Assembly: GCF_014174165.1 (NCBI RefSeq)
Contig: NZ_JABEQN010000001.1
Location: 248,001 to 312,000, forward strand
Length of the DNA: 64,000 bases
Direction of reading: 5' to 3'
From: Gluconacetobacter dulcium
GTDB lineage: Bacteria > Pseudomonadota > Alphaproteobacteria > Acetobacterales > Acetobacteraceae
Below the pieces are notes generated by a model that searched no databases, was not told where the DNA came from, and saw only the letters and a list, made by a program, of their open reading frames with translations. Positions 1 through 64,000 of this stretch are shown in pieces; the stretch's first letter is position 1, and every line of letters starts with the position of its first letter. The position numbers and the translations under genes were made by a program.

Positions 1-1571
1 CAGCCCAGACGCCGAACGGCAAGCCGCAAATCCTGGCCAGCACCACACCCCAGCCCGCCACAACCACGCCGGCAACCACAACCCAGAACAGCACCACGGC
101 CAAGCCGACGCAGACGCCCGACAACCCGCAGACCCTGGCCAACGCCGCGCCTCACTCCGCTACAGCCACACCGGCAACCGCACCCCAGAACAGCACCACG
201 GCCAAGCCGACGCAGACGCCCGACAACCCGCAAACCCTGGCCAACGCCGCGCCTCAGTCCGCTACAGTCACGCCGGCAACCGCAACCCAGAACAGCACCA
301 CGGCCAAGCCGACACAGACGCCCGACAACCCGCAGACCCTGGCCAACGCCGCGCCCCACTCCGCTACAGTCACGCCGGCAACCGCAACCCAGAACAGCAC
401 CACGGCCAAGCCGACGCAGACGCCCGACAACCCGCAGACCCTGGCCAACGCCGCGCCTCAGTCCGCTACAATCACGCCGGCAACCGCAACCCAGAACAGC
501 ACCACGCCAACGCCGGACAGCCCGCAGATCCTGACCGCTACCACCTCTCCCGCAGGGCAATCGGCGCTCCCGGCCTCTGCCACTACGGCAAACGACCGCA
601 GCCATGCATCGCATGACACGTCTTCCATCCAGAAAGATAGTGCGACCGTCACCACGGCATCCGCGACCAGTGGATCGTCCCCTCCGCTTCCGCTCCGGCA
701 ATCCGCCTCAGCGAATCAGAACAGTCAGCACCGCAGCCCTGCATCGGCCGCGCTGTCACTCTCGCCTGACGATGCGACAACTCCTGTCTCCAGTCTCACG
801 CCTCTTCCCGACGGCTCGGACGGCTCTGCCATACAATCAGGCGGACATAGCGGCACGCACGGAGAATCCGCTTCCGCCGACGACAATGGCGACGAAGCGA
901 ACGCCCAGACTGCCTCGCGGACATCCACCGGCCTCAATCTGCCCCTTAGCCTCACGCCGTCAGGTGCCTTTGTAACCGCGCTGAACGACACGGGGTCGGC
1001 ACCCCAGGGGGACTTCACCTCGAAAGAGACTGGTACGTCGCGTGAAACGGACGGCAAGACGATAACTTCCCCGCTCACGGTACAAGCCGATGACGGATCG
1101 ACATCTCTTTCCATGACCATCATGACCGACGATTCCACTCCAGTGCATGTGCGTCTCGAAGGTACGGATGGCCTGACAACCGGGGTCTTTCTTCAAAGCG
1201 AAGACGTGGGCACCGCACGCCACATGGCCGACAACAGACATGAACTCGTCGCGGCACTCAGCGCCGCCGGTGTGGATGTGAGCAATCTGAAAATTGACGT
1301 TGTCACCGCCAGCAGCAACAATGGCGATAATTTTCAGGACCAGAACCAAAACCAGAATGCCGACGGCACCGCATATAATGGCGGTTTTTCCGGCAACATG
1401 TCTGGCGGCAGCTCTGGGCACAACGGTCAGCAATCGTACGGCAGCAGCGCCGGGAGCACCAATAGCATCGCGTCCGACCAGGGCGCAGGTAATCCCGAGA
1501 CGCAAAGCGGCTCGCATTCCACAAGACCGTCCGGCCCCTATGCCGGGAGCGGCGTCAACATTACCGCATGA
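1..1571 (+). CDS. fliK: Flagellar hook-length control protein FliK, 5' end cut by window edge
   Basis: The frame is open from the left edge to a TGA at 1569, giving at least 522 residues. FliK is the secreted ruler that sets hook length and switches the flagellar export apparatus to filament substrates. The visible N-terminal part is very rich in Thr, Ala, Pro, Gln and Asn and contains a 34-residue tandem repeat; such low-complexity ruler segments are usual in FliK. The last third (about 1060-1330) reads like the FliK C-terminal domain, with alternating strands (VHVRLEG, TGVFLQSED) followed by a helix RHELVAALSAAGVDVSNLKI. A Gly/Ser/Asn-rich tail follows. The next gene is flgD, the hook cap scaffold, 37 bases downstream, which supports the call. 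The true start lies outside the window. Confidence 0.85.
   Translation, partial: AQTPNGKPQILASTTPQPATTTPATTTQNSTTAKPTQTPDNPQTLANAAPHSATATPATAPQNSTTAKPTQTPDNPQTLANAAPQSATVTPATATQNSTTAKPTQTPDNPQTLANAAPHSATVTPATATQNSTTAKPTQTPDNPQTLANAAPQSATITPATATQNSTTPTPDSPQILTATTSPAGQSALPASATTANDRSHASHDTSSIQKDSATVTTASATSGSSPPLPLRQSASANQNSQHRSPASAALSLSPDDATTPVSSLTPLPDGSDGSAIQSGGHSGTHGESASADDNGDEANAQTASRTSTGLNLPLSLTPSGAFVTALNDTGSAPQGDFTSKETGTSRETDGKTITSPLTVQADDGSTSLSMTIMTDDSTPVHVRLEGTDGLTTGVFLQSEDVGTARHMADNRHELVAALSAAGVDVSNLKIDVVTASSNNGDNFQDQNQNQNADGTAYNGGFSGNMSGGSSGHNGQQSYGSSAGSTNSIASDQGAGNPETQSGSHSTRPSGPYAGSGVNITA
84..491 (+). repeat. 102-bp in-frame tandem repeat inside fliK
   Basis: Four near-identical 102-bp units start at 84, 186, 288 and 390, with a shortened fifth unit at 492 and a diverged partial unit before 84. 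Each codes for 34 residues beginning QNSTTAKPTQTPDNPQTL. The spacing is exactly 102 each time, so the reading frame is kept. Nucleotide identity between units is very high, with a few substitutions, which points to recent duplication or ongoing homogenisation. Confidence 0.95.
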
Positions 1572-1608
1572 CCCCAATGGCCGTCGCGGGGAGAAAGGGA
1601 ACAGGCAA

Positions 1609-2376
1609 ATGACGACGACATCGCGTGTCAGCAACGAGACCCAGCTTATTCAGGCAGCGGAAGCAGCCGCCAAGAGTGCTGCGAACACATCCGCTTCCAG
1701 CAGTTCGAGTTCAAGCAGCAGCGGCAGCACGACTTCGGCCCTGTCTTCTCTGGCGAATAACTACACCACCTTTCTGTCGCTCCTGACCACGCAGTTGAAG
1801 CATCAGGACCCGAGCAGCCCGATGAATACCGACACCTTCACGTCGGAACTCGCGCAGTTTGCCGGGGTAGAGCAGCAGGTCGAGACGAATTCAAAACTCT
1901 CCTCGCTGATCTCGCTGAATGAAAGCAGCCAGATGACCGACAGCACCGCCCTGGTCGGCCAGAAAGCAACCGCAAGCACGACGACGTTGCCGCTTCAGAA
2001 CAGTTCCGCCTCGCTCAGCTTCTCCGGCACATCGGGCTCAACGGTCGCCATCGCAGTGGCCAATTCCGCCGGCACCATTGTCAAGGATGTCGTCGCAACC
2101 GCCGACAGTGGCACCAACACCTGGACATGGGACGGCACCGACAATAACGGCCACCAACTGGCCGACGGCGCCTATAGTGTTTCGGTACAGACGATCAGTT
2201 CCACCGGGACCACATCCAGCGTTCCCTTCACCGTAACGGGAACCATCACCGGCGTCCAAAAAGGAGATTCCGATATGGAACTCGAAATGGGCAGCGCCAC
2301 CATCCCGATGTCGAACGTAACCAATATCTCATCGGGAACCAAAAGCAGCACCGGTTCAAGCAGCGCCAGTTCCTGA
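1609..2376 (+). CDS. flgD: Flagellar hook assembly protein FlgD
   Basis: 255 residues. FlgD caps the growing hook so that FlgE subunits can assemble, and is then replaced by FlgK. After a Ser-rich stretch (about residues 35-45) comes the family signature LANNYTTFLSLLTTQLKHQDPSSPMNTDTFTSELAQFAGVEQQ (shown here only in part: FLSLLTTQLKHQDPSSPMN), typical of the FlgD N-terminal region. The C-terminal part has the FlgD Ig/tudor-like fold, including TWTWDGTDNNGHQLADGAYS. I chose the ATG at 1609 because GGGGAGAAAGGGA lies just upstream and the longer frame to 1294 overlaps fliK. It probably shares the fliK transcript and is closed by the terminator at 2442. Confidence 0.93.
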   Translation: MTTTSRVSNETQLIQAAEAAAKSAANTSASSSSSSSSSGSTTSALSSLANNYTTFLSLLTTQLKHQDPSSPMNTDTFTSELAQFAGVEQQVETNSKLSSLISLNESSQMTDSTALVGQKATASTTTLPLQNSSASLSFSGTSGSTVAIAVANSAGTIVKDVVATADSGTNTWTWDGTDNNGHQLADGAYSVSVQTISSTGTTSSVPFTVTGTITGVQKGDSDMELEMGSATIPMSNVTNISSGTKSSTGSSSASS

Positions 2377-2441
2377 AAATACGCCTCTTCCGGCATCACG
2401 CCCCGGAGGAGGCCCCTCAGCCCGGACAATCCCGATCGCGA

Positions 2442-2479
2442 GGACGCATGACGTGCACCATGCGTCCGGGGTGTTTTTT
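2442..2479 (+). terminator. Rho-independent terminator after flgD
   Basis: A perfect 9-bp stem GGACGCATG/CATGCGTCC with an 8-base loop is followed by GGGGTGTTTTTT. It lies 66 bases after the flgD stop and ends the fliK-flgD transcript. Confidence 0.85.
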
Positions 2480-2697
2480 GAGCATTGGAACGGGGCCGCC
2501 TTGATGGCCGGCCCGTCACGAAGCGTGCAACATCGCCACCAGATCGACATCAGTGGGCCACGTTGAAAGAGTCCCTCCCGATTCCATTGCCGTGAACAGC
2601 CAATTTGCAGGAAGCACACGCCGGCCTACCGCCCGCGCGCGGCTCCAGACAATCCAGCTATCAGACACATTCCGGCGCGCGTTACCCCTGCCGCAAA

Positions 2698-3498
2698 TTA
2701 CACAAGATCCAACGTCGTCGACGACATGATGTTGATGCCGGACATGACCGGAATACAGGACTCCTTCGCGGGTTGACCGGTCCGGCTTTCTACGGCACTC
2801 GCTCTCGCTCCCAGCGGAGCAAACGCTACCTCATTCAGCCGGTAGCCAATCCCCCACAGGGTCGTAAACGGCTCATCAATGCCGAAATTGCGCATTTTCT
2901 TACGTATCTTGCAGATCATGACATCGATAACCTTGCCATAGGGCTCACTTTCCCCGGCATAGAGGCTATCCAGAACCGTTTCCTTGCTCAGAACCTGCGT
3001 CTTGCGCAGGGCCAACAGTTCCACAAGGTCGTACTCTCTGCGCGTCAAGGGCACCGGCTTGGAATCGATATGGACTTCCCGTCTGTCGACACCAACCGTC
3101 AAGCGGCCGATATGCAGGGTCAGGCTGTCATGTCCGCTGACCCGCCTGACAATGGCGCGGAGTCGGGCCAGAAGCTCCGCGGGATCAACCGAAGCCGGCA
3201 CACAATCATCGGCACCGATGGACAGCAGTTCGGCCACTTCCAATGGCGTGGACGTTAGGGCAATGACCATAACCGGCGTCGGCACCCGGCTGTTGCGGAT
3301 ATGACGCAGCAACTTCATATCGGGTGAAGCCTGCTGGATGACGACGATATCGTAATGGGACCGCCGCAGCGTTTCCACGACTCCGGCAGAACCCGACATC
3401 GTTATCGAGACCGACCCATCCACCGCGGCCTTGGACAATCCCTCGTAGGGTCGACCATTTCCCCGAGTCGAATCTTCGCCAACGCAGAGTACGCGCAT
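2698..3498 (-). CDS. OmpR-family response regulator with degenerate receiver (CtrA/FtcR/Rem-like)
   Basis: 266 residues from the ATG at 3498 (an in-frame GTG at 3504 is the alternative start). The N-terminal half has the receiver fold and the C-terminal half a winged-helix DNA-binding domain. The stretch VIDVMICKIRKKM closely resembles CtrA and the flagellar regulators FtcR and Rem of alphaproteobacteria. The receiver lacks the usual phosphorylation chemistry: the position of the phospho-accepting Asp reads VVIQQASPDM, and the acidic pair near the N-terminus reads GED. It therefore may work without phosphorylation, as is thought for some flagellar regulators of this type. The position between flgD and flgB, on the opposite strand, suggests control of flagellar genes. 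A C-terminal tail of about 40 residues beyond the winged helix has no recognised role. Confidence 0.8.
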   Translation of the reverse strand: MRVLCVGEDSTRGNGRPYEGLSKAAVDGSVSITMSGSAGVVETLRRSHYDIVVIQQASPDMKLLRHIRNSRVPTPVMVIALTSTPLEVAELLSIGADDCVPASVDPAELLARLRAIVRRVSGHDSLTLHIGRLTVGVDRREVHIDSKPVPLTRREYDLVELLALRKTQVLSKETVLDSLYAGESEPYGKVIDVMICKIRKKMRNFGIDEPFTTLWGIGYRLNEVAFAPLGARASAVESRTGQPAKESCIPVMSGINIMSSTTLDLV

Positions 3499-3504
3499 AT
3501 CCAC

Positions 3505-4131
3505 TTCCGCCTCAAATGTATGGTCGCTTATCGCGAGGAAATACAGGACTATACTTGTCCTCTATCCAATTTTCTGCTGCTTCCGCCAGACAGTCACGTC
3601 TGTTCAATATCGGAATAGGTGGTGTGTCCAAAAGTCCCCATATAGCGGCAAGTGTCAAGGCCGACACATCACGGCGGCACCGTTATCATCGGAAGAACAC
3701 TACCCTGCCCTCATGTCTTCACATACCTGCCACAGACAGCGACAACTGCACAGGCTCCGCAGCCTTGAACGATTATCGGCGGCACGCCCTGAACAGGAAA
3801 AAACCATCTTGGCGAAGCCGCAGCCATCCCATAAACTGAAGGGAGCATAGTTCGGTTATACTATGAGATATGACTGAATCATTTCTGTAGCTTTCGCACC
3901 GCGTTTCCTCGAAACGAAAGCCGGGACGTGTAGCCGCATAACTGGATTGGGTCCGGGAAAGACGCACTTTGTCCGACAGGGAACGCTTATCAGGGATAAT
4001 CTGCCTTAGCCCCTCGTGGCTGGACCATATGACTGCCGCCCGGCACACAGGCGGATCGGGAATGTGAGGCATCTCGCGGCTGCGTTTTCAGCCGGTATTT
4101 ATTTTGCTTTCTGGTTTTGAAGGATAACGAA
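3505..4131. other. Gene-free region upstream of the response regulator
   Basis: About 630 bases without a convincing gene; the short open frames here have no family resemblance or ribosome binding site. It must hold the promoter of the leftward regulator and perhaps that of the rightward small gene. A small inverted repeat AGGAC-N7-GTCCT at 3545-3561, about 50 bases before the regulator start, could be an operator. Otherwise I see nothing definite. Confidence 0.4.
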
Positions 4132-4380
4132 ATGGTTGACATCACGGCTGCCTCGCTTCTCGCGTCCAGCCTCCGCCAAGCGACCTCGACGGCCTCTCAC
4201 GTCGCCTACCGCAGCGCGCGCCCCGCGCATGCGGCAGCGACTGGCGTCAATATAAGCTCCAGCGGCATTGATGGTTCGTCCTCGTCCATAAAGTTCGACG
4301 CCAGCGGCCAGATTGTGCCGACCGGCACGAAGAACAAGAAGGAATCCGCGACCGCCAGCGCCGTTGATCTCTTCGCCTGA
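4132..4380 (+). CDS. Small protein of unknown function in flagellar region
   Basis: 82 residues starting MVDITAASLLASSLRQATS. The ATG at 4132 has AAGGA seven bases upstream, which favours it over the in-frame TTG at 4117. It is Ala/Ser/Thr-rich with a Gly-Ser patch (SSGIDGSSSS) and no membrane segment, signal peptide or cysteine. That composition resembles secreted or structural flagellar components, and it lies between flagellar genes on the same strand, but I do not recognise the family. Coding status rests on the ribosome binding site and codon pattern. Confidence 0.55.
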   Translation: MVDITAASLLASSLRQATSTASHVAYRSARPAHAAATGVNISSSGIDGSSSSIKFDASGQIVPTGTKNKKESATASAVDLFA

Positions 4381-4608
4381 TCGATCGCCGCCGGCCGGCC
4401 TATTCGCTGCCAGCATGTCTTTGTCGTATGACCGGCCTGCTGGCAGATGAAATTCGTCCGGCTTTGTTCTTCCCGATCGATCCACAGCGTCCCGTCTGAC
4501 GACATGGCTACTCCAATCCTGTCTTCGCGGACATCTAGCGATAAGATCCGTTCAGAGACGATGACCTCGAGACAGCGGGGAAATACTCCCCGTCAGGATT
4601 AAAGACAC

Positions 4609-7215
4609 GTGCCTTTCAGCCGACCTTCCCGCGTAAGACACCGTGTCACGCTTTCAGTCCTCGTATGTCTGTCCTGCTCCACCCTTCCGTCCGCCATGGC
4701 GGCAAATCCACATGCGGCGGCCCACCGCCACACCGGACGCAACGCCGCCTCGTCTTCCAGCCCTCCCCCGGCACCTGCATCTCCAGCCGCGAAGCCGACG
4801 CCCGATCCGTCGCAGGATGTCGAACTGCCCGATTCGATCCTGCTCAAGGGCTTGCCCTCCTCCTGGCGGGCAACGCTCATGGACCCGCCGCAGGTGCCAG
4901 CCACGACACCTCCCACCGGACCAGCCACCGCGAAGAGCGGTACGAAAGAGGCGTCACGCGTATCCTCATCGAAGACGCCCGCGACAGCCGGTGCCGGGGC
5001 TCCCCCACAAAGCGTTGCGTCCACCAGCCGCATTCTGCTTCCGGTGCCGTCGCGCATGGGCATCGCGGCCTTTCAGAGCGGCGACAGATTCATTATTGTC
5101 GTCGACAATGCGGAGCCGATGGATACCAGCGCCCTGCGCGGTGACGGCCTCTTCTCGACGTTGTCCGTCAAGACCCTCCCGGACGCGACCTTGATCCAGG
5201 TCCGCCTCCCGGATACGCGACGTCTCTACCTTTCCCAGCAAGCGGAAGGGTGGGTGCTGGGCGACAAGCCGCCTCCAGGCGACCATTACGACGACAGGCG
5301 CGTGATCAATCCGCAATATACCGACAGCGGCATCCTGTATCCGATGCGCCGATCCGGTCGCGTCCTTTCGATCGCGGATCCCGCGTCCGGAGATCGGCTG
5401 CTGGTCGGCACGTCGATCCTGGACGATGGCGGTATTCTCTCCCTGCGAAACGGCGACGGCTATGACGTATGGCCGACGTCCGAAGGCGTCGTGATCGCGG
5501 CCCACTCGCCGCGCATTGACCTGAAACCTGTCCCCAGCGGCATCCTCCTGACCCAGGACGGCAAGGGCTTTCTGGATCACGGCGAAGCCGCCTATGCCAA
5601 CGATGTCGATCTGAAATGGCTGGGGCTACAGAATCTTCCCCTGGACGCCCTGACCCGACGCTATCACGCCGCTCTTCTCGCCGCCGCGGATTCGGATCCC
5701 TTCCATCGGTTCACGCAGCGGCTGAAGGCGGCGAAAGCCGCCTTCAGCCTCGGCGCCTTCGTCGAGACCCGCGGCATCCTCACCGTCGCCCTCCAGGACG
5801 ACCCGGAAGAAGCCGCCCTGCCCGACGTCCGGTTCCTTCTGGGCGCCGCCGAGTTGCTGTGCGGCGACATGGACGGCGCCTCGATGCTCAATGGCCCCTG
5901 GCCTGCCAGCCAGAAGCGCGCAACCCAGCTATGGCAGGGGCTCTATCTGGCCGCCACCGGCGAGAATGATGCGGCGGCGGCCCAACTGCTGGCTCGCGAT
6001 TTCGCGCGACTCAAATCCTATCCCGCCCCGGTTCGCGACGTACTCCTGCCGATAGCCTCCGAGGAAATCGCCCGTTACGGCACGCCGGACGATCTCGCGG
6101 CGCTGGACGACCTGCCCAGCGGCCCTGCCTATCAACTCGCAACAGCATTCAGGCAGATGCGCTCCGGCAAGCGGGACCTAGCCTACGCCGCGTTCCAGAA
6201 GCTGGCCGACAGTCGCGATCCCCAGGTCGCCGAAAAGGCGCTCGAACAGAAAACAGCGATCGAACTCGCCGATGGCCGCATCAAACCGGACGCGGCGGCC
6301 GAACTCTTCGAAACCATGATCCCAGACGCGCGACTGGCCGGCCGCGAGGCCAAGCTCCGCCTGATGCAGGCCGACGCCTATATGCAGACGCAGCGCTGGA
6401 GCGACGCACTCCAGGCCATAGACGCAGCCCGGCTGCACCCCGACACCTCGTCAAAGGACATGGTGGCGCCATTACTGTCCCAGGCCCTCACCGGCCTTGC
6501 CGATTCGATCCCCCCCGCATCGGACAAGAAAGGTCTTCTGCACGATACGGCGATGCTGAAGGTCCATCTGCCCGATCTGCCGCCAGGAGCACGGAAGGGC
6601 AACATTCTGGTCTCTTACGGCAGGATGCTTCTCGCCCTCGGCCTGCCGGATGATGCGGCCCAGGCGTTTTCCGATGCCATTCCCATGCTCACCGCCCCCG
6701 ATCTGCGTGCGCTGGCAGGCGCGGCACTGGCGGAAACCGATATCGAAAGAAGGCTTCCCCAGGAGGCGGCGCAGGCTTTGACGATCACGGACGATCCTTC
6801 CCTTCCGGACGATATCAAGACCACCAGACAGGTGCTCACCGCCCGCATCGCGCTTGCAACTGGCGACCAGGCCAAGGCCCTGACCCTTCTCCGCAACAGC
6901 GCGAACACCTCCGCGCTCGACCTGACAGCCCGCGTGCATGAACAGAAAGGCGAATGGGCAGCCGCGGCCAGCGACGTCCGCAAGATGGCAGCAGACCTGC
7001 TCCCCCCAACCGGCCCCCTGACCGATAGCCAGCAGATCCTGGCCCTCCGCCTAGCCTCGGATGCCTCGCAGGCGGCCGATCAAACCTTGTTGGGCTGGGT
7101 GGCCGACCGCGTCGGAGACCGGATGCCGGACGGGGATCGTGGACGCATGTTCAGGCTGATGACCAAGTCGCCGGACGGAGGCGCAGACACGTCGCCCGCG
7201 GCGGCTCCCCTCTAA
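4609..7215 (+). CDS. Large secreted TPR-like protein of unknown function in flagellar cluster
   Basis: 868 residues from a GTG start at 4609. Residues 1 to about 31 form a signal peptide (basic start, hydrophobic LSVLVCLSC, then SAMAA), followed by a Pro/Ala/Ser-rich linker to about 130. Residues 150-320 look beta-rich (RFIIVVDNAEPMD, TLIQVRLPD, DRLLVGTSILDDG, GVVIAAHS). From about 330 to the end the protein is helical with repeated Ala-rich helix pairs typical of TPR or SEL1-like scaffolds (for example LRLMQADAYMQTQRWSDALQ). It is probably periplasmic. It lies 123 bases before flgB on the same strand, so a role in motor, rod or P-ring assembly is a reasonable inference, but I cannot name the family. 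No truncation is visible. Confidence 0.75.
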   Translation: MPFSRPSRVRHRVTLSVLVCLSCSTLPSAMAANPHAAAHRHTGRNAASSSSPPPAPASPAAKPTPDPSQDVELPDSILLKGLPSSWRATLMDPPQVPATTPPTGPATAKSGTKEASRVSSSKTPATAGAGAPPQSVASTSRILLPVPSRMGIAAFQSGDRFIIVVDNAEPMDTSALRGDGLFSTLSVKTLPDATLIQVRLPDTRRLYLSQQAEGWVLGDKPPPGDHYDDRRVINPQYTDSGILYPMRRSGRVLSIADPASGDRLLVGTSILDDGGILSLRNGDGYDVWPTSEGVVIAAHSPRIDLKPVPSGILLTQDGKGFLDHGEAAYANDVDLKWLGLQNLPLDALTRRYHAALLAAADSDPFHRFTQRLKAAKAAFSLGAFVETRGILTVALQDDPEEAALPDVRFLLGAAELLCGDMDGASMLNGPWPASQKRATQLWQGLYLAATGENDAAAAQLLARDFARLKSYPAPVRDVLLPIASEEIARYGTPDDLAALDDLPSGPAYQLATAFRQMRSGKRDLAYAAFQKLADSRDPQVAEKALEQKTAIELADGRIKPDAAAELFETMIPDARLAGREAKLRLMQADAYMQTQRWSDALQAIDAARLHPDTSSKDMVAPLLSQALTGLADSIPPASDKKGLLHDTAMLKVHLPDLPPGARKGNILVSYGRMLLALGLPDDAAQAFSDAIPMLTAPDLRALAGAALAETDIERRLPQEAAQALTITDDPSLPDDIKTTRQVLTARIALATGDQAKALTLLRNSANTSALDLTARVHEQKGEWAAAASDVRKMAADLLPPTGPLTDSQQILALRLASDASQAADQTLLGWVADRVGDRMPDGDRGRMFRLMTKSPDGGADTSPAAAPL

Positions 7216-7338
7216 CCGGACTAAAAAAACTGCCTTCTTGCCATAAAGGCACACTATTCAGACGCCAATACGCACTATATACGAAAAGCACACGCTCAGG
7301 ATCTGAGCCAGAACGAAAACCAGGGGAATTGACAGCGT

Positions 7339-7755
7339 ATGCTGGAAGCCTTGTCATCCCAAATGTCACAGGCTCATAGCGGCACCGATGTGCTGGACCT
7401 GGCCGGGCGCCGCCTGCAATGGCTGCAAAACCGCGAATCCGTGTTGGCTGGCAATGTCGCCAACGCGAATACGCCGGGCTATGCGCCCAAGGACATCGCA
7501 TCGTTTCAGGGTGTGCTGCAAAACCAGATGGCCATGACGCTGGCACAGACCGCTCCGGGCCATCTGGCCGGACGCAGCACCGTCGGCAGCGCAACGCGAA
7601 CAGGCACCAGCACCTCCATCGACGGAAATCAGGTCAACATCGAAGGCGAACTTGAAAAGATCGCGGACACTAACGACCAGCAACGTCTCGCGACGAACGC
7701 CTACAGCGTCTATATGTCAATGTACTCGATAGCCCTCGGCTCCTCATCCTCCTGA
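7339..7755 (+). CDS. flgB: Flagellar basal-body rod protein FlgB
   Basis: 138 residues, the usual length. FlgB is a proximal rod subunit built onto the MS-ring by the flagellar export apparatus. The family motif NRESVLAGNVANANTPGY lies at about residues 33-50, and the C-terminus has the amphipathic heptad helix (NDQQRLATNAYSVYMSMYSIAL) that forms the rod core. No signal peptide, as expected for an exported rod protein. It is followed by flgC after 16 bases; the two are surely co-transcribed. Confidence 0.93.
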   Translation: MLEALSSQMSQAHSGTDVLDLAGRRLQWLQNRESVLAGNVANANTPGYAPKDIASFQGVLQNQMAMTLAQTAPGHLAGRSTVGSATRTGTSTSIDGNQVNIEGELEKIADTNDQQRLATNAYSVYMSMYSIALGSSSS

Positions 7756-7771
7756 TCGCACGAGGCCCATC

Positions 7772-8179
7772 ATGGATTTCTCCGATACAATGGGCATCTC
7801 TGCCTCCGGCATGCGTGCCCAGGCAAAGCGCCTTCAGATCGCGGCCGAAAACCTGGCCAACCAGGAAACCACCGGCACGACAGCCGGCGCAGACCCTTAT
7901 CGGCGTAAGACGATTACGTTCAAGGAAACCCTGAATCGCACCTCCGGCGTTTCCGGTGTGGACATCAAGGAAATCGGACAGGACCAGACCCCGTTCGAGA
8001 CAAAATACGATCCGTCCCATCCCGCAGCCGATGCCAACGGCCTGGTCAAGATGCCGAACGTAAGCGCGATGGTCGAAATCCTGGACACGCATGAAGCGCA
8101 ACGTTCGTACGAGGCCAACCTCAACACCATGCAGATCACGCGGTCCATGCTGACACGCACGATCAACCTGATGAAATAA
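7772..8179 (+). CDS. flgC: Flagellar basal-body rod protein FlgC
   Basis: 135 residues, normal for FlgC, a proximal rod subunit. The N-terminal motif MGISASGMRAQAKRLQIAAENLAN and the C-terminal helix ANLNTMQITRSMLTRTINLMK are diagnostic. GAGG stands eight bases before the ATG. In many bacteria fliE follows flgC; here a 194-base gap without a coding sequence follows and then flgF, so fliE must be elsewhere. Confidence 0.94.
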   Translation: MDFSDTMGISASGMRAQAKRLQIAAENLANQETTGTTAGADPYRRKTITFKETLNRTSGVSGVDIKEIGQDQTPFETKYDPSHPAADANGLVKMPNVSAMVEILDTHEAQRSYEANLNTMQITRSMLTRTINLMK

Positions 8180-8373
8180 GGACAAGCCGGACGGCGCCTT
8201 CGGCAGGGTCACAGACCGCAGACGCGCGCCTCTCCTGTTGCCGTTGCACGAGCAATTCGTTACTCTTGGCACGCATGGTCCGTCGCCGTTTCCGCCTGCC
8301 GGGCTTGCTGGTCAACTGATCGGACGGACACCGGCCTGAGGGCGCTCCGCCCGGTTCCTTCTGGAGAGCGACA

Positions 8374-9117
8374 TTGGACAATACCACCTATATTGCCCTG
8401 TCCCGCGTCGATACATTGACGCGCGCTCTCGATGTAACGGCCAACAACCTCGCCAATGCCAACACGGACGGCTTCAAGGCGAGCAGGCAATTGTTTTCCG
8501 AATATCTCGTCAAACAGAAAGGGCCGAACACCCTGCCGGGGGACAAGCAGGAAGCCTATACGCAGGATCAGGCAACCTATCGCGACCAGCTTCAAGGCCC
8601 GTTGAGGGCCACCGGCAACCTGACCGATTTCGCCATCAACGGCGAAGGCTACTTTACCGTCCGCACCACCCAGGGAATTAGGCTGACGCGCAATGGCCAG
8701 TTCCACCGCCGCATGGATGGTACGATCGTCGACGGATCGGGAAATCCCGTTCTGGACAATGCCGGCCGGAACCTGGTCCTGCAGAACGAAGAAGACCTGC
8801 TCTCTGTCGCGACCGATGGCAGCATCTCGACCCAGACCGGCGTCGTCGGAACAATCGGTCTGGTAACGGTCGACAATCCCCAGACATTAATGCCCGAAGG
8901 TCATTTTCTTCTTCGGCCAACCACCCAGACCCACACCGTCGTCCGTCCGGAGATCCGGCAGGCCATGCTGGAATCGAGCAACGTCAACGCGGTCTCGGAA
9001 GCGACCAGAATGGTCGAGATCCAGCGGGATTATGATCTGACATTCCAGCTCATACAGACCGAATCGACCCGCAACATGAACGCGATCGACAAGATCACCG
9101 CCGAGCCGTCGGTCTGA
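8374..9117 (+). CDS. flgF: Flagellar basal-body rod protein FlgF
   Basis: 247 residues from a TTG start with GGAGAG upstream; no better ATG exists before the conserved N-terminus. The motif VTANNLANANTDGFKAS lies near residue 23, and the central LTDFAINGEGYFTVRT resembles the conserved D1 domain of FlgF/FlgG rod proteins. The C-terminal ATRMVEIQRDYDLTFQLIQ forms the core helix. Length and the Gln-rich 40-75 region favour FlgF over the distal rod FlgG (about 260 residues). FlgF connects the proximal and distal rod. Confidence 0.87.
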   Translation: MDNTTYIALSRVDTLTRALDVTANNLANANTDGFKASRQLFSEYLVKQKGPNTLPGDKQEAYTQDQATYRDQLQGPLRATGNLTDFAINGEGYFTVRTTQGIRLTRNGQFHRRMDGTIVDGSGNPVLDNAGRNLVLQNEEDLLSVATDGSISTQTGVVGTIGLVTVDNPQTLMPEGHFLLRPTTQTHTVVRPEIRQAMLESSNVNAVSEATRMVEIQRDYDLTFQLIQTESTRNMNAIDKITAEPSV

Positions 9118-9175
9118 GACAGACCGTTTTGAAGAAAGACCGTTCGGCGATAGCGGGCGGCGCTGCGCGTAACCT

Positions 9176-9190
9176 TTTAGAAACCATTAA
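9176..9190. promoter_or_regulatory. Possible CtrA-type box before flgK
   Basis: TTTA-GAAACCA-TTAA matches the alphaproteobacterial CtrA consensus TTAA-N7-TTAA in seven of eight positions and lies about 105 bases before flgK. Because a CtrA-like regulator is encoded nearby, it is a plausible target, but a match this short can arise by chance. Confidence 0.3.
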
Positions 9191-9292
9191 CGGATAGCAA
9201 AATCCATAACATAGTCTCGGGGTCTGCCATATTTCGGCGGCGAACGCGAATGTTCCGCGGACAGGTGGCTAGGTACAGGGAATTTTACAACG

Positions 9293-10945
9293 ATGGATCT
9301 GTTATCCTCTCTCTCGGTAGCCACCAGCGGCCTGAATGCGATCGAATATCAATATTCCGTCACATCCCAGAATGTCGCCAACCAGAGCACCACAGGCTAT
9401 GTGAGCGAGACGGCGACCGTCACGAGCGCCGTCACCGCCGGCGTCGGAAATGGCGTCCGTATCGGCGCGACGCAACTGCATATCAATCAGGCGCTGCAAT
9501 CCGCCCTGTATGCGCAGAATGCCCAGGTCGCATCCTACACCGCGATGGACAATTCACTCACCGCGCTTTCGGCGGTCCAGGGCACGACGGCAGCGAATTC
9601 GACAAACACCACCCCTGCCGGCACCACCAATACGCTGACCGATCAACTGGGCAACGTGCAGGCCGAGCTGACATCGCTGATTTCCACGCCCTTGCAAAGC
9701 GTAGCGCAGACACAGGTGATTACGGGCGCGCAGTCCCTGACCAATACGATCCATACGCTGTCATCGACCTATGCGACCCAGCGCCAGAATGCGCAGGACA
9801 GTGTCGCCTCGACGGTCCCGGCCATCAATTCCGACCTGACGCAGATCGGCGTTCTTTCGCAACAGATCGTGAAGTTCAAGTCGCTCGGCTCCGATACGGC
9901 CGATCTCGAGAATCAGCGCCTGGGGGTCATGACCGACCTGTCGTCGAAGCTGTCGGTCACATTTTCCCAGTCATCGAACGGCGACATGATCGTCCGGACC
10001 GAGGACGGCACGAAACTGCCGACCCGTCCCGACCAGATCGGACTCAGCGACAGTTCACAGAAGCTGCCTTCCACGACCTGGCCGCTCAGCACCAGCGACG
10101 TGACCGTTACATCAGCGATGTCCTACACGGGTGGCAGCACCTCGGCGATCCCCGGCATCATGCTGACCGGCACCGACATTACCTCGCATCTGGCCGGCGG
10201 CACGCTCGGTGCAAACATTACCCTGCGCGACGAGACCTACCCGAAGGCGCAGGCGCAGTTGGATTCGTTCTCCTATACATTGATCAACCGCTTCAATAAC
10301 GCGGGCCTCTCGCTGTTCACGAACGGCACCGATGCCACGGGCACGACCGTGCCCCAATCGTCCAACACGACGCAAACGACACCGGCCGGCATCGTCGGCC
10401 TGTCCTCCGCGATCAGCGTCAGCACCATGTATGTCAATACACCGTCTCTGCTGACGACAACGACGACCACAACCGACAACGCAGGCAACAAGACGACGAC
10501 GGCCGCCACCAATACGACCACCGGCACGACAACGGCCGGCGATTCGACCATCATTCAGCAGGTTCTCAGCCAGGCATTCGGCACCAGCGCCGCCAATGTC
10601 AGCGACCAGACCAGTTCCGGCGGCCCTGATCTCGCGGCCCCGACAAACAATCTGGGCGTGAACGGAAATATCTCGACCGGCTATACCGGCGCCCAGGGGC
10701 TGCTTCAGTTGGCCACGGCGCTCACGTCGGACCAGGGCGCGACCATCGCGGCGACCAGCAGCAATCTGGCGGCCAGCACATCGGTCCAGACCGTCCTGCA
10801 GGCAAAAGTCGCGGATGTCTCCGGCGTCAACGTCAATGACGAACTGGCCAAGGTCGTGGCCTTGCAGAACGCCTACACTGCCAACGCCAAGATCGTATCC
10901 GCAGTCCAGACAATGTTTACCGCGTTTCTGAACGCCATCAACTAA
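9293..10945 (+). CDS. flgK: Flagellar hook-associated protein 1 FlgK
   Basis: 550 residues. FlgK forms the first hook-filament junction layer. The N-terminus MDLLSSLSVATSGLNAIEYQYSVTSQNVANQSTTGY is the FlgK version of the rod/hook signature (quoted over two pieces: SGLNAIEYQYSVTSQNVAN and STTGY). The central region has the FlgK coiled-coil (VPAINSDLTQIGVLSQQIVKF, LENQRLGVMTDLSSKL) and the end has DELAKVVALQNAYTANAKIV, the conserved C-terminal helix. A Thr-rich insert around residues 385-415 is unusual and probably part of the exposed variable domain. Translation is followed 23 bases later by flgL. Confidence 0.92.
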   Translation: MDLLSSLSVATSGLNAIEYQYSVTSQNVANQSTTGYVSETATVTSAVTAGVGNGVRIGATQLHINQALQSALYAQNAQVASYTAMDNSLTALSAVQGTTAANSTNTTPAGTTNTLTDQLGNVQAELTSLISTPLQSVAQTQVITGAQSLTNTIHTLSSTYATQRQNAQDSVASTVPAINSDLTQIGVLSQQIVKFKSLGSDTADLENQRLGVMTDLSSKLSVTFSQSSNGDMIVRTEDGTKLPTRPDQIGLSDSSQKLPSTTWPLSTSDVTVTSAMSYTGGSTSAIPGIMLTGTDITSHLAGGTLGANITLRDETYPKAQAQLDSFSYTLINRFNNAGLSLFTNGTDATGTTVPQSSNTTQTTPAGIVGLSSAISVSTMYVNTPSLLTTTTTTTDNAGNKTTTAATNTTTGTTTAGDSTIIQQVLSQAFGTSAANVSDQTSSGGPDLAAPTNNLGVNGNISTGYTGAQGLLQLATALTSDQGATIAATSSNLAASTSVQTVLQAKVADVSGVNVNDELAKVVALQNAYTANAKIVSAVQTMFTAFLNAIN

Positions 10946-10968
10946 TACAAGATCGGGATAGAAAACTG

Positions 10969-12066
10969 ATGAGTTCGGCAATCAATCAATATGGCGGCGG
11001 CGCGCCCTCACTGATTCTTTCCGCCGGCATCAAGGCTATGTCCCTCCAACAGGAAACCCTCACCTGGCAGGCCAGCAACGGCACCATTGCTCCGACCTTC
11101 GCCGGCCTCGGTTCCACACGATCGACAGCGATCAGCCTCACGCCGAAAATCACCCAGATCAAGGCATGGCAATCCAATATCACGAATGCGCAGACCGACC
11201 TGACCGTCACGGCCAGCGCCCTGGCCCAGCTTGTCTCACAAGCCCAGGCCATGGCGACAAGCCTGCTCAGTGTTTCCGGCACAACCGAGACCAGCGCGGT
11301 ATCGGCCGTGGCCGAACAGGCCACAAGTTCCCTCTCCGCCCTCAAGAGCGTCCTCAATACGACCAGCGGTTCGACTTATATCTTTTCCGGAACCGATACC
11401 AACACGCCGACGATCGCCGGCTCGGAGCCGCTCGCGAACAGCAAGCTCGCAACGACGATTTCTGGCATCATGAACGCGCTCTCCACCGATGGCGCGACAT
11501 CGGCACTGCAACAGGCCACGACGGCCGCCGGAACGAACGATGCGTCTTCCAGCGATCCGCTCTCTGTCTTTGCCTCGTCCATTTCGGTTTCAGCCAATTC
11601 GGCCAAGGACCAGCAGCGTGTCACGGTGACGAACAACGACTCGACGACAAATGTCGGTATCGTCGCGACACAAAGCTCGACGACCTCCGCAGCGTCCTCG
11701 ACATCGACGGGATCGCCGATCCGCGACCTGATGCGCGACATGATGATGACCTCGGCCATGGGTGGCATGTCATCATCGACAAGCGGCTTTTCAGACATGG
11801 CGAAGCAGCTTTATTCGTCACTGCAAACCACCATCAGCCAACTCACCGAACTGGAAGCGTCGGTCGGCACCACCCAGAATAACCTGACGGCACAATCGAG
11901 CCTGCTGACCAATGTCCAGTCGACGCTGGAAGATCAGCTTGACGATTCCATGGGTGTCGATCCCGCTGTCGTCGCCACCCAGGTCGCATCCGTCAAATTG
12001 CAGCTTGAAGTCTCCTACAAGCTGGTTGCCGATATGAAGGGCATGACGCTGGCAGATTATATCTAA
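10969..12066 (+). CDS. flgL: Flagellar hook-associated protein 3 FlgL
   Basis: 365 residues. FlgL forms the second junction layer between hook and filament and is flagellin-like. The N-terminal helix includes LSAGIKAMSLQQETLTWQASNG, and there is the FlgL/flagellin-like STYIFSGTDTNTPTI segment about a third of the way along. The C-terminal helix (SSLLTNVQSTLEDQLDDSMGVDPAVVATQVASVKLQLEVSYK, in part LEDQLDDSMGVDPAVVATQ) matches FlgL ends. Tight linkage behind flgK supports this over a flagellin. It appears to be the last gene of the flgK operon. Confidence 0.88.
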   Translation: MSSAINQYGGGAPSLILSAGIKAMSLQQETLTWQASNGTIAPTFAGLGSTRSTAISLTPKITQIKAWQSNITNAQTDLTVTASALAQLVSQAQAMATSLLSVSGTTETSAVSAVAEQATSSLSALKSVLNTTSGSTYIFSGTDTNTPTIAGSEPLANSKLATTISGIMNALSTDGATSALQQATTAAGTNDASSSDPLSVFASSISVSANSAKDQQRVTVTNNDSTTNVGIVATQSSTTSAASSTSTGSPIRDLMRDMMMTSAMGGMSSSTSGFSDMAKQLYSSLQTTISQLTELEASVGTTQNNLTAQSSLLTNVQSTLEDQLDDSMGVDPAVVATQVASVKLQLEVSYKLVADMKGMTLADYI

Positions 12067-12350
12067 TCTTCGCAGGCTTTAGCCTTTCCGCACACGATCC
12101 AGCGACCAGCAAAACGCACCCTGATATCCGCACGTTTCCTCTCCAGACGATAGCGTGCCGATATCAGGCCCAACCTTCTTGCTTCGATGCCGGCTTTGTC
12201 GGCGCTGTCCGGCCATCAGCTGTTTTCATCGCTCTGAAGCGCATCCTTCCATCTTCCGTCAGAACATGCAGCCGTCAGGCCGATTTCCCGAAAAATCGCG
12301 CACCTCCGTCGCCATTTTTCTTCTCCCAAGAGCATAAGGGGTGCACGTCA

Positions 12351-13787
12351 TTGTCCCAGACAGTCGGGTCTTCTGCGGAACAGGCGCTTCATCCCGAAGA
12401 CAGCGCCGAGGCATTGCAGCTTGCCGGACGCCTGCACGAGGCCGCGGCAGCCTATCAGATCCGGCTGGCATCCACCCCGAACGATCCCAGAACCCTGAGC
12501 AATTACGGCGGACTGTTAAACGCAAGCAGCCGTTTTGACGACGCATACATAGTCCTCACCCGGTCGATTGCGCTCGACCCGACCCAACCCGATGCATGGT
12601 CCAACCTGGGCAACACATTGCTGCACCTGGCACGCTACGATGACGCGATCGCGGCATACAGAAACTGCCTGCAACGCAATCCGGCGCACGCCCTGGCCCT
12701 GAGCAATCTCGGCTTGCTCCTCGACCATCGCGGCGCACATGAACTGGCCCAGAAATTTCATCAGGTCGCCATACAGCTTTCACCCGACAACGTGCATACA
12801 CGCACCAACTATGCCATCTCACTACTGGCGCAGGGCGATTATGTCGCCGGTTTTCGAGAATATGAGTGGCGTTGGACAACGCACAGTTCGCGCAGCTACG
12901 GCATGACGGTACCACAATGGAAAGGCGAGGATTTCCCAGGCCGTACCCTCATGATCCATACCGAGGGCGGCTTTGGCGACATGATCCAGTTCTCCCGCTT
13001 CATTCCCTTGGCCGCCCAGCGGGGCGGCCATGTCATCGTCCGGGCACGGAAGGAATTGCTGACCCTGCTGCGGCAATCTTTTCCCGAACAGCAGTTTTTT
13101 TCCGAAGACGACGTGGTGCCGCCGCACGATCTCCAATGCCCTGTGCTGAGCCTGCCCTTCGCACTGAGCACGACCCTGGCGACCATCCCCGGCGCCGGCG
13201 GCTTTCTTCACGCAGATGCGCAAAAGACATCCTTTTGGCACCAGATGTTTCATCAGGACGACGCAGCAAACGGGGCACGTCCCGATCCCCTCCGCGTCGG
13301 TCTGGTATGGGCAGGCGCTCCGCATCCCGAGATCCAGGCGGCCGAACTGGCCGACCGGCGACGTTCGACCGACCTTGCAACCTTCGCGCCTCTAGCCCGG
13401 ACAGATGCGAATATTCTATTCTACAGCCTACAAATCGGCGAAAAATCCTGGCAGGCCCGAACCCCGCCTACCGGCATGCATCTGGTCGATCATACCCCCC
13501 TGTTGCACGATTTCAGCGACACTGCCGCGCTGGTCAATGCGCTCGACCTGGTAATCGCCGTTGACACATCAACCGCGCATGTCGCGGCCGGACTGGGCAA
13601 GCCGGTCTGGATGCTGTCTCGCTACGACCAATGCTGGCGCTGGCTTTCCGGCCGCACCGATTCCCCATGGTATGACAGCCTGCGCATCTATCAGCAGGCC
13701 GTACCTCTCGACTGGTCGGACCCGATCCGCCACATCGTCGCTGACCTTCAGGTCCTTGCGGCACCTCATCGCCGCCCGCCAGCTTGA
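12351..13787 (+). CDS. TPR-glycosyltransferase fusion, possible flagellin modification enzyme
   Basis: 478 residues from a TTG with AAGGGG nine bases upstream. Residues 15-165 are tetratricopeptide repeats (for example AWSNLGNTLLHLARYDDAIAAYRNCLQRNPAHALALSNLG, seen as two full motifs). From about 195 the chain looks like a GT-B glycosyltransferase of the heptosyltransferase type: GEGFGD-like TEGGFGDMIQFSRF near residue 203, LRVGLVWAG near 320, and the nucleotide-sugar end LVIAVDTSTAHVAAGLGKPVW near 400. It follows flgL directly. TPR-glycosyltransferases such as FlmG of Caulobacter modify flagellin, so that role is inferred from context. A role in another glycan is the alternative. Confidence 0.8.
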   Translation: MSQTVGSSAEQALHPEDSAEALQLAGRLHEAAAAYQIRLASTPNDPRTLSNYGGLLNASSRFDDAYIVLTRSIALDPTQPDAWSNLGNTLLHLARYDDAIAAYRNCLQRNPAHALALSNLGLLLDHRGAHELAQKFHQVAIQLSPDNVHTRTNYAISLLAQGDYVAGFREYEWRWTTHSSRSYGMTVPQWKGEDFPGRTLMIHTEGGFGDMIQFSRFIPLAAQRGGHVIVRARKELLTLLRQSFPEQQFFSEDDVVPPHDLQCPVLSLPFALSTTLATIPGAGGFLHADAQKTSFWHQMFHQDDAANGARPDPLRVGLVWAGAPHPEIQAAELADRRRSTDLATFAPLARTDANILFYSLQIGEKSWQARTPPTGMHLVDHTPLLHDFSDTAALVNALDLVIAVDTSTAHVAAGLGKPVWMLSRYDQCWRWLSGRTDSPWYDSLRIYQQAVPLDWSDPIRHIVADLQVLAAPHRRPPA

Positions 13788-13861
13788 ACTGAACCGTCAC
13801 GCGTACGATCACCGCACCGCCTCCGGTCGCGTCACCCGTCGCATCAGGCGACGGACATTTC

Positions 13862-13907
13862 CCCAAAAACAATACGGCGCAGTGGCCATAAGCCACTGCG
13901 CCGTATT
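13862..13907 (-). terminator. Strong terminator between convergent genes
   Basis: A perfect 16-bp stem (AATACGGCGCAGTGGC and its complement) with a 5-base loop spans 13871-13907. Read leftward it is followed by GTTTTTGGGG, so it ends the TonB receptor transcript. The same stem may also stop the rightward transcript. Confidence 0.85.
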
Positions 13908-13958
13908 CCGCTTGATGGGATCATCCCCGCAGGCACGATCCCGAAGAGGCTATAGAGA

Positions 13959-16484
13959 TCAGAAATCGCTACCGATCGTGGCCATCGCCGCGAAAGGCGA
14001 CGCGATCGAGTAGTTCGGATAACTGGCCCCGATCTTCCTGCCGTTCACACCGACGGTCGCCACCGCATTGCCCTGCGGCGAGGTGACATAACCGAGATAG
14101 CGGTTGTCGGAGATATTCTGTAGGTTCAGGCGGATCTCCGGGTTCTGGAAGAAACCGAGCTTCGGCAAACGATACCCGACATGGATGTTCATGCGAACAT
14201 AACCAGGGATGCTCTGGTCATTCATGAACGTCGAATACTGCCGCGCCACATATTTCAGGTTGAACCCGGCGAACGCATGGCCATCATCGTAATCGAGGCC
14301 GAAACCAACCTGGTATTGCGGTGCCTGCGGCGCGATCTTGCCCTTGGTCCGCAGATAGTCGCCACCGGCGGGCATGTTGCTGTCGGTCACGGCATGCAGA
14401 TACTCGAACGAGGCATACGGGCGCAGATGATAGCGCAGCGGCGCCGTTCCCACCTCAACGTCGATACCGTCGGCATGCGAACTACCGGCATTGATGTTGG
14501 TCGTAGTCACCTGGTCCGGCAGCAATTGGGTATAAAGGCGACCAGTGAAGGCATAATGGAAATAAGTCACCGCCGCCGAGATCAGGCTATCCTGATAACG
14601 CCAACCAGCTTCCTCGGAAATCGAGATTTCAGGCGCCTGCTTGGGGTTGGGCACCGTGCTGTAGCCGTGCGTCTTCGTGTTGTATGTACCAGAATCATAA
14701 AGCGAATAGTTCTGCGGCATACGGAAATTGGTCGAAACCGAGGCGAAGACCTGGTTGTGCGCGTCGATCTTGTAGCGGATCGCACCGGTCGGCAGCGCCA
14801 CCCGGTAATTGGTGGTGACATATTTCTGCGATGGCATCGGCAGATAGTTGCTGCCACTGCGATCGACGATGGCATATTTCAGCCCGGCATCGATCGTCAG
14901 GCGGTTATTCAGAAGCGAGAGCTGATCACCGATAAATGGCGTATGAACCCGGGTCTGCGTGAACGAATCACGATACTGGAGGGTCTCGCCGCGATACGGA
15001 CCGCTGGTGATGACCAGGTTGCCGGTATCGTCCGCCGAATTCAACGGCGCGCCATCCTCGCCGACCCGGCTGTAGGGCGACGTCTGGGTCTGCTTGGAAT
15101 ATTCGAACCAGTAACCGATCATCAGCCGGTTGACGCCGGTGGTCAGGGTGACCTTGGCCGTGTTGCCCGGACGATAGGTCTGGGTCAGGCTGGTGTAGTA
15201 GAACGGATAGGTTCCCGACGTCACGCCATCGACCGACCCGGTCACCGTCTGTCCGACCACCGACATCTTGTTGGCGCTACAGGCATTGCCGTCGAGGCAA
15301 TAGGTCGACAGGCCGCCACCGCCGCCGCCATACCCGTACCAGAAATACGGCGTATCGGTCAGCACCACGCCATGGCCCAGGTTGAACGTCGAAGGCATCG
15401 AGGAATAGATGTTCGTAAACGGATTGGGGTGCAGCTTGTAGTAGTTGCTGTTGTAGGTCTTCGTCCCGTTCGGCGAGACCGTATAGGGGATGGCACTGTA
15501 GTTCGCCGGCGGGCTTAGCGGGTTCACGCCCTTGTCGCCATACTGCTTATACTGGTCCCAGGAAGACAGCGAGACAGCCCGATAGGCATTGTTTTCCATA
15601 CCGTTGCCGACTACAGCCCACGACCAGCGGTTGCCGTCGCCCCAGTCGGAGACGAGCTTCATTTCGCCGTGCTTCTTGTCCTCGACACCGGGGCCGCGCC
15701 AATGGTCCTGACGCGCCTGCGAGTATGAGAAATAGGCCCGCAGGTTGGTATTGCCCAGATAACCGGTATCGAAGCGCAGGAAGCCGCGCGTGCCATTGTA
15801 CGAGCCGTAGCTCATATTGACATGGCCACCCATCTTCGCCTTCGGGTCGATCATGTACATATCGACAGTGCCGCCCGTGGCACTCAGATGCGGACTGTCG
15901 AGATCCGCCGAACCCTGGGCCACGCGGATCGTCTTCAGATTTTCCGAGTCCACGATTTCCTGCGGGTAAACGGCGAAGTTCCCGATATCATTGATCGGGA
16001 AACCTTCAAGCGTGAAGCCCATCTGGCTTTCGGTCAGACCGCGTACCGACATGTTTCCGCCCGTCATCCCCATCGGGTCGGTGTCGGAGGTATTGACGCC
16101 GGGCAGCAGCGCGATCAGCTGCATCGGGTTTTCCGCCGGATTCTGCTTGGCGATCCAGTCGCGGGTAACGGCCGAGATGGATTTCGGCGCATCTTCCTTA
16201 CCCATCAGGCCGCCACCGAACGCGCGACCGGTCACACCGTCGCCCAGGGTCCGGACGCCGCGTACCTCGATGCGTTCCTGATCGGTCGGCTCGGTCGCCC
16301 CCAGCATCGTCGCGCGTGCGTCGGCCACCTTCTCGGCGGGACGTGCCTCTCTGGTCGCGGGCGCCTTGGCAACCGGCTTGGATGCCGACGGCGCAACGTC
16401 CTGCGCGAACGCAGCTCCCCCCATCGACGAAAGCACAGTCGAAGACACCAGAGCGAGCATCGTCGACCTGATATAGTTTGTCAT
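13959..16484 (-). CDS. TonB-dependent outer membrane receptor
   Basis: 841 residues from the ATG at 16484, which has GGAGA six bases upstream; the longer frame to 16580 lacks such support. Residues 1-28 are a signal peptide ending AAFAQ. A short Lys/Ala/Pro-rich linker follows, then the plug domain (about 75-210) with QERIEVRGVR, LLPGVNTSD, and SVRGLTESQMGFTLEGFPIND, then a long beta-barrel with the final aromatic residue (SDF) expected for outer membrane insertion. Inside the barrel is a Gly run (YGYGGGGGGLSTY) and a Cys pair probably forming a disulfide in an outer loop. TonB receptors take up siderophores, vitamins, sugars or metals. The substrate cannot be told, as no transport or regulatory gene is next to it. 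Confidence 0.92.
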   Translation of the reverse strand: MTNYIRSTMLALVSSTVLSSMGGAAFAQDVAPSASKPVAKAPATREARPAEKVADARATMLGATEPTDQERIEVRGVRTLGDGVTGRAFGGGLMGKEDAPKSISAVTRDWIAKQNPAENPMQLIALLPGVNTSDTDPMGMTGGNMSVRGLTESQMGFTLEGFPINDIGNFAVYPQEIVDSENLKTIRVAQGSADLDSPHLSATGGTVDMYMIDPKAKMGGHVNMSYGSYNGTRGFLRFDTGYLGNTNLRAYFSYSQARQDHWRGPGVEDKKHGEMKLVSDWGDGNRWSWAVVGNGMENNAYRAVSLSSWDQYKQYGDKGVNPLSPPANYSAIPYTVSPNGTKTYNSNYYKLHPNPFTNIYSSMPSTFNLGHGVVLTDTPYFWYGYGGGGGGLSTYCLDGNACSANKMSVVGQTVTGSVDGVTSGTYPFYYTSLTQTYRPGNTAKVTLTTGVNRLMIGYWFEYSKQTQTSPYSRVGEDGAPLNSADDTGNLVITSGPYRGETLQYRDSFTQTRVHTPFIGDQLSLLNNRLTIDAGLKYAIVDRSGSNYLPMPSQKYVTTNYRVALPTGAIRYKIDAHNQVFASVSTNFRMPQNYSLYDSGTYNTKTHGYSTVPNPKQAPEISISEEAGWRYQDSLISAAVTYFHYAFTGRLYTQLLPDQVTTTNINAGSSHADGIDVEVGTAPLRYHLRPYASFEYLHAVTDSNMPAGGDYLRTKGKIAPQAPQYQVGFGLDYDDGHAFAGFNLKYVARQYSTFMNDQSIPGYVRMNIHVGYRLPKLGFFQNPEIRLNLQNISDNRYLGYVTSPQGNAVATVGVNGRKIGASYPNYSIASPFAAMATIGSDF

Positions 16485-17086
16485 ACAATCTCCATTGATG
16501 AAAGATGACCCCCCGAGGTCATTTTTCCGGGAACCTGACCGATTGGTCTGGTTTTGTATAGAGAGCAGCAGAAATTTCATTAATTATTCAAACTCATTTT
16601 TAAAAACGAATGAAAAATCCGTTGCGCGTGACAAAGTTGCAACAAACGTCTCCTTGCCCGGCCCCCTGTCGCCCCGCACGATCTATTGCCGTTTTCCCGA
16701 CATGCTTCCCAGGTCCTCATTGCCGCGGCAATCGCAAACATCCGTTTATTTAATTGTTTTTATTGCCGTTTTAACTCGGGCAAATCAGCCTGATGAAGCA
16801 GGTGCTCCATCCTGCCCCGCCCTGCCACCGATGCTCCGGTCGTCGCACGATATACTCCGACGTCGAAGCTCACTGCGGCCAACATCACACACATAATTCC
16901 GGTAAAGAAACAATAATCCCTCCCCCCGGGTTCTGCCTCATGCGACTGCCGCCGATTCGATTGCCACCAACGGCTTCGGCGCCGACAGGACAGGACAGGT
17001 CGGGGCGCGTTGTGTACGTCCTGCCGATGCAAAGGGAGGGGAAGCAAACCACCCGGCCGTTTAGCGGCCCGCCGAAATCCGGCGCT
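16485..17086. other. Gene-free region with AT-rich promoter-like stretches
   Basis: About 600 bases without a supported gene; the open frames are GC-driven shadows. AT-rich patches at about 16560-16620 and 16738-16780 stand out from the GC-rich surroundings. The first lies about 80-130 bases before the leftward TonB receptor and is the likely promoter and operator area, for example for an iron regulator, though I see no clear Fur box. Confidence 0.4.
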
Positions 17087-17467
17087 TCAGAAGATATCCT
17101 GCCCCTTCCTGCCCTGCGGCGGCCGGTGGCAACCGCGGCACAACCGAACAGGGCCAGCCGTGCCATGCTCGCGACGACGCGCCAGATGGCAACCCTCACA
17201 GAAATCATGAAATGTCGACAATGCCAGGGCCGCCTGATCCGGCCGCGTCCGGTGACAACCGATGCATGTCCGGTCGGGGGCGGAAGCCAGCGCGGGCTCC
17301 AGCACGTCATGATGGCACTGCACACAATTATAGGCCGCGTGGTCGCGATGCATGAACACGACCGGGATCGGCATCGCGTGGCTGATGCCCGACCCACACC
17401 ACCATGCCACGCCGCCCCCGAGGCCAAGAATCGCGGCCAGTACCCAGACAGGGAGCCACTCCTTCAT
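17087..17467 (-). CDS. Four-heme cytochrome c (c3/c7-like)
   Basis: 126 residues from the ATG at 17467. One N-terminal hydrophobic helix (VWVLAAILGLGGGVAWW) acts as signal anchor, so the rest faces the periplasm. Four CxxCH heme motifs are seen: CVQCH, CIGCH, CEGCH and CRGCH, and the opening PVVFMHRDHAAYNCVQCHH is typical of the class III cytochrome c3 group. It overlaps the upstream membrane gene by four bases (ATGA), so the two products probably form an electron-transfer pair. Such small multiheme cytochromes are unusual for acetic acid bacteria. The partner and final acceptor are not evident. Confidence 0.85.
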   Translation of the reverse strand: MKEWLPVWVLAAILGLGGGVAWWCGSGISHAMPIPVVFMHRDHAAYNCVQCHHDVLEPALASAPDRTCIGCHRTRPDQAALALSTFHDFCEGCHLARRREHGTAGPVRLCRGCHRPPQGRKGQDIF

Positions 17468-18174
17468 GGCGCCAGCCACTGGCTGAGACGCACGCCATAG
17501 AGAACGCAGACACCCAGCGAGACACCGCCAACCACCATTGCCAGCCGAACGGCGACAGGCGCGGTATGACGGCGCCGATGCCCGGCAGGCCGGGGCAACC
17601 TGCCATAGCGGCCCACCCACGGCAGGGCGGCGCAGCAGGCGGCGATCACCGACAGCGCGATCATCTGCTCCCTTGCCCGCACATGCAGGCGAGCCCCCGT
17701 GATATGAAAGCTGGCCGTGCCGAGCAGGACGACTGCCATCAGCCCATGCGCCTGACGAAAGCGTGCCGCTTTCCGCCAGATCCGACCGCGCAGGGCATGA
17801 AAGGACGGACCGATGGCCAAAGCGGCCAGCGGCAACCCCGCAAGGCCCGCCAGCATGTAGCCCGGACCACCCGGCAGAAGGTAGCGACCCGTCAATGGTT
17901 CGGCCCACAGCGACAGGCCGACATGCAGAACGATGAACCCACCCGCGACGCACCCGAGCAGGCGATGCGCAACGGTAAAAAACTTGCCGTCATTGAAAGG
18001 AAACCGCAGCGGGCGCCCCGTCAGGAAAAACAGGAAGGCCACCAACACATAGGCGATGAAGCCGCAGGCCATCGCACCATCCCATGACGGAGCATTGGCA
18101 GGCAGATCCGCGCCGATGAAGAAGACCGAGGCCAACAGCCCGCACAACACCAGAAACGGCAGAAGAATGATCAC
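17464..18174 (-). CDS. Cytochrome b-like integral membrane protein, ferric-reductase type
   Basis: 236 residues from a GTG at 18174 preceded by a strong GGAGGGG; the longer frame to 18324 has no such site and its first 50 residues are basic and unlike a membrane protein. Six or so hydrophobic helices are predicted (LPFLVLCGLLASVFFIG, GAMACGFIAYVLVAFLFFL, and others). Histidines sit inside helices: FFTVAHRLLGCVAGGFIVLHVGL and FRQAHGLMAVVLLGTASFHITG, as in b-heme binding membrane domains of the ferric reductase or cytochrome b561 type. Quinol oxidation or electron delivery to the four-heme cytochrome encoded just downstream is the likely job. Exact family uncertain. Confidence 0.7.
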   Translation of the reverse strand: MIILLPFLVLCGLLASVFFIGADLPANAPSWDGAMACGFIAYVLVAFLFFLTGRPLRFPFNDGKFFTVAHRLLGCVAGGFIVLHVGLSLWAEPLTGRYLLPGGPGYMLAGLAGLPLAALAIGPSFHALRGRIWRKAARFRQAHGLMAVVLLGTASFHITGARLHVRAREQMIALSVIAACCAALPWVGRYGRLPRPAGHRRRHTAPVAVRLAMVVGGVSLGVCVLYGVRLSQWLAP

Positions 18175-18452
18175 GCGCCCCTCCGCGCCGGCACGATACG
18201 GCCTCGGCGTGCCGGTCGCCCTCCGGCGGCATCGGCTCCCATCCGTCAGGCCGCGAATAAGAATGACATCGAAACAATAGAACGAACAGGCCGCGATGCC
18301 GACGATATCGGATCGAGGCCGCAAATTTTATCACCACATTGGATCGTTGATTAAAATAAATACCGCATTATGATGCGTCTGACTTCGAGGGCCGACCTGT
18401 TTGTCGCATATCGACCGTACATGATGGTTTTTAACCCGCCGGAATTCCCGTA

Positions 18453-19238
18453 ATGAGTTTTATTGACACGATCCAACCGTTATATGCGCTGTCCGGTCTG
18501 GGCGTCGGGTTTCTGGTGGGTCTGACCGGCGTCGGCGGCGGATCTCTGATGACGCCGCTCCTGATCCTGCTGTTCGGCGTACATCCCCAGACGGCGGTGG
18601 GCACCGACCTGCTTTACGCCGCGATCACCAAGGCGGTCGGCACGGGCGTGCATGGTTTCTCCGGCGGGGTGGACTGGAAAGTGGTCCGCCGCCTGGCCAG
18701 CGGCAGCATACCCGCCTCCGCCCTGGCCCTCATCGTGCTGCACACCATGGGTGCGCCGTCCCTGATCACCACCCACCTCATTACCCGCAGCCTGGGCGTC
18801 GCCCTGCTGCTGACGGCTCCCTGCATTCTGTTTCGCGCCGCCATCATGCAACGTCTGGCCGGTTTCTCCGCCAGCCTGTCCGACCGCCGGACCCATATCC
18901 TGACCATCGCCGTCGGGGCACTGCTCGGCCTTCTGGTCTCACTGTCATCGGTCGGCGCGGGCGCCATCGGCGTCACGGTCCTGCTGGTCCTGTATCCCAG
19001 ACTGTCGACGGCGCGGATCGTCGCGGCCGATATCGCGCATGCGGTGCCGCTGACCCTGGTTGCCGGTCTGGGCCACTGGCTCCTTGGCTCGGTCAATGGC
19101 GGCATGCTGCTGTCCCTGCTGGTCGGCTCGATCCCGGGCATCATTCTGGGCAGCCTCTTCGTCGGCATGGTCCGCGAAAGCATCCAGCGCACGGTTCTGG
19201 CCACCGTGCTCACGATCGTCGGCATCCGCATGATCTAA
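18453..19238 (+). CDS. TauE/SafE family membrane exporter
   Basis: 261 residues, a typical length. About eight membrane helices. The N-terminal GVGFLVGLTGVGGGSLMTPLLILLFGV and the second-half LVSLSSVGAGAIGVTVLLVLY are the two matching halves of the TauE/SafE (DUF81) family, which exports organosulfur compounds, sulfite or related anions. It is transcribed away from the cytochrome pair with about 280 bases between the starts, so a link to sulfur redox chemistry is possible but unproven. Confidence 0.88.
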   Translation: MSFIDTIQPLYALSGLGVGFLVGLTGVGGGSLMTPLLILLFGVHPQTAVGTDLLYAAITKAVGTGVHGFSGGVDWKVVRRLASGSIPASALALIVLHTMGAPSLITTHLITRSLGVALLLTAPCILFRAAIMQRLAGFSASLSDRRTHILTIAVGALLGLLVSLSSVGAGAIGVTVLLVLYPRLSTARIVAADIAHAVPLTLVAGLGHWLLGSVNGGMLLSLLVGSIPGIILGSLFVGMVRESIQRTVLATVLTIVGIRMI

Positions 19239-19327
19239 CGACCTTCCTGGCAACGCATATTTCCCAACAGGGCACATTGCCAAACGGGTCGTGACGGGCC
19301 GCCCGAACGCCCCCGGAGTCGGCACGA

Positions 19328-19480
19328 TTACAAAACCGGTCCTTCGTCATCATCGTCGGGTTCAAACGGTCCCTCGTCCGGCACCTCGCCAGGGATCGGC
19401 TCATCCGGATCATACGGTCCAGGTGAGGGCGTCGGCATCGGCCGCCGAGGCCCGGAATGGTCATGTTCACGTATGGACAT
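19328..19480 (-). CDS. Small acidic, proline-rich protein of unknown function
   Basis: 50 residues from the ATG at 19480, which has GGAAGG seven bases upstream; a longer frame starts at 19516. It starts MSIREHDHSG and is then rich in Pro, Asp and Glu, ending FEPDDDDEGPVL. It has no membrane segment or cysteine and is probably disordered. I do not recognise a function. Confidence 0.5.
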   Translation of the reverse strand: MSIREHDHSGPRRPMPTPSPGPYDPDEPIPGEVPDEGPFEPDDDDEGPVL

Positions 19481-19625
19481 CGTAACCTTCCCACCATTAC
19501 GGCCATTCAACCGCATTCAGCCGCGCGGGTTTCCAGCGCGGGTCCAGGACAGATTCCTCCCTCCAGGATCCCGCGCATTTGTGAACACGACATGATTGCC
19601 CGGCCGATCGTATCAGGATTATCGT

Positions 19626-20630
19626 ATGGGCATAACACATATGCCCAAAATGCAGAGGCCAAGAGTGACGAAAACAAGATCACTCGACAATCATCACGCT
19701 TCAGTGAGCATTCACCACGCGGATCGCGTCTATAGCATGCTGAGGGACGAATCCGCGTCCGGCCGCTCGGCGCTCGCGGCCTCCTGGTCACGCTCGCTGC
19801 GTCATTACGGCCTAAGCCCGAATCATAACGCTCCCCCCCACCGTCTGGATGCCCCAGGCTATCGCGAGGCACGCGAACGCAGCGCGCTGCTCCTGCATGC
19901 GGCCCAGCCCGTTCTCGACCGGCTGACCTCGGCGGTCCGGCGCGGCGGCTTCTGCATGCTGCTCAGCGACGCGCGCGGCATCGCGCTGGAACAGAGATGC
20001 CTGGCCGCCGACGAAGAGATATTCAGTTCCTGGGGCCTCAATCTCGGCGCCGTATGGGACGAAGCCCATGAAGGCACCAACGGCATCGGTACCTGCCTCG
20101 CCGAAGACCGGGTGCTGACGATCCATCGCGACCAGCATTTCTTCTCCCGTAACGCCGGGCTCAGTTGCACCATGGCGCCGATCCACGATCCCTCGGGCAG
20201 TCCGATCGGCGGGATCGACATTTCCTCATGCCGCGAAGACTGCGACACGGCGACACTCTCCTTTCTGGCCCTGGTGGTCGAAGACGCCGCCCGCCGCATC
20301 GAAACCAGGCTGTTCGGCGAGGCTTTCGCCGACCACCGCATCATCTCGCTGGGCAACGAGGCACAGGCCCTGCTGGCGGTCGATGAAAACGAGGTGATCG
20401 TCGGCACCAACAAGGCCGCCCGCGCCCTGTTCGGCCTCCGCCCCGACAAACCCATGACGCTCCCTGACCTGCTGTCGGATACCGGCCACGAAGATCCCGC
20501 ACGCGCTGCCCACGCCGCCCTGCAAAGGGTGCTGAAACGCTGCAACGGGAACATCTCGGCGGCAGCGCGGGAACTGGGCGTCAGCCGTGCCACGCTGCAT
20601 CGCCGGCTGAAACGTCACGAAGCCCACTGA
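19626..20630 (+). CDS. GAF-Fis transcriptional regulator, AcoR-like without AAA+ domain
   Basis: 334 residues from the ATG at 19626; other starts (TTG 19596, ATG 19641) are possible. Residues about 60-225 form a GAF-type sensor with the AcoR-family signature EGTNGIGTCLAEDRVLTIHRDQHF (partly quoted: NGIGTCLAEDRVLTIHRDQ). A short PAS-like stretch LLAVDENEVIVGTNKAARALFGL follows, and the last 45 residues are a Fis-type helix-turn-helix (NISAAARELGVSRATLHRRL). The central AAA+ sigma-54 activation domain of AcoR is missing, with no GAFTGA motif, so it should act on sigma-70 promoters. The aldehyde dehydrogenase gene follows on the same strand with a palindrome TGTCGC-N6-GCGACA between them, a plausible binding site. 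Confidence 0.85.
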   Translation: MGITHMPKMQRPRVTKTRSLDNHHASVSIHHADRVYSMLRDESASGRSALAASWSRSLRHYGLSPNHNAPPHRLDAPGYREARERSALLLHAAQPVLDRLTSAVRRGGFCMLLSDARGIALEQRCLAADEEIFSSWGLNLGAVWDEAHEGTNGIGTCLAEDRVLTIHRDQHFFSRNAGLSCTMAPIHDPSGSPIGGIDISSCREDCDTATLSFLALVVEDAARRIETRLFGEAFADHRIISLGNEAQALLAVDENEVIVGTNKAARALFGLRPDKPMTLPDLLSDTGHEDPARAAHAALQRVLKRCNGNISAAARELGVSRATLHRRLKRHEAH

Positions 20631-20640
20631 GGCCCCGCCA

Positions 20641-20660
20641 CTGTCGCGGAACTGCGACAG
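20641..20660. promoter_or_regulatory. Palindromic operator before aldehyde dehydrogenase
   Basis: CTGTCGC-GGAACT-GCGACAG has perfect 7-bp arms around six bases. Its centre is about 117 bases before the aldehyde dehydrogenase start. The same TGTCGC-N6-GCGACA pattern recurs at 31981 and, with one mismatch, at 32194. The symmetric form suits a dimeric Fis-type regulator. Confidence 0.7.
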
Positions 20661-20766
20661 ATCAGGCGTCATACCCATCCCCGCCGGCTGACAAATCCAG
20701 TCCCCATCGCCACTCTTTCGAATGTCGACCGCGCTCCATCCGCGGCGACCAAGAAGGAGAATGACC

Positions 20767-22287
20767 ATGGACTCGCTGGAAAGCCATCGAATCGACATGT
20801 CGTCACCGTTCAAGGCGCAGTACGACAATTTCATCGGCGGCCGTTGGGTGCCCCCTTTCGACGGGGAGTATTTCGACGATCCGTCACCGGTCGACGGGCG
20901 CATCCTGTGCAAGGTCGCCCGTTCCAAGGCCGAGGATGTCGAGCGGGCACTCGACGCCGCCCACGCCGCGCGCGATGCGTGGGGCGAGACCAGCGCGGCC
21001 CAGCGCGCACTGCTGCTCAACCGCATCGCCGACCGCATCGACGAGAATCTCGAACTGCTGGCCCGTGCCGAAAGCTGGGACAACGGCAAGCCGCTGCGTG
21101 AGACGCTCAACGCCGACCTCCCCCTCTGCGTCGACCATTTCCGCTATTTCGCCTCCTGCATCCGCGCGCAGGAAGGTTCGCTGTCGGAAATCGACCACGA
21201 TACCGTCGCCTATCATTTCCACGAACCGCTGGGCGTGGTCGGCCAGATCATCCCCTGGAACTTCCCCCTGCTGATGGCCGCCTGGAAACTGGCGCCGGCC
21301 CTAGCGGCGGGCAATTGCGTGGTAATGAAGCCAGCCGAACAGACCCCGGCCTCGATCATGGTCCTGGCCGAACTGATCGCCGACATCCTGCCGGCCGGCG
21401 TGCTCAACATCGTCAACGGCTTCGGACGGGAAGCCGGCACGGCGCTGGCCTCCAACAGCCGGATCGCCAAGATCGCCTTCACCGGATCGACCCCGACCGG
21501 CAAGATGATCGCCCACGCCGCCGCCGACAATCTGATTCCCGCCACGCTGGAACTGGGCGGCAAATCCCCCAACGTCTTCTTTTCCGACATCGCCGCCGAA
21601 GATGACGATTTTCTCGACAAGGCAATCGAAGGCTTCGTCCTGTTCGCCTTCAACCAGGGCGAGGTCTGCACCTGCCCGTCTCGCGCCCTGATCCACGAAT
21701 CCATCTATGACCGCTTCATGGAACGCGCGCTGCGCCGGGTCGCCGCGATCAGGCAGGGCAATCCGCTGGACCTGGCGACGATGGTCGGCGCCCAGGCATC
21801 GGTCGACCAGATGAACAAGATCCTGTCCTATATCGATATCGGGCGGCAGGAAGGCGCCCAGTTGCTGACCGGCGGCAGCCGGGCCGACGTGGGCGACGCA
21901 CTGTCGAACGGCTGCTACATCCAGCCCACCGTCTTCAGGGGCGACAACCGGATGCGGATCTTCCAGGAAGAGATCTTCGGCCCCGTCGTCTCCGTCACCA
22001 CCTTCCGCGACGATGCCGAGGCGGTCAAACTGGCCAACGACACGCTGTTCGGCCTGGGTGCGGGCATCTGGACCCGCGACGGCACCCGCGCCTACCGCGT
22101 CGGGCGGGCCATCAAAGCGGGCCGCGTCTGGACCAACTGCTACCACGCCTACCCGGCCCACGCCGCTTTCGGCGGATACAAGCAATCGGGCATCGGGCGG
22201 GAAAACCACCGCATGATGCTCGACCATTACCAGCAGACCAAAAACCTGCTGGTCAGCTACGCCCCGAAGAAACTGGGGTTCTTCTGA
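20767..22287 (+). CDS. NAD-dependent aldehyde dehydrogenase, ExaC/AldB type
   Basis: 506 residues. It oxidises aldehydes such as acetaldehyde to acids in the cytoplasm. AAGGAG sits seven bases before the ATG at 20767, which is better than the ATG at 20761. Seen are the Rossmann and substrate motifs [21 protein letters not shown], general base Glu262 in LELGGKSPN, and catalytic Cys301 in GEVCTCPSR; the CxC form is typical of the ExaC/AldB group that often sits in quinoprotein ethanol oxidation regulons. A palindromic site precedes the gene, and the GAF-Fis regulator is encoded directly upstream. It probably finishes the oxidation started by the PQQ alcohol dehydrogenase encoded 8 kb away. Confidence 0.94.
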
Positions 22288-22352
22288 GCGCCCGCCCCCA
22301 ACGGGTCAGCCGGGTGCCGACAGGCACCCGGCCTGGATTACCCATCGGGTTC

Positions 22353-24710
22353 TCAGAACGTCACGCGCACGCCGCCAAACCCGCCGATCGGCGCGGCGGG
22401 GCTGTAGCTGCGCGGATTGGTCGCCCCCGGCGCCTGCGCCAGATAGACCGAACCGGTCGGCGAGAACGTGCCGAACGTGTAGTAATTCCGATCGGTAACA
22501 TTCGAGATGCTGCCGAACAATTGCAGCGAGCGCGTCACCTGGACCGACGTATGCAGGTTCAGCACGAAGAACCCCGGCAGGCGCGGCGTCAGGTTGGCTT
22601 CGTCGCCAAACAGATACTGCCCGCCCTGCAAGAGAAAATCGCCACCGACGGTCCAGATCGGGGTAACACGCACATCCACCCCACCGGTCAGCTTGTCCAG
22701 CGGAATCCCCGGCAGACGGTTGCCCCGGCGCACGGTAATGTCGCCGTCATCATCGCCGGCCGGGTTGCTGCCCGCATCCTCGACGAAGCCGCTGCGATAG
22801 GTCGCATCGGTATGGGTATAGTTCAGCCAGGCCGACCAGCCATCCGCCTGCCAGGCCAGATGCACCTTGCCGCCCTGACGGCGGGTCGCGCCGATATTGG
22901 CGAAAAACGCACGGTTCAGCGTCTCGCTGTTGATGAACACGATGTCGTTGTCGGCATCGGTACGGAACAGCCCCAGATCGTAGCTCAGCCGCCCGGCGGT
23001 CCCGATCGTGAATCCGCCCCGCAGGCCGGCCTCGAACGTATGCGCCCGCACCTGCTTCAGTTCGGGATCGCCGACGAAGAAATTGGCCAGGCTGCACGCA
23101 TTCTCCGGCCCGGCGCACGAGAGTTCGGCCGGCGTCGGCGCACGGTTCGCCTCGGCATAGCCGCCATAGATCGTGGCCCAATGCGTCAGGCGATAGCTGA
23201 TGCCGCCCCCCGGATTGACCGCCGAATAAGCATGGTGGCCGCTCAAATCCCCACCATTCTGGTCGGCCAGATTGATCTGCGCGAAATTGTAGCGCATCGA
23301 GCCGGTCAGCGAGAGGCGCGGTGTCAGATCGATCGTATCGGTCGCGAACACGCCGACATACGCATCATTCACCCGGACCCGTACCGGTACGGTCTCCCCC
23401 GGTTCGTCGATCACATAGCCAGGGCCATAATATTCCCGCGTCACCGGGGTCAGCCCCCCCAGCACGGCAGAGCCGGTGAACATCGTCTGCGCACCGTCGA
23501 AACTGACGCCCGCGACTTCATGATTGCGCAGGCCGAACACCGAATGGTCCTCGGTCTCCTGCATCGACACGCCATAGCCGTTGGTGTTCGTCGTCTGAAG
23601 ATCCAGTTCGGAATACGCCCCCCCATCCAGAAAGTCAGGAATCGTCGCCCCGCCCCGCGTGGTCGAAGGATCGCCATCGTCGGTGCACATCAGGCCCGAT
23701 CCATCGTCGCACGGCGCATCGTTGGGCGCGTTGCCGTTGTTCACCCGCTGCTGGAAATAATCGTAATGCACCTGCCCCTGCACCGAGAGCGTGTCGGTAA
23801 AGCTGTGCCGGCCATTCACCGCGAACTGGATGAATTTGTTCGCCATCTGATTGGGCGCGGTGAACTGCGCCCTGGGGTCGGCGCGCAGCAGTTCCACCGG
23901 CGACGTTCCGGGGCCGTTCAATACCGAATTGGCCAGATCGAGGCTGCCATGCACCTCGGTCGCCAGCCCTTTCCAGCCAAGGTCGGCATACAGGCTCTGG
24001 ATGTCCGTGCTTTGCAGGTCCCGCCAGCCATCCTCATGCACTTCCCGGCCGGCGACATACACCCCCCAGTTCCCCCGACGCGCGGCATAATCGCCCTGCG
24101 CCACGATCCGTCCGAACGACCCGCCCGAAAGATCGGCCTCGCCGCCGGCCGGGGTGTTGAAAGCATTCTTCATTCGCACATTCAGCGCCCCGCCCAGGGC
24201 ATTCAGGCCGAAGACGGGGTTCGATCCCTCGACCGCCACCCGCTCGATCGCCAGATCCGGGATCAGGTCCCAGTTCACCGTATCGCCGAAGGCTTGGTTG
24301 AAACGCACACCATCGAGATACACCGCGATACCCTGCGACGTGCCCTGCAACGGCGATGCCTGAAATCCGTTCATGACGATGGTGGGCTGAAAGGGATTCC
24401 CTGCGGCCAGATTGAGGCTGACACCCGCCAGGCGGCTATCCAGCGCATGCAGCAGGTCAGCGGTACCGGTCAGTTGCAGGTCATGCGCGGTCACGATGGC
24501 GGTCGCCGCCGGCAGCCGGTCGCGGTCGATGCCCGAACCGGGCAAGGGCGAGGTACCGATCACGGTAATGTCTTCCGGCTGTACGCCGGCCGACACACCA
24601 TCCGCGGCCGTCGCCGGCACCGTCTGCGCCAGCACCGCGCGGGCGGGCAGAAAGCACAATGCGGCGGACGCCAGATAGATGGCCCTCCGCCCGGTCATTT
24701 TTTCAAACAT
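22353..24710 (-). CDS. TonB-dependent receptor linked to quinoprotein dehydrogenase region
   Basis: 785 residues from the ATG at 24710 (an ATG at 24698 is possible). A signal peptide runs to about residue 29 (LASAALCFLPARAVLAQ). The TonB box region PEDITVIGTSPL precedes a plug (DLLHALDSRLAGVSLNL, VYLDGVRFNQAFGD) and a barrel with NRAPTPAELSC and a final aromatic VTF. Two Cys pairs (PCDDGSGLMC, SCAGPENAC) lie in predicted outer loops. It is divergent from a two-component system 68 bases away. Given the nearby lanthanide-type alcohol dehydrogenase, uptake of a metal chelate or of PQQ is a possible role; iron siderophore uptake is the alternative. Confidence 0.9.
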   Translation of the reverse strand: MFEKMTGRRAIYLASAALCFLPARAVLAQTVPATAADGVSAGVQPEDITVIGTSPLPGSGIDRDRLPAATAIVTAHDLQLTGTADLLHALDSRLAGVSLNLAAGNPFQPTIVMNGFQASPLQGTSQGIAVYLDGVRFNQAFGDTVNWDLIPDLAIERVAVEGSNPVFGLNALGGALNVRMKNAFNTPAGGEADLSGGSFGRIVAQGDYAARRGNWGVYVAGREVHEDGWRDLQSTDIQSLYADLGWKGLATEVHGSLDLANSVLNGPGTSPVELLRADPRAQFTAPNQMANKFIQFAVNGRHSFTDTLSVQGQVHYDYFQQRVNNGNAPNDAPCDDGSGLMCTDDGDPSTTRGGATIPDFLDGGAYSELDLQTTNTNGYGVSMQETEDHSVFGLRNHEVAGVSFDGAQTMFTGSAVLGGLTPVTREYYGPGYVIDEPGETVPVRVRVNDAYVGVFATDTIDLTPRLSLTGSMRYNFAQINLADQNGGDLSGHHAYSAVNPGGGISYRLTHWATIYGGYAEANRAPTPAELSCAGPENACSLANFFVGDPELKQVRAHTFEAGLRGGFTIGTAGRLSYDLGLFRTDADNDIVFINSETLNRAFFANIGATRRQGGKVHLAWQADGWSAWLNYTHTDATYRSGFVEDAGSNPAGDDDGDITVRRGNRLPGIPLDKLTGGVDVRVTPIWTVGGDFLLQGGQYLFGDEANLTPRLPGFFVLNLHTSVQVTRSLQLFGSISNVTDRNYYTFGTFSPTGSVYLAQAPGATNPRSYSPAAPIGGFGGVRVTF

Positions 24711-24778
24711 GCGTTTATTCTTCTCTTTTGATTGGCATGCCACGCGGTTCATCAGACCGAACGGAACCAGGGAAGTCG

Positions 24779-26200
24779 ATGGGATATTTTCCCGACCGCC
24801 GCAGAAACAATCCGTTCCGGACGGGATTTTTCTCGTCACGGCCCTTCGCCACGCGCCTGGGCCTGCTGGGGCGCCTGCTGCTCGCCCTCGCGGCAGCGGC
24901 CACGATCGGCTTTACGGCCGGTTCCGGCCTCGCCGCGTGGCAGGCAACCCGCTCGATCCGGGTGGAACTCGCCGCCGCCCTGGCGAATGCTCAAGCCGAC
25001 ATCGCCGCGACGCCGCCCCCGCCAGCCGCGTCCACCGCCTCCTGGCCGGCGGAATTGTGCGACAGTTTCGACGGCAACCGCCATATCCAGGCGCGAATAA
25101 CCGATCAGGCCGGGCGTCTCCGACACCGATCCCAGCTGGCCACAGGTCCCCGCCCTCCCGCCTGGTTCCTACGCGCCACCGCACCGGCCATGGCCCCGAT
25201 AACGCTCTCCCCCACCGGCTTCCCGGCCGGATGGCAAGTGCACCTGCAAGCCGATGCGACCAACGAAGCCGCCGAACGCTGGGGAGAATTCCGGGTACAG
25301 ATCGCCACCATCACACTGGTGGTCCTGCTGATCGCCGGATCATGCTGTGTCATCGTGGTGCGCGGCCTGCGTCCTCTTGCAACATTGTCCCAGGCCTATG
25401 CCCGCATCGCGGCAGGCGACGAAACGGTGAACCTCCCCGAAACCGGCCCGGCCGACATCGCCGGGCAAGCCGCCTCCTTCAATCGCATGGCGCGCGCACT
25501 CCGCACCGCAACCGCGCAAAACCGCCATCTCCAGGACCAGCTCACCCGCGTCGCGGAGGAAGAACGCGCCGAAATCGCGCGCGACCTGCATGACGAAGTC
25601 GGCCCCCTGCTGTTCGGAATCACGACCTTCGCCGCCACCCTCGCCCGTTCCGCCACCGAGGGCCGCCACAACGCCATCCCCGCCCAGATCAGTGCGATAC
25701 AGGACGCCACCCGTTCCATCCAGCGCACCCTGCGCGCCATCCTGAAGCGACTGCACACCACACCCGGCGGCGGCCTGCCCGAAGCCCTCGACGGGATCGC
25801 CCTGTTCTGGAACACGATAGCACCAGACATCATTTTCACGGTCTCATGCGACCCGACACTCGCCACGCTGGACGATGTAACCCGCGCGGCCCTGTTCCAC
25901 GTCGCTCAGGAGGCTGTCTGCAACGCCGCACGCCACGGACACCCCTCCCACATCGCCCTGAAAGCCACGCGCAACGAAGGCCGGATCATCCTCTCGATCC
26001 ATGACAACGGCACGACCGCCATCGGCACACCGGGCTTCGGTCTCGCCGGCATGCGCCGCCGCCTCGCGGACCTCGGCGGCCATCTCGTCATCACGCACGA
26101 CCACGGCTGGACGGTCACCGCCACCCTTCCCGATCCCGACACCCACCCGGTGCCGGCCCCCACCCCCCGCACCATGGCGCCGGAGGCGCACGACGCATGA
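24779..26200 (+). CDS. Sensor histidine kinase (HisKA_3 type)
   Basis: 473 residues from the ATG at 24779 with AGGGAAG upstream. Layout: a first membrane helix at about 27-52, a periplasmic sensor part of about 115 residues, a second helix at about 172-193, HAMP at about 194-250, then the dimerisation region with EERAEIARDLHDEVGPLLFG (phospho-accepting His in DLHDE), and a HATPase end with HVAQEAVCNAARHG (N box), SIHDNG and GFGLAGMRRR (G box). This is the NarX/UhpB-like kinase class that pairs with LuxR-type regulators, and one overlaps its end by four bases. In layout it is analogous to the PedS2 kinase of Pseudomonas that governs lanthanide-switched alcohol dehydrogenases; orthology is not shown. 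Confidence 0.92.
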   Translation: MGYFPDRRRNNPFRTGFFSSRPFATRLGLLGRLLLALAAAATIGFTAGSGLAAWQATRSIRVELAAALANAQADIAATPPPPAASTASWPAELCDSFDGNRHIQARITDQAGRLRHRSQLATGPRPPAWFLRATAPAMAPITLSPTGFPAGWQVHLQADATNEAAERWGEFRVQIATITLVVLLIAGSCCVIVVRGLRPLATLSQAYARIAAGDETVNLPETGPADIAGQAASFNRMARALRTATAQNRHLQDQLTRVAEEERAEIARDLHDEVGPLLFGITTFAATLARSATEGRHNAIPAQISAIQDATRSIQRTLRAILKRLHTTPGGGLPEALDGIALFWNTIAPDIIFTVSCDPTLATLDDVTRAALFHVAQEAVCNAARHGHPSHIALKATRNEGRIILSIHDNGTTAIGTPGFGLAGMRRRLADLGGHLVITHDHGWTVTATLPDPDTHPVPAPTPRTMAPEAHDA

Positions 26201-26838
26201 AAATCCTGCTGGTGGACGACCATACGGTGGTGCGCGCCGGCCTGGGACAATTGCTGTCATCAGCCCTGGGTGCCACGATCCTCGAAGCCGCCGACACCCC
26301 GACCGCCCACGATCTCGCCTTGCACACACAGCCGGACCTCGTGGTGCTGGATCTCGGCCTCCCCGGCGCCGGCGGCCTGTGGCTGCTGCCCCGCCTGCAT
26401 GACGCCGGCCTGCGCGTGCTGGTCCTGAGCATGCACGCCGATCCGATCTACGCCCGCCGCGCACTGGATGCCGGGGCCACAGGCTATGTCTCGAAGACGA
26501 TCGGCGCCGACGACCTGCTGGACGCCATCCGTCAGGCCATGGCCGGACAATGCTACGTCGAAGCCGGAATCGCCGCGATGCTGAACGAACATCGCGACGT
26601 TCTGGGCCGCGATTTCGGGCGCCTGACAGCACGCGACCTGGATATCATGCGGTTTCTGGGCGAAGGACGCAGCCTGTCCGACATCGCGGCAACTTTGGGC
26701 GTCAGTTACAAGACGGTCGCCAACACCGCCGGCATGATCAAGACCAAACTGGGCGTCGCCCGTACCGTCGACCTGATCCGCCTGGCCATCGCCACACAGG
26801 CGGGAGGCACCATGGATGGCGTCAGACGAATGCCGTAA
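26197..26838 (+). CDS. LuxR-family response regulator
   Basis: 213 residues. The receiver domain has the acidic pair in LLVDDH, the phospho-accepting Asp in LVVLDLGLPG and the Lys in GYVSKT. The C-terminal LuxR-type helix-turn-helix is LTARDLDIMRFLGEGRSLSDIAATLGVSYKTVANTAGMIKTKLG (core: SLSDIAATLGVSYKTVAN). It overlaps the kinase gene by ATGA, so the two form one two-component system. Targets are probably the neighbouring receptor, porin or alcohol dehydrogenase genes. Confidence 0.93.
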   Translation: MKILLVDDHTVVRAGLGQLLSSALGATILEAADTPTAHDLALHTQPDLVVLDLGLPGAGGLWLLPRLHDAGLRVLVLSMHADPIYARRALDAGATGYVSKTIGADDLLDAIRQAMAGQCYVEAGIAAMLNEHRDVLGRDFGRLTARDLDIMRFLGEGRSLSDIAATLGVSYKTVANTAGMIKTKLGVARTVDLIRLAIATQAGGTMDGVRRMP

Positions 26839-26863
26839 GGTCTGAACGCTTCTTTGGCGTTAC

Positions 26864-26882
26864 GAAAAAGAAGCAAAAAGAC
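26864..26882. repeat. Dispersed short repeat, copy 1
   Basis: The 19-mer GAAAAAGAAGCAAAAAGAC is identical to 52874-52892, and AGGTCT lies a few tens of bases before both copies. Both lie just behind gene ends. It seems to be a short recurrent intergenic element. Confidence 0.6.
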
Positions 26883-26975
26883 GTTCATGCGTCCGGGCCA
26901 TCGTCTCGGCGCGATGACCTGCATAAAGCCGTTCGAAATAATCCGGGGGCTCCATTGCCCCCGGACAAAAACCTC

Positions 26976-28577
26976 TCAGAAGAACAGGATCGCACCGCCC
27001 GAAACGGTATTGTCGTTGGCAGAGTTGCCGTTATGCGCCGCCGCCTGGGTATGCGCATATTCGGCCACCAGCTTCAGCCAGTCCGTCAGGTCGTAATAAG
27101 CCGCGCCGATCTCGGACTGATTGCGCCGCACCAGTCCTGTCGCGGTATCGCCCGCCGCCAGGTAGAGATTGCTGACGCCATAACTCCCCACCAGCTTGAA
27201 GCGCTTGGTGAAGTTATACGCGCCCTGAACGTAATAGCCTTCCGAATCACGCTTGCGTCCGTTCTGCGCGATCCCGTCGAAGAACAGGCCCGTCGTGCCG
27301 AGGCCGCTGCCGCGATAGTAATAAACCACCGCCTGAGCCGAACCATAGGTCAGCTTGGCACCGATTTCGCCAGCCTCGGCCATGGCGCCCCGCCGCTCGG
27401 CCTCCTCCAATATGGTGCTCGTCAGGCCCTGCTGATGCTGGATCAGGAAGCTGGACCAGAGCTTTGTCGTCAGATCACCGACCTTGAACGTATAGGTGAG
27501 CTTCCCCTGCACCATCGGCGAACTATGCTGCGTCGATACCGCGGACAGGCGGCCACCGGCAAAATTGTAGGCATCCAGCGGCTGGAAGACGCCAACCGAC
27601 CCCTGGAAGCCGGCAATGACCGGCGAGGCATAGGAAATCTGCGGAATCCAGTCGGCATAGACATATCCCAGGCCGATACGCCCCAGCGAGGTATTGGCCG
27701 GCGCGGTATTGCTGCCCGTGGAGCCGACACTGAGCAGCGTCGCATCTTCCAGGATGGCATCGGAGCCGAACAGCGCCAGGTCGCGACCAAGCTTGACGGT
27801 ACCGAAACTCTTGGTTCCCGCCGTCAGATAGACCTGACGAAGGTCGATACCCGCCGTCCCCAGCCCGACCGGACTCCCACCGGAATTGGCGTTGAAGGCA
27901 CCTGGATTGGCATTGTTGAGGCCGGGATACAGCCCCAGCACCGCCGACATGTCGATCCCCGATTGCGTCGTGGACAGTTTCAGAACGAAGCCCGCCGGCA
28001 ACAGGCCGTTGCGCACCGCCGACGAATCGAACCCGCTCCCGCCGCTCGACAGTCCCCCCGCCACCGGCAACCCGTGGCCAGGCATGTTGTAGCTATAGAA
28101 CCCGTTGACGAACCCGGAGAAATTGATATCGATCGGCCCGGCCTTGAAGGTCAGCCCCTTGCCGGAAACATAGGGTGCAACCCGGACCACACTGGGGCTG
28201 TCGATCGTGCTGCGGGCCGCCAGCATCGAGGCTTCGGCGGCACGGGCACTCGCTGCCGCGCTGTCGGCGGCCCGCTGCGCGGCCAGCACCGCCGGCATTG
28301 CCGCGCCATCGGCGGCGTCGGCCGTTACGACCCCGCCATGACGCGCGGCGCCCCGCCCCCGTCGCGGCGCCTCGGCCGAAGCCGGTTCCGCCGCATGATG
28401 CCGATGTTTGGCCAGCAGGGTCGAATATTCAACCTGCGTCAACGCACCCTTGGCCCGAAGAATATCAAGAAGATCACTGTAATCGTCAGCTCGGGCGCAC
28501 CGAGCCGACAGCATGGATACGCCGCCAGCGGCCAGAACGGCCGTCAAACCCACATGCGCCCAATGTCTTGCCGACAT
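26976..28577 (-). CDS. Outer membrane porin
   Basis: 533 residues from the ATG at 28577 with GGAG upstream. A signal peptide is followed by DDYSDLLDILRAKGALTQVEYSTLLAKH, a short helical stretch seen in many porins of acetic acid bacteria, then an Ala-rich coiled segment (about 80-120), then a barrel with many alternating strands ending in AILFF, the expected terminal Phe. It resembles general or anion-type porins such as those near quinoprotein dehydrogenase genes. It lies between the two-component system and the cytochrome/alcohol dehydrogenase genes and could let alcohol substrates or chelates reach the periplasm. Confidence 0.85.
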   Translation of the reverse strand: MSARHWAHVGLTAVLAAGGVSMLSARCARADDYSDLLDILRAKGALTQVEYSTLLAKHRHHAAEPASAEAPRRGRGAARHGGVVTADAADGAAMPAVLAAQRAADSAAASARAAEASMLAARSTIDSPSVVRVAPYVSGKGLTFKAGPIDINFSGFVNGFYSYNMPGHGLPVAGGLSSGGSGFDSSAVRNGLLPAGFVLKLSTTQSGIDMSAVLGLYPGLNNANPGAFNANSGGSPVGLGTAGIDLRQVYLTAGTKSFGTVKLGRDLALFGSDAILEDATLLSVGSTGSNTAPANTSLGRIGLGYVYADWIPQISYASPVIAGFQGSVGVFQPLDAYNFAGGRLSAVSTQHSSPMVQGKLTYTFKVGDLTTKLWSSFLIQHQQGLTSTILEEAERRGAMAEAGEIGAKLTYGSAQAVVYYYRGSGLGTTGLFFDGIAQNGRKRDSEGYYVQGAYNFTKRFKLVGSYGVSNLYLAAGDTATGLVRRNQSEIGAAYYDLTDWLKLVAEYAHTQAAAHNGNSANDNTVSGGAILFF

Positions 28578-28755
28578 CTGACAAACTCCATCGTTTCTTG
28601 TTTTTATTATAGAGCGTCCATCTAAGGCGCGAACCACCAAACATGACAAAACTGTATATGTTCCGGTAACGTCTTGGAGGGCACGCGGTCCCTCCGCGCC
28701 CGGCGCCGATGCGGCCAGACCCCTTGCGGAGCCTGGCCATGCCGCCGCTGCGCCG

Positions 28756-29940
28756 TTACTCGCCGGTATACACCAGCGGCACGGTCGACGATTTGGCGCC
28801 GTCGAACGTCAACGCGGTCGAACCGGCGGGCATGCCGTTCTGCTGGAGCAGAAACGCCATGATATCCACATAGACATCATGCGGCAGGCTGGCCGGCTGG
28901 GTCGCCGGCATGTTCTGCGACACGATGGTGAAGATATCGCCAACATGGAAATTCGCCTTGGGCGAGGCGAAATGCTTGCCCTTGAGCGCCGGACCGGCCA
29001 TCCCTTCCAGATTGTCGCCGTGGCATTGCGCGCAATTGTCGGCATAGGCTTTCTTGCCCGCATCGGCCTGCGCCGCCGTAAAGAGCGCGGGCTTCTCCCC
29101 ACCGGCAGCCGGAGCGGCCGCGGCCGCCGGGGCCGCCGGCACATCCGCCGCCGCCAATACGATCGGATTGGCCGGTGACGTCGCATACGGGCTCAACAGG
29201 GCCGCCAGTTGGCCGGAACGCCGCAGCGCCTCGACACTCTTCTGGAACGAAGCCGCCGCCGCCGCACCCTGCGGCCCATACAACGCCACCACATCCCAGG
29301 CCGCATGGGGCTCGTTCAGCGCATGGATGCAATAATCGCGCGCCTTGTCCCCGCCGGGCAGATAGGCCACGGCACTGGCGCGCCACACCATCGCCGCCCG
29401 GTTCGTATGATGCACCACGCTGGCAATCGTCTGCGCGTCCGTCGGATAGATATCGGCCTGCACGTTGGGATGCTTCACGAAATACAGGTTCGGCGCCGTC
29501 AGGTAGGTCACCGCCACATCCGTTCCATTCGGCAGCGCCGCCAGCGTTTCCGCCTCATGGCCGCGTGGCGTCACCAGCACGAATCCCATCCGCGCATAGG
29601 GCGCCGTGGCCCGCACCCCCTCAGGCACCGCGCCATGCTGGGCATCCACGGGAAAGCCCAGCACCAGCGCGCAGCGCGAGGCCGCGAGCGTGCTGAATGT
29701 CTTGACGTCGAATCCATCGTCGTCCCCTTTTCCGCTGCCGTCGAACGTATAGATCGCGGCATCGGTACCCTGCTGACGCGCAACGGCCTGGACGACCCGG
29801 CGATCCATCGTACGAGCCGGATTGGAGGAATCGATACAGACCGAGACGGTCGCCCCGGCCGGCCGAGCAGCCACCAGAGCACCGATCGCGACAGCGCAGA
29901 CCAGGGCGCGACGCGACAGGCTGGCAATATTTTGGCGCAT
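28756..29940 (-). CDS. Periplasmic binding protein (XoxJ-like) fused to cytochrome c (XoxG-like)
   Basis: 394 residues from the ATG at 29940 with a strong AAGGAGG. Residues 1-30 are a signal peptide. Residues 31-255 resemble the substrate-binding-like proteins that accompany quinoprotein dehydrogenases (TVSVCIDSSNPART, GTDVAVTYLTAPNLYFVKHP, RAAMVWRASAVAYLPGG). An Ala/Pro linker (about 262-284) leads to a class I cytochrome c with heme motif CAQCH at 303-307 and a likely axial Met344 in QNMPAT. Methylotrophs have these as separate proteins, J (assembly) and G (electron acceptor), so this looks like a J-G fusion. It starts ten bases after the alcohol dehydrogenase ends, so it is the likely electron acceptor of that enzyme. 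Confidence 0.85.
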   Translation of the reverse strand: MRQNIASLSRRALVCAVAIGALVAARPAGATVSVCIDSSNPARTMDRRVVQAVARQQGTDAAIYTFDGSGKGDDDGFDVKTFSTLAASRCALVLGFPVDAQHGAVPEGVRATAPYARMGFVLVTPRGHEAETLAALPNGTDVAVTYLTAPNLYFVKHPNVQADIYPTDAQTIASVVHHTNRAAMVWRASAVAYLPGGDKARDYCIHALNEPHAAWDVVALYGPQGAAAAASFQKSVEALRRSGQLAALLSPYATSPANPIVLAAADVPAAPAAAAAPAAGGEKPALFTAAQADAGKKAYADNCAQCHGDNLEGMAGPALKGKHFASPKANFHVGDIFTIVSQNMPATQPASLPHDVYVDIMAFLLQQNGMPAGSTALTFDGAKSSTVPLVYTGE

Positions 29941-29950
29941 GCGGTCCTCC

Positions 29951-31702
29951 TTACAGCGCAAAGACATACAGATGGCCGCCCAGCGGAATGGAGCGGACAC
30001 GCGGGTCCTTCGCCATGTCTCCACCCCAGATCGGCACGCCGCCGCCCCAGCCGGCATAAACACCCACATATTGCCTGTCGCCGACCTTCCAGGTGCTGGG
30101 CACGCCAATCACACCCGACGACATTTTCGGACTTTTCCAGAGTACGGAACCCGTTTTCGCATCGAAGCCATACAGGTATCCGTCGGCGCTGCCCGAGAAG
30201 ACGACCCCGCCCGCAGTCGCCAGCATGCCGCCATTCCACGGCAGCGCGGATTCGAACGACCAGGCCTGCTTGCCGGAATTCAGGTCGATGGCCTGCACCG
30301 AGCCCCAGTCATCAGGATGTTCCGGATCGCGCATGACGGTAAACGTCTCGCCGAGGAACGGCAGGCCCGCCTTGTACGAAACAGCGGCCCCCTTCATCTT
30401 CATGCAGGTGTGCAGGGTCGGCACATAGGCGAAATGGGTCTGCGGATCGACGGCGATGGGCCACCAGTTCTTGCCGCCCAGGAAGCTGGGGCAGGTAAAG
30501 ACCTCCTTGTCCACATCCGGCCGCATGGCGGGGTCCGTGATCGGCCTGCCGTCCTTGAATCCGGAAACCGATGTCGCGTGCGCGAATTTTTCGGCATAGA
30601 TCAGTTTCCCATTCGTCCGGTCGACGGCATAGAACCAGCCATTGCGGCTGGCGCTGACCAGCGCCTTGTAGGCCTTGCCCTGATAGGTCAGGTCGGTCAG
30701 CACCGGCTCGTTCGTGCCGTCATAATCCCACGTATCGTTCGGCGTGTACTGGTAATGCCACTTGATCTTGCCGGTCGCCGGGTTCAGCGCGATCACGCTG
30801 TCGGTATAGAGGTTGTCGCCCGGCCGCAGCACCGCCAGCCACGGCCCCGGATTCCCCACGCCCCAGATCAGCGAGTCGGTCTGCGGGTCATAGCTGCCGG
30901 TCAGCCAGGTCGCGCCGCCGCCGGTCTTGTACGCGCCCTTGGGCCAGGTATCGCCACCCGGCTCGCCCGGTGCGGGAATGGTCGATTGCCGCCAGACCTG
31001 CTTGCCGGTCGTGGCATCCAGCGATGCGATGAAACCCCGTGCGCCATACTCGCCACCCGAGACGCCGACGATGACATGGCCCTTGACCACCAGCGGTGCC
31101 AGCGTCATCGCATAGCCCAGGTCCGGCGCCTCCAGCGCCTGGTCCCAGACCACCTTGCCGGTCGTGGCATCCAGCGCCAGCACATGATTGTCCAGCGTGG
31201 CCATGTAGACATTGTTGCCGTACAGCGCGACGCCCCGGTTCACCACGTCGCAGCAGATCGTCTTCAGCCCCACGTCGGACAGGTCGCGCTGATATTTCCA
31301 CAGCAGCTTGCCGGTACTGGCCTGAAAGGCCAGAAGCCCGTTCTTCGGCGTGGTGATGAACATATAGTCGCCATTGACGATCGGCGGCGCCTCATGCCCG
31401 CTCTTCGACCCCGTCTCGTAATCCCAGACGGGTTTGAGCCGGGCGACATTGCCCGTATTGATCCCATCGAGGACCGAGTATCCCGTGCTGGAATAATCAT
31501 GCCGGTACATCAGCCAGCCATCACCCTGCGCCGCATGGGCCAGCCGCTCGTTCGTCACGGGCTGGTATGGCCCGGCCGGCCCTTCCGCCCGCACGGGGGA
31601 TGAAACCGTCAGCGCGGTCGCACAGGCCAGTGCGACCGGCAGAGCCAGCACCGCCCTGCGCAGGGGCTGCCGGGTGACACTGGTACGGTAAGCGAACTTC
31701 AT
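29951..31702 (-). CDS. PQQ-dependent alcohol dehydrogenase, lanthanide type (soluble)
   Basis: 583 residues from the ATG at 31702 (GGGAGA upstream). A signal peptide sends it to the periplasm. It has the beta-propeller of quinoprotein alcohol dehydrogenases, the vicinal disulfide Cys150-Cys151 (KTICCDVV), metal ligands Glu218 (GGEYGARG) and Asn284 (GVGNPGPW), and catalytic Asp326 in NDTWDYDG. The extra Asp328 two residues on is the DxD signature of lanthanide enzymes (XoxF, ExaF, PedH); calcium enzymes have Ala or Ser there. It has no C-terminal heme domain, so it differs from the membrane-bound quinohemoprotein AdhA of acetic acid bacteria. Substrates are probably methanol, ethanol or other primary alcohols. 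It is followed by the fused cytochrome. Confidence 0.92.
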   Translation of the reverse strand: MKFAYRTSVTRQPLRRAVLALPVALACATALTVSSPVRAEGPAGPYQPVTNERLAHAAQGDGWLMYRHDYSSTGYSVLDGINTGNVARLKPVWDYETGSKSGHEAPPIVNGDYMFITTPKNGLLAFQASTGKLLWKYQRDLSDVGLKTICCDVVNRGVALYGNNVYMATLDNHVLALDATTGKVVWDQALEAPDLGYAMTLAPLVVKGHVIVGVSGGEYGARGFIASLDATTGKQVWRQSTIPAPGEPGGDTWPKGAYKTGGGATWLTGSYDPQTDSLIWGVGNPGPWLAVLRPGDNLYTDSVIALNPATGKIKWHYQYTPNDTWDYDGTNEPVLTDLTYQGKAYKALVSASRNGWFYAVDRTNGKLIYAEKFAHATSVSGFKDGRPITDPAMRPDVDKEVFTCPSFLGGKNWWPIAVDPQTHFAYVPTLHTCMKMKGAAVSYKAGLPFLGETFTVMRDPEHPDDWGSVQAIDLNSGKQAWSFESALPWNGGMLATAGGVVFSGSADGYLYGFDAKTGSVLWKSPKMSSGVIGVPSTWKVGDRQYVGVYAGWGGGVPIWGGDMAKDPRVRSIPLGGHLYVFAL

Positions 31703-31980
31703 CTTGGATCTCCCGCAACACTCTATCCGGTAAGGATCGTCAGGCCGGCGGTACCTGCTTTCAGCAACCGAAGGTCGCGCCCGACCGGCCGGAACGCCGC
31801 CCGGCGGAAGCGGAACGCTCCAACGGCGGGTCCGGCTGCGGGATCCTTCAATTGCCCCAGGCAAAACCGTTCATGACGATGCTCCACCTGCACGTTGTCG
31901 TTCTTATGTGTCAGGCCTCCCAGCATTTGCCGGTTCAGTCGTTTCTGTCACGTCACCGAAAGGGCATGGAGCCATTGGAC

Positions 31981-31998
31981 TGTCGCAAAACTGCGACA
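31981..31998. promoter_or_regulatory. Palindromic operator, alcohol dehydrogenase side
   Basis: TGTCGC-AAAACT-GCGACA has perfect 6-bp arms and the same six-base spacing and ACT spacer end as the site at 20641 (GGAACT). It is a likely site for the same regulator. Confidence 0.7.
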
Positions 31999-32193
31999 AG
32001 TCCGGGCCGGCCCGGACAACAACACGGCCCGAACATCATGGTGCGATGCAAAAACGCCCGGACGGCGCTTTTCTTCCCGGCGATATCGATACGGATTGAC
32101 TATAATCACGTTTCAGAGATTATGGCCGCCACGATGAAAGCGCCCATAATCCTGCCTCGATATTTCGGATTTCCCCGCCGTGCTCGTCCGATC

Positions 32194-32213
32194 CTGTCTC
32201 AATTCTGCGACAG
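32194..32213. promoter_or_regulatory. Palindromic operator, oxidase side (one mismatch)
   Basis: CTGTCTC-AATTCT-GCGACAG has one mismatch in the left arm relative to TGTCGC-N6-GCGACA. The flanks extend the symmetry (TCCGA before, TCGGA after), with a one-base offset, making it the longest dyad of the three. Confidence 0.6.
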
Positions 32214-32397
32214 GTCGGATCTCCGGATCGGCGGCGCCCCCGTGACAGGCCATCGCCGACAGCGGAAAGTCCCGGCTACAGCACGCGCGGGACAATAAGC
32301 ACGAACATCGCGACGTGGGGGAGCGCGGGACAGGCCCGCTCCCCGGCAAGCGCCCATAGCGTATCATATCGGCAAGACAGCCGAACGGGAGAAAGGC

Positions 32398-33108
32398 ATG
32401 CATGAGGCGGCGGGAAGCATCATCCGTCCGGGCCGGCGACGGGCTGGCGTACTGACGCTCTTTGGGTTTGTCCTGCTGGCCGCGCAACCGTCCCGCGCGG
32501 CCGATACGCCGGATGCGGCGGCAGGGCGGACGATCGCGGAAACGGGTGTCCTGACCGGCCATGTCGGCTGTTCGGCCTGCCATCTGATGAACGGCGCGGG
32601 CCAGCCCGACGTGGGCATACCGCGCCTGGCAGGCTTCTCGGCCGCCTATCTCGAACAGCAGCTCGGCTACTTCGCCGCCGACAAGCGCAGCAATAGCTGG
32701 ATGGCGCCCTACGCGCGGATGCTCACGCAGAAGCAGATGCAGGACGTCGCGGCCTATTATGCCAGCCTGCCCGAACCCCCTCCCCCCGAGAACGACCCGG
32801 CCAGCGACGGTCTGCGCGCGCGCGGCAAGGAGGTCTTCGAGAAAGGGGTCATGGCCAACGGCGTGATGCCATGCGGAGGCTGCCATGGCCCGGCGGGCCA
32901 GGGCATGGGCACCTTCGCCCCGCATCTGGCCGGCCAGTCCGCCCCCTATCTGCTGGAGCAGTTGCGAGGCTGGCACCAGGGCAAGGATCGCGATCCGATG
33001 GGCAAGATGATGGCGACGGAAGCCCACGCGATGACCGACGCCGACATGCAGGCCGTGGCGGCCTATCTGCAAAGCCTGCCGGGACCGAACGCGGGAGCCG
33101 CGAAATGA
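32398..33108 (+). CDS. Diheme cytochrome c, c4 type
   Basis: 236 residues. A signal peptide (about 1-34, ending SRAAD) sends it to the periplasm. Two similar halves each carry a heme motif, CSACH near residue 58 and CGGCH near 160, with the repeated c4 pattern PRLAGFSAAYLEQQL and PHLAGQSAPYLLEQL. Cytochromes c4 pass electrons to terminal oxidases. It is the first gene of the oxidase operon and overlaps the next start by four bases, so it probably carries electrons from the periplasmic alcohol dehydrogenase cytochrome to the CuA site. Confidence 0.93.
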   Translation: MHEAAGSIIRPGRRRAGVLTLFGFVLLAAQPSRAADTPDAAAGRTIAETGVLTGHVGCSACHLMNGAGQPDVGIPRLAGFSAAYLEQQLGYFAADKRSNSWMAPYARMLTQKQMQDVAAYYASLPEPPPPENDPASDGLRARGKEVFEKGVMANGVMPCGGCHGPAGQGMGTFAPHLAGQSAPYLLEQLRGWHQGKDRDPMGKMMATEAHAMTDADMQAVAAYLQSLPGPNAGAAK

Positions 33109-33263
33109 ACACACCGACCACACAGCACGACAGCGACGACGGCGGCGCGCCGCCCATGATCGATGTCCGGCCCGTCGGCACCTGGGTCGTCAGCGGCGTG
33201 CTGCTGGTGGCGGTGCTGACGGTCTGGGTCCTGGTCTCGGTGATCTTCCTGCATCGCGCGTGA
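33105..33263 (+). CDS. Small single-helix subunit of the oxidase
   Basis: 52 residues: a polar N-terminal part (MNTPTTQHDSDDGG) and one membrane helix (VGTWVVSGVLLVAVLTVWVLVSVIFL, about residues 23-48). ATGA overlap with the cytochrome c4 gene and 16 bases to coxB place it firmly in the oxidase operon. ba3-type oxidases have a small single-helix subunit IIa, and this is a good candidate. Confidence 0.75.
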   Translation: MNTPTTQHDSDDGGAPPMIDVRPVGTWVVSGVLLVAVLTVWVLVSVIFLHRA

Positions 33264-33279
33264 CGGGAGAGGAACGGTT

Positions 33280-33810
33280 ATGAACGACAATACGGGCATG
33301 AGCCCTCTCGAGTCCGCCTTCCACGCCTCGGCCGAACGGCACGAACGGTTCTGGATCTTCGGCGTGCTGGTGATGCTGGTCCTGCTGACGATCGGGACGA
33401 TGTTCTACGTCGTCCATGATTACGGCCTGGTGACCGGCACCCATTCCTACGCGACCGACCCGCAGGCCCCGGCGCGCGAAGCCGCGTTCCAGGACGGCAA
33501 GGTGGTACGCACCGGCCCGAACGCCTACGCGGTCTACATGGTCGGCCGCGCCTGGCACTGGTCGCCGGACGTGATCCATGTGCCCGAAGGCGCGGAAATC
33601 ACCTTCTACGTCACCAGCACCGACGTGCTGCACGGTTTCGAAATCCAGGGCACGCCGGTCAACCTCACGGCCGTTCCCGGCGTGGTCGGCACGGTGAAAT
33701 ACACGTTCCACCATACCGGGCTGTTCCGCATCATCTGCAACGAATATTGCGGCATGTTCCACCACGCCATGGTGGCCCGCATCATCGTCGATCCGGCAGG
33801 TACGCCATGA
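33280..33810 (+). CDS. Cytochrome c oxidase subunit II (ba3 type)
   Basis: 176 residues. One N-terminal membrane helix (FWIFGVLVMLVLLTIGTMFYVV) anchors a periplasmic cupredoxin domain. All CuA ligands are seen: His118 (VLHGFEI), Cys153, Glu155, Cys157 (CNEYCGMF), His161 and Met164. The short length and single helix match ba3-type oxidases rather than aa3-type. It accepts electrons from cytochrome c. Its stop overlaps the subunit I start. Confidence 0.93.
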   Translation: MNDNTGMSPLESAFHASAERHERFWIFGVLVMLVLLTIGTMFYVVHDYGLVTGTHSYATDPQAPAREAAFQDGKVVRTGPNAYAVYMVGRAWHWSPDVIHVPEGAEITFYVTSTDVLHGFEIQGTPVNLTAVPGVVGTVKYTFHHTGLFRIICNEYCGMFHHAMVARIIVDPAGTP

Positions 33811-35552
33811 GCATCGAAATCGCGGCCGACACATTCGCGTCCGCCCCTCCGCAAACCGGGTCCGATCGCGCCGCCGCCAGCATGCGCCGGCTGATGCTCG
33901 CCTTCCTGGTCGCGGGCTTCTCGGCCCTGCTGGTCGGGGCCACGATCGGCCCGCTCCAGGCGCTGAATTACGGCGGGGTCGATGCCTATCCCGCCCTGCG
34001 CCCGCTGCTGCAAAGCTATTACCAGGGCCTGACCATCCACGGGGTGATGAACGGCTACGTCTTCACCTTCTTCATCACCTGCGGGCTGCTGGTCTACCTC
34101 CCCGCCCGCGAACTGGGGGTCACGCCGAATCTCACGATGTGGCGCGCCTGTTTCGCGATCATGGCCGTGGGCGCGCTGTGCGTGCTCTATGCGATGGGCG
34201 ACAATTCGTCGTCGGTGCTCTGGACGTTCTATCCCCCGCTCAAGGGCAGCCCGTTCTTCTATATCGGCATCACCCTCCTGGCCCTCGGCAGCACCATGCC
34301 GCTACCGATCCTGATGGACATGCGCAGGACGTGGCGCCGGCACCGCCCCGGCGAAATCACGCCGCTGGTCACGTACATGTCGCTCACCACCATGCTGATG
34401 TGGGGGCTGGCCGGCGTGGGCGTGGTGGCCGAACTGGTGCTGCAACTCGACCCCTGGTCGCTGGGGCTGATCAGCACCGTCGACCCGATCATCAACCGCA
34501 CGCTGTTCTGGCTGACGGGCCACCCAATCGTCTATTTCTGGCTGATGCCGGCCTATGTCTCCTGGTACGGCCTGCTGTCGCGCCAGGTCGGCGGCAAGCT
34601 GGTCTCCGACCCGATGGCGCGGATCACCTTCGCCCTGCTGATGATCTTTTCACTGCCCGTGGGCACCCACCACCAGTTCTCCGACCCAGGCTTCTCCTCG
34701 ATCTGGCGCGGCATCCTGGTGGTGCTGACCATGTCGGTGGCGACCCCCAGCCTGGTGACCGCCTTCACCATCGGGCTGAGCCTGGAATATGCCGGCCGCC
34801 TGCGCGGCGGAAAGGGCTGGTTCGGCTGGTTCCGCGCCCTGCCCTGGGGCGATCCCAGCGTGGCGGCCCAGGTCCTCGCGGCCATCACCTTCATCCTCGG
34901 CGGCGCCACAGGCATCGTCAACGGAAGCTGGCAGCTCAACGCCATCGTCCACAACACCACCTTCATTCCCGGCCATTTCCACGTCACCGTCGGCAGCGTC
35001 ACCGCCATGACCTTCATGGCGATCAGCTTCTGGATGGTGCCGCACCTGACCGGCCGGCAACTGATCAGCCGGCGGCTGGCCCTGTTCTCCGTCTGGGTCT
35101 GGTTCATCGGCATGACGATCTTCGCCATCGGCATGACATGGGCGGGCCTGTACGGCGTGCCGCGCCGGGCATGGGTCTCCGCCCTGCCGCACGGCACCTA
35201 TCACGCGCTCTACGGCGCGGCATCGGTCCCGCTGGCGCTGGTGGCCATCGGCGGCGTCCTGCTGTGGGTGGCCAGCTACAGTTTCTTCGCCGTCTTCTTC
35301 GGCACCCTCCTGTTCGGCCGGCACGCGGCCCCGCCGCCCATTCCCTTCGCCCAGTCCTTCGGCGGCCCGGCCAGTTCCACCATCGACTCGCCGCCCAACC
35401 CGGCCCGGTCCGCCTCGCCGCTGATCCGCGCGCTGGATCATATCTGGCTGCTGACCGGCATCACGGCGCTGGCCACCATCGCCGCCTACATTCCCATCCT
35501 GTGGCCGTTCCTGCATCACGTCACGCGGGCGCCGGGCTGGATTCTCTGGTAG
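33807..35552 (+). CDS. Cytochrome c oxidase subunit I, b(o/a)3 type
   Basis: 581 residues, about 13 membrane helices. It starts at the ATG that overlaps the subunit II stop. Heme and copper ligand regions are seen: LTIHGVMNGYVF (low-spin heme His), HPIVYFWLMPAYVSWY (CuB His and the adjacent Tyr of B-type oxidases), THHQFSDPG (CuB His pair), and PGHFHVTVGS (heme ligands). The arrangement HPIVYFWLMPAY is typical of B-family heme-copper oxidases, which have high oxygen affinity. It reduces oxygen to water and pumps protons. Confidence 0.93.
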   Translation: MSIEIAADTFASAPPQTGSDRAAASMRRLMLAFLVAGFSALLVGATIGPLQALNYGGVDAYPALRPLLQSYYQGLTIHGVMNGYVFTFFITCGLLVYLPARELGVTPNLTMWRACFAIMAVGALCVLYAMGDNSSSVLWTFYPPLKGSPFFYIGITLLALGSTMPLPILMDMRRTWRRHRPGEITPLVTYMSLTTMLMWGLAGVGVVAELVLQLDPWSLGLISTVDPIINRTLFWLTGHPIVYFWLMPAYVSWYGLLSRQVGGKLVSDPMARITFALLMIFSLPVGTHHQFSDPGFSSIWRGILVVLTMSVATPSLVTAFTIGLSLEYAGRLRGGKGWFGWFRALPWGDPSVAAQVLAAITFILGGATGIVNGSWQLNAIVHNTTFIPGHFHVTVGSVTAMTFMAISFWMVPHLTGRQLISRRLALFSVWVWFIGMTIFAIGMTWAGLYGVPRRAWVSALPHGTYHALYGAASVPLALVAIGGVLLWVASYSFFAVFFGTLLFGRHAAPPPIPFAQSFGGPASSTIDSPPNPARSASPLIRALDHIWLLTGITALATIAAYIPILWPFLHHVTRAPGWILW

Positions 35553-35559
35553 GGCACGC

Positions 35560-36165
35560 ATGACGGCGCTCGCGCCACCGCTCCGGCAGTCGCTCCGCCG
35601 TGCCGCCTGCACGGTGGCCGCCATCGTGGCGCTGCTGGCCCTCTATGCCGGCTGGAGCGGCGGCTTCAGCCTGTTCGGCTCTCCGGTCCCGCCGGCCCCG
35701 GCCCCGCGCCTCGCCCTGCGCGACGATCTGGGCCACCCGTTCGACCCGGCAACGCTGCGCGGCCGGGCAACATTGGTCTATTTCGGCTATGTGCGCTGTC
35801 CCGATGTCTGCCCGACGGTGCTGGCGGCGCTGGAACAGGTCTTCGCCCGGCTGGGCCCCGACGCGGCGCGAACGGGCGTCCTGTTCGTCACGCTGGACCC
35901 GGCCCACGACACGCCCGCCGTGCTGCATGCCTACCTTTCCCATTTCCAGCCCGCTCCCACCGGCCTGACCGGCCGCCCGGACGAACTGGCCGCCACGGCC
36001 CGCGCCTGGGGCATCGGCTGGACGGGCACCGACGGCCACATCAACCACAATTCGGTCCTGACGCTGGTCGGCCCGGACGGGCAGATGCGCGCGCGCTACG
36101 GCATGACGCAACTCAACGCCCCGGAATCCATGGCCGCCGACATCCACGCGGTCCTGTCCCGATGA
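35560..36165 (+). CDS. SCO1/SenC copper chaperone
   Basis: 201 residues. An N-terminal membrane anchor (VAAIVALLALYAGW) holds a thioredoxin-like domain with the copper motif CPDVCP and the distal His in NHNSVLTLVG. SCO proteins load copper into CuA of oxidase subunit II. It follows subunit I by seven bases and overlaps ctaG by four. Confidence 0.92.
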   Translation: MTALAPPLRQSLRRAACTVAAIVALLALYAGWSGGFSLFGSPVPPAPAPRLALRDDLGHPFDPATLRGRATLVYFGYVRCPDVCPTVLAALEQVFARLGPDAARTGVLFVTLDPAHDTPAVLHAYLSHFQPAPTGLTGRPDELAATARAWGIGWTGTDGHINHNSVLTLVGPDGQMRARYGMTQLNAPESMAADIHAVLSR

Positions 36166-36902
36166 GAGGCTGGAGCCCACTGTTCCAGGCCGGCTGGGTC
36201 GCCGCCGGGCTGCTCGCCGGCTCCGCGATCCTGCTCCTGGCCGCCCGGCACCAGCGTCCATCCTGGCGACTGGCGGCGGCGGGCGCCGGCACGGCCCTGC
36301 TGGCGGCCTCCTGCACCGGCCTGCGCGACCCGCTGGCCTCGATGACCCAATATACCGCCGGCCTGATGGTACTGGGCCAGGTCGTCCCCCCGTTCCTGCT
36401 GCTCGCCATGCCCATGCCGACACACCGGCGCGCCCCCCATGTCGCGGGCTGGGCACGCGATCCCGGCGTGGCGGCGGCCCTGTTCGGCGGGCTGGCAATC
36501 GCCACCGGCCTGCCCGCGATCCTCGACCGTTCGCTGGCCAACGCGCTGTTCAGCGCCCCGCTGGGCCTGCTGGACCTGCTGGCCGGCCTGCTGTTCTGGG
36601 CGCAGTTGATGCCGGACAGCCGGCTCATCCGGCACAACCCGCTGGCCGGAGCCTATGCGCTGCTGGGCAGCCTGCCGATGACGGTGGTGGCGGTCGTCTG
36701 GATGACGGCGCCGCGCGTGCTGTACGCCCCCTATCTGGACGTACTGTGCCGATGGGATCTGACACCGCTTGAAGATCAGCACTGGGCAGGATTCGTGATG
36801 CTGGTCGCCGGCCTGCCGCTCCAGGTGGTCGGGACATGGCTGCTGGTCGCCGCCCCGGCAAAGCCCCCGCCGACCTTGACCGGCCCCGCCAAATCCCCTT
36901 AG
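36162..36902 (+). CDS. Cytochrome c oxidase assembly factor, CtaG (caa3) family
   Basis: 246 residues with about seven membrane helices. Motifs in common with the caa3-type CtaG family are the short HNPLAGAYALLGSLPMTVVAVVWM region and the DPLASMTQYTAGLMVLGQ region. It likely helps insert copper into subunit I. It starts inside the SCO gene's end (ATGA) and closes the operon. Confidence 0.82.
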   Translation: MRGWSPLFQAGWVAAGLLAGSAILLLAARHQRPSWRLAAAGAGTALLAASCTGLRDPLASMTQYTAGLMVLGQVVPPFLLLAMPMPTHRRAPHVAGWARDPGVAAALFGGLAIATGLPAILDRSLANALFSAPLGLLDLLAGLLFWAQLMPDSRLIRHNPLAGAYALLGSLPMTVVAVVWMTAPRVLYAPYLDVLCRWDLTPLEDQHWAGFVMLVAGLPLQVVGTWLLVAAPAKPPPTLTGPAKSP

Positions 36903-37056
36903 GTGCGTCGCATGAGCACCCCGTCCTTCCTCTCCGGACTGTATTACGCGCCGCATTCATAGCGGCGGGGGCGTATTATCATGGTCAACCGCTGCGTCGT
37001 CAGCGGTCGAACCTCCGAGAGTCCTCCTGGCAACGCAGCTTCCCGAAAGCAGTGTC

Positions 37057-37860
37057 ATGTCAGACGGATCGTCTCTCTCCTCTCCCGCCCCGGCGTCTCT
37101 CCCCCTGGTCGGCCTGTTCGGCTTCGGCGCCTTCGGCCGGCTGATCGCCACCCATCTGGCTGCCCATTGCCGCATCCGCGTCCACGATCCCCTCCTCCAG
37201 CCCGGTCCCGTCATGCCGGGGGTCACGGCGACGACGCTGGAGGGCGCAGCCGGCTGCCCGATCGTCATCCTGGCCGTTCCGGTCACGCGGATGCAGGCGG
37301 TGGCGCGCAGCATCGCACCGCACCTGCCACCTCATGCGCTGGTCGCCGATGTCGGATCGGTCAAGATCCTGCCGGCGGACATCCTGTGCCGCGAACTGCC
37401 CGCGCATGTCCGCATCATCGCCACCCACCCGCTGTTCGGCCCGCAGAGCGCGCGCGACGGCATCGCAGGCCACCGCATCGTGCTCTGCCCGCTACGCGGC
37501 ACCCGGCCAGGCCCCCTCGCCGCGTTCCTGCGCCGCACCCTGGGGCTGGAGGTCATCGTGACCACGCCCGACGCCCACGACCGAGACGCCGCGATGGCGC
37601 AGGGCCTGACCCATCTGCTGGCCCATATCCTCTCCGAAATGGGTCCGATGCCCGAACGGATCAGCACCAGCAGTTTCGCCCTCATCCGCGCCGCCGCCGC
37701 CATGGTGCAAAACGATGCCCCGGAGGTCTCCCACGCCATCGCCCACCTCAACCCCCATGCCCGCGCCGTCCGCCGGCAATTCTGCGCCATCGCCGGCCGG
37801 ATCGCGGAAAGTGATGACGCACACGGCGTATCCCCCTTCCCGGACCATGCATTCGGGTGA
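37057..37860 (+). CDS. tyrA: Prephenate/arogenate dehydrogenase
   Basis: 267 residues. It oxidises prephenate (or arogenate) on the way to tyrosine. The N-terminal NAD(P) motif GLFGFGAFGRL, the middle VADVGSVK and THPLFGPQSARDG, and the end typical of the TyrA family are seen. No C-terminal ACT domain is present. It has no link to the oxidase operon before it and is separated by about 150 bases. Confidence 0.88.
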   Translation: MSDGSSLSSPAPASLPLVGLFGFGAFGRLIATHLAAHCRIRVHDPLLQPGPVMPGVTATTLEGAAGCPIVILAVPVTRMQAVARSIAPHLPPHALVADVGSVKILPADILCRELPAHVRIIATHPLFGPQSARDGIAGHRIVLCPLRGTRPGPLAAFLRRTLGLEVIVTTPDAHDRDAAMAQGLTHLLAHILSEMGPMPERISTSSFALIRAAAAMVQNDAPEVSHAIAHLNPHARAVRRQFCAIAGRIAESDDAHGVSPFPDHAFG

Positions 37861-37895
37861 AAGATGATGACGTCTTCGACAGGGAGAAGAAGATC

Positions 37896-38231
37896 ATGAC
37901 AACGATCGACCCCGTGACGTATGTCGTCGCCGACGCGCATACGGCGCGCCTGCTGCGCCACGAAGGGCATGCGCTGCACACGACCGACCACATCGCACCC
38001 ACCGAACATTTCGCCGCCACCATCGCCGAGGCGCTGAATCGCGGCGTGACCGACGGCACGATCAGCCGCTTCATCCTGGCCGCGCCGGGTCATCTCCTGC
38101 ACGCCATCCGCGCCGAACTGACCGGCGTCGCGCAGGACAAGCTGATCCTGGCCGTGCCCAAGGAACTGGCACAACTGCCCGACCACGAGCTGATCCAGCA
38201 TTTCGACATTCCGGCAACCGGCTGGCCGTAA
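37896..38231 (+). CDS. Short host-attachment-domain protein
   Basis: 111 residues from the ATG at 37896 (GGAGAAGA upstream); a GTG at 37857 overlapping the tyrA stop is the alternative. The start TYVVADAHTARLLRH and the end SRFILAAPGHLLHAIRAEL, ELAQLPDHELIQHF match the Host_attach family (named for a plant-bacterium attachment gene), but it is about 30 residues shorter than usual in the middle. The true function of this family is unclear. Confidence 0.7.
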   Translation: MTTIDPVTYVVADAHTARLLRHEGHALHTTDHIAPTEHFAATIAEALNRGVTDGTISRFILAAPGHLLHAIRAELTGVAQDKLILAVPKELAQLPDHELIQHFDIPATGWP

Positions 38232-38257
38232 CCCTCTCTTCGGTTACAGCGCCGGAG

Positions 38258-38569
38258 TCAGGCTCCGGCGCCCTCGGTGCCCGCGCCGGGGCGCCGGGCC
38301 CACGCCTCCAGATCGAGAAAAGCCTCGATCATCCGTTCCAGCGCGATGGCGCGGTTCGGCAGGTCCGACTGCCGCGCCTGCCAATCCTCGACGCGCCGCA
38401 GAACGGAAACATTCAGCGTAACCGTCACACGCTCGCCGTCTCCCACCCCCTGCGAAGGCGCAGGCTCCGGCGCGGTCCGGGGCGCCTGCAAGACCGAATA
38501 CAGCCCCGCCACCTGGGCGCGCAGCGCGGTCAGGTGCGACAGGATCTCAATGGCGGTCAGATCAGCCAT
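38258..38569 (-). CDS. Small protein with ribbon-helix-helix-like end
   Basis: 103 residues from the ATG at 38569, which has GGAGG about eight bases upstream. After an N-terminal helix (ATEILSHL-like AIEILSHLTALRAQVAGLYSVL) and a Pro-rich linker, VTVTLNVSVLRRVEDWQ and RAIALERMIEAFLDLEAW have the strand-helix-helix pattern of ribbon-helix-helix proteins. DNA binding is therefore possible. No known family assigned. Confidence 0.55.
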   Translation of the reverse strand: MADLTAIEILSHLTALRAQVAGLYSVLQAPRTAPEPAPSQGVGDGERVTVTLNVSVLRRVEDWQARQSDLPNRAIALERMIEAFLDLEAWARRPGAGTEGAGA

Positions 38570-38750
38570 GACCGTTTCCTCCGAACCAGACAAGGACCGA
38601 AAAAGACACGGCCACCCGTCTTCGTAGCGCGCCATGCCTGCCATGGTTCCATTCCCTCCCCGGCGCGGCGGGCCTCCCTTCTGGACACCCACCCACGTTC
38701 CCGGTCATATGCGCCATCGGCGGGCCAGCGCCCGGACAAAAGCCTGATGG

Positions 38751-40034
38751 ATGCGACCATTGAGACAAAACGGCCATGCCGGAAACCCGGATGCGGGGAT
38801 CAAGATCCTGTTCGCGTTCGAAAATCCGCTCCCCAGCGCCGAGGCCGACGCCGAAGTCTTCATCACCACCGCCCGCTACCTGGCCCGCCTGACCTCCCGC
38901 GCGCGGCTGCACGTTCCCATGCGCGACCGGGCCTCCTGCGCGACCCTGGCCGAGGCCACGGGCCTGGACATCGTGCGCGCCTGGGCACCGGCCAGCCCGG
39001 CCGCCCTGCGTCACCTGATGTGCGGCCTGACCATCGTCTGCCGCAGCGCCTTCCGCCAGGCCGATCTGGTCTATACCCGCAATCTGTGGATCGCCTGGAT
39101 GGCCATCCGGTTCGGCCAGCGCGTGGTCTTCGACCATTATCGCCCGTGGCCCGACCAGATCCCTCCGCTCCGCCGCTGGCTGCACCGGCTGATGAACCAC
39201 CCGCGCTTCATCCTCCATATCTGCCACTCGGATTATACGCGGCGGAAATATCTGGAACTGGGGGTGCCCGCCGCAAAACTGCGCTGCATCCATAACGGCT
39301 TCGAACCCGGACGGCTGGATGCGATCCCCGCCCCGGCCATCGCGCGACAGGCCCTGTCCATTCCCACAACCGCCCGGACGATCGTCTATACGGGCCGGAT
39401 CAACCAGAAGAAGGGCCTCGATGTCGTCATCGAGGCGGCGCGCCTGCTGCCCGACCGACTGTTCATCCTCGTCGGTTCCTATGGCGAAGGACCGATCGAG
39501 GAAAAGGCCCGCCTCCTGCCCAACGTGCGGATCGTTCCCTTCCAGCCATCCGAGGCCCTGGGCCAGTATGTCGCGGCGGCCGATATCCTGCTGGTCCCAC
39601 CGTCGCTCCAGCCCCTGACGCGGTTCGGATCGACGGTACTTCCGCTCAAGCTGTTCTTCTACCTGGCCTCCGGCCGCCCGATCCTGGCCGGAAAGACGCC
39701 GGACGTGCAGGAAATCCTGCGCCACGAAGAAAATGCCTATCTCTGCCAGCCTGATTCCCCCCAGGCGCTGGCCGACGCCGTGCGACGACTGACCGACGAC
39801 CCCACCCTGTGCGCACGCCTCGCCGAAGCCGCGCAGGCGGAAAGCCGCACCCTGACATGGGAAGCCCGCGCCACGCGGATCATGACCGCGATCTCCGAGC
39901 GCCTGGCCGCCGCACCCGATCCGGTCGAACGCTGGAAGACACCCCAATGGCGGCAGTACCGGCACCAATCCTGGCGCTGGCTGCAACATCTGATCCGCAC
40001 AGGGTCGCCGATCCTGCCGCCCTCAGGCTCCTGA
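38751..40034 (+). CDS. Glycosyltransferase, GT4 family
   Basis: 427 residues. The GT-B C-terminal half has RTIVYTGRINQKKGLDVVIEAARLL and a nucleotide-sugar site ending PLKLFFYLASGRPILAGKTPDVQEIL, with the EX7E-like FYLASGRPI region of GT4 enzymes. The N-terminal acceptor half has NLWIAWMAIRF and DHYRPWPDQIPP. It is cytoplasmic or membrane-associated. It probably adds sugar to LPS or another surface glycan, as lptF and lptG follow. No good ribosome binding site precedes the start, so the start is uncertain. Confidence 0.82.
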   Translation: MRPLRQNGHAGNPDAGIKILFAFENPLPSAEADAEVFITTARYLARLTSRARLHVPMRDRASCATLAEATGLDIVRAWAPASPAALRHLMCGLTIVCRSAFRQADLVYTRNLWIAWMAIRFGQRVVFDHYRPWPDQIPPLRRWLHRLMNHPRFILHICHSDYTRRKYLELGVPAAKLRCIHNGFEPGRLDAIPAPAIARQALSIPTTARTIVYTGRINQKKGLDVVIEAARLLPDRLFILVGSYGEGPIEEKARLLPNVRIVPFQPSEALGQYVAAADILLVPPSLQPLTRFGSTVLPLKLFFYLASGRPILAGKTPDVQEILRHEENAYLCQPDSPQALADAVRRLTDDPTLCARLAEAAQAESRTLTWEARATRIMTAISERLAAAPDPVERWKTPQWRQYRHQSWRWLQHLIRTGSPILPPSGS

Positions 40035-40156
40035 AGCCGGCGGGCCGCGAGCGGTTTGACGAAAATGGGCCTCTCTTTTATTCTCGATCGGTCACGGGCA
40101 TGTTCCCATGCGGCACAGACCGCACCCGTCCCGCGTGACAGGGCGAAGAGAGTCAC

Positions 40157-41299
40157 TTGTACGCCCCGGCGCGATCCATGCCCCCGACGGACGGTTTTCA
40201 TACCTTGATCATTCGTACCTATCTTCTGCGCGAAATCGGGAAGCCACTGGCAACCATGCTGGTGGTGTGCATGGCCCTGTTCGCCGGCTACAGCGCCGCC
40301 GATTTCCTGTCGGACGCGGTCAACGGGCTGCTGTCCACCAACACGATCGTGGAACTGATCGTGCTCAAGCTCCTGATCAGCCTGGAAGTCCTGGTCCCGG
40401 TGGCGCTGTACCTGTCCATCGTGCTGGCACTGGGCACATTGTACGGCAATTCCGAAATCACGGCGCTCCATGCCCTGCGCGTCACCCCCGGCATGCTGCT
40501 CCGCCATGTCATGACACTGGCCGGGTGCGTCGCCATCGGGGTCGGCATCCTGTCGCTGGTCGTGCGCCCGTGGGCGTACGAGCGCCTGCATGCCCTCTCG
40601 CGCAGCGCCGAACTGACGTTGGATGTGGACGCAATGCAACCCGGCACCTTCTACGTCGTGCAGAACGGCGCGCGCGTCATCTTCCTCACCCGGCGCCAGG
40701 GGCCCAACGGCCCGGCACGGGATATCTTCGTCCAGTTGCGCCGCCCCAACGACACAAGGATCATCCATGCCGAACTCGGCTATCCCGTAGCCGACGACGT
40801 CAACGGCCGGACCGATTTCTACGTGCGGCTGAAGAATGCCCATATCTACGATATCGCCACCCGGCCGGGCGCGCATGACCAGGTCATGACCGTGCGCGAA
40901 ATCACGCAGGACCCGAACCGCCATGTGGTGGACGCGCCGGACGACAGTTCGGTGACCACCGGCAGCCTGAGCATCGCCGCCTCGCACCAGCCGGCGGACG
41001 TGGCGGAATTCCAGTGGCGCCTGTCCACCCCCCTCACAACCATATTGCTGGCGATGCTGGCGGTGCCGCTGGCACGCGGGCGCCCCCGGCAGAACCGCTA
41101 CGGCAAGCTGGGGACCGCGATCCTGATCTTCTTCGTCTATTACCTGCTCTATACGTCCGCCCGCACCTGGGTGCAGCACGGCATGGTGGCCGCGTTCCCC
41201 GGCATCTGGTGGGCGCCCGCCCTGCTGGCGGTCCTGACCGGCTTCATGCTGCGCGGCCAGATCGCCGATCTCCTGTCCCGACGGGCCGACGCGCCATGA
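40157..41299 (+). CDS. lptF: LPS export ABC transporter permease LptF
   Basis: 380 residues from a TTG with GAAGAGAG upstream; an ATG at 40178 is the alternative. Six membrane helices flank a periplasmic beta-jellyroll region, the YjgP/YjgQ family layout. Motifs: LIIRTYLLREIGKPL at the start, NSEITALHALRVTPGMLL (coupling helix), and EFQWRLSTPLTTILLAMLAVPLARGRPRQNRYGKL. LptF with LptG extracts LPS from the inner membrane. It overlaps lptG by ATGA. Confidence 0.9.
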   Translation: MYAPARSMPPTDGFHTLIIRTYLLREIGKPLATMLVVCMALFAGYSAADFLSDAVNGLLSTNTIVELIVLKLLISLEVLVPVALYLSIVLALGTLYGNSEITALHALRVTPGMLLRHVMTLAGCVAIGVGILSLVVRPWAYERLHALSRSAELTLDVDAMQPGTFYVVQNGARVIFLTRRQGPNGPARDIFVQLRRPNDTRIIHAELGYPVADDVNGRTDFYVRLKNAHIYDIATRPGAHDQVMTVREITQDPNRHVVDAPDDSSVTTGSLSIAASHQPADVAEFQWRLSTPLTTILLAMLAVPLARGRPRQNRYGKLGTAILIFFVYYLLYTSARTWVQHGMVAAFPGIWWAPALLAVLTGFMLRGQIADLLSRRADAP

Positions 41300-42375
41300 A
41301 ACTGAAACGCTTCGACCGCTATATCCAGCTCGTCACGCTGCGGGCCTTCGTCCTGGTCGCACTGGGGCTCACGGCCCTGTTCAGCCTCCTGGAATTCGTC
41401 GACCAGCTCTCCTACGTCGGCCAGGGACATTATCGCCTGGCCGACGCCGCCGCCTATACCGCCCTGCTGGCGCCGGCACGCTTCATGCAGGTCACGCCCA
41501 TCGCGCTGCTGCTGGCATGCCTGCTGGGCCTGGGCGGCCTCGCCAAACATTCCGAGCTTACGGCCCTGCAAGGGATCGGACTCTCCGAAATGCAGATCAT
41601 CGGCGCCGTGCTGCGCCTGATCGTGCCGACGATCGTCCTGCTGTTCCTGGTCGGGCAGTTCGTCGTGCCCTCGGCGCGCCACATGGCGCAGCAGGGGCGT
41701 GCCACCGCCCTCACCTCCGGCGCGGTGAACGCCGCGGACAACACGGCGTTCTGGGCTCATGGCGACCAGCAGTTTCTCGGCGTCCACCGCTTCGTCAACG
41801 AAAAGCTGGGCGAAGACATCGACATCTACCGTTTCGACGACCAGGGCGCGCTGACACGCTATCTGCATGCGGCCCACGCCACGATCGGCGCGGACGACAA
41901 CTGGGTTCTGACGGACGTCACACGCAAGGACATCGTCGCCGACCAGTTCCACACGAGCCACCAGGACAGCATGACATGGCATGCCTTCCTGTCGTCGCGG
42001 CAGATCCGTTTCCTCAGCCTGCCGCCCGAGAGCGTGCCGCCCATCGCCCTGTATCGCTACATTCGCGATCTCAAGCGGCATCATCTGCCGGCCACGCGCT
42101 ACGAGCAGGAACTATGGTCGCGCATCAGCACGCCATTCGCCATGATCGCGCTGATCGCCTGCGCCGCACCCTTCGTCTTCGGGCCACCGCGCTCGCAGAG
42201 CCTCGGCTATCGCATGGCCATCGGCATCGCGATCGCCATCGTGTTCTCACTGGGGCAGGAAATCACCAACCGGCTGGGCCTGCTGCTGGACCTGAACCCG
42301 GCGATCACAGCCCTCACCCCTCCCATCCTGCTGATGCTGTCGGCGGCCTATCTCTTCATCCACACCCGAGAATAA
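41296..42375 (+). CDS. lptG: LPS export ABC transporter permease LptG
   Basis: 359 residues with six membrane helices. Start FDRYIQLVTLRAFVLVALG, coupling helix HSELTALQGIGLSEMQIIGAVL and end ELWSRISTPFAMIALIACAAPFVFGPPRS fit LptG. It is translated with lptF through a four-base overlap. Its partner ATPase lptB is not in the window. Confidence 0.9.
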   Translation: MKLKRFDRYIQLVTLRAFVLVALGLTALFSLLEFVDQLSYVGQGHYRLADAAAYTALLAPARFMQVTPIALLLACLLGLGGLAKHSELTALQGIGLSEMQIIGAVLRLIVPTIVLLFLVGQFVVPSARHMAQQGRATALTSGAVNAADNTAFWAHGDQQFLGVHRFVNEKLGEDIDIYRFDDQGALTRYLHAAHATIGADDNWVLTDVTRKDIVADQFHTSHQDSMTWHAFLSSRQIRFLSLPPESVPPIALYRYIRDLKRHHLPATRYEQELWSRISTPFAMIALIACAAPFVFGPPRSQSLGYRMAIGIAIAIVFSLGQEITNRLGLLLDLNPAITALTPPILLMLSAAYLFIHTRE

Positions 42376-42413
42376 AGAACCAAGCTCCCAACCACCCGAA
42401 AACGAACGGGTTT

Positions 42414-42457
42414 CCAAAGGGCGACTGCCCTTTGGTGGGTCAAGGGCAAAGCCCTTG
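42414..42457. terminator. Double hairpin between convergent genes
   Basis: Stem CCAAAGGGC/GCCCTTTGG (loop GACT) is followed by stem CAAGGGC/GCCCTTG (loop AAA). There is no long T run, so it may be a recurrent intergenic element that acts as a bidirectional transcription barrier between lptG and the leftward phosphatidyltransferase gene. Confidence 0.55.
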
Positions 42458-42462
42458 CCGCA

Positions 42463-43479
42463 TCACGGCACGAGCGACGCTTCCGCCTTCACCGCGAACA
42501 CCGCCTGATCGCGGCGGCGTTCACCGGGGCAAGGCACGTCCCCGGCCAGACCATCAAGTCCGGCCATGAACGCCCCGTCGCACATGCGCTGTCGCGCCAG
42601 CAGCAGCATCAGGATCGCCGAGAACCCCACGATCTCGAACATGAAATAAGCCAGCGGCACGCGGCAGATCACGCAGAGAAAGATGCCGATCGTCCGATAA
42701 TTGGCGGACAGGATCGACCAGCCACGCAGCAGCGGCGCAAACGCCTCGCGATAGGCCTGGCGGATCACCGGCCCCCGGTCGGGATGCTCGGCCAGCAACG
42801 CCGCCAGCCGCTGGTTCAGCCCCGCCTCCCCGCCCGGCGCGGTCAGCGCCTCAAGCCGATTATACAGCCCGAACAGCAGGTCGCCCACGCGCCGGCCGGA
42901 GGCGACCTTCGCCCGTGCCACCGGCGCCGATCCACGCGCCCAGCCCCAGAAATTATAATCCTGCCGCTGCCGTTCATAGGCGGCCGACTGCACCGCATGG
43001 CATCCGCCCGCCAGCACGACCAGCGCCCAGACCCACGCGCCGTAGAGGGCGGAAAGCGCCAGCGCCAGCCCGACATAAACCGAGACGAACGTCACGTAAT
43101 CGCAGATACCGTCCAGAATCTTGCCGGTCTGCGACTGCTTGCCCGTCAGGCGCGCAAGCTGGCCGTCCGCCCCGTCCATCACATGCCAGACGACCATGAG
43201 CAGGAACCCGGCCACCGCGAAACGCACATCGCCGACATGGTGATAGGCCGCCCCCGCCAGCACCCCGGCCGCCATCCCGCCGAGCGACACGGCATTGGGT
43301 GCCACCCCCAGACGCGCGAAATGCCGCGTCAGCCATCCCGAAACCGGATGGATGACGTACAGGTTGGTCAGTTCTTCGATTTCCGACGTGCGCCGCACGG
43401 GATCTGTCTGCTGCAACACGATGGCACCCTTGTTTCCCTGGTTCCCCGCGCCATACGGGCCGGGAGCGATCCCTGTCAA
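42463..43479 (-). CDS. CDP-alcohol phosphatidyltransferase family enzyme (inositol pathway)
   Basis: 338 residues from a TTG that overlaps the stop of the upstream gene, with AAGGG before it. The diagnostic motif D-xx-DG-xx-AR-x8-G-xxx-D-xxx-D is complete: Asp102, Asp105, Arg110, Gly119, Asp123, Asp127. About six membrane helices. The family joins a CDP-activated alcohol to a second alcohol. Because the two genes before it make inositol phosphate and probably CDP-inositol, it likely transfers inositol phosphate to a lipid or to inositol. A long soluble insert at about 170-260 is unlike the compact PgsA or PssA enzymes. Third gene of a tight operon. Confidence 0.87.
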   Translation of the reverse strand: MTGIAPGPYGAGNQGNKGAIVLQQTDPVRRTSEIEELTNLYVIHPVSGWLTRHFARLGVAPNAVSLGGMAAGVLAGAAYHHVGDVRFAVAGFLLMVVWHVMDGADGQLARLTGKQSQTGKILDGICDYVTFVSVYVGLALALSALYGAWVWALVVLAGGCHAVQSAAYERQRQDYNFWGWARGSAPVARAKVASGRRVGDLLFGLYNRLEALTAPGGEAGLNQRLAALLAEHPDRGPVIRQAYREAFAPLLRGWSILSANYRTIGIFLCVICRVPLAYFMFEIVGFSAILMLLLARQRMCDGAFMAGLDGLAGDVPCPGERRRDQAVFAVKAEASLVP

Positions 43480-44192
43480 AGCAGCCCTTGGGCCATCAGA
43501 CGTTCGGCCTTGTCGTAGGCCACCGGATCATCGACATCGATCCACAGATGTTCGCCGATATCGAGGACATACGCCTTGTGCCAGCGGGCCAGCGTGTTCA
43601 TGGCGCCGGATATACTATCCTCGCCCTCTGCCTGGCTGCTTTCCAGCGCATCGAACATCTCGGGCGTACACCGGAAGATCCCGGTATCGAACGCATTGAA
43701 CTCCGTCAGCGACTTGCCGATACGCTCGATCCGTCCGTCCCGACACAGAACGCGCGTCACGTCGTCCGGATCGTTCAGCATGCGCTCCACATTGCTGTCA
43801 ACACCCAGCGTCACACCGTCCCGGCCTGTCGGGATCGCCGCCATCAGGCGATTGATCTCCGGGTCCAGCACATGGTCGCACATCGTCAGCAGAAACGGCC
43901 CGTCGAGGAACGGCCGGGCACAGAGAACGGAAACCCCGTTGGCGCGGTCCCATGCCGGATTATGCACATGGGTCACGCGCCCCCCGTCACATTCCGCCAT
44001 GTCGTCCAGGGCCGTACGCAACTCATCGCCGCGATAGCCGTTGATGATGACGAATTCATCGACCCCACCACGGCGGGCACGGTCGATAACCTCGGCGATC
44101 AGGGGCCGCCCCCGGATCGTGACCAGGGGCTTGAGCGGCCCCTTGTCACGCAGACGGCTGCCCTGCCCTGCGGCGACGATCAGGCACTTCAT
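43476..44192 (-). CDS. Nucleotidyltransferase, likely CTP:inositol-1-phosphate cytidylyltransferase
   Basis: 238 residues. The GT-A nucleotidyltransferase motif CLIVAAGQGSRLRDKGPLKPLV opens the protein (core AAGQGSRL and LKPL), and TMCDHVLDP, NAFDTGIFRCTPE follow. DHVxDP and FDTGxF are features of the inositol-1-phosphate cytidylyltransferases. Its neighbours, inositol phosphate synthase upstream and a CDP-alcohol transferase downstream (both overlapping), strongly suggest CDP-inositol as product. Another sugar-phosphate as substrate is not excluded by sequence alone. Confidence 0.82.
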   Translation of the reverse strand: MKCLIVAAGQGSRLRDKGPLKPLVTIRGRPLIAEVIDRARRGGVDEFVIINGYRGDELRTALDDMAECDGGRVTHVHNPAWDRANGVSVLCARPFLDGPFLLTMCDHVLDPEINRLMAAIPTGRDGVTLGVDSNVERMLNDPDDVTRVLCRDGRIERIGKSLTEFNAFDTGIFRCTPEMFDALESSQAEGEDSISGAMNTLARWHKAYVLDIGEHLWIDVDDPVAYDKAERLMAQGLL

Positions 44193-45319
44193 CAGGCGGG
44201 AACGGCCTCGGTCGAATGGGTGGTGATGAACTCTTCGACCATCTTGTAGGCTTCGTCATCCGTGTACTGGACCAGCGGATGCTTGCAGAAATAGGCGCTG
44301 GGCGCGGCCAGAACACCACCGACGCCGGAATCGAGCGCCAGCTTGCAGCAGCGGATCATGTCGATGGCCACACCCGCCGAGTTCGGCGAATCCTGCACCG
44401 ACAAGCGCAGTTCCAGTTCCATCGGCACGTTGCCGAAGGCGTGGCCTTCCATGCGGATGAAGCAGACCTTGTTGTCGTTCTGCCACGGCACATAGTCGCT
44501 GGGGCCGACATGGATATCCTCGTTCTCCATGCGCGTCTTCGCGACGGCCTGCACGGCTTCGGTCTTCGAGGTCTTCTTCGACGCCAGACGCTCCTGATTC
44601 TTCATGTTCAGGAAGTCGGTGTTGCCGCCCGTGTTGAGCTGGTACGTGTGCAGCATCTTGACGCCGCGCTTGGCGAACAGGTCGGTCAGCACACGATGCA
44701 CGATGGTCGCGCCGAGCTGCGACTTGATGTCGTCACCGATGATCGGCACGTTGCGCTCGGCGAAGCGGGCGGCATATTCCGGATCGCTGGCGATGAAGAC
44801 CGGAATATTGTTGATGAAGCCGACCCCGGCCTCCAGCGCGCATTCGGCATAGAAGCGCGTGGCCTTCTCCGATCCGACCGGCAGGTAGTTCACCAGGATC
44901 TCGGCGCCGCTGCGGCGCAGTTCCGCCACCACGTCTTCCCGGCTCGGCTCCGGGGCGTCGGCCCGCACGAAGCTGCGCTTCTCGTCATAATTGGCCATGT
45001 GCTCGGACACGCCATCCAGCACCGCGCCCATCCGCACGGTCACGCCGCTGTCGGGGATGTTCGGCTCGAACTTCACCACGCAGTTGGGGGCGGAGAAAAT
45101 GGCACGGCTGACATCGGTGCCGACCTTGCGCGCGTCGATATCGAACGCCGCCACCACCTCGATGTCGCTGGGACGATAGCCACCAAGGCTCTCGTGCATC
45201 AGGCCGATGACTTCCTCGTTGTGGCGGTTCGGGCCGTAATAATGAATGCCCTGAATCAGGGCACTGGCACAATTGCCGACACCCACGATCGCGATACGGA
45301 TACCGCCCTTAGTCTTCAT
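44192..45319 (-). CDS. ino1: Myo-inositol-1-phosphate synthase
   Basis: 375 residues. It converts glucose 6-phosphate to 1L-myo-inositol 1-phosphate using bound NAD. The Rossmann motif [16 protein letters not shown] and the conserved [20 protein letters not shown] and NNIPVFIAS segments are seen. It matches the bacterial (actinobacterial-like) size, shorter than the eukaryotic enzyme. AGGGGA stands before the ATG. The stop shares one base with the next start. First gene of the inositol operon. Confidence 0.95.
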
Positions 45320-45886
45320 AATGTTCCCCTGCCCTCTTCGAGACCATAAAAAACGAACAGTCGCGGCGGCCGCCGGCCGAACGACGCATCAAAACACCCA
45401 TTGTCGCCTGAAAGAACCCGGTACCAGCATGCGATGCGGCCTCGGCCCACTCGATCGCCATACCGCGCCACTCCCTGATGCGATCCTCACCGATCGCCAC
45501 GAGCCTCCTGCTCCTTTGGCAAGCTATCGGGGAAATCAGGCGCCAGATCAAGAATGCGTCCCCGCCGGTTCCCCCTCTGCGGACATGCCGCCACGCCCAT
45601 TGCACGCATCCATGGCCCAGATGCGGCCGCGTCCGGCTCTATATGTTACAAGGAACGATGGTCTTTTAGTTAATTTAAGTTAATATCCAAGCAACCAAAA
45701 GACCCACCCTCAGCACCCTGCGCAGGCCAGATTTTCATCTTATATCATTAAAAACAATGCGTTAATAAAACATCCCCCATCCAAGCAAAACAGACTCGCC
45801 GCAAAACCACCGTCTTCGTTCTGTCATATTTGACATAAAATAAAATCACTCCCGACCAAAACCGCGCCCCATTGGTTACATTTATC
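45320..45886. other. Gene-free promoter region of the inositol operon
   Basis: About 570 bases without a supported gene. A stretch at 45660-45870 is markedly AT-rich, with TTAATTTAAGTTAA near 45670 and several T and A runs, in strong contrast to the surroundings. It is the likely promoter area of ino1 and may bind a nucleoid protein. I see no clear operator. Confidence 0.45.
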
Positions 45887-47026
45887 TCACCTGGCCCGGA
45901 AAATGGCACTCGTGGCAGCCACGTTGCGTGCCGTCACCCGCACATTGGTCGCCGCCTCGGCCAGGGCTTCCTCAAGCGTGCAAGGCCGGTTGACGACGCT
46001 GAAGACGGCGTCGATTCCATGGGCATGCACCTTTGCCGCATCGTGCCCCAACGACCCGGCGATGCCGATCACCGGTCGTCCGTGCCGACGGGCGACACGG
46101 GCGACGCCGATGGGGGCCTTGCCATGCACGGTCTGCCCGTCGATCCGGCCCTCGCCGGTAATCACCAGGTCGGCGTCGGAGAGGATGGCATCCAGCCCCA
46201 GCGCCTCCATGACGATCTCCACCCCCGGCCGCAGGGTGGCCCCCAGGAACGCCAGCGCCGCCGCCCCCATCCCGCCCGCCGCGCCGGCACCGGGCACGGC
46301 GTCGATCTCGCACCCCGTCGCGGCCGCGACATGCCGGGCATATCCGGCCAGCGCGTCATCCAGCAGGCCCACCATCTCGGGCGTCGCCCCTTTCTGCGGA
46401 CCGAAGACCGCGGAGGCCCCGGACGGTCCGGTCAGCGGATTATCGACATCGCAGGCCACCTCGACCCGGCAACCCGCCAACCGGGCATCGAGGCGTGAGA
46501 GGTCGATGCGCGCCAGACGCGCGAGTTCCGCACCACCGAACGCCAGCTCCACCTCGTCACGGTCGCGCAGCGAAGCCCCCAGAGCCTGTGCCATGCCGGC
46601 CCCGCCGTCATTGGTGGCGCTGCCGCCGAGTCCGAGAATCACATGCCGGCACCCTTCGTCGAGCGCCGCGAGGATCAGTTGCCCGACACCGTAGGTCGTG
46701 GCCGTCAGCGGATCGCGCCGGTCACGCGGCACCAGCATCAACCCGGCGGCGGCGGCCATTTCCACCACGGCCGTCTGTCCGTCACCCAGAATGCCGAACG
46801 CCGCCATGACGGGCGTCCCCAGCGGCCCGGTCACCTCCCGCGTCAGCATCCGCCCGCCCGTGGCCAACACCAGCGACTCCGCTGTCCCTTCGCCCCCATC
46901 TGCGGCCGGCAGCTTCACATAGGTCGCGTCGGGATAGATCTCGCGAAACCCGTCCTCGATCGCATCGGCCACCTGAAGGGCCGACAGGCTTTCCTTGAAG
47001 GAGTCACACACGATCACGATCTTCAT
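45887..47026 (-). CDS. garK: Glycerate 2-kinase
   Basis: 379 residues, the usual length. It phosphorylates D-glycerate to 2-phosphoglycerate. The N-terminus CDSFKESLSA, LPAADGGEGT, GLGGSATNDGGAGMAQALG and the end DLVITGEGRIDGQT are strong GarK/GlxK signatures. It is the last gene of the leftward unit that begins with the MFS transporter, with the repeat array between them, so it fits a sugar-acid route under CdaR. Confidence 0.94.
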   Translation of the reverse strand: MKIVIVCDSFKESLSALQVADAIEDGFREIYPDATYVKLPAADGGEGTAESLVLATGGRMLTREVTGPLGTPVMAAFGILGDGQTAVVEMAAAAGLMLVPRDRRDPLTATTYGVGQLILAALDEGCRHVILGLGGSATNDGGAGMAQALGASLRDRDEVELAFGGAELARLARIDLSRLDARLAGCRVEVACDVDNPLTGPSGASAVFGPQKGATPEMVGLLDDALAGYARHVAAATGCEIDAVPGAGAAGGMGAAALAFLGATLRPGVEIVMEALGLDAILSDADLVITGEGRIDGQTVHGKAPIGVARVARRHGRPVIGIAGSLGHDAAKVHAHGIDAVFSVVNRPCTLEEALAEAATNVRVTARNVAATSAIFRAR

Positions 47027-47078
47027 CGCCGTTCCCCGTTTTTATTTTTCTATGCCGGTCGTGTCTCAAAGCCGGATT

Positions 47079-47661
47079 GGACATGTGCGCTGCAAGCGAG
47101 AACGGCCCACCAGGGCCACGCCCGGAGTGTGTTTCCGAACACCGGAGCGCAGGAAACGCGCCTCAGATCGCCCCAACGCACACATCCCTCCAGGCCAGCA
47201 AAGCGTGGCCGGACATGTGCGCTGGCAAGCGAGAACGACCCACCAGAGCCGCGCCCGGAGTGTGTTTCCGAACACCGGAGCGCAGGAAACGCGCGTAAGA
47301 TCGCCACAACACACACCTCCCTCCAGGCCAGCAAAGCGTGGCCGGACATGTGCGCTGGCGAGCGAGAGCGACCCGCCAGGGTCGCGCCCGTCGTGTGTTT
47401 CCGAGCACCGGGCGGAGCGACCTCAATGGCCGTGAGCACCGAAGCGCAGGAAACGCGCCTCAGATCGCCACAACACACACATCCCTCCAGGCCAGCAAAG
47501 CGTGGCCGGACATGTGCGCTGGCGAGCGAGAGCGACCCGCCAGGGTCGCGCCCGTCGTGTGTTTCCGAGCACCGGAGCGGAGCGGCCTCAATGGCCGTGA
47601 GCACCGGAGCGCAGGAAACGCGCGTCGGATCGCCGCCAGCGCGCATGTCCGGCCACGCTTT
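47079..47661. repeat. Array of four 132-164 bp repeats between MFS gene and garK
   Basis: Four units begin with GGACATGTGCGCT at 47079, 47211, 47344 and 47508, giving lengths of 132, 133, 164 and about 133 to 150 bp. Each ends in CCAGCAAAGCGTGGCC, except the last. Units 3 and 4 carry an extra segment of about 30 bp. At the right end (47641-47661) GCGCATGTCCGGCCACGCTTT is an inverted copy of the unit junction. Each unit contains short inverted repeats, such as GTGTT-TCCG-AACAC. The array touches the MFS stop codon. It is not a coding region as far as I can tell, and is transcribed in the leftward operon. Confidence 0.85.
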
Positions 47662-48977
47662 CAGCGGTTGACGCGGGAGGGGGGCATACGCAGCACCAAC
47701 ACCACGCCCAACACCGCCATCGCCGCCAGCAGCGCCAGCGCCCCATCGGTCCGCTGGGTCGCGTCCTTCACCCAGCCAACCAGATACGGGCTGACGAACC
47801 CCGCCAGTTGTCCCATCGAATTGATCAGCGCCAGCCCGCCGGCCGCCGCCGCCGGGCTGAGATAACCGTTGCAGAGCGGCCAGAACATCGGCAACCCGGT
47901 CAACGCGCCGGCAGTCGCCACCGTCAGCGCCCCCAGTGCCACGGGCATCGAATCCGGAAACCGCGCCGCGAGCGCCAGCCCGGCCGCCGCCATCAGCAGC
48001 GGGACGGCCAGATGCCACCGCCGTTCGCGCATCCGGTCCGCCGAACGCCCCATGACGATCATGAACAGACTGGCCCCTACATAGGGCACGGCACTCAGCC
48101 AGCCGATCGTCGCCGCATCATGAATGCCACTGGACCGGATGATCGTGGGCAGCCAGAAATTGATCGCATAGACGCTGGCCTGGATGCAGAAATACAGCAG
48201 CCCCAGCATCCAGACGGCCGGATTGCGCAGCACGGCCCCGAAATTGTCGGCCAGTTGCTTCGGCTGCTCCAGCCGGTCGCGCCGCAACGCCTCTCCAACA
48301 GCCGCCCGTTCCTGCGGTCCCAGCCAAGCCGCCTGTTCGATCGTGTCGCTCAACAGCATCACCATGCCGATGCCCAGCGCCACGGTCGGCAGTCCCTGGA
48401 GCAGGAACAGCCACTGCCACGCCGCCAGCCCACCGGGCGCAGAGGCGAAATGCGACAGCATCCAGCCCGACAGCGGGCCACCGACCACGCCGGAAAGCGG
48501 AATCGCCGACATGAACAGCGTCAGCGCCCGCCCCTGCCGCTCGGAAGGGAACCAGCGCGTCAGATACAGCACCAGCCCCGGAAAGAACCCCGCCTCCGCC
48601 GCACCGGTCACGAACCGCAGCAGATAGAAGCTGGCCGGGCCGGCCACGAACATCTGCGCGGCCGACAGCAGGCCCCACATGATCATGATCATCGCCAGCC
48701 ATCGCCGCGCGCCCACGCGCTGCAACATCAGGTTGCTGGGCACGCCGCAGGCGATATAGCCAAGGAAGAAGATCCCGGCCCCGAGACCATAGGCGCGCTC
48801 GGACATATGCAGCGCATCGAGCATGTCCAGCTTGGCGAAGCCGACATTCACCCGGTCCAGATAATTGAACAGGTAACAGACGAAAATATAGGGCACCACC
48901 CTGGCCGCGACCTTGCGAAAGGTCGCATCCAGCCGGTCCACGGCCGACGGCGAGGGTACGGAGGCTACGTGCATCAT
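47661..48977 (-). CDS. MFS transporter, anion:cation symporter (sugar acid) type
   Basis: 438 residues from the ATG at 48977 (a second ATG at 48974). The open frame extends far upstream only because of the GC bias. Twelve helices. Motifs VPYIFVCYLFNYLDRVNVGFAKL, YGLGAGIFFLGYIACGVPSN and FVTGAAEAGFFPGLVLYLTRWFP are typical of the ACS family (GudP, GarP, tartrate and 4-hydroxyphenylacetate carriers). It is divergent from a CdaR regulator and precedes garK, so a hexaric acid or glycerate-like acid is the likely substrate. Confidence 0.92.
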   Translation of the reverse strand: MMHVASVPSPSAVDRLDATFRKVAARVVPYIFVCYLFNYLDRVNVGFAKLDMLDALHMSERAYGLGAGIFFLGYIACGVPSNLMLQRVGARRWLAMIMIMWGLLSAAQMFVAGPASFYLLRFVTGAAEAGFFPGLVLYLTRWFPSERQGRALTLFMSAIPLSGVVGGPLSGWMLSHFASAPGGLAAWQWLFLLQGLPTVALGIGMVMLLSDTIEQAAWLGPQERAAVGEALRRDRLEQPKQLADNFGAVLRNPAVWMLGLLYFCIQASVYAINFWLPTIIRSSGIHDAATIGWLSAVPYVGASLFMIVMGRSADRMRERRWHLAVPLLMAAAGLALAARFPDSMPVALGALTVATAGALTGLPMFWPLCNGYLSPAAAAGGLALINSMGQLAGFVSPYLVGWVKDATQRTDGALALLAAMAVLGVVLVLRMPPSRVNR

Positions 48978-49166
48978 TCTTCCCCGATGCTTGTTCTTCT
49001 TGCCCGCCCATGTCCCGGGGCGGGATAAGGACGGGGCGCGCGACACCATGCGGTGTTCGCGCCTTTGCATCGACCCTACGGGCAGAACCGCCCCGCCGTC
49101 TTGGTGCATATGCACGATAAATATGTCAGAATCGGCACAAAATTCCGGGCAGATGACAGACAATCC

Positions 49167-50405
49167 ATGAGCATATCGGACCCAACCGCCCAGCCCGCCC
49201 CGCCCGACGGTTCGGGCCGCCCGGACATCGACCCCGCCCTCGCCCAGGCGATCGTCGATCGCTCGATGGCCATTACCGGCTGCAACATCAATGTGATGGA
49301 CGCCCGAGGCGTCATCATCGCCAGCGGCGACCCCGACCGGCTGGGTCAGGTTCATGACGGCGCCCTGCTGGTGCTGGCACGCAGCAGCGCGGTCGAGATC
49401 GAAGCCCGCGCCGTCCGGCAGTTCGGCGGCGCGCGGCCAGGCGTCAACCTGCCGCTGCGGATCGGCCGCGCCATCGTGGGCTGCGTCGGGCTGACCGGCG
49501 CGCCCGGCACGCTGCGCCCCTATGCCGAACTGGTCCGCATGGCGGCCGAGACGATGCTCGAACATGCGCGCCAGAACCGTACCCTGTCGCGCGAGGCCCG
49601 CCTGCGCGAGGAACTGGTGCTGAGCCTGGTGCGCGAGGCTCCCACGCCACCGGCCCTGGCCCGGTCGGCGGCACGGCTGGGCATCGACCTGCGACAGCCA
49701 CGGGTGGCCGCGATCATCGAAATCCGCTCCGAAGGCCCCGACGCCGCATCCCTCCTCGGCGAGCGGCATCAACTGATCACCCTGCTCTGCGAACCCGAAC
49801 GCGGCAACCTGATCGCCCCCCTGTCGCTGAGCGAAATCGCGGTGCTGAAACCGGCCCTGACCACCAAGGGCACCTGGAGTCTGGACTGGCATCGCGAGCG
49901 GGCACACCGCCTGCTGGCGCGGGCACGCGCCGCCACCGGGCTGGACCTGCGGCTGGCACTGGGCGGCTTCGTCGAAGGGACGGACGGGCTGGTACGCTCC
50001 TTTCACACGGCGCGGGCGACGCTGGATGTCGGGCGGCGCCTGCATGCGACGCGCGACCTCCTGTTCTATGACGAAATGCGCCTGGCGGTCCTGCTCGATG
50101 CCCCCTCCCAGGATTGGCGCACACAGGAACTCCGCGCCCCGTTGCGCCCCCTGCTTCACGCCCCCGGACACGCGATGCTGCTGCATACGCTGCGGACATG
50201 GCTGGCCCACGGCATGCGGCCGCAACCCACCGCCGCCGCCCTCGGCCTGCACCGCAACAGCCTCGACTACCGCCTCCGGCGGATCGAAAGCATCTGCGGC
50301 CTCGACCTGGGGTCCAGCACGGATATCGTCGCGCTGTATCTGGCGCTGCACCTCACTCCGGACATGCCCCCGCTGACCGAGCCTCCCCCGGAAGACACCC
50401 TCTGA
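49167..50405 (+). CDS. cdaR: CdaR-family sugar diacid regulator
   Basis: 412 residues from the ATG at 49167. The N-terminal sugar diacid recognition domain has LAQAIVDRSMAITGCNINVMDARGVIIASGDP (core AITGCNINVMDARGVIIASG). The C-terminal PucR-like helix-turn-helix is seen as TLRTWLAHGMRPQPTAAALGLHRNSLDYRLRRIESICGLDL (core AAALGLHRNSLDYRLRRI). It activates glucarate, galactarate and glycerate genes in E. coli. It is divergent from the MFS gene with about 190 bases between. Confidence 0.92.
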   Translation: MSISDPTAQPAPPDGSGRPDIDPALAQAIVDRSMAITGCNINVMDARGVIIASGDPDRLGQVHDGALLVLARSSAVEIEARAVRQFGGARPGVNLPLRIGRAIVGCVGLTGAPGTLRPYAELVRMAAETMLEHARQNRTLSREARLREELVLSLVREAPTPPALARSAARLGIDLRQPRVAAIIEIRSEGPDAASLLGERHQLITLLCEPERGNLIAPLSLSEIAVLKPALTTKGTWSLDWHRERAHRLLARARAATGLDLRLALGGFVEGTDGLVRSFHTARATLDVGRRLHATRDLLFYDEMRLAVLLDAPSQDWRTQELRAPLRPLLHAPGHAMLLHTLRTWLAHGMRPQPTAAALGLHRNSLDYRLRRIESICGLDLGSSTDIVALYLALHLTPDMPPLTEPPPEDTL

Positions 50406-50621
50406 AGCCAGTCCGTTTCAGACCGCCTCCCTCCCGCCCGCGCGTGCCCATCACCGCCTCCTGGTCATTCAAGGAGGCTCGGCGTCAAGCCGCACTGACC
50501 CGCTCAGGGCATGGCTGCATACCCTGCCCCGCGGCACCCGCACGCAACCCCGCCGGGACCATGGCGTTTCAATCCATGCCCGCGTCCACCCCAGGAGGCG
50601 CGAAACCAAGGAGGCACGGAA

Positions 50622-50801
50622 ATGGGCGAATTCAAGGACAAGATCAAAGGCCACGCGGACACGGTGGTCGGCGAAATCAAGCGCAATGTCGGCAAGGCGA
50701 CCAGCAATCCCAGCCTGGAAGCCGAAGGCGAGGCACAGAAGCTGAAGGGCACCGCCGAAAAGGCGAAAGGCGCCATAAAGGGCGCGATCAACAAAGTCTG
50801 A
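50622..50801 (+). CDS. CsbD family stress protein
   Basis: 59 residues from the ATG at 50622 with AGGAGG eight bases upstream. The sequence GEFKDKIKGHADTVVGEIKRNVGKATSN matches the CsbD pattern (KDKIKGHADTVVGEIKR), a hydrophilic general-stress protein of unknown mechanism. Confidence 0.9.
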   Translation: MGEFKDKIKGHADTVVGEIKRNVGKATSNPSLEAEGEAQKLKGTAEKAKGAIKGAINKV

Positions 50802-50834
50802 GCCCCAGGCACCTATGATCCCCGGGGCCTGCCG

Positions 50835-51296
50835 TCACAACGGCAGGTCCCGCCGATCGCAGATCGCCTCCATCGCCATGTACGACGTAACGGTATCCAG
50901 TTCGACCCGCGCGATCAGCGAACGATAGATGGCGTCGAAGGCATTCATGTCCGTCGTCACAATCTTCAGCATGTAGTCGTAATCGCCGGCGATCCGGTAG
51001 AAATCGATCACATTCGGCACCGACACCACCGCCTCGCGAAAGCGGTCCAGCCAGTCCTGGGAATGGTGGCGTGTGCGTACCATCACAAAAACCGTCAGCC
51101 CCAGCCCCAGGGCTTCAGGATCGAGCAGCACCGTCTGGTGCCGGATCATCCCGCGCTCGCGCAGTGCGTGCAGACGCCGCCAGCAGGCATTCTGCGACAG
51201 CCCAATCCGCTCGGCCAGATCGCGCTGCGACAATCCGGCATCGCGTTGCAGGGCCTGAAGCAATGCTCGATCAAAATGATCCAGTTTTTCCGCCAT
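50835..51296 (-). CDS. Lrp/AsnC-family transcriptional regulator
   Basis: 153 residues. It has a helix-turn-helix LSQRDLAERIGLSQNACWRRLHALRERG and an Asn/Lrp-type RAM domain (VIDFYRIAGDYDYMLKIVT). Such regulators respond to amino acids. It is divergent from the class V PLP enzyme gene with 107 bases between, so that gene is its most likely target. Confidence 0.94.
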   Translation of the reverse strand: MAEKLDHFDRALLQALQRDAGLSQRDLAERIGLSQNACWRRLHALRERGMIRHQTVLLDPEALGLGLTVFVMVRTRHHSQDWLDRFREAVVSVPNVIDFYRIAGDYDYMLKIVTTDMNAFDAIYRSLIARVELDTVTSYMAMEAICDRRDLPL

Positions 51297-51403
51297 ACCC
51301 GATCATATGACCCAATTCTGACCACTTCAATCGAGAAAACGATAAAGTTCTTCCACCAGATCCCGTCTATTTTTTTGCCACCCATTGAAGGAGGCAAACG
51401 GCG

Positions 51404-52906
51404 ATGCGCGACGGGCAGGATCTCTTCTCGGATTTCACGATGTCACTGCGCGCGGGCGGCCTGGACGGCCTCCGTGCCGGCCTGATCGGCGAAGGCGCCC
51501 CCGTCCCCGGCCCCTTCGGCACCCACAAGCTGATCTATGCCGATTACGTGGCCTCGGGCCGGGCCGTGCGCCAGGTCGAGGAGTTCGTGATGAATCACGT
51601 CCTCCCCTGGTACGCCAACAGCCATACCGAAGCCTCGTTCTGCGGCCGGCATGTCAGCCGCCTGCGCCACGCCGCGCGGGCTACCATCGCCCTTTTATGC
51701 GGCGCCGACGCAGGATTTTCGACCATCTTCACCGGGTCCGGCGCCACGGCGGGGCTGAACCGTCTGGTGGCCCTGCTGGGCGTGCCCGAAGCGGTGCGCA
51801 ACGGTTCCACCCCCGTCGTCTTCATCGGTCCTTACGAGCACCATTCCAACATCCTGCCCTGGCGCGAAAGCGGCGCCGAAATCGTGGAAATCGACGAAGC
51901 CCCCGAGGGTGGACCCGATCTCGCCCATCTCGCGGCAGCCCTGGCGGAAGCCGGCCCGTCACGCCTGAAAATCGGTGCTTTCTCGGCCGCCTCCAACGTC
52001 ACCGGCATCATCACCGACACCGACGCGGTCACGGCGCTGCTGAAAGCCAACGGCGCCCTCGCGGTCTGGGACTACGCCGGCGGCGGTCCCTATCTGCCCA
52101 TCGACATGAAGCCCAACACGCCGTGGGAAAAAGACGCCATCGTGGTGTCGCCCCACAAATTCATCGGCGGTCCGGGCGCCTCAGGCATCACGATCATCCG
52201 CGACGCGGCCGTGACGCTGACCCGTCCGGTCGTGACCGGCGGCGGCACGGTGCGCTTCGTCTCCCCCTGGGGCCACGATTACGCCGACGGCATCGCCACG
52301 CGCGAGGAAGCCGGCACCCCCAACGTGGTCGGCGATATCCGCGCCGCCCTCGCCTTCCTGGTCAAGGACGCGATCGGGCAGGATTTCATGAATACGCGCA
52401 ACGATGCGCTCTATCACGCCGCCCGCGCGGTCTGGGACCACAACCCCAATCTCGTCATCCTCGGCAACCCGGCCGCCACACGGCGCCTGCCGATCTTCTC
52501 GATGCAGATCCACGACCGGCAGCACGGCGGCATGGTCCACCAGCAACTCTTCACCCGCATGCTGTCCGATTGCTACGGCATCCAGGCCAGGGGCGGCTGC
52601 GCCTGCGCCGGCCCCTACGCCCACCGCCTGCTGGGGATCGATCGTACGGAGTCCGACGCCCTGCGCACCGCGATCCTGTCGGGTGAGGAAATGCGCAAAC
52701 CCGGCTGGACACGCCTGAATTTCAGCGTGCTGATGGATGACGCGAAAGCGGAAACAATCATCGCGGCCGTGGACGAACTGGCCCGCGCGCCCTATCCCAT
52801 GGCCGATTTTTACGAGGCGGATCCCGCCACCGCACGGTTTCGTGCGGCGGCAGGAAGGTCTTCTTTTTCTGAAGAAAAAGAAGCAAAAAGACTTTTATCC
52901 ATTTAG
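51404..52906 (+). CDS. PLP-dependent class V aminotransferase-like enzyme (cysteine desulfurase/selenocysteine lyase-like)
   Basis: 500 residues. The PLP Lys lies in SPHKFIGGPGASG, and PYEHHSNILPWRESGAEIVEI is the SufS/CsdA-like stretch; GFSTIFTGSGATAGLNRL binds the phosphate. A Cys-rich GGCACAGPYAHRLL near residue 400 marks the family that has active-site Cys. It is longer than SufS (about 410). The last 15 or so residues (SSFSEEKEAKRLLSI) come from the dispersed repeat at 52874. The reaction (cysteine desulfuration or lyase, or amino transfer) is unknown. Lrp control suggests amino acid catabolism. Confidence 0.8.
   Translation: MRDGQDLFSDFTMSLRAGGLDGLRAGLIGEGAPVPGPFGTHKLIYADYVASGRAVRQVEEFVMNHVLPWYANSHTEASFCGRHVSRLRHAARATIALLCGADAGFSTIFTGSGATAGLNRLVALLGVPEAVRNGSTPVVFIGPYEHHSNILPWRESGAEIVEIDEAPEGGPDLAHLAAALAEAGPSRLKIGAFSAASNVTGIITDTDAVTALLKANGALAVWDYAGGGPYLPIDMKPNTPWEKDAIVVSPHKFIGGPGASGITIIRDAAVTLTRPVVTGGGTVRFVSPWGHDYADGIATREEAGTPNVVGDIRAALAFLVKDAIGQDFMNTRNDALYHAARAVWDHNPNLVILGNPAATRRLPIFSMQIHDRQHGGMVHQQLFTRMLSDCYGIQARGGCACAGPYAHRLLGIDRTESDALRTAILSGEEMRKPGWTRLNFSVLMDDAKAETIIAAVDELARAPYPMADFYEADPATARFRAAAGRSSFSEEKEAKRLLSI
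52874..52892. repeat. Dispersed short repeat, copy 2, in the end of the PLP enzyme gene
   Basis: Identical to 26864-26882 over 19 bases. Here it is read in frame as EKEAKR and forms the protein's C-terminus. Confidence 0.6.
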
Positions 52907-52954
52907 GGTTTTACGACGCCCGCAGGATATCCCTTAACAGATCAAAGTTTTTTG

Positions 52955-52977
52955 GTTCTTTTTTTTCAAAAAAGAAC
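52955..52977. terminator. AT-rich hairpin between PLP enzyme and thiC ends
   Basis: GTTCTTTTTT and AAAAAAGAAC pair over a 3-base loop. It lies 48 bases after the rightward gene and seven bases after the leftward thiC stop, and could stop transcription from both sides. The low G content makes it weak. Confidence 0.45.
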
Positions 52978-52984
52978 AGAAACC

Positions 52985-54910
<1,926 letters not shown>

Positions 54911-54944
54911 TCATGACGGCGGCACATCGCAGCGCCGCGCTCAA

Positions 54945-55039
54945 TTCCCATCCCTTCGCCGGCATGACCCGGATCAGGTTCGACGGGTCAGGGGGAAAAC
55001 ACCCCTCTCTCAGCCGCTCACATGCGACTCCCCGGAGAA
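54945..55039 (-). ncRNA. TPP riboswitch (THI element) upstream of thiC
   Basis: Read leftward the element has the conserved CTGAGAG, GACCC, and GAACCTGATCCGGGTCATGCC cores (written here as ACCTGATCCGGGTCATGCC) and the end GCGAAGGGA. P1 is formed by TTCTC (55035-55039) and GGGAA (54945-54949). It turns off thiC when thiamine pyrophosphate is plentiful. The gap to the thiC start is about 80 bases, so control may be at translation (hiding the GAGG) or transcription. Confidence 0.95.
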
Positions 55040-55159
55040 CGGCGCGATCTTAATCCCGCCCAAAGGGCGGGGGTCAAGAGCAAGCCGCATCGCCGGGCGG
55101 CACGGCACGTCACATTGTCGCGCGCCGGGCGGGCCGTCCCCACGGCCCGCCCGCACCCG

Positions 55160-56779
55160 TCACGATGCGCGCGGACGGATCGCAGCCTCCCGAACCTCGG
55201 GCGCACACCCCTCCCGGAAGGTCTCGAAATTCTGCGCGAACCGCGCCGCGAGATCGGCCGCCGCGCGGGCATAGGCCGCCGGATCATCCCAGGTCGAAGC
55301 CGGGTCCAGCAGAGTGTCGGGCACGCCGGGCACATGGGTGGGAATCGACAGGCCGAAATGCTCTTCCACCCGAAACGGCACGTCGTCCAACCGCCCGTCC
55401 AGCGCGGCATTGACCAGCGCGCGCGTTTGCGCCAACGCGATTCTCCGTCCGGTCCCATAGGGGCCGCCGGTCCAGCCGGTATTCACCAGCCAGCACGTCA
55501 CCGGCGTCCGCGCCAGACTGGCCGCCAGTTGCGCGCCATACAGTTCCGGCGGGCGCGGCAGGAACGGCGCGCCGAAACAGGCGCTGAAGGTCGCCTGCGG
55601 CTCCTTGCCCAGCCCCTTCTCGGTCCCGGCGATCCGCGCCGTGTAGCCCGACAGGAAATGATACACCGCCTGCGCGGGCGTCAGCCGCGCGATGGGCGGC
55701 AGCACGCCGAATGCATCGGCCGTCAGCATCACCACATGGCGCGGCACGCCACCCCGCCCGTCCGGGCTGGCATTGGCCACGAAATCGATCGGGTAACAGG
55801 CGCGCGTATTCTCCGTCAGCCCGCCATTCATGAAGTCCGGCACACCGTCGCGATCGGCCATCACATTTTCCAGCACGGTGCCGAACCGGTGCGATGCGTC
55901 CCATATCTCGGGCTCCGCCTCCTGCTTCAGGCCGATCACCTTGGCGTAACAGCCCCCTTCGACATTGAACACGCCGTCCCGCGACCAACCATGCTCGTCA
56001 TCGCCGATCAACTGGCGCGCGGCGTCGGAGGACAGCGTGGTCTTGCCGGTACCCGACAGGCCGAAGAACAGGGCCACTTCGCCGCCAGGCCCGATATTGG
56101 CCGAGCAATGCATCGGCATCACGTCCTGCTCCGGCAGCAGCCAGTTCATGACCGTGAAAATGGATTTCTTGATCTCCCCGGCATATTGGGTGCCCGCGAT
56201 CACCACCAGCCGCTGCTCCAGCGACAGGATCACGCCGGTCGCACTCCGCACCCCATGCGTCACCGGGTCGAGCGCGAGGTCGGGCGCATGCAGGATCACG
56301 AAATCCGGCACAAACCCCGCCAGTTCGGCCGCCGGGGGCCGAATGAACATGTTGCGCGCGAACAGCGCGTGCCAGGCATGGGTCGTCACCAGACGCACCC
56401 GGATGCGATGGGCCGGATCGGCACCTGCGTACAGATCCTGGACGAACAGTTCCTGCCCTTCCAGATAGCCGCGCACATAATCGCAGGCCCGCTGGAACGC
56501 CTCCCTCGGCAGGGCGGCATTGACGGCCCCCCACCAGACGCCGTCGCGCGTCGAAGGTTCGTCGACGACGAACTTGTCCTGCGCCGAACGGCCGGTATGC
56601 AGCCCCGTGCGCACCATCAGCGCCCCACCGGAGGACAACGCGCCCTCATCCCGGCGGATCGCATGCCCGATCAGTTCGGGCGCATGAAGGTTGGCATGGA
56701 CGGCCCCGGCATGGCGCAGGCCGGTTCCCGCTATCGCGTCTTCTGAATCCGCAGGCCGGAAGGTCTTATTGCTGTTCAT
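55160..56779 (-). CDS. pckA: Phosphoenolpyruvate carboxykinase (ATP)
   Basis: 539 residues from the ATG at 56779 (GGAAAAG upstream; an ATG at 56800 is the alternative). The P-loop FFGLSGTGKTTLSSD, the metal and PEP site GWSRDGVFNVEGGCYAK, and YAGEIKKSIFTVMNWLLP are intact. It converts oxaloacetate to PEP for gluconeogenesis. It is divergent from a sugar porter with a palindrome between the genes, which may control one or both. Confidence 0.96.
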   Translation of the reverse strand: MNSNKTFRPADSEDAIAGTGLRHAGAVHANLHAPELIGHAIRRDEGALSSGGALMVRTGLHTGRSAQDKFVVDEPSTRDGVWWGAVNAALPREAFQRACDYVRGYLEGQELFVQDLYAGADPAHRIRVRLVTTHAWHALFARNMFIRPPAAELAGFVPDFVILHAPDLALDPVTHGVRSATGVILSLEQRLVVIAGTQYAGEIKKSIFTVMNWLLPEQDVMPMHCSANIGPGGEVALFFGLSGTGKTTLSSDAARQLIGDDEHGWSRDGVFNVEGGCYAKVIGLKQEAEPEIWDASHRFGTVLENVMADRDGVPDFMNGGLTENTRACYPIDFVANASPDGRGGVPRHVVMLTADAFGVLPPIARLTPAQAVYHFLSGYTARIAGTEKGLGKEPQATFSACFGAPFLPRPPELYGAQLAASLARTPVTCWLVNTGWTGGPYGTGRRIALAQTRALVNAALDGRLDDVPFRVEEHFGLSIPTHVPGVPDTLLDPASTWDDPAAYARAAADLAARFAQNFETFREGCAPEVREAAIRPRAS

Positions 56780-56876
56780 TCTTTTCCGTTTCCTGATCAT
56801 TGTTTCCCGGTGTGTCGTCCCGGAATGACAAGTGTGGCCCGATCAGCATGGCAACTTCCTGATCGACACAAGATTT

Positions 56877-56900
56877 CTCAATCACAGATGCGTGATTGAG
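56877..56900. promoter_or_regulatory. Perfect 9-bp-arm palindrome between pckA and sugar porter
   Basis: CTCAATCAC-AGATGC-GTGATTGAG is a perfect inverted repeat in the divergent control region, about 100 bases before pckA and 180 before the porter gene. Its form suits a dimeric regulator (for example LacI or GntR type); a hairpin in the leader is the alternative. Confidence 0.6.
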
Positions 56901-57078
56901 CATCCCCACTATAACGCCGCCCTCCCCGTCATCGCCCTTCCGACCGCACACCATCTGCCCGAAAAGTTTCTTGAAGGACGAGAAAAATTATCACGAACCC
57001 ATCGGGCATTGCTGTCTTTCTATAACGGACATTCTGCTTTTCTTTGATTTTCGTCCAATCTTTTCATAGAATAACTGA

Positions 57079-58470
57079 GTGAATGAAAAAGAAAATCCGC
57101 AGGCAAAGCTGCTCATCAACGTCATCGCCGGCATTTCCGCCGCCGGCGGCCTGCTATTCGGCTACGATACCGGCATCATCTCGGCGGCCCTGTTGCAGAT
57201 CACGCCGCAATTCCACCTGGATATCGGCGGCCAGCAGATCGTCACCTCGGCCATCATCGCCGGCGCGCTGGTCGGCTGCATGGGGGCGGCGCCGCTGTCC
57301 GACCGCTGCGGCCGTCGGCGCACCGTGATGGTGGCGGCCACCATCTTCATCATCGGCACGCTCGTCGCCGCCCTGGCCGACAGCACCCGGATGCTCACCG
57401 TGGCGCGCTTCGTGCTGGGCCTGGCGGTGGGGGCCGCGTCGCAGATCGTGCCGCTCTATATTTCCGAACTCGCCCCGGCCCATCGGCGCGGGCGCCTGGT
57501 GGGCCTGTTCCAGTTCGCGGTGGTCTCCGGGATTCTGGTCTCCTACATCGCCGGCTACCTGCTGCGCCACGAAAGCTGGCGGCTCATGTTCGGGCTCGGG
57601 ATCATTCCCGCCGTGATCCTGCTGCTGGGCATGGCCTTCCTGCCCAACAGTCCGCGCTGGCTGGCCATGCGGGGCGATTTCGACGGCGCGCGCACCGTCC
57701 TGCGCCGGGTCCGCTCCAGCCACCGCACGGCGGAGCACGAACTGCAAAGCATCATCGACGCGCACGACCGGCAGGCCCCGTGGTCGGAACTGGCGCGCCC
57801 GTGGATCCGCCCCGCCCTGGTCGCCGCGGTCGGCGTGGCCCTGCTCTGCCAGCTCAGCGGCATCAATGCCGTCCTCTATTATGCCCCCACCATCTTCTCC
57901 GGCGCCGGCTTCGGCGAGGGCTCGGCGCTCCTTACCTCGGTCGCGGTCGGCGTGGCGATCATCGTGGCGACGCTGTTCGGCAACTGGGCGGTCGAGGTCA
58001 TCGGCCGGCGGGCGCTGCTGCTGTGGTTCCTGCCGGGCGCCAGCCTGTGCCTGCTGGTGCTGGCCGAGCTGTTCCATATGCAGGCCATGGGCACATCCCA
58101 TCCCTGGCTGATGGTCGCGGCGCTGCTGGGCTATGCGGTGCTCAATGTCGGCAGCCTGTCGGTCACCATCTGGATCATCGGGGCCGAAGTCTTTCCGCTG
58201 TCGGTGCGCGGCAAGGGCATGGGCTTGGTGGCGGCCGCGCATTGGGCAGCCGACCTGCTGATCTCGCTCACCACCCTGTCGATGGTCCACAGCTTCGGCG
58301 CCGGCGGCACCTTCCTGCTGTTCGGCCTGATCAATGCGCTGGCCTTCCTGTTCGTGCTGCGCTTCGTCCCCGAAACGCGCGGCCTGTCGCTGGAGGCAAT
58401 CGAAGGCCGGCTGCGCGAGGGCACCTTCCTGCGCACGGCCAGCGGCCACCAACTCGGCCGGGCGCGCTGA
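57079..58470 (+). CDS. Sugar porter (MFS)
   Basis: 463 residues from a GTG start. Twelve helices. Typical sugar porter motifs are present: GGLLFGYDTGIISAALL, DRCGRRR between helices 2 and 3, QLSGINAVLYYAPTIF in helix 7, and the PETRG end. It likely carries a hexose or pentose with protons, similar to GalP, AraE or XylE. The GTG has only a weak ribosome binding site. Confidence 0.93.
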   Translation: MNEKENPQAKLLINVIAGISAAGGLLFGYDTGIISAALLQITPQFHLDIGGQQIVTSAIIAGALVGCMGAAPLSDRCGRRRTVMVAATIFIIGTLVAALADSTRMLTVARFVLGLAVGAASQIVPLYISELAPAHRRGRLVGLFQFAVVSGILVSYIAGYLLRHESWRLMFGLGIIPAVILLLGMAFLPNSPRWLAMRGDFDGARTVLRRVRSSHRTAEHELQSIIDAHDRQAPWSELARPWIRPALVAAVGVALLCQLSGINAVLYYAPTIFSGAGFGEGSALLTSVAVGVAIIVATLFGNWAVEVIGRRALLLWFLPGASLCLLVLAELFHMQAMGTSHPWLMVAALLGYAVLNVGSLSVTIWIIGAEVFPLSVRGKGMGLVAAAHWAADLLISLTTLSMVHSFGAGGTFLLFGLINALAFLFVLRFVPETRGLSLEAIEGRLREGTFLRTASGHQLGRAR

Positions 58471-58552
58471 CGGCGCCCGATCCAGCAGCTTGCCGGGGGC
58501 CGGCATGGCGACTATGCCGACAGGGTTCGCCACTCCGGACGAGGCCCCGCCC

Positions 58553-59698
58553 ATGACCGTCCCCCGCATCGACCCCTTCCATGCCGTCGGCCTCAGCACG
58601 CTGGCCCACCAGATGGCGGCGGAAGGGCGCGATATCGTGCATATGGAATTCGGCCAGCCCTCGACCGGCGCACCGAAAGCCGCGATCGCCGAGGCCCACC
58701 GCATCCTCGACAGCGACGGCATGGGCTATTGGGAAAGCACGCCGCTGAAGGCGCGCATCGCCCGCCATTATCTGGAAACCTACGGCACCACCGTCCTGCC
58801 CGAGCAGATCTGGCTGACCTGCGGCGCCTCGCCGGCCTTCGTGCTGGCTCTGAACAGCGCCTTCACGCCCGGCGCCCGGATCGCACTGGCCCGGCCGGGC
58901 TACGTCGCCTATCGCAACACCCTGCGGGCGCTCTATCTGGAACCGGTCGAAATCCCCTGCGGCCCGGCCGATCGGTTCCAGCTTTCAGCCGCCGCCATCG
59001 CGGCGCTGGACCCGCCGCCCGACGGCGTCATCCTCGCCAGCCCGGCCAACCCCACCGGCACGATCCTGTCGGATGCCGAGATGCAGGCCATCGTCACCGT
59101 CTGCCGGGACCGAGGCATCCGCATCGTGTCCGACGAGATCTATCACGGACTCAGCTATATCGGCCCGGTCCGCTCGATCCTGCAGGACGAGCCCGAGGCC
59201 CTGGTCGTCAACAGCTTCTCCAAATATTTCAGCATGGCCGGCTGGCGGCTGGGCTGGCTGGTCGCCCCCCCATCGCTGATCGAGGCCGTGCGGACGCGCG
59301 TGGGCAACATGTTCCTCACGCCCCCCTCGCTCAGCCAGCATGCCGGCCTCGTCGCCTTCGACTGCCGCGAGGAACTGGAGGGCCATGTCCGCATGTACCG
59401 CCATAACCGCGACCTGCTGCTGGAGCGCCTGCCGGAACTCGGGATCGAGCGGATCGCCCCACCCGACGGCGCCTTCTACATCTATGCCGATATCGGGCAC
59501 CTGACGAACGACAGCCTGGCCTTCTGCGCCCGGCTGCTGGCCGATACCGGGGTCGCCACCGCGCCAGGGCTGGATTTCGACCCGGTCGAAGGCAACCGCT
59601 TCATGCGCTTCAGCTTCGCGGTTTCGACCGACCGGCTGGAAGAGGCCCTGCGGCGCATGGTTCCCTGGTTCGCCCGGGCCGGCAGGATGGCCGACTGA
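58553..59698 (+). CDS. Class I/II pyridoxal-phosphate aminotransferase
   Basis: 381 residues from the ATG at 58553 (58505 is an alternative). PLP fold type I aminotransferase: substrate motifs MEFGQPSTGAP and GYWESTPLKARIARHY near the start, LASPANPTGT, VSDEIYHGLSY (PLP Asp and Tyr) and SFSKYFSMAGWRLGW with the catalytic Lys; the end has GAFYIYADI. Substrate is probably an aspartate or aromatic type amino acid. Its relation to the neighbours is not clear. Confidence 0.9.
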   Translation: MTVPRIDPFHAVGLSTLAHQMAAEGRDIVHMEFGQPSTGAPKAAIAEAHRILDSDGMGYWESTPLKARIARHYLETYGTTVLPEQIWLTCGASPAFVLALNSAFTPGARIALARPGYVAYRNTLRALYLEPVEIPCGPADRFQLSAAAIAALDPPPDGVILASPANPTGTILSDAEMQAIVTVCRDRGIRIVSDEIYHGLSYIGPVRSILQDEPEALVVNSFSKYFSMAGWRLGWLVAPPSLIEAVRTRVGNMFLTPPSLSQHAGLVAFDCREELEGHVRMYRHNRDLLLERLPELGIERIAPPDGAFYIYADIGHLTNDSLAFCARLLADTGVATAPGLDFDPVEGNRFMRFSFAVSTDRLEEALRRMVPWFARAGRMAD

Positions 59699-59757
59699 AC
59701 ACGCGGCATGGTGCCGGCAGCTTGTCAGGATTCCCCGACTGGCCCTACCATGACGGC

Positions 59758-60729
59758 ATGGTTCGCTCCCTGCGCTGGTCGCTGCTCTGCATCCCCCTCG
59801 TTCTCAGCGCGTGCGCCGAGAACGGCGCCTGCACCATCGCATCGGTCGGCGATATGCCCGTTCTGAACGAACAGGGTTCCCCCATCGTCAAGGCATCCAT
59901 CAACGGGCACCCGGTGGCGTTCGTCGTCGATACGGGCTCGCTGATCACCGCCATCTGGCCACGGCAGGTCGACAAGCTCGGCCTGTATTCCACATTCCGC
60001 CAGGTCCGCCTGCGCGGCGTGGGCGGCGACACCCTGGGCACGATCGTCACGGCCCGCACGATGGGCCTGGGCGCGGCCACCGCGTCGGATGTGTCCTTCG
60101 TCGCCGTCGGCAGACGGATGGATGGCCGCGCAGTCAACGGGATTCCCATCGTCGGACTGCTCGGGGGGGATTTTCTGTCCAGTTACGATGTCGTCTTCGA
60201 CCTGCCGAACCATCAGGTCAATCTGTACGATGTCCGGGGATGCAAGGGCCTCATCCCGCGCTGGAACGGCGGCTTTTACAGCGTCCCCACCCATGAAGAC
60301 CCCAACGACCCGACCAAGATCATCGTCCGCGTCAAACTCAATGGCCATCCCATGGACGCGATTCTCGACAGCGGCGCGCAACACACCCTGATCGCCACCG
60401 ATGACGCGCGCGACGCGGGTGTATCGACATCCGACCTCGCCAGAGATCGTACAGGCATCGGCATCGGAATCGACGACGAAAAACTGGTGCGGTTCATGCA
60501 TCGCTTCGAGCGTTTCCAGGTCGGGCCCTTCCACTTCGATCATCCCGTCATGCCGGTCAGCGAGACCGATCACAGCCTGCTGGGTGCGGAATTTCTCCGC
60601 CGCCACCGGGTCTGGATTCCCCGCTCGCGGAACGAAATCTTCGTCCAGCCGACCGGCCCGTTCACCCCGATAGAGCCTCCGGCGACCGCGCCCGCCGACG
60701 CAGCATCAGGCCGCAATAAGCCAGAATGA
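59758..60729 (+). CDS. Lipoprotein with two retropepsin-like domains
   Basis: 323 residues from the ATG at 59758 (TTG at 59722 is the alternative). A lipoprotein signal peptide ends LVLSAC with Cys19. Two retropepsin-like aspartic protease motifs are seen: FVVDTGSLITA at 55-65 (Asp58, Thr, Gly) and AILDSGAQHTLIA at 201-213 (Asp204, Ser, Gly), each followed by a flap-like and GGDFL or GAEFL end. Two such halves in one chain could make an intramolecular dimer resembling pepsin. Substrate unknown. Its end overlaps the convergent transporter gene by 68 bases. Confidence 0.8.
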   Translation: MVRSLRWSLLCIPLVLSACAENGACTIASVGDMPVLNEQGSPIVKASINGHPVAFVVDTGSLITAIWPRQVDKLGLYSTFRQVRLRGVGGDTLGTIVTARTMGLGAATASDVSFVAVGRRMDGRAVNGIPIVGLLGGDFLSSYDVVFDLPNHQVNLYDVRGCKGLIPRWNGGFYSVPTHEDPNDPTKIIVRVKLNGHPMDAILDSGAQHTLIATDDARDAGVSTSDLARDRTGIGIGIDDEKLVRFMHRFERFQVGPFHFDHPVMPVSETDHSLLGAEFLRRHRVWIPRSRNEIFVQPTGPFTPIEPPATAPADAASGRNKPE

Positions 60730-62008
60730 CCAGGTAAGCCGGCCCCGCGACCCCGACAAACGCCGCCTGCACCCCGCAGGATCGCGCCAGATGCACGAAC
60801 ACCTGCGGCAGCACGCCCCCACCGCAAAACGCCATCACCAGCAGGGCGGCGGCATGGTCGGCATGCCGGCCCATCGCCCGCATCACCACCGGAAACAGGG
60901 CCGGCATGATCATCGCATTGGCAAAACCGAGCAGGGCCACGCACAGCACGGACAGCAGGCCCGTCGTCATCCACGCCGCCCCGCACAGGGCCAGCCCCAT
61001 GGCGCAGGAAACCCCCATATAACGTTCCTGCGACACCAGCCGCGGCACAATCACCATGCCGGCCAGATACCCCGCCAGCATCGCCGCCAGCGTCACGGCG
61101 GTAAAATATTTGGTCACATCCAGCGACAGGCCGAAGGACCGGCCATACAGCCCGATCGCATCCCCCGCCATCACCTCAACGCCAACATAAAGAAACGTGC
61201 TGAACACCCCCAGGCCCAGCAGGAACAGGCCCCCGTCACGCCCCTCCGCCGGCGCACCCACCTCCGCCCCGATCCCGATCTCCGGCAGGCGCGACCGCAG
61301 GACCCACACCGCCATCACCAGCAGCAGCACGGCCATGAACAGATAGGGCGCATGCACGGCGCGGGTAAACTGCGTCAGGATGGCCTCGCGCGCGGCGGCC
61401 GAGGGCGCGGCCCGCACCAGGGTCGCGATGCCGCCGATATCGCGCATCACCAGGGCGGCGAAGACCAGCGGCGCCAGAATGCCGGCGAACTTGTTCGCGG
61501 TCCCCATGATCGCGATCCGCTGCGCCGCGCGTTCATGCGGCCCCAGCAACGTGACGTAGGGATTCACCGTCACCTGCAACAGCGACAGCCCGGCCCCGAT
61601 CACCCCCAGCCCCGCCAGCGCGCCGGGATACCAGCGTCCGGTCACGCATTCGCCGAACAGGGCCGTACCGACCGCCATCACCATCAGCGCGATCGCCATG
61701 CCGGCCTTCAACCCGACCCGGCGCGCCAGCAGCGTGGCCGGCAATGGAAATATGAAATAAGCCAGATAAAAGCATGAGGGTACAAGAAACGCCGCAACAT
61801 CGCTCAGGCTGAACGCAAGCTGCACGAACGTGATCAGCGGCCCATTCAGCCAGGTGACGAACCCGATGCTGAAGAACAGCAGCGCCATGATGACGATCGG
61901 CGACCAGCCATAGGCCCCCGCCGGGCCGCCGACGGAAACCGTCCGCGCGCCGCCTTCGCCTGCCCTCACGATCGCCGCCCCCTGCCGCGCACAGCCGCAT
62001 ACGGCCAC
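60662..62008 (-). CDS. FucP-like MFS sugar transporter
   Basis: 448 residues from a GTG at 62008. Twelve helices. The start IVIMALLFFSIGFVTWLNGPLITFVQ and LLQVTVNPYVTLLGP are typical of the FHS family (FucP and GluP), which carry L-fucose, glucose or galactose with protons. GFANAMIMPALFPVVMRAMG near the end supports this. Overlaps convergently with the lipoprotein gene. Confidence 0.9.
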   Translation of the reverse strand: MAVCGCARQGAAIVRAGEGGARTVSVGGPAGAYGWSPIVIMALLFFSIGFVTWLNGPLITFVQLAFSLSDVAAFLVPSCFYLAYFIFPLPATLLARRVGLKAGMAIALMVMAVGTALFGECVTGRWYPGALAGLGVIGAGLSLLQVTVNPYVTLLGPHERAAQRIAIMGTANKFAGILAPLVFAALVMRDIGGIATLVRAAPSAAAREAILTQFTRAVHAPYLFMAVLLLVMAVWVLRSRLPEIGIGAEVGAPAEGRDGGLFLLGLGVFSTFLYVGVEVMAGDAIGLYGRSFGLSLDVTKYFTAVTLAAMLAGYLAGMVIVPRLVSQERYMGVSCAMGLALCGAAWMTTGLLSVLCVALLGFANAMIMPALFPVVMRAMGRHADHAAALLVMAFCGGGVLPQVFVHLARSCGVQAAFVGVAGPAYLVILAYCGLMLRRRARSPEALSG

Positions 62009-62015
62009 CCGGCCC

Positions 62016-62285
62016 TCACGTATCCTGCCCGCCCCAGCGCCATCTCCATCCCCCTTCCGTCTTTGCCGCGCAGATCACCAGAAGCACGGCCAGAACGACG
62101 AAATCGACGGGGATTTCGATAAAAACCATCCTGGTGGAATGAAAGATGAGAGAAAGCGCCGAAACGCCGGAAACAGCCGCGAGGCCCCCAAGCAGCACCA
62201 CCCACCCCTGCCATGCGATCGGCAGGCCCGACCCGACCCCATAACGCTTCGCGGCAAACCACGGCTTTGACGGCGGGGCTGGCAT
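62016..62285 (-). CDS. Small two-helix membrane protein
   Basis: 89 residues. AGGAG stands nine bases or so before the ATG at 62285. Two hydrophobic helices (GWVVLLGGLAAVSGVSALSLIF and PVDFVVLAVLLVICAA). The end TEGGWRWRWGGQDT is Trp-rich. It lies seven bases before the FucP-like gene and is probably co-transcribed. Function unknown. Confidence 0.65.
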   Translation of the reverse strand: MPAPPSKPWFAAKRYGVGSGLPIAWQGWVVLLGGLAAVSGVSALSLIFHSTRMVFIEIPVDFVVLAVLLVICAAKTEGGWRWRWGGQDT

Positions 62286-62405
62286 CCGGACATTCTCCTC
62301 ATCTCGTCTCTGTCATGCAACGATCGAAGCACATATCCGCCGGTCATGACCAGCCTCGGGCAGCCGCATCAAAACGCCGCCGGACGCGCGGCCACCGTTT
62401 ACAAC

Positions 62406-63062
62406 TCAGAGCCAGTGCAACGCGGCCAGATACGGCGCCGCGCCGCCGACACCCCGCACCGCCAGCATCCCGGCCAGCATCAGCATCACCGCCGCCACCA
62501 GCCCGTCCAGCACGCGCCACGCGGCGGGCCGGGCAAAGACCGGGCGCAGCAGGCGCGCGCCGAATCCCAACCCGGTGAACCACAGCGCGCTGGCCGTCGC
62601 CGCCCCCGCCACGAACAGCGGCCTGGCCGCGCCGGGCAGGCCGCCACCCACCGCCCCCATCAACAGCACGGTATCCAGATAGACATGCGGGTTCAGATAG
62701 GTAAACGCCGCCGCCCGCCCCAGCGTACCGGCCAGACTATGCTGGCCTTCGCGCCCATCGGCCACCATGGCGACGGGCGCAAACGCGCGCCGCAGGGCAC
62801 CCAGCCCGTACCACGCCAGAAACACAGCACCCCCCAACGACATGACCCAGATCAGCGCGGGCATCCGCTGCACGATCACGCCCATCCCCAGCACACCAGC
62901 CGAGACCAGCACCATGTCGGACAGGGTACAGAACATCACCACCGGCATGACATGCCGGCGGAGCAGCCCCTGACGCAGGACGAACAGGTTCTGGGCGCCG
63001 ATGGCGACGATCAGGGCGGCCGCAAGGCCAAACCCGCTGGCAAAGCCGGAAGGAATCAACAT
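62406..63062 (-). CDS. LysE/ArgO-family amino acid exporter
   Basis: 218 residues from the ATG at 63062, which has GGAAG upstream; an ATG four codons earlier (63074) is possible. About six helices. LIVAIGAQNLFVLRQGL and FTYLNPHVYLDTVLLMGAVG are the two classic motifs of LysE/ArgO. It exports basic amino acids such as arginine or lysine. The divergent LysR regulator is the likely ArgP-type activator. Confidence 0.93.
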   Translation of the reverse strand: MLIPSGFASGFGLAAALIVAIGAQNLFVLRQGLLRRHVMPVVMFCTLSDMVLVSAGVLGMGVIVQRMPALIWVMSLGGAVFLAWYGLGALRRAFAPVAMVADGREGQHSLAGTLGRAAAFTYLNPHVYLDTVLLMGAVGGGLPGAARPLFVAGAATASALWFTGLGFGARLLRPVFARPAAWRVLDGLVAAVMLMLAGMLAVRGVGGAAPYLAALHWL

Positions 63063-63137
63063 GGCCGCTTCCATGCCGGGGCATCATCGCGTAATCCAGC
63101 TTAATTCCCTTCATCCGATTAAGCGAAACTAAATCCC

Positions 63138-64000
63138 ATGCTCGATTACGCCGCCCTCGCCGCCGTGGCCGCCGTCGCGCGCGAAGGCAGTTTCGAACGC
63201 GCGGCGACGGCGCTGGGCGTCACGGCCTCGGCGGTCTCGCAGCGCGTGCGCACGCTGGAAGACCGGCTGGGTGCCGTGCTGATCGTTCGTGGACAACCCT
63301 GCACCGCCACGGCGGTCGGTACCCGGCTGTGCGCCCATGTCGAACGGGTGCGCCTGCTGGAAGGCGAGATGGCCTCCGCCCTGCCGGGGCTGGCCAGCCA
63401 GATCGCCGAATCGGGGCCGCCGACGATCCGCGTCGCGGTCAATGCCGACAGCCTGGCCACCTGGTTCATTCCCGCCATCGCCGCCTTTGCCGGGCGCGGC
63501 GACCGGCTGGTCGATCTGGTCATAGCCGGCGAGGACCATACGGCCGAACGCCTGCGCTCGGGCGATGTCCTGGCCGCCGTGACCACCGACCACGCCCCCG
63601 TCCAGGGGTGCCGCACCGTGCCGCTGGGTGCCTTGCGCTATGCCGCAACGGCGTCACCCGCCTTCGTGGCGCAATGGTTCGCGGGCGGCGTCGATGCCCC
63701 ATCGCTGGCACGGGCACCGGTCCTGCGCTTCGACCGGCGGGACGATCTGCACGCCCGCTGGGCGCGCACCCTCTTCGGGCCGGAACCGGAAATGCCGACC
63801 CACTGGATTCCCTCCACCCACGGCTTCATAGACGCCGCGTTGGCGGGGATGGGCTGGTGCATGAACCCGATCCCGCTGGTCGCGTCACACCTGCGCACCG
63901 GTCGGCTGATCAGCCTGACACCGAATCACCATCTGGACGTACCGCTTTACTGGCAGCACGCCCGCATCGGCACCCGACTGCTGGACGCCCTGACGCGCGA
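63138..64000 (+). CDS. argP: LysR-family regulator, ArgP-like (cut by right edge)
   Basis: The frame is open from the ATG at 63138 to the end of the window (287 codons); only a few C-terminal residues are missing. The helix-turn-helix EGSFERAATALGVTASAVSQRVRTLEDRLG is typical of ArgP/IciA, with a substrate-binding domain after (RVAVNADSLATWFIPAI, PSTHGFIDAALAGMGW). ArgP activates the argO exporter in response to arginine and lysine; the divergent position supports the same role. Confidence 0.92.
   Translation, partial: MLDYAALAAVAAVAREGSFERAATALGVTASAVSQRVRTLEDRLGAVLIVRGQPCTATAVGTRLCAHVERVRLLEGEMASALPGLASQIAESGPPTIRVAVNADSLATWFIPAIAAFAGRGDRLVDLVIAGEDHTAERLRSGDVLAAVTTDHAPVQGCRTVPLGALRYAATASPAFVAQWFAGGVDAPSLARAPVLRFDRRDDLHARWARTLFGPEPEMPTHWIPSTHGFIDAALAGMGWCMNPIPLVASHLRTGRLISLTPNHHLDVPLYWQHARIGTRLLDALTR

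Follow-up and report, generated by a model that had tools for sequence, protein, structure and literature searches.

A putative CDP-inositol operon in Gluconacetobacter dulcium and its probable link to inositol phosphosphingolipids

A three-gene operon of Gluconacetobacter dulcium probably makes an inositol phosphosphingolipid through CDP-inositol. The operon lies in the window, by which we mean the whole 64,000-nucleotide stretch of DNA that was analysed. Ino1 would convert glucose-6-phosphate to inositol phosphate, and the gene 2 product would combine this with CTP to form CDP-inositol. The product of gene 3, a predicted CDP-inositol:ceramide phosphoinositol transferase, would then pass phosphoinositol from CDP-inositol to ceramide, giving inositol phosphoceramide and CMP with no phosphatidylinositol intermediate. 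The adjoining lptF and lptG paralogues may assist in bringing the completed lipid, perhaps with sugars added, to the outer membrane. We infer each catalytic step, the acceptor and the role in export, and we favour, in falling order of certainty, CDP-inositol as the donor, a lipid as the product and ceramide as the acceptor.

Inositol phosphosphingolipids are best known from fungi and plants. If our reading holds, bacteria would have a new route to them: inositol sphingolipid synthesis in Alphaproteobacteria would bypass phosphatidylinositol, by a logic unlike that of the eukaryotic and Bacteroides thetaiotaomicron routes, and its export genes would be named. In titles and abstracts from searches of open-access literature (most subscription papers fall outside this scope), we recognised no description of such an operon in Acetobacteraceae. 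PMC9246714 reports an inositol-like dihydroceramide in Novosphingobium acidiphilum without known genes, and the operon suggests where those genes might be sought.

Layout and conservation of the operon

The first-pass annotation described ino1, a nucleotidyltransferase gene and a CDP-alcohol phosphotransferase gene in this order, and the order is borne out, with all three on the minus strand and their families assigned by Pfam (Table 1). The ino1 product scores 123.9 bits against PF01658 (cut-off 27) and 430.2 bits against TIGR03450, which is under the cut-off of 638, and its best solved relative is 1GR0 (E 4.3e-114). Gene 2 matches PF12804 (53 bits, cut-off 27) and PF00483 (29 bits, cut-off 21.2), and gene 3 matches PF01066 (49.3 bits, cut-off 22). 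The genes had also been said to overlap end to end. This is true of ino1 and gene 2, which share a single base (TGATG), but probably not of genes 2 and 3. A gene 3 start at TTG 43479 would overlap gene 2 by 4 bases; however, the frame 5' of GTG 43419 is unconserved and is closed by a stop in locus L004, so GTG 43419, 56 bases past the gene 2 stop, is the likely start. A promoter and terminator scan of 42200-46000 gave signals no better than those of shuffles.

Table 1. The operon and neighbouring genes, in window positions
Feature	Coordinates	Strand	Family or basis
ino1, inositol-3-phosphate (= L-inositol-1-phosphate) synthase, 375 aa, ATG start	44192..45319	-	PF01658, TIGR03450
Gene 2, IPCT-type nucleotidyltransferase, 238 aa, predicted CTP:inositol-1-phosphate cytidylyltransferase	43476..44192	-	
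Gene 3, CDP-alcohol phosphotransferase, likely GTG start 43419	42463..43419	-	PF01066, complete motif; start by comparison
lptG paralogue, convergent with the operon; ATG overlaps lptF end	41296..42375	+	PF03739, own clade
lptF paralogue (TTG 40157 or ATG 40178)	40157..41299	+	PF03739, own clade
GT4-type glycosyltransferase	38751..40034	+	PF00534; relatives in L010, L013, L039, L045, L046

Identities to the corresponding G. liquefaciens DSM 5603 proteins (L002) are 99.5, 98.3 and 95.5% for the three products. The triplet is adjacent in 11 of 13 loci (L002-L010, L012 and L013), at protein identities of 54-99%, and the contigs of the other two, L011 and L014, begin inside it. Genes at part of the loci were picked by a crude script, and frames were kept only if supported by family or BLAST matches. 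Conservation of the triplet extends across Gluconacetobacter, Nguyenibacter and Acidocella to other Alphaproteobacteria; the arrangement of the triplet exceeds chance, and it recurs in still further genomes. In the window and close relatives, the neighbours of the operon are lptG, lptF and the GT4 gene, the last of which is a recurring neighbour of related clusters with a putative lipid role.

The glycerate kinase gene upstream was considered as a member of the system and rejected. A distance of 567 bases separates it from ino1, and it has matches in L002-L008, no match in L009-L014 (where the contigs of L009 and of the MAGs are short) and, in another set of 18 loci, a match only in L040, from the same genus. 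The interval separating the glycerate kinase and MFS genes holds direct repeats at positions 47115-47634: a 142-nt unit in three copies (91-100%), and four related units of 58 nt at a spacing of 133-165 bases.

Nucleotidyltransferase and transferase assignments

Activation of inositol as CDP-inositol, which the first-pass annotation had proposed, is a predicted chemistry that gains support from gene 2, whose closest match is the inositol-1-phosphate cytidylyltransferase (IPCT), whether by sequence, by curated model (under its cut-off) or by predicted fold; the partner genes on both sides are consistent with it. The top single-sequence matches are the IPCTs 2XME, 4MND and 4JD0, and a profile of eight gene 2 relatives found, at 1e-10, only the same three, all IPCT. 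In the search with the predicted fold (pLDDT 81.9), ranks 1-18 are all IPCT chains. The leading NCBIfam model is NF041135 (IPCT/DIPPS fusion), at 116.9 bits under a cut-off of 580 for a model of the fused Thermococcales enzyme; the next model scores 64.8 bits. The R, K and D aligned to R16, K26 and D112, residues named in PMC12275187, are retained. On sequence grounds, the gene 2 product is of the IPCT type.

The distinction from CpgD matters, because Caulobacter CpgD, a phosphoglycerate cytidylyltransferase for sphingolipid in the same superfamily, also resembles 4JD0 (PMC12275187). Were gene 2 a CpgD-like enzyme, the head group would be phosphoglycerate, and the glycerate kinase gene upstream of the window operon would fit. 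However, the kinase gene stands apart from ino1 and goes unmatched in L009-L014, and the motifs differ. MCDH and DTG occur in 7/7 operon nucleotidyltransferases and NGDT/GESI in 0/7, whereas 6/6 CpgD-like proteins have NGDT and GESI and none has MxDH or DTG; these six, all from genomes with serine palmitoyltransferase (SPT), are named CpgD-like by us, and the Caulobacter CpgD sequence itself is outside the comparison. (The L095 row of the motif alignment was in the wrong frame and was dropped.) The DTG of gene 2 is common to 2XME and 4JD0, and the MxDH is common to 2XME and absent in 4JD0. A control search with one CpgD-like protein put a phosphocholine cytidylyltransferase on top and 4JD0 at only 4.2e-7. 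We consider a phosphoglycerate head group highly improbable.

The gene 3 product has the complete motif DxxDGxxAR(8x)GxxxDxxxD, which is invariant in 9/9 alignment rows. It passed none of the curated synthase models: the best scores were 52.4 bits for archaetidylinositol phosphate synthase (cut-off 180) and 41.9 bits for PIP synthase (cut-off 170), with 28.8 bits for DIPPS (cut-off 580). Those two top models, along with weak matches to PIP synthase structures, could suggest an ordinary synthase that acts on CDP-diacylglycerol and inositol phosphate, with gene 2 serving something else. We find this very unlikely, as both scores are far under the cut-offs and the conserved coupling of gene 3 to an IPCT-type gene would lack an evident purpose. 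The predicted structure of the gene 3 product is mediocre (pLDDT 69.8); Foldseek with this model gave no match at 0.001, only weak superfamily matches that are silent on the acceptor, and the PIP-synthase substrate residues described in PMC4634129 had no reliable mapping onto gene 3. The gene 3 clade is marked by a mid-protein segment that is absent in the transferases of L047, L048, L051 and L052.

Acceptor, product and export

The first-pass annotation left the acceptor open; the neighbourhoods of relatives point to ceramide, and to the product being a lipid, not a solute. Among 120 Acetobacteraceae genomes, nine have the transferase at 219 bits or more (next score 51), and 36 have SPT at 429 bits or more (next score 205), as found with a query protein that passes model NF047599. 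All nine transferase carriers fall among the 36 SPT genomes, an overlap whose chance is 9.0e-6 by genome and 4.8e-5 by genus, ignoring relatedness; the other 27 SPT genomes are without the transferase. Eight of the nine carriers also have ino1 and gene 2. In the ninth, G029, the transferase has 38% identity, and ino1 and gene 2 were not found, with masked sequence adjoining the transferase gene that weakens this genome as a counterexample. By itself, ino1 does not track SPT, as it is present in 26 of the 120 genomes, 16 of these without SPT. Searches for gene 2 were confined to the 36 Acetobacteraceae with SPT (of the 120, 84 are SPT-free), 190 genomes of the class and three others.

Across 385 genomes of the class, scored for the best six candidates per genome, strong transferases besides that of the window genome appear only in G364 and G471, and weak matches in G126 and G266; with at most six candidates per genome, weaker carriers may be missed. 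G364 and G471 belong to other families, and both have ino1, gene 2 and an SPT gene adjoining the transferase. In G364 this SPT is a fragment at a contig end; a separate contig of that genome holds ino1 and gene 2 together with neighbouring CerS- and hydroxylase-like genes. Five of the 11 carrier genomes (G068, G098, G100, G364 and G471) have SPT within 4 kb of the transferase, as do loci L010-L014 (L013 is G068), the distance being within about 3 kb in L011, L012 and L014.

A serious rival keeps the CDP-inositol route and takes diacylglycerol as the acceptor, or makes both lipids, giving phosphatidylinositol, as is proposed for Bacteroides vulgatus and reported for Rhodothermus marinus. Published CDP-inositol proposals, as described in PMC9246714 and PMC10191378, use a glycerolipid acceptor. 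The Gluconacetobacter operon is also not beside SPT: none adjoins the triplet in the window or in L002, L003, L007, L008 and L009, a check that took in the window and five of eight Gluconacetobacter/Nguyenibacter loci and left out L004-L006. Furthermore, more distant cytidylyltransferases occur in six genomes (G135, G183, G126, G266, G177 and G299) in which SPT was not found (best score 197 bits), and in four of the six a same-type ino1-like gene adjoins the cytidylyltransferase; those four loci may follow a glycerolipid or solute route. However, the SPT-free loci examined, in four of the six genomes, have a different transferase clade, which lacks the mid-protein segment, and SPT is in every carrier genome checked, often adjoining the operon. 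On balance, we regard diacylglycerol as an unlikely acceptor, and ceramide as the favoured one.

L048:4743-8559, from G135, an alphaproteobacterium without SPT, holds ino1, an IMPase-like gene and a gene for a fused IPCT/DIPPS-like protein (NF041135 271 bits, cut-off 580), and has the look of an operon for di-inositol phosphate or an inositol lipid. L047:5247-9377 (G177) has a row of four genes: one for a cytidylyltransferase, then one for a CDP-alcohol transferase, then one for a protein that is MIPS-like by eye only and matches no NCBIfam model, and last one for a further CDP-alcohol transferase. In L114:8696-17035 (G021), roughly 6 kb separates ino1 (53% identity) from SPT, and genes 2 and 3 have no relatives there; this is perhaps another way to an inositol sphingolipid.

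Four loci, L010 (Acidocella facilis), L013, L044 and L131, have a complete ceramide gene set around the operon, made up of hydroxylase, CerS-, CerR- and AasR-like, ACP and SPT genes. The Caulobacter ceramide gene set is described in PMC11324152; the names CerS, CerR and AasR are putative here, given from family and company. The CerS position in the four loci is filled by a GNAT-like protein, and the hydroxylase is a fatty acid hydroxylase. In Gluconacetobacter, the ceramide link rests on these relatives and on the presence of SPT. The window genome has SPT on a contig other than that of the operon, in locus L106, which also has ACP, AasR-like and hydroxylase genes; the 13 kb around this SPT gave no match to CerS or CerR. 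Near this SPT lie a further LptF/LptG pair and a nucleotidyltransferase gene, so ceramide in the window genome may carry another head group. The nucleotidyltransferase is a second, different one (PF12804, 58.3 bits), found near SPT together with a protein without a Pfam match (L106:338-1129 and 10722-11852).

Sugar genes recur in the related clusters as well. A PF04488-type glycosyltransferase gene adjoins ino1 or gene 2 in seven loci (L010, L012, L013, L043, L045, L131 and L133), an assignment tested by Pfam in three proteins, all three over the cut-off. GT4b and PIG-L-like genes also recur, the PIG-L assignment being over the Pfam cut-off in one of three proteins tested and just under it in two. 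No match to PF04488, GT4b or PIG-L relatives was found within the window. One tentative reading, somewhat less likely than not, is that the wider clusters encode a bacterial glycosyl-inositol-phosphoceramide, like plant or fungal GIPC or the GPI core, and that Gluconacetobacter keeps the core of the module. CDP-inositol would donate directly to ceramide; the GT4, GT4b and PF04488 glycosyltransferases and the PIG-L-like deacetylase would build a sugar head, possibly of glucosamine-inositol; and the dedicated LptF/LptG pair would put the lipid in the outer membrane, beside LPS or replacing it.

The LptF and LptG of the window each cluster with those of ten other transferase-linked loci (support 0.999), in a clade separate from the ordinary pair and from SPT-linked pairs without the operon. 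The pair adjoins the transferase in nine of these ten loci and is about 11 kb off in G100. The tree was built from those 60 of the 80 PF03739 hits for which sequence was available, with two more from each of L008 and L010, and shows the ordinary pair for 17 of 20 genomes, those of G068, G029 and G364 being among the dropped hits. Of these 20 genomes, all 16 with SPT have at least four PF03739 genes, and all four without SPT have two. The window genome has three LptF/LptG pairs (6 PF03739 genes; G000 C1 and C23; L168, L152 and L106), which fall in three clades of the tree: ordinary, operon-adjacent and near SPT. For the Caulobacter cluster, a role in carrying sphingolipids has been proposed for the second copies of LptF and LptG (PMC11324152).

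A clade of their own for the operon-adjacent lptF and lptG favours an exported lipid over a solute. The solute in question would be di-myo-inositol phosphate, as in hyperthermophiles, and the IPCT similarity of gene 2 could be read this way, as could the fused IPCT/transferase beside an IMPase-like gene and ino1 in L048. However, gene 3 reaches only 28.8 bits against the DIPP synthase model, and relatives link the operon to ceramide genes as well as to the separate LptF/LptG clade. We give the solute reading very little credence, and the lipid reading is preferred.

Comparison with known systems

The gene 2 product is closest to the cytidylyltransferases of the hyperthermophile IPCT/DIPPS systems (2XME, 4MND and 4JD0). 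Unlike in those systems, gene 3 encodes a separate protein of another clade, as its DIPPS score indicates. Rhodothermus marinus reportedly has a CDP-inositol route to ether phosphoinositol lipids (work attributed to Jorge, 2015). There, CDP-inositol serves as donor to a lipid as it would here, but the acceptor is a glycerol ether lipid, in contrast to the ceramide favoured here. Eukaryotes and Bacteroides thetaiotaomicron take phosphoinositol from phosphatidylinositol, not from CDP-inositol. The predicted product class is nevertheless the same as in eukaryotic IPC and GIPC and in the AUR1-like inositol ceramide system of B. thetaiotaomicron (PMC9246714).

The Caulobacter ceramide phosphoglycerate system resembles the present one in its ceramide genes, a cytidylyltransferase of the same superfamily and a second LptF/LptG (PMC12275187, PMC11324152). 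It differs in its phosphoglycerate head group and in the motif type of the cytidylyltransferase, for which the CpgD-like proteins served as a stand-in.

The nearest published proposal is the alternative inositol lipid cluster of Bacteroides vulgatus, described in PMC9246714 with functions unconfirmed. As here, MIPS, a nucleotidyltransferase and a CDP-alcohol phosphatidyltransferase are clustered, CDP-inositol is proposed and the organisms make sphingolipids (PMC9246714). In that proposal, phosphatidylinositol is made first, and an HAD protein then shifts the head group to ceramide (PMC9246714). In contrast, and comparing the two by description, we propose a direct step to ceramide in the present system, in which no HAD partner was noticed and which is linked to LptF/LptG and, in relatives, to SPT and sugar genes.
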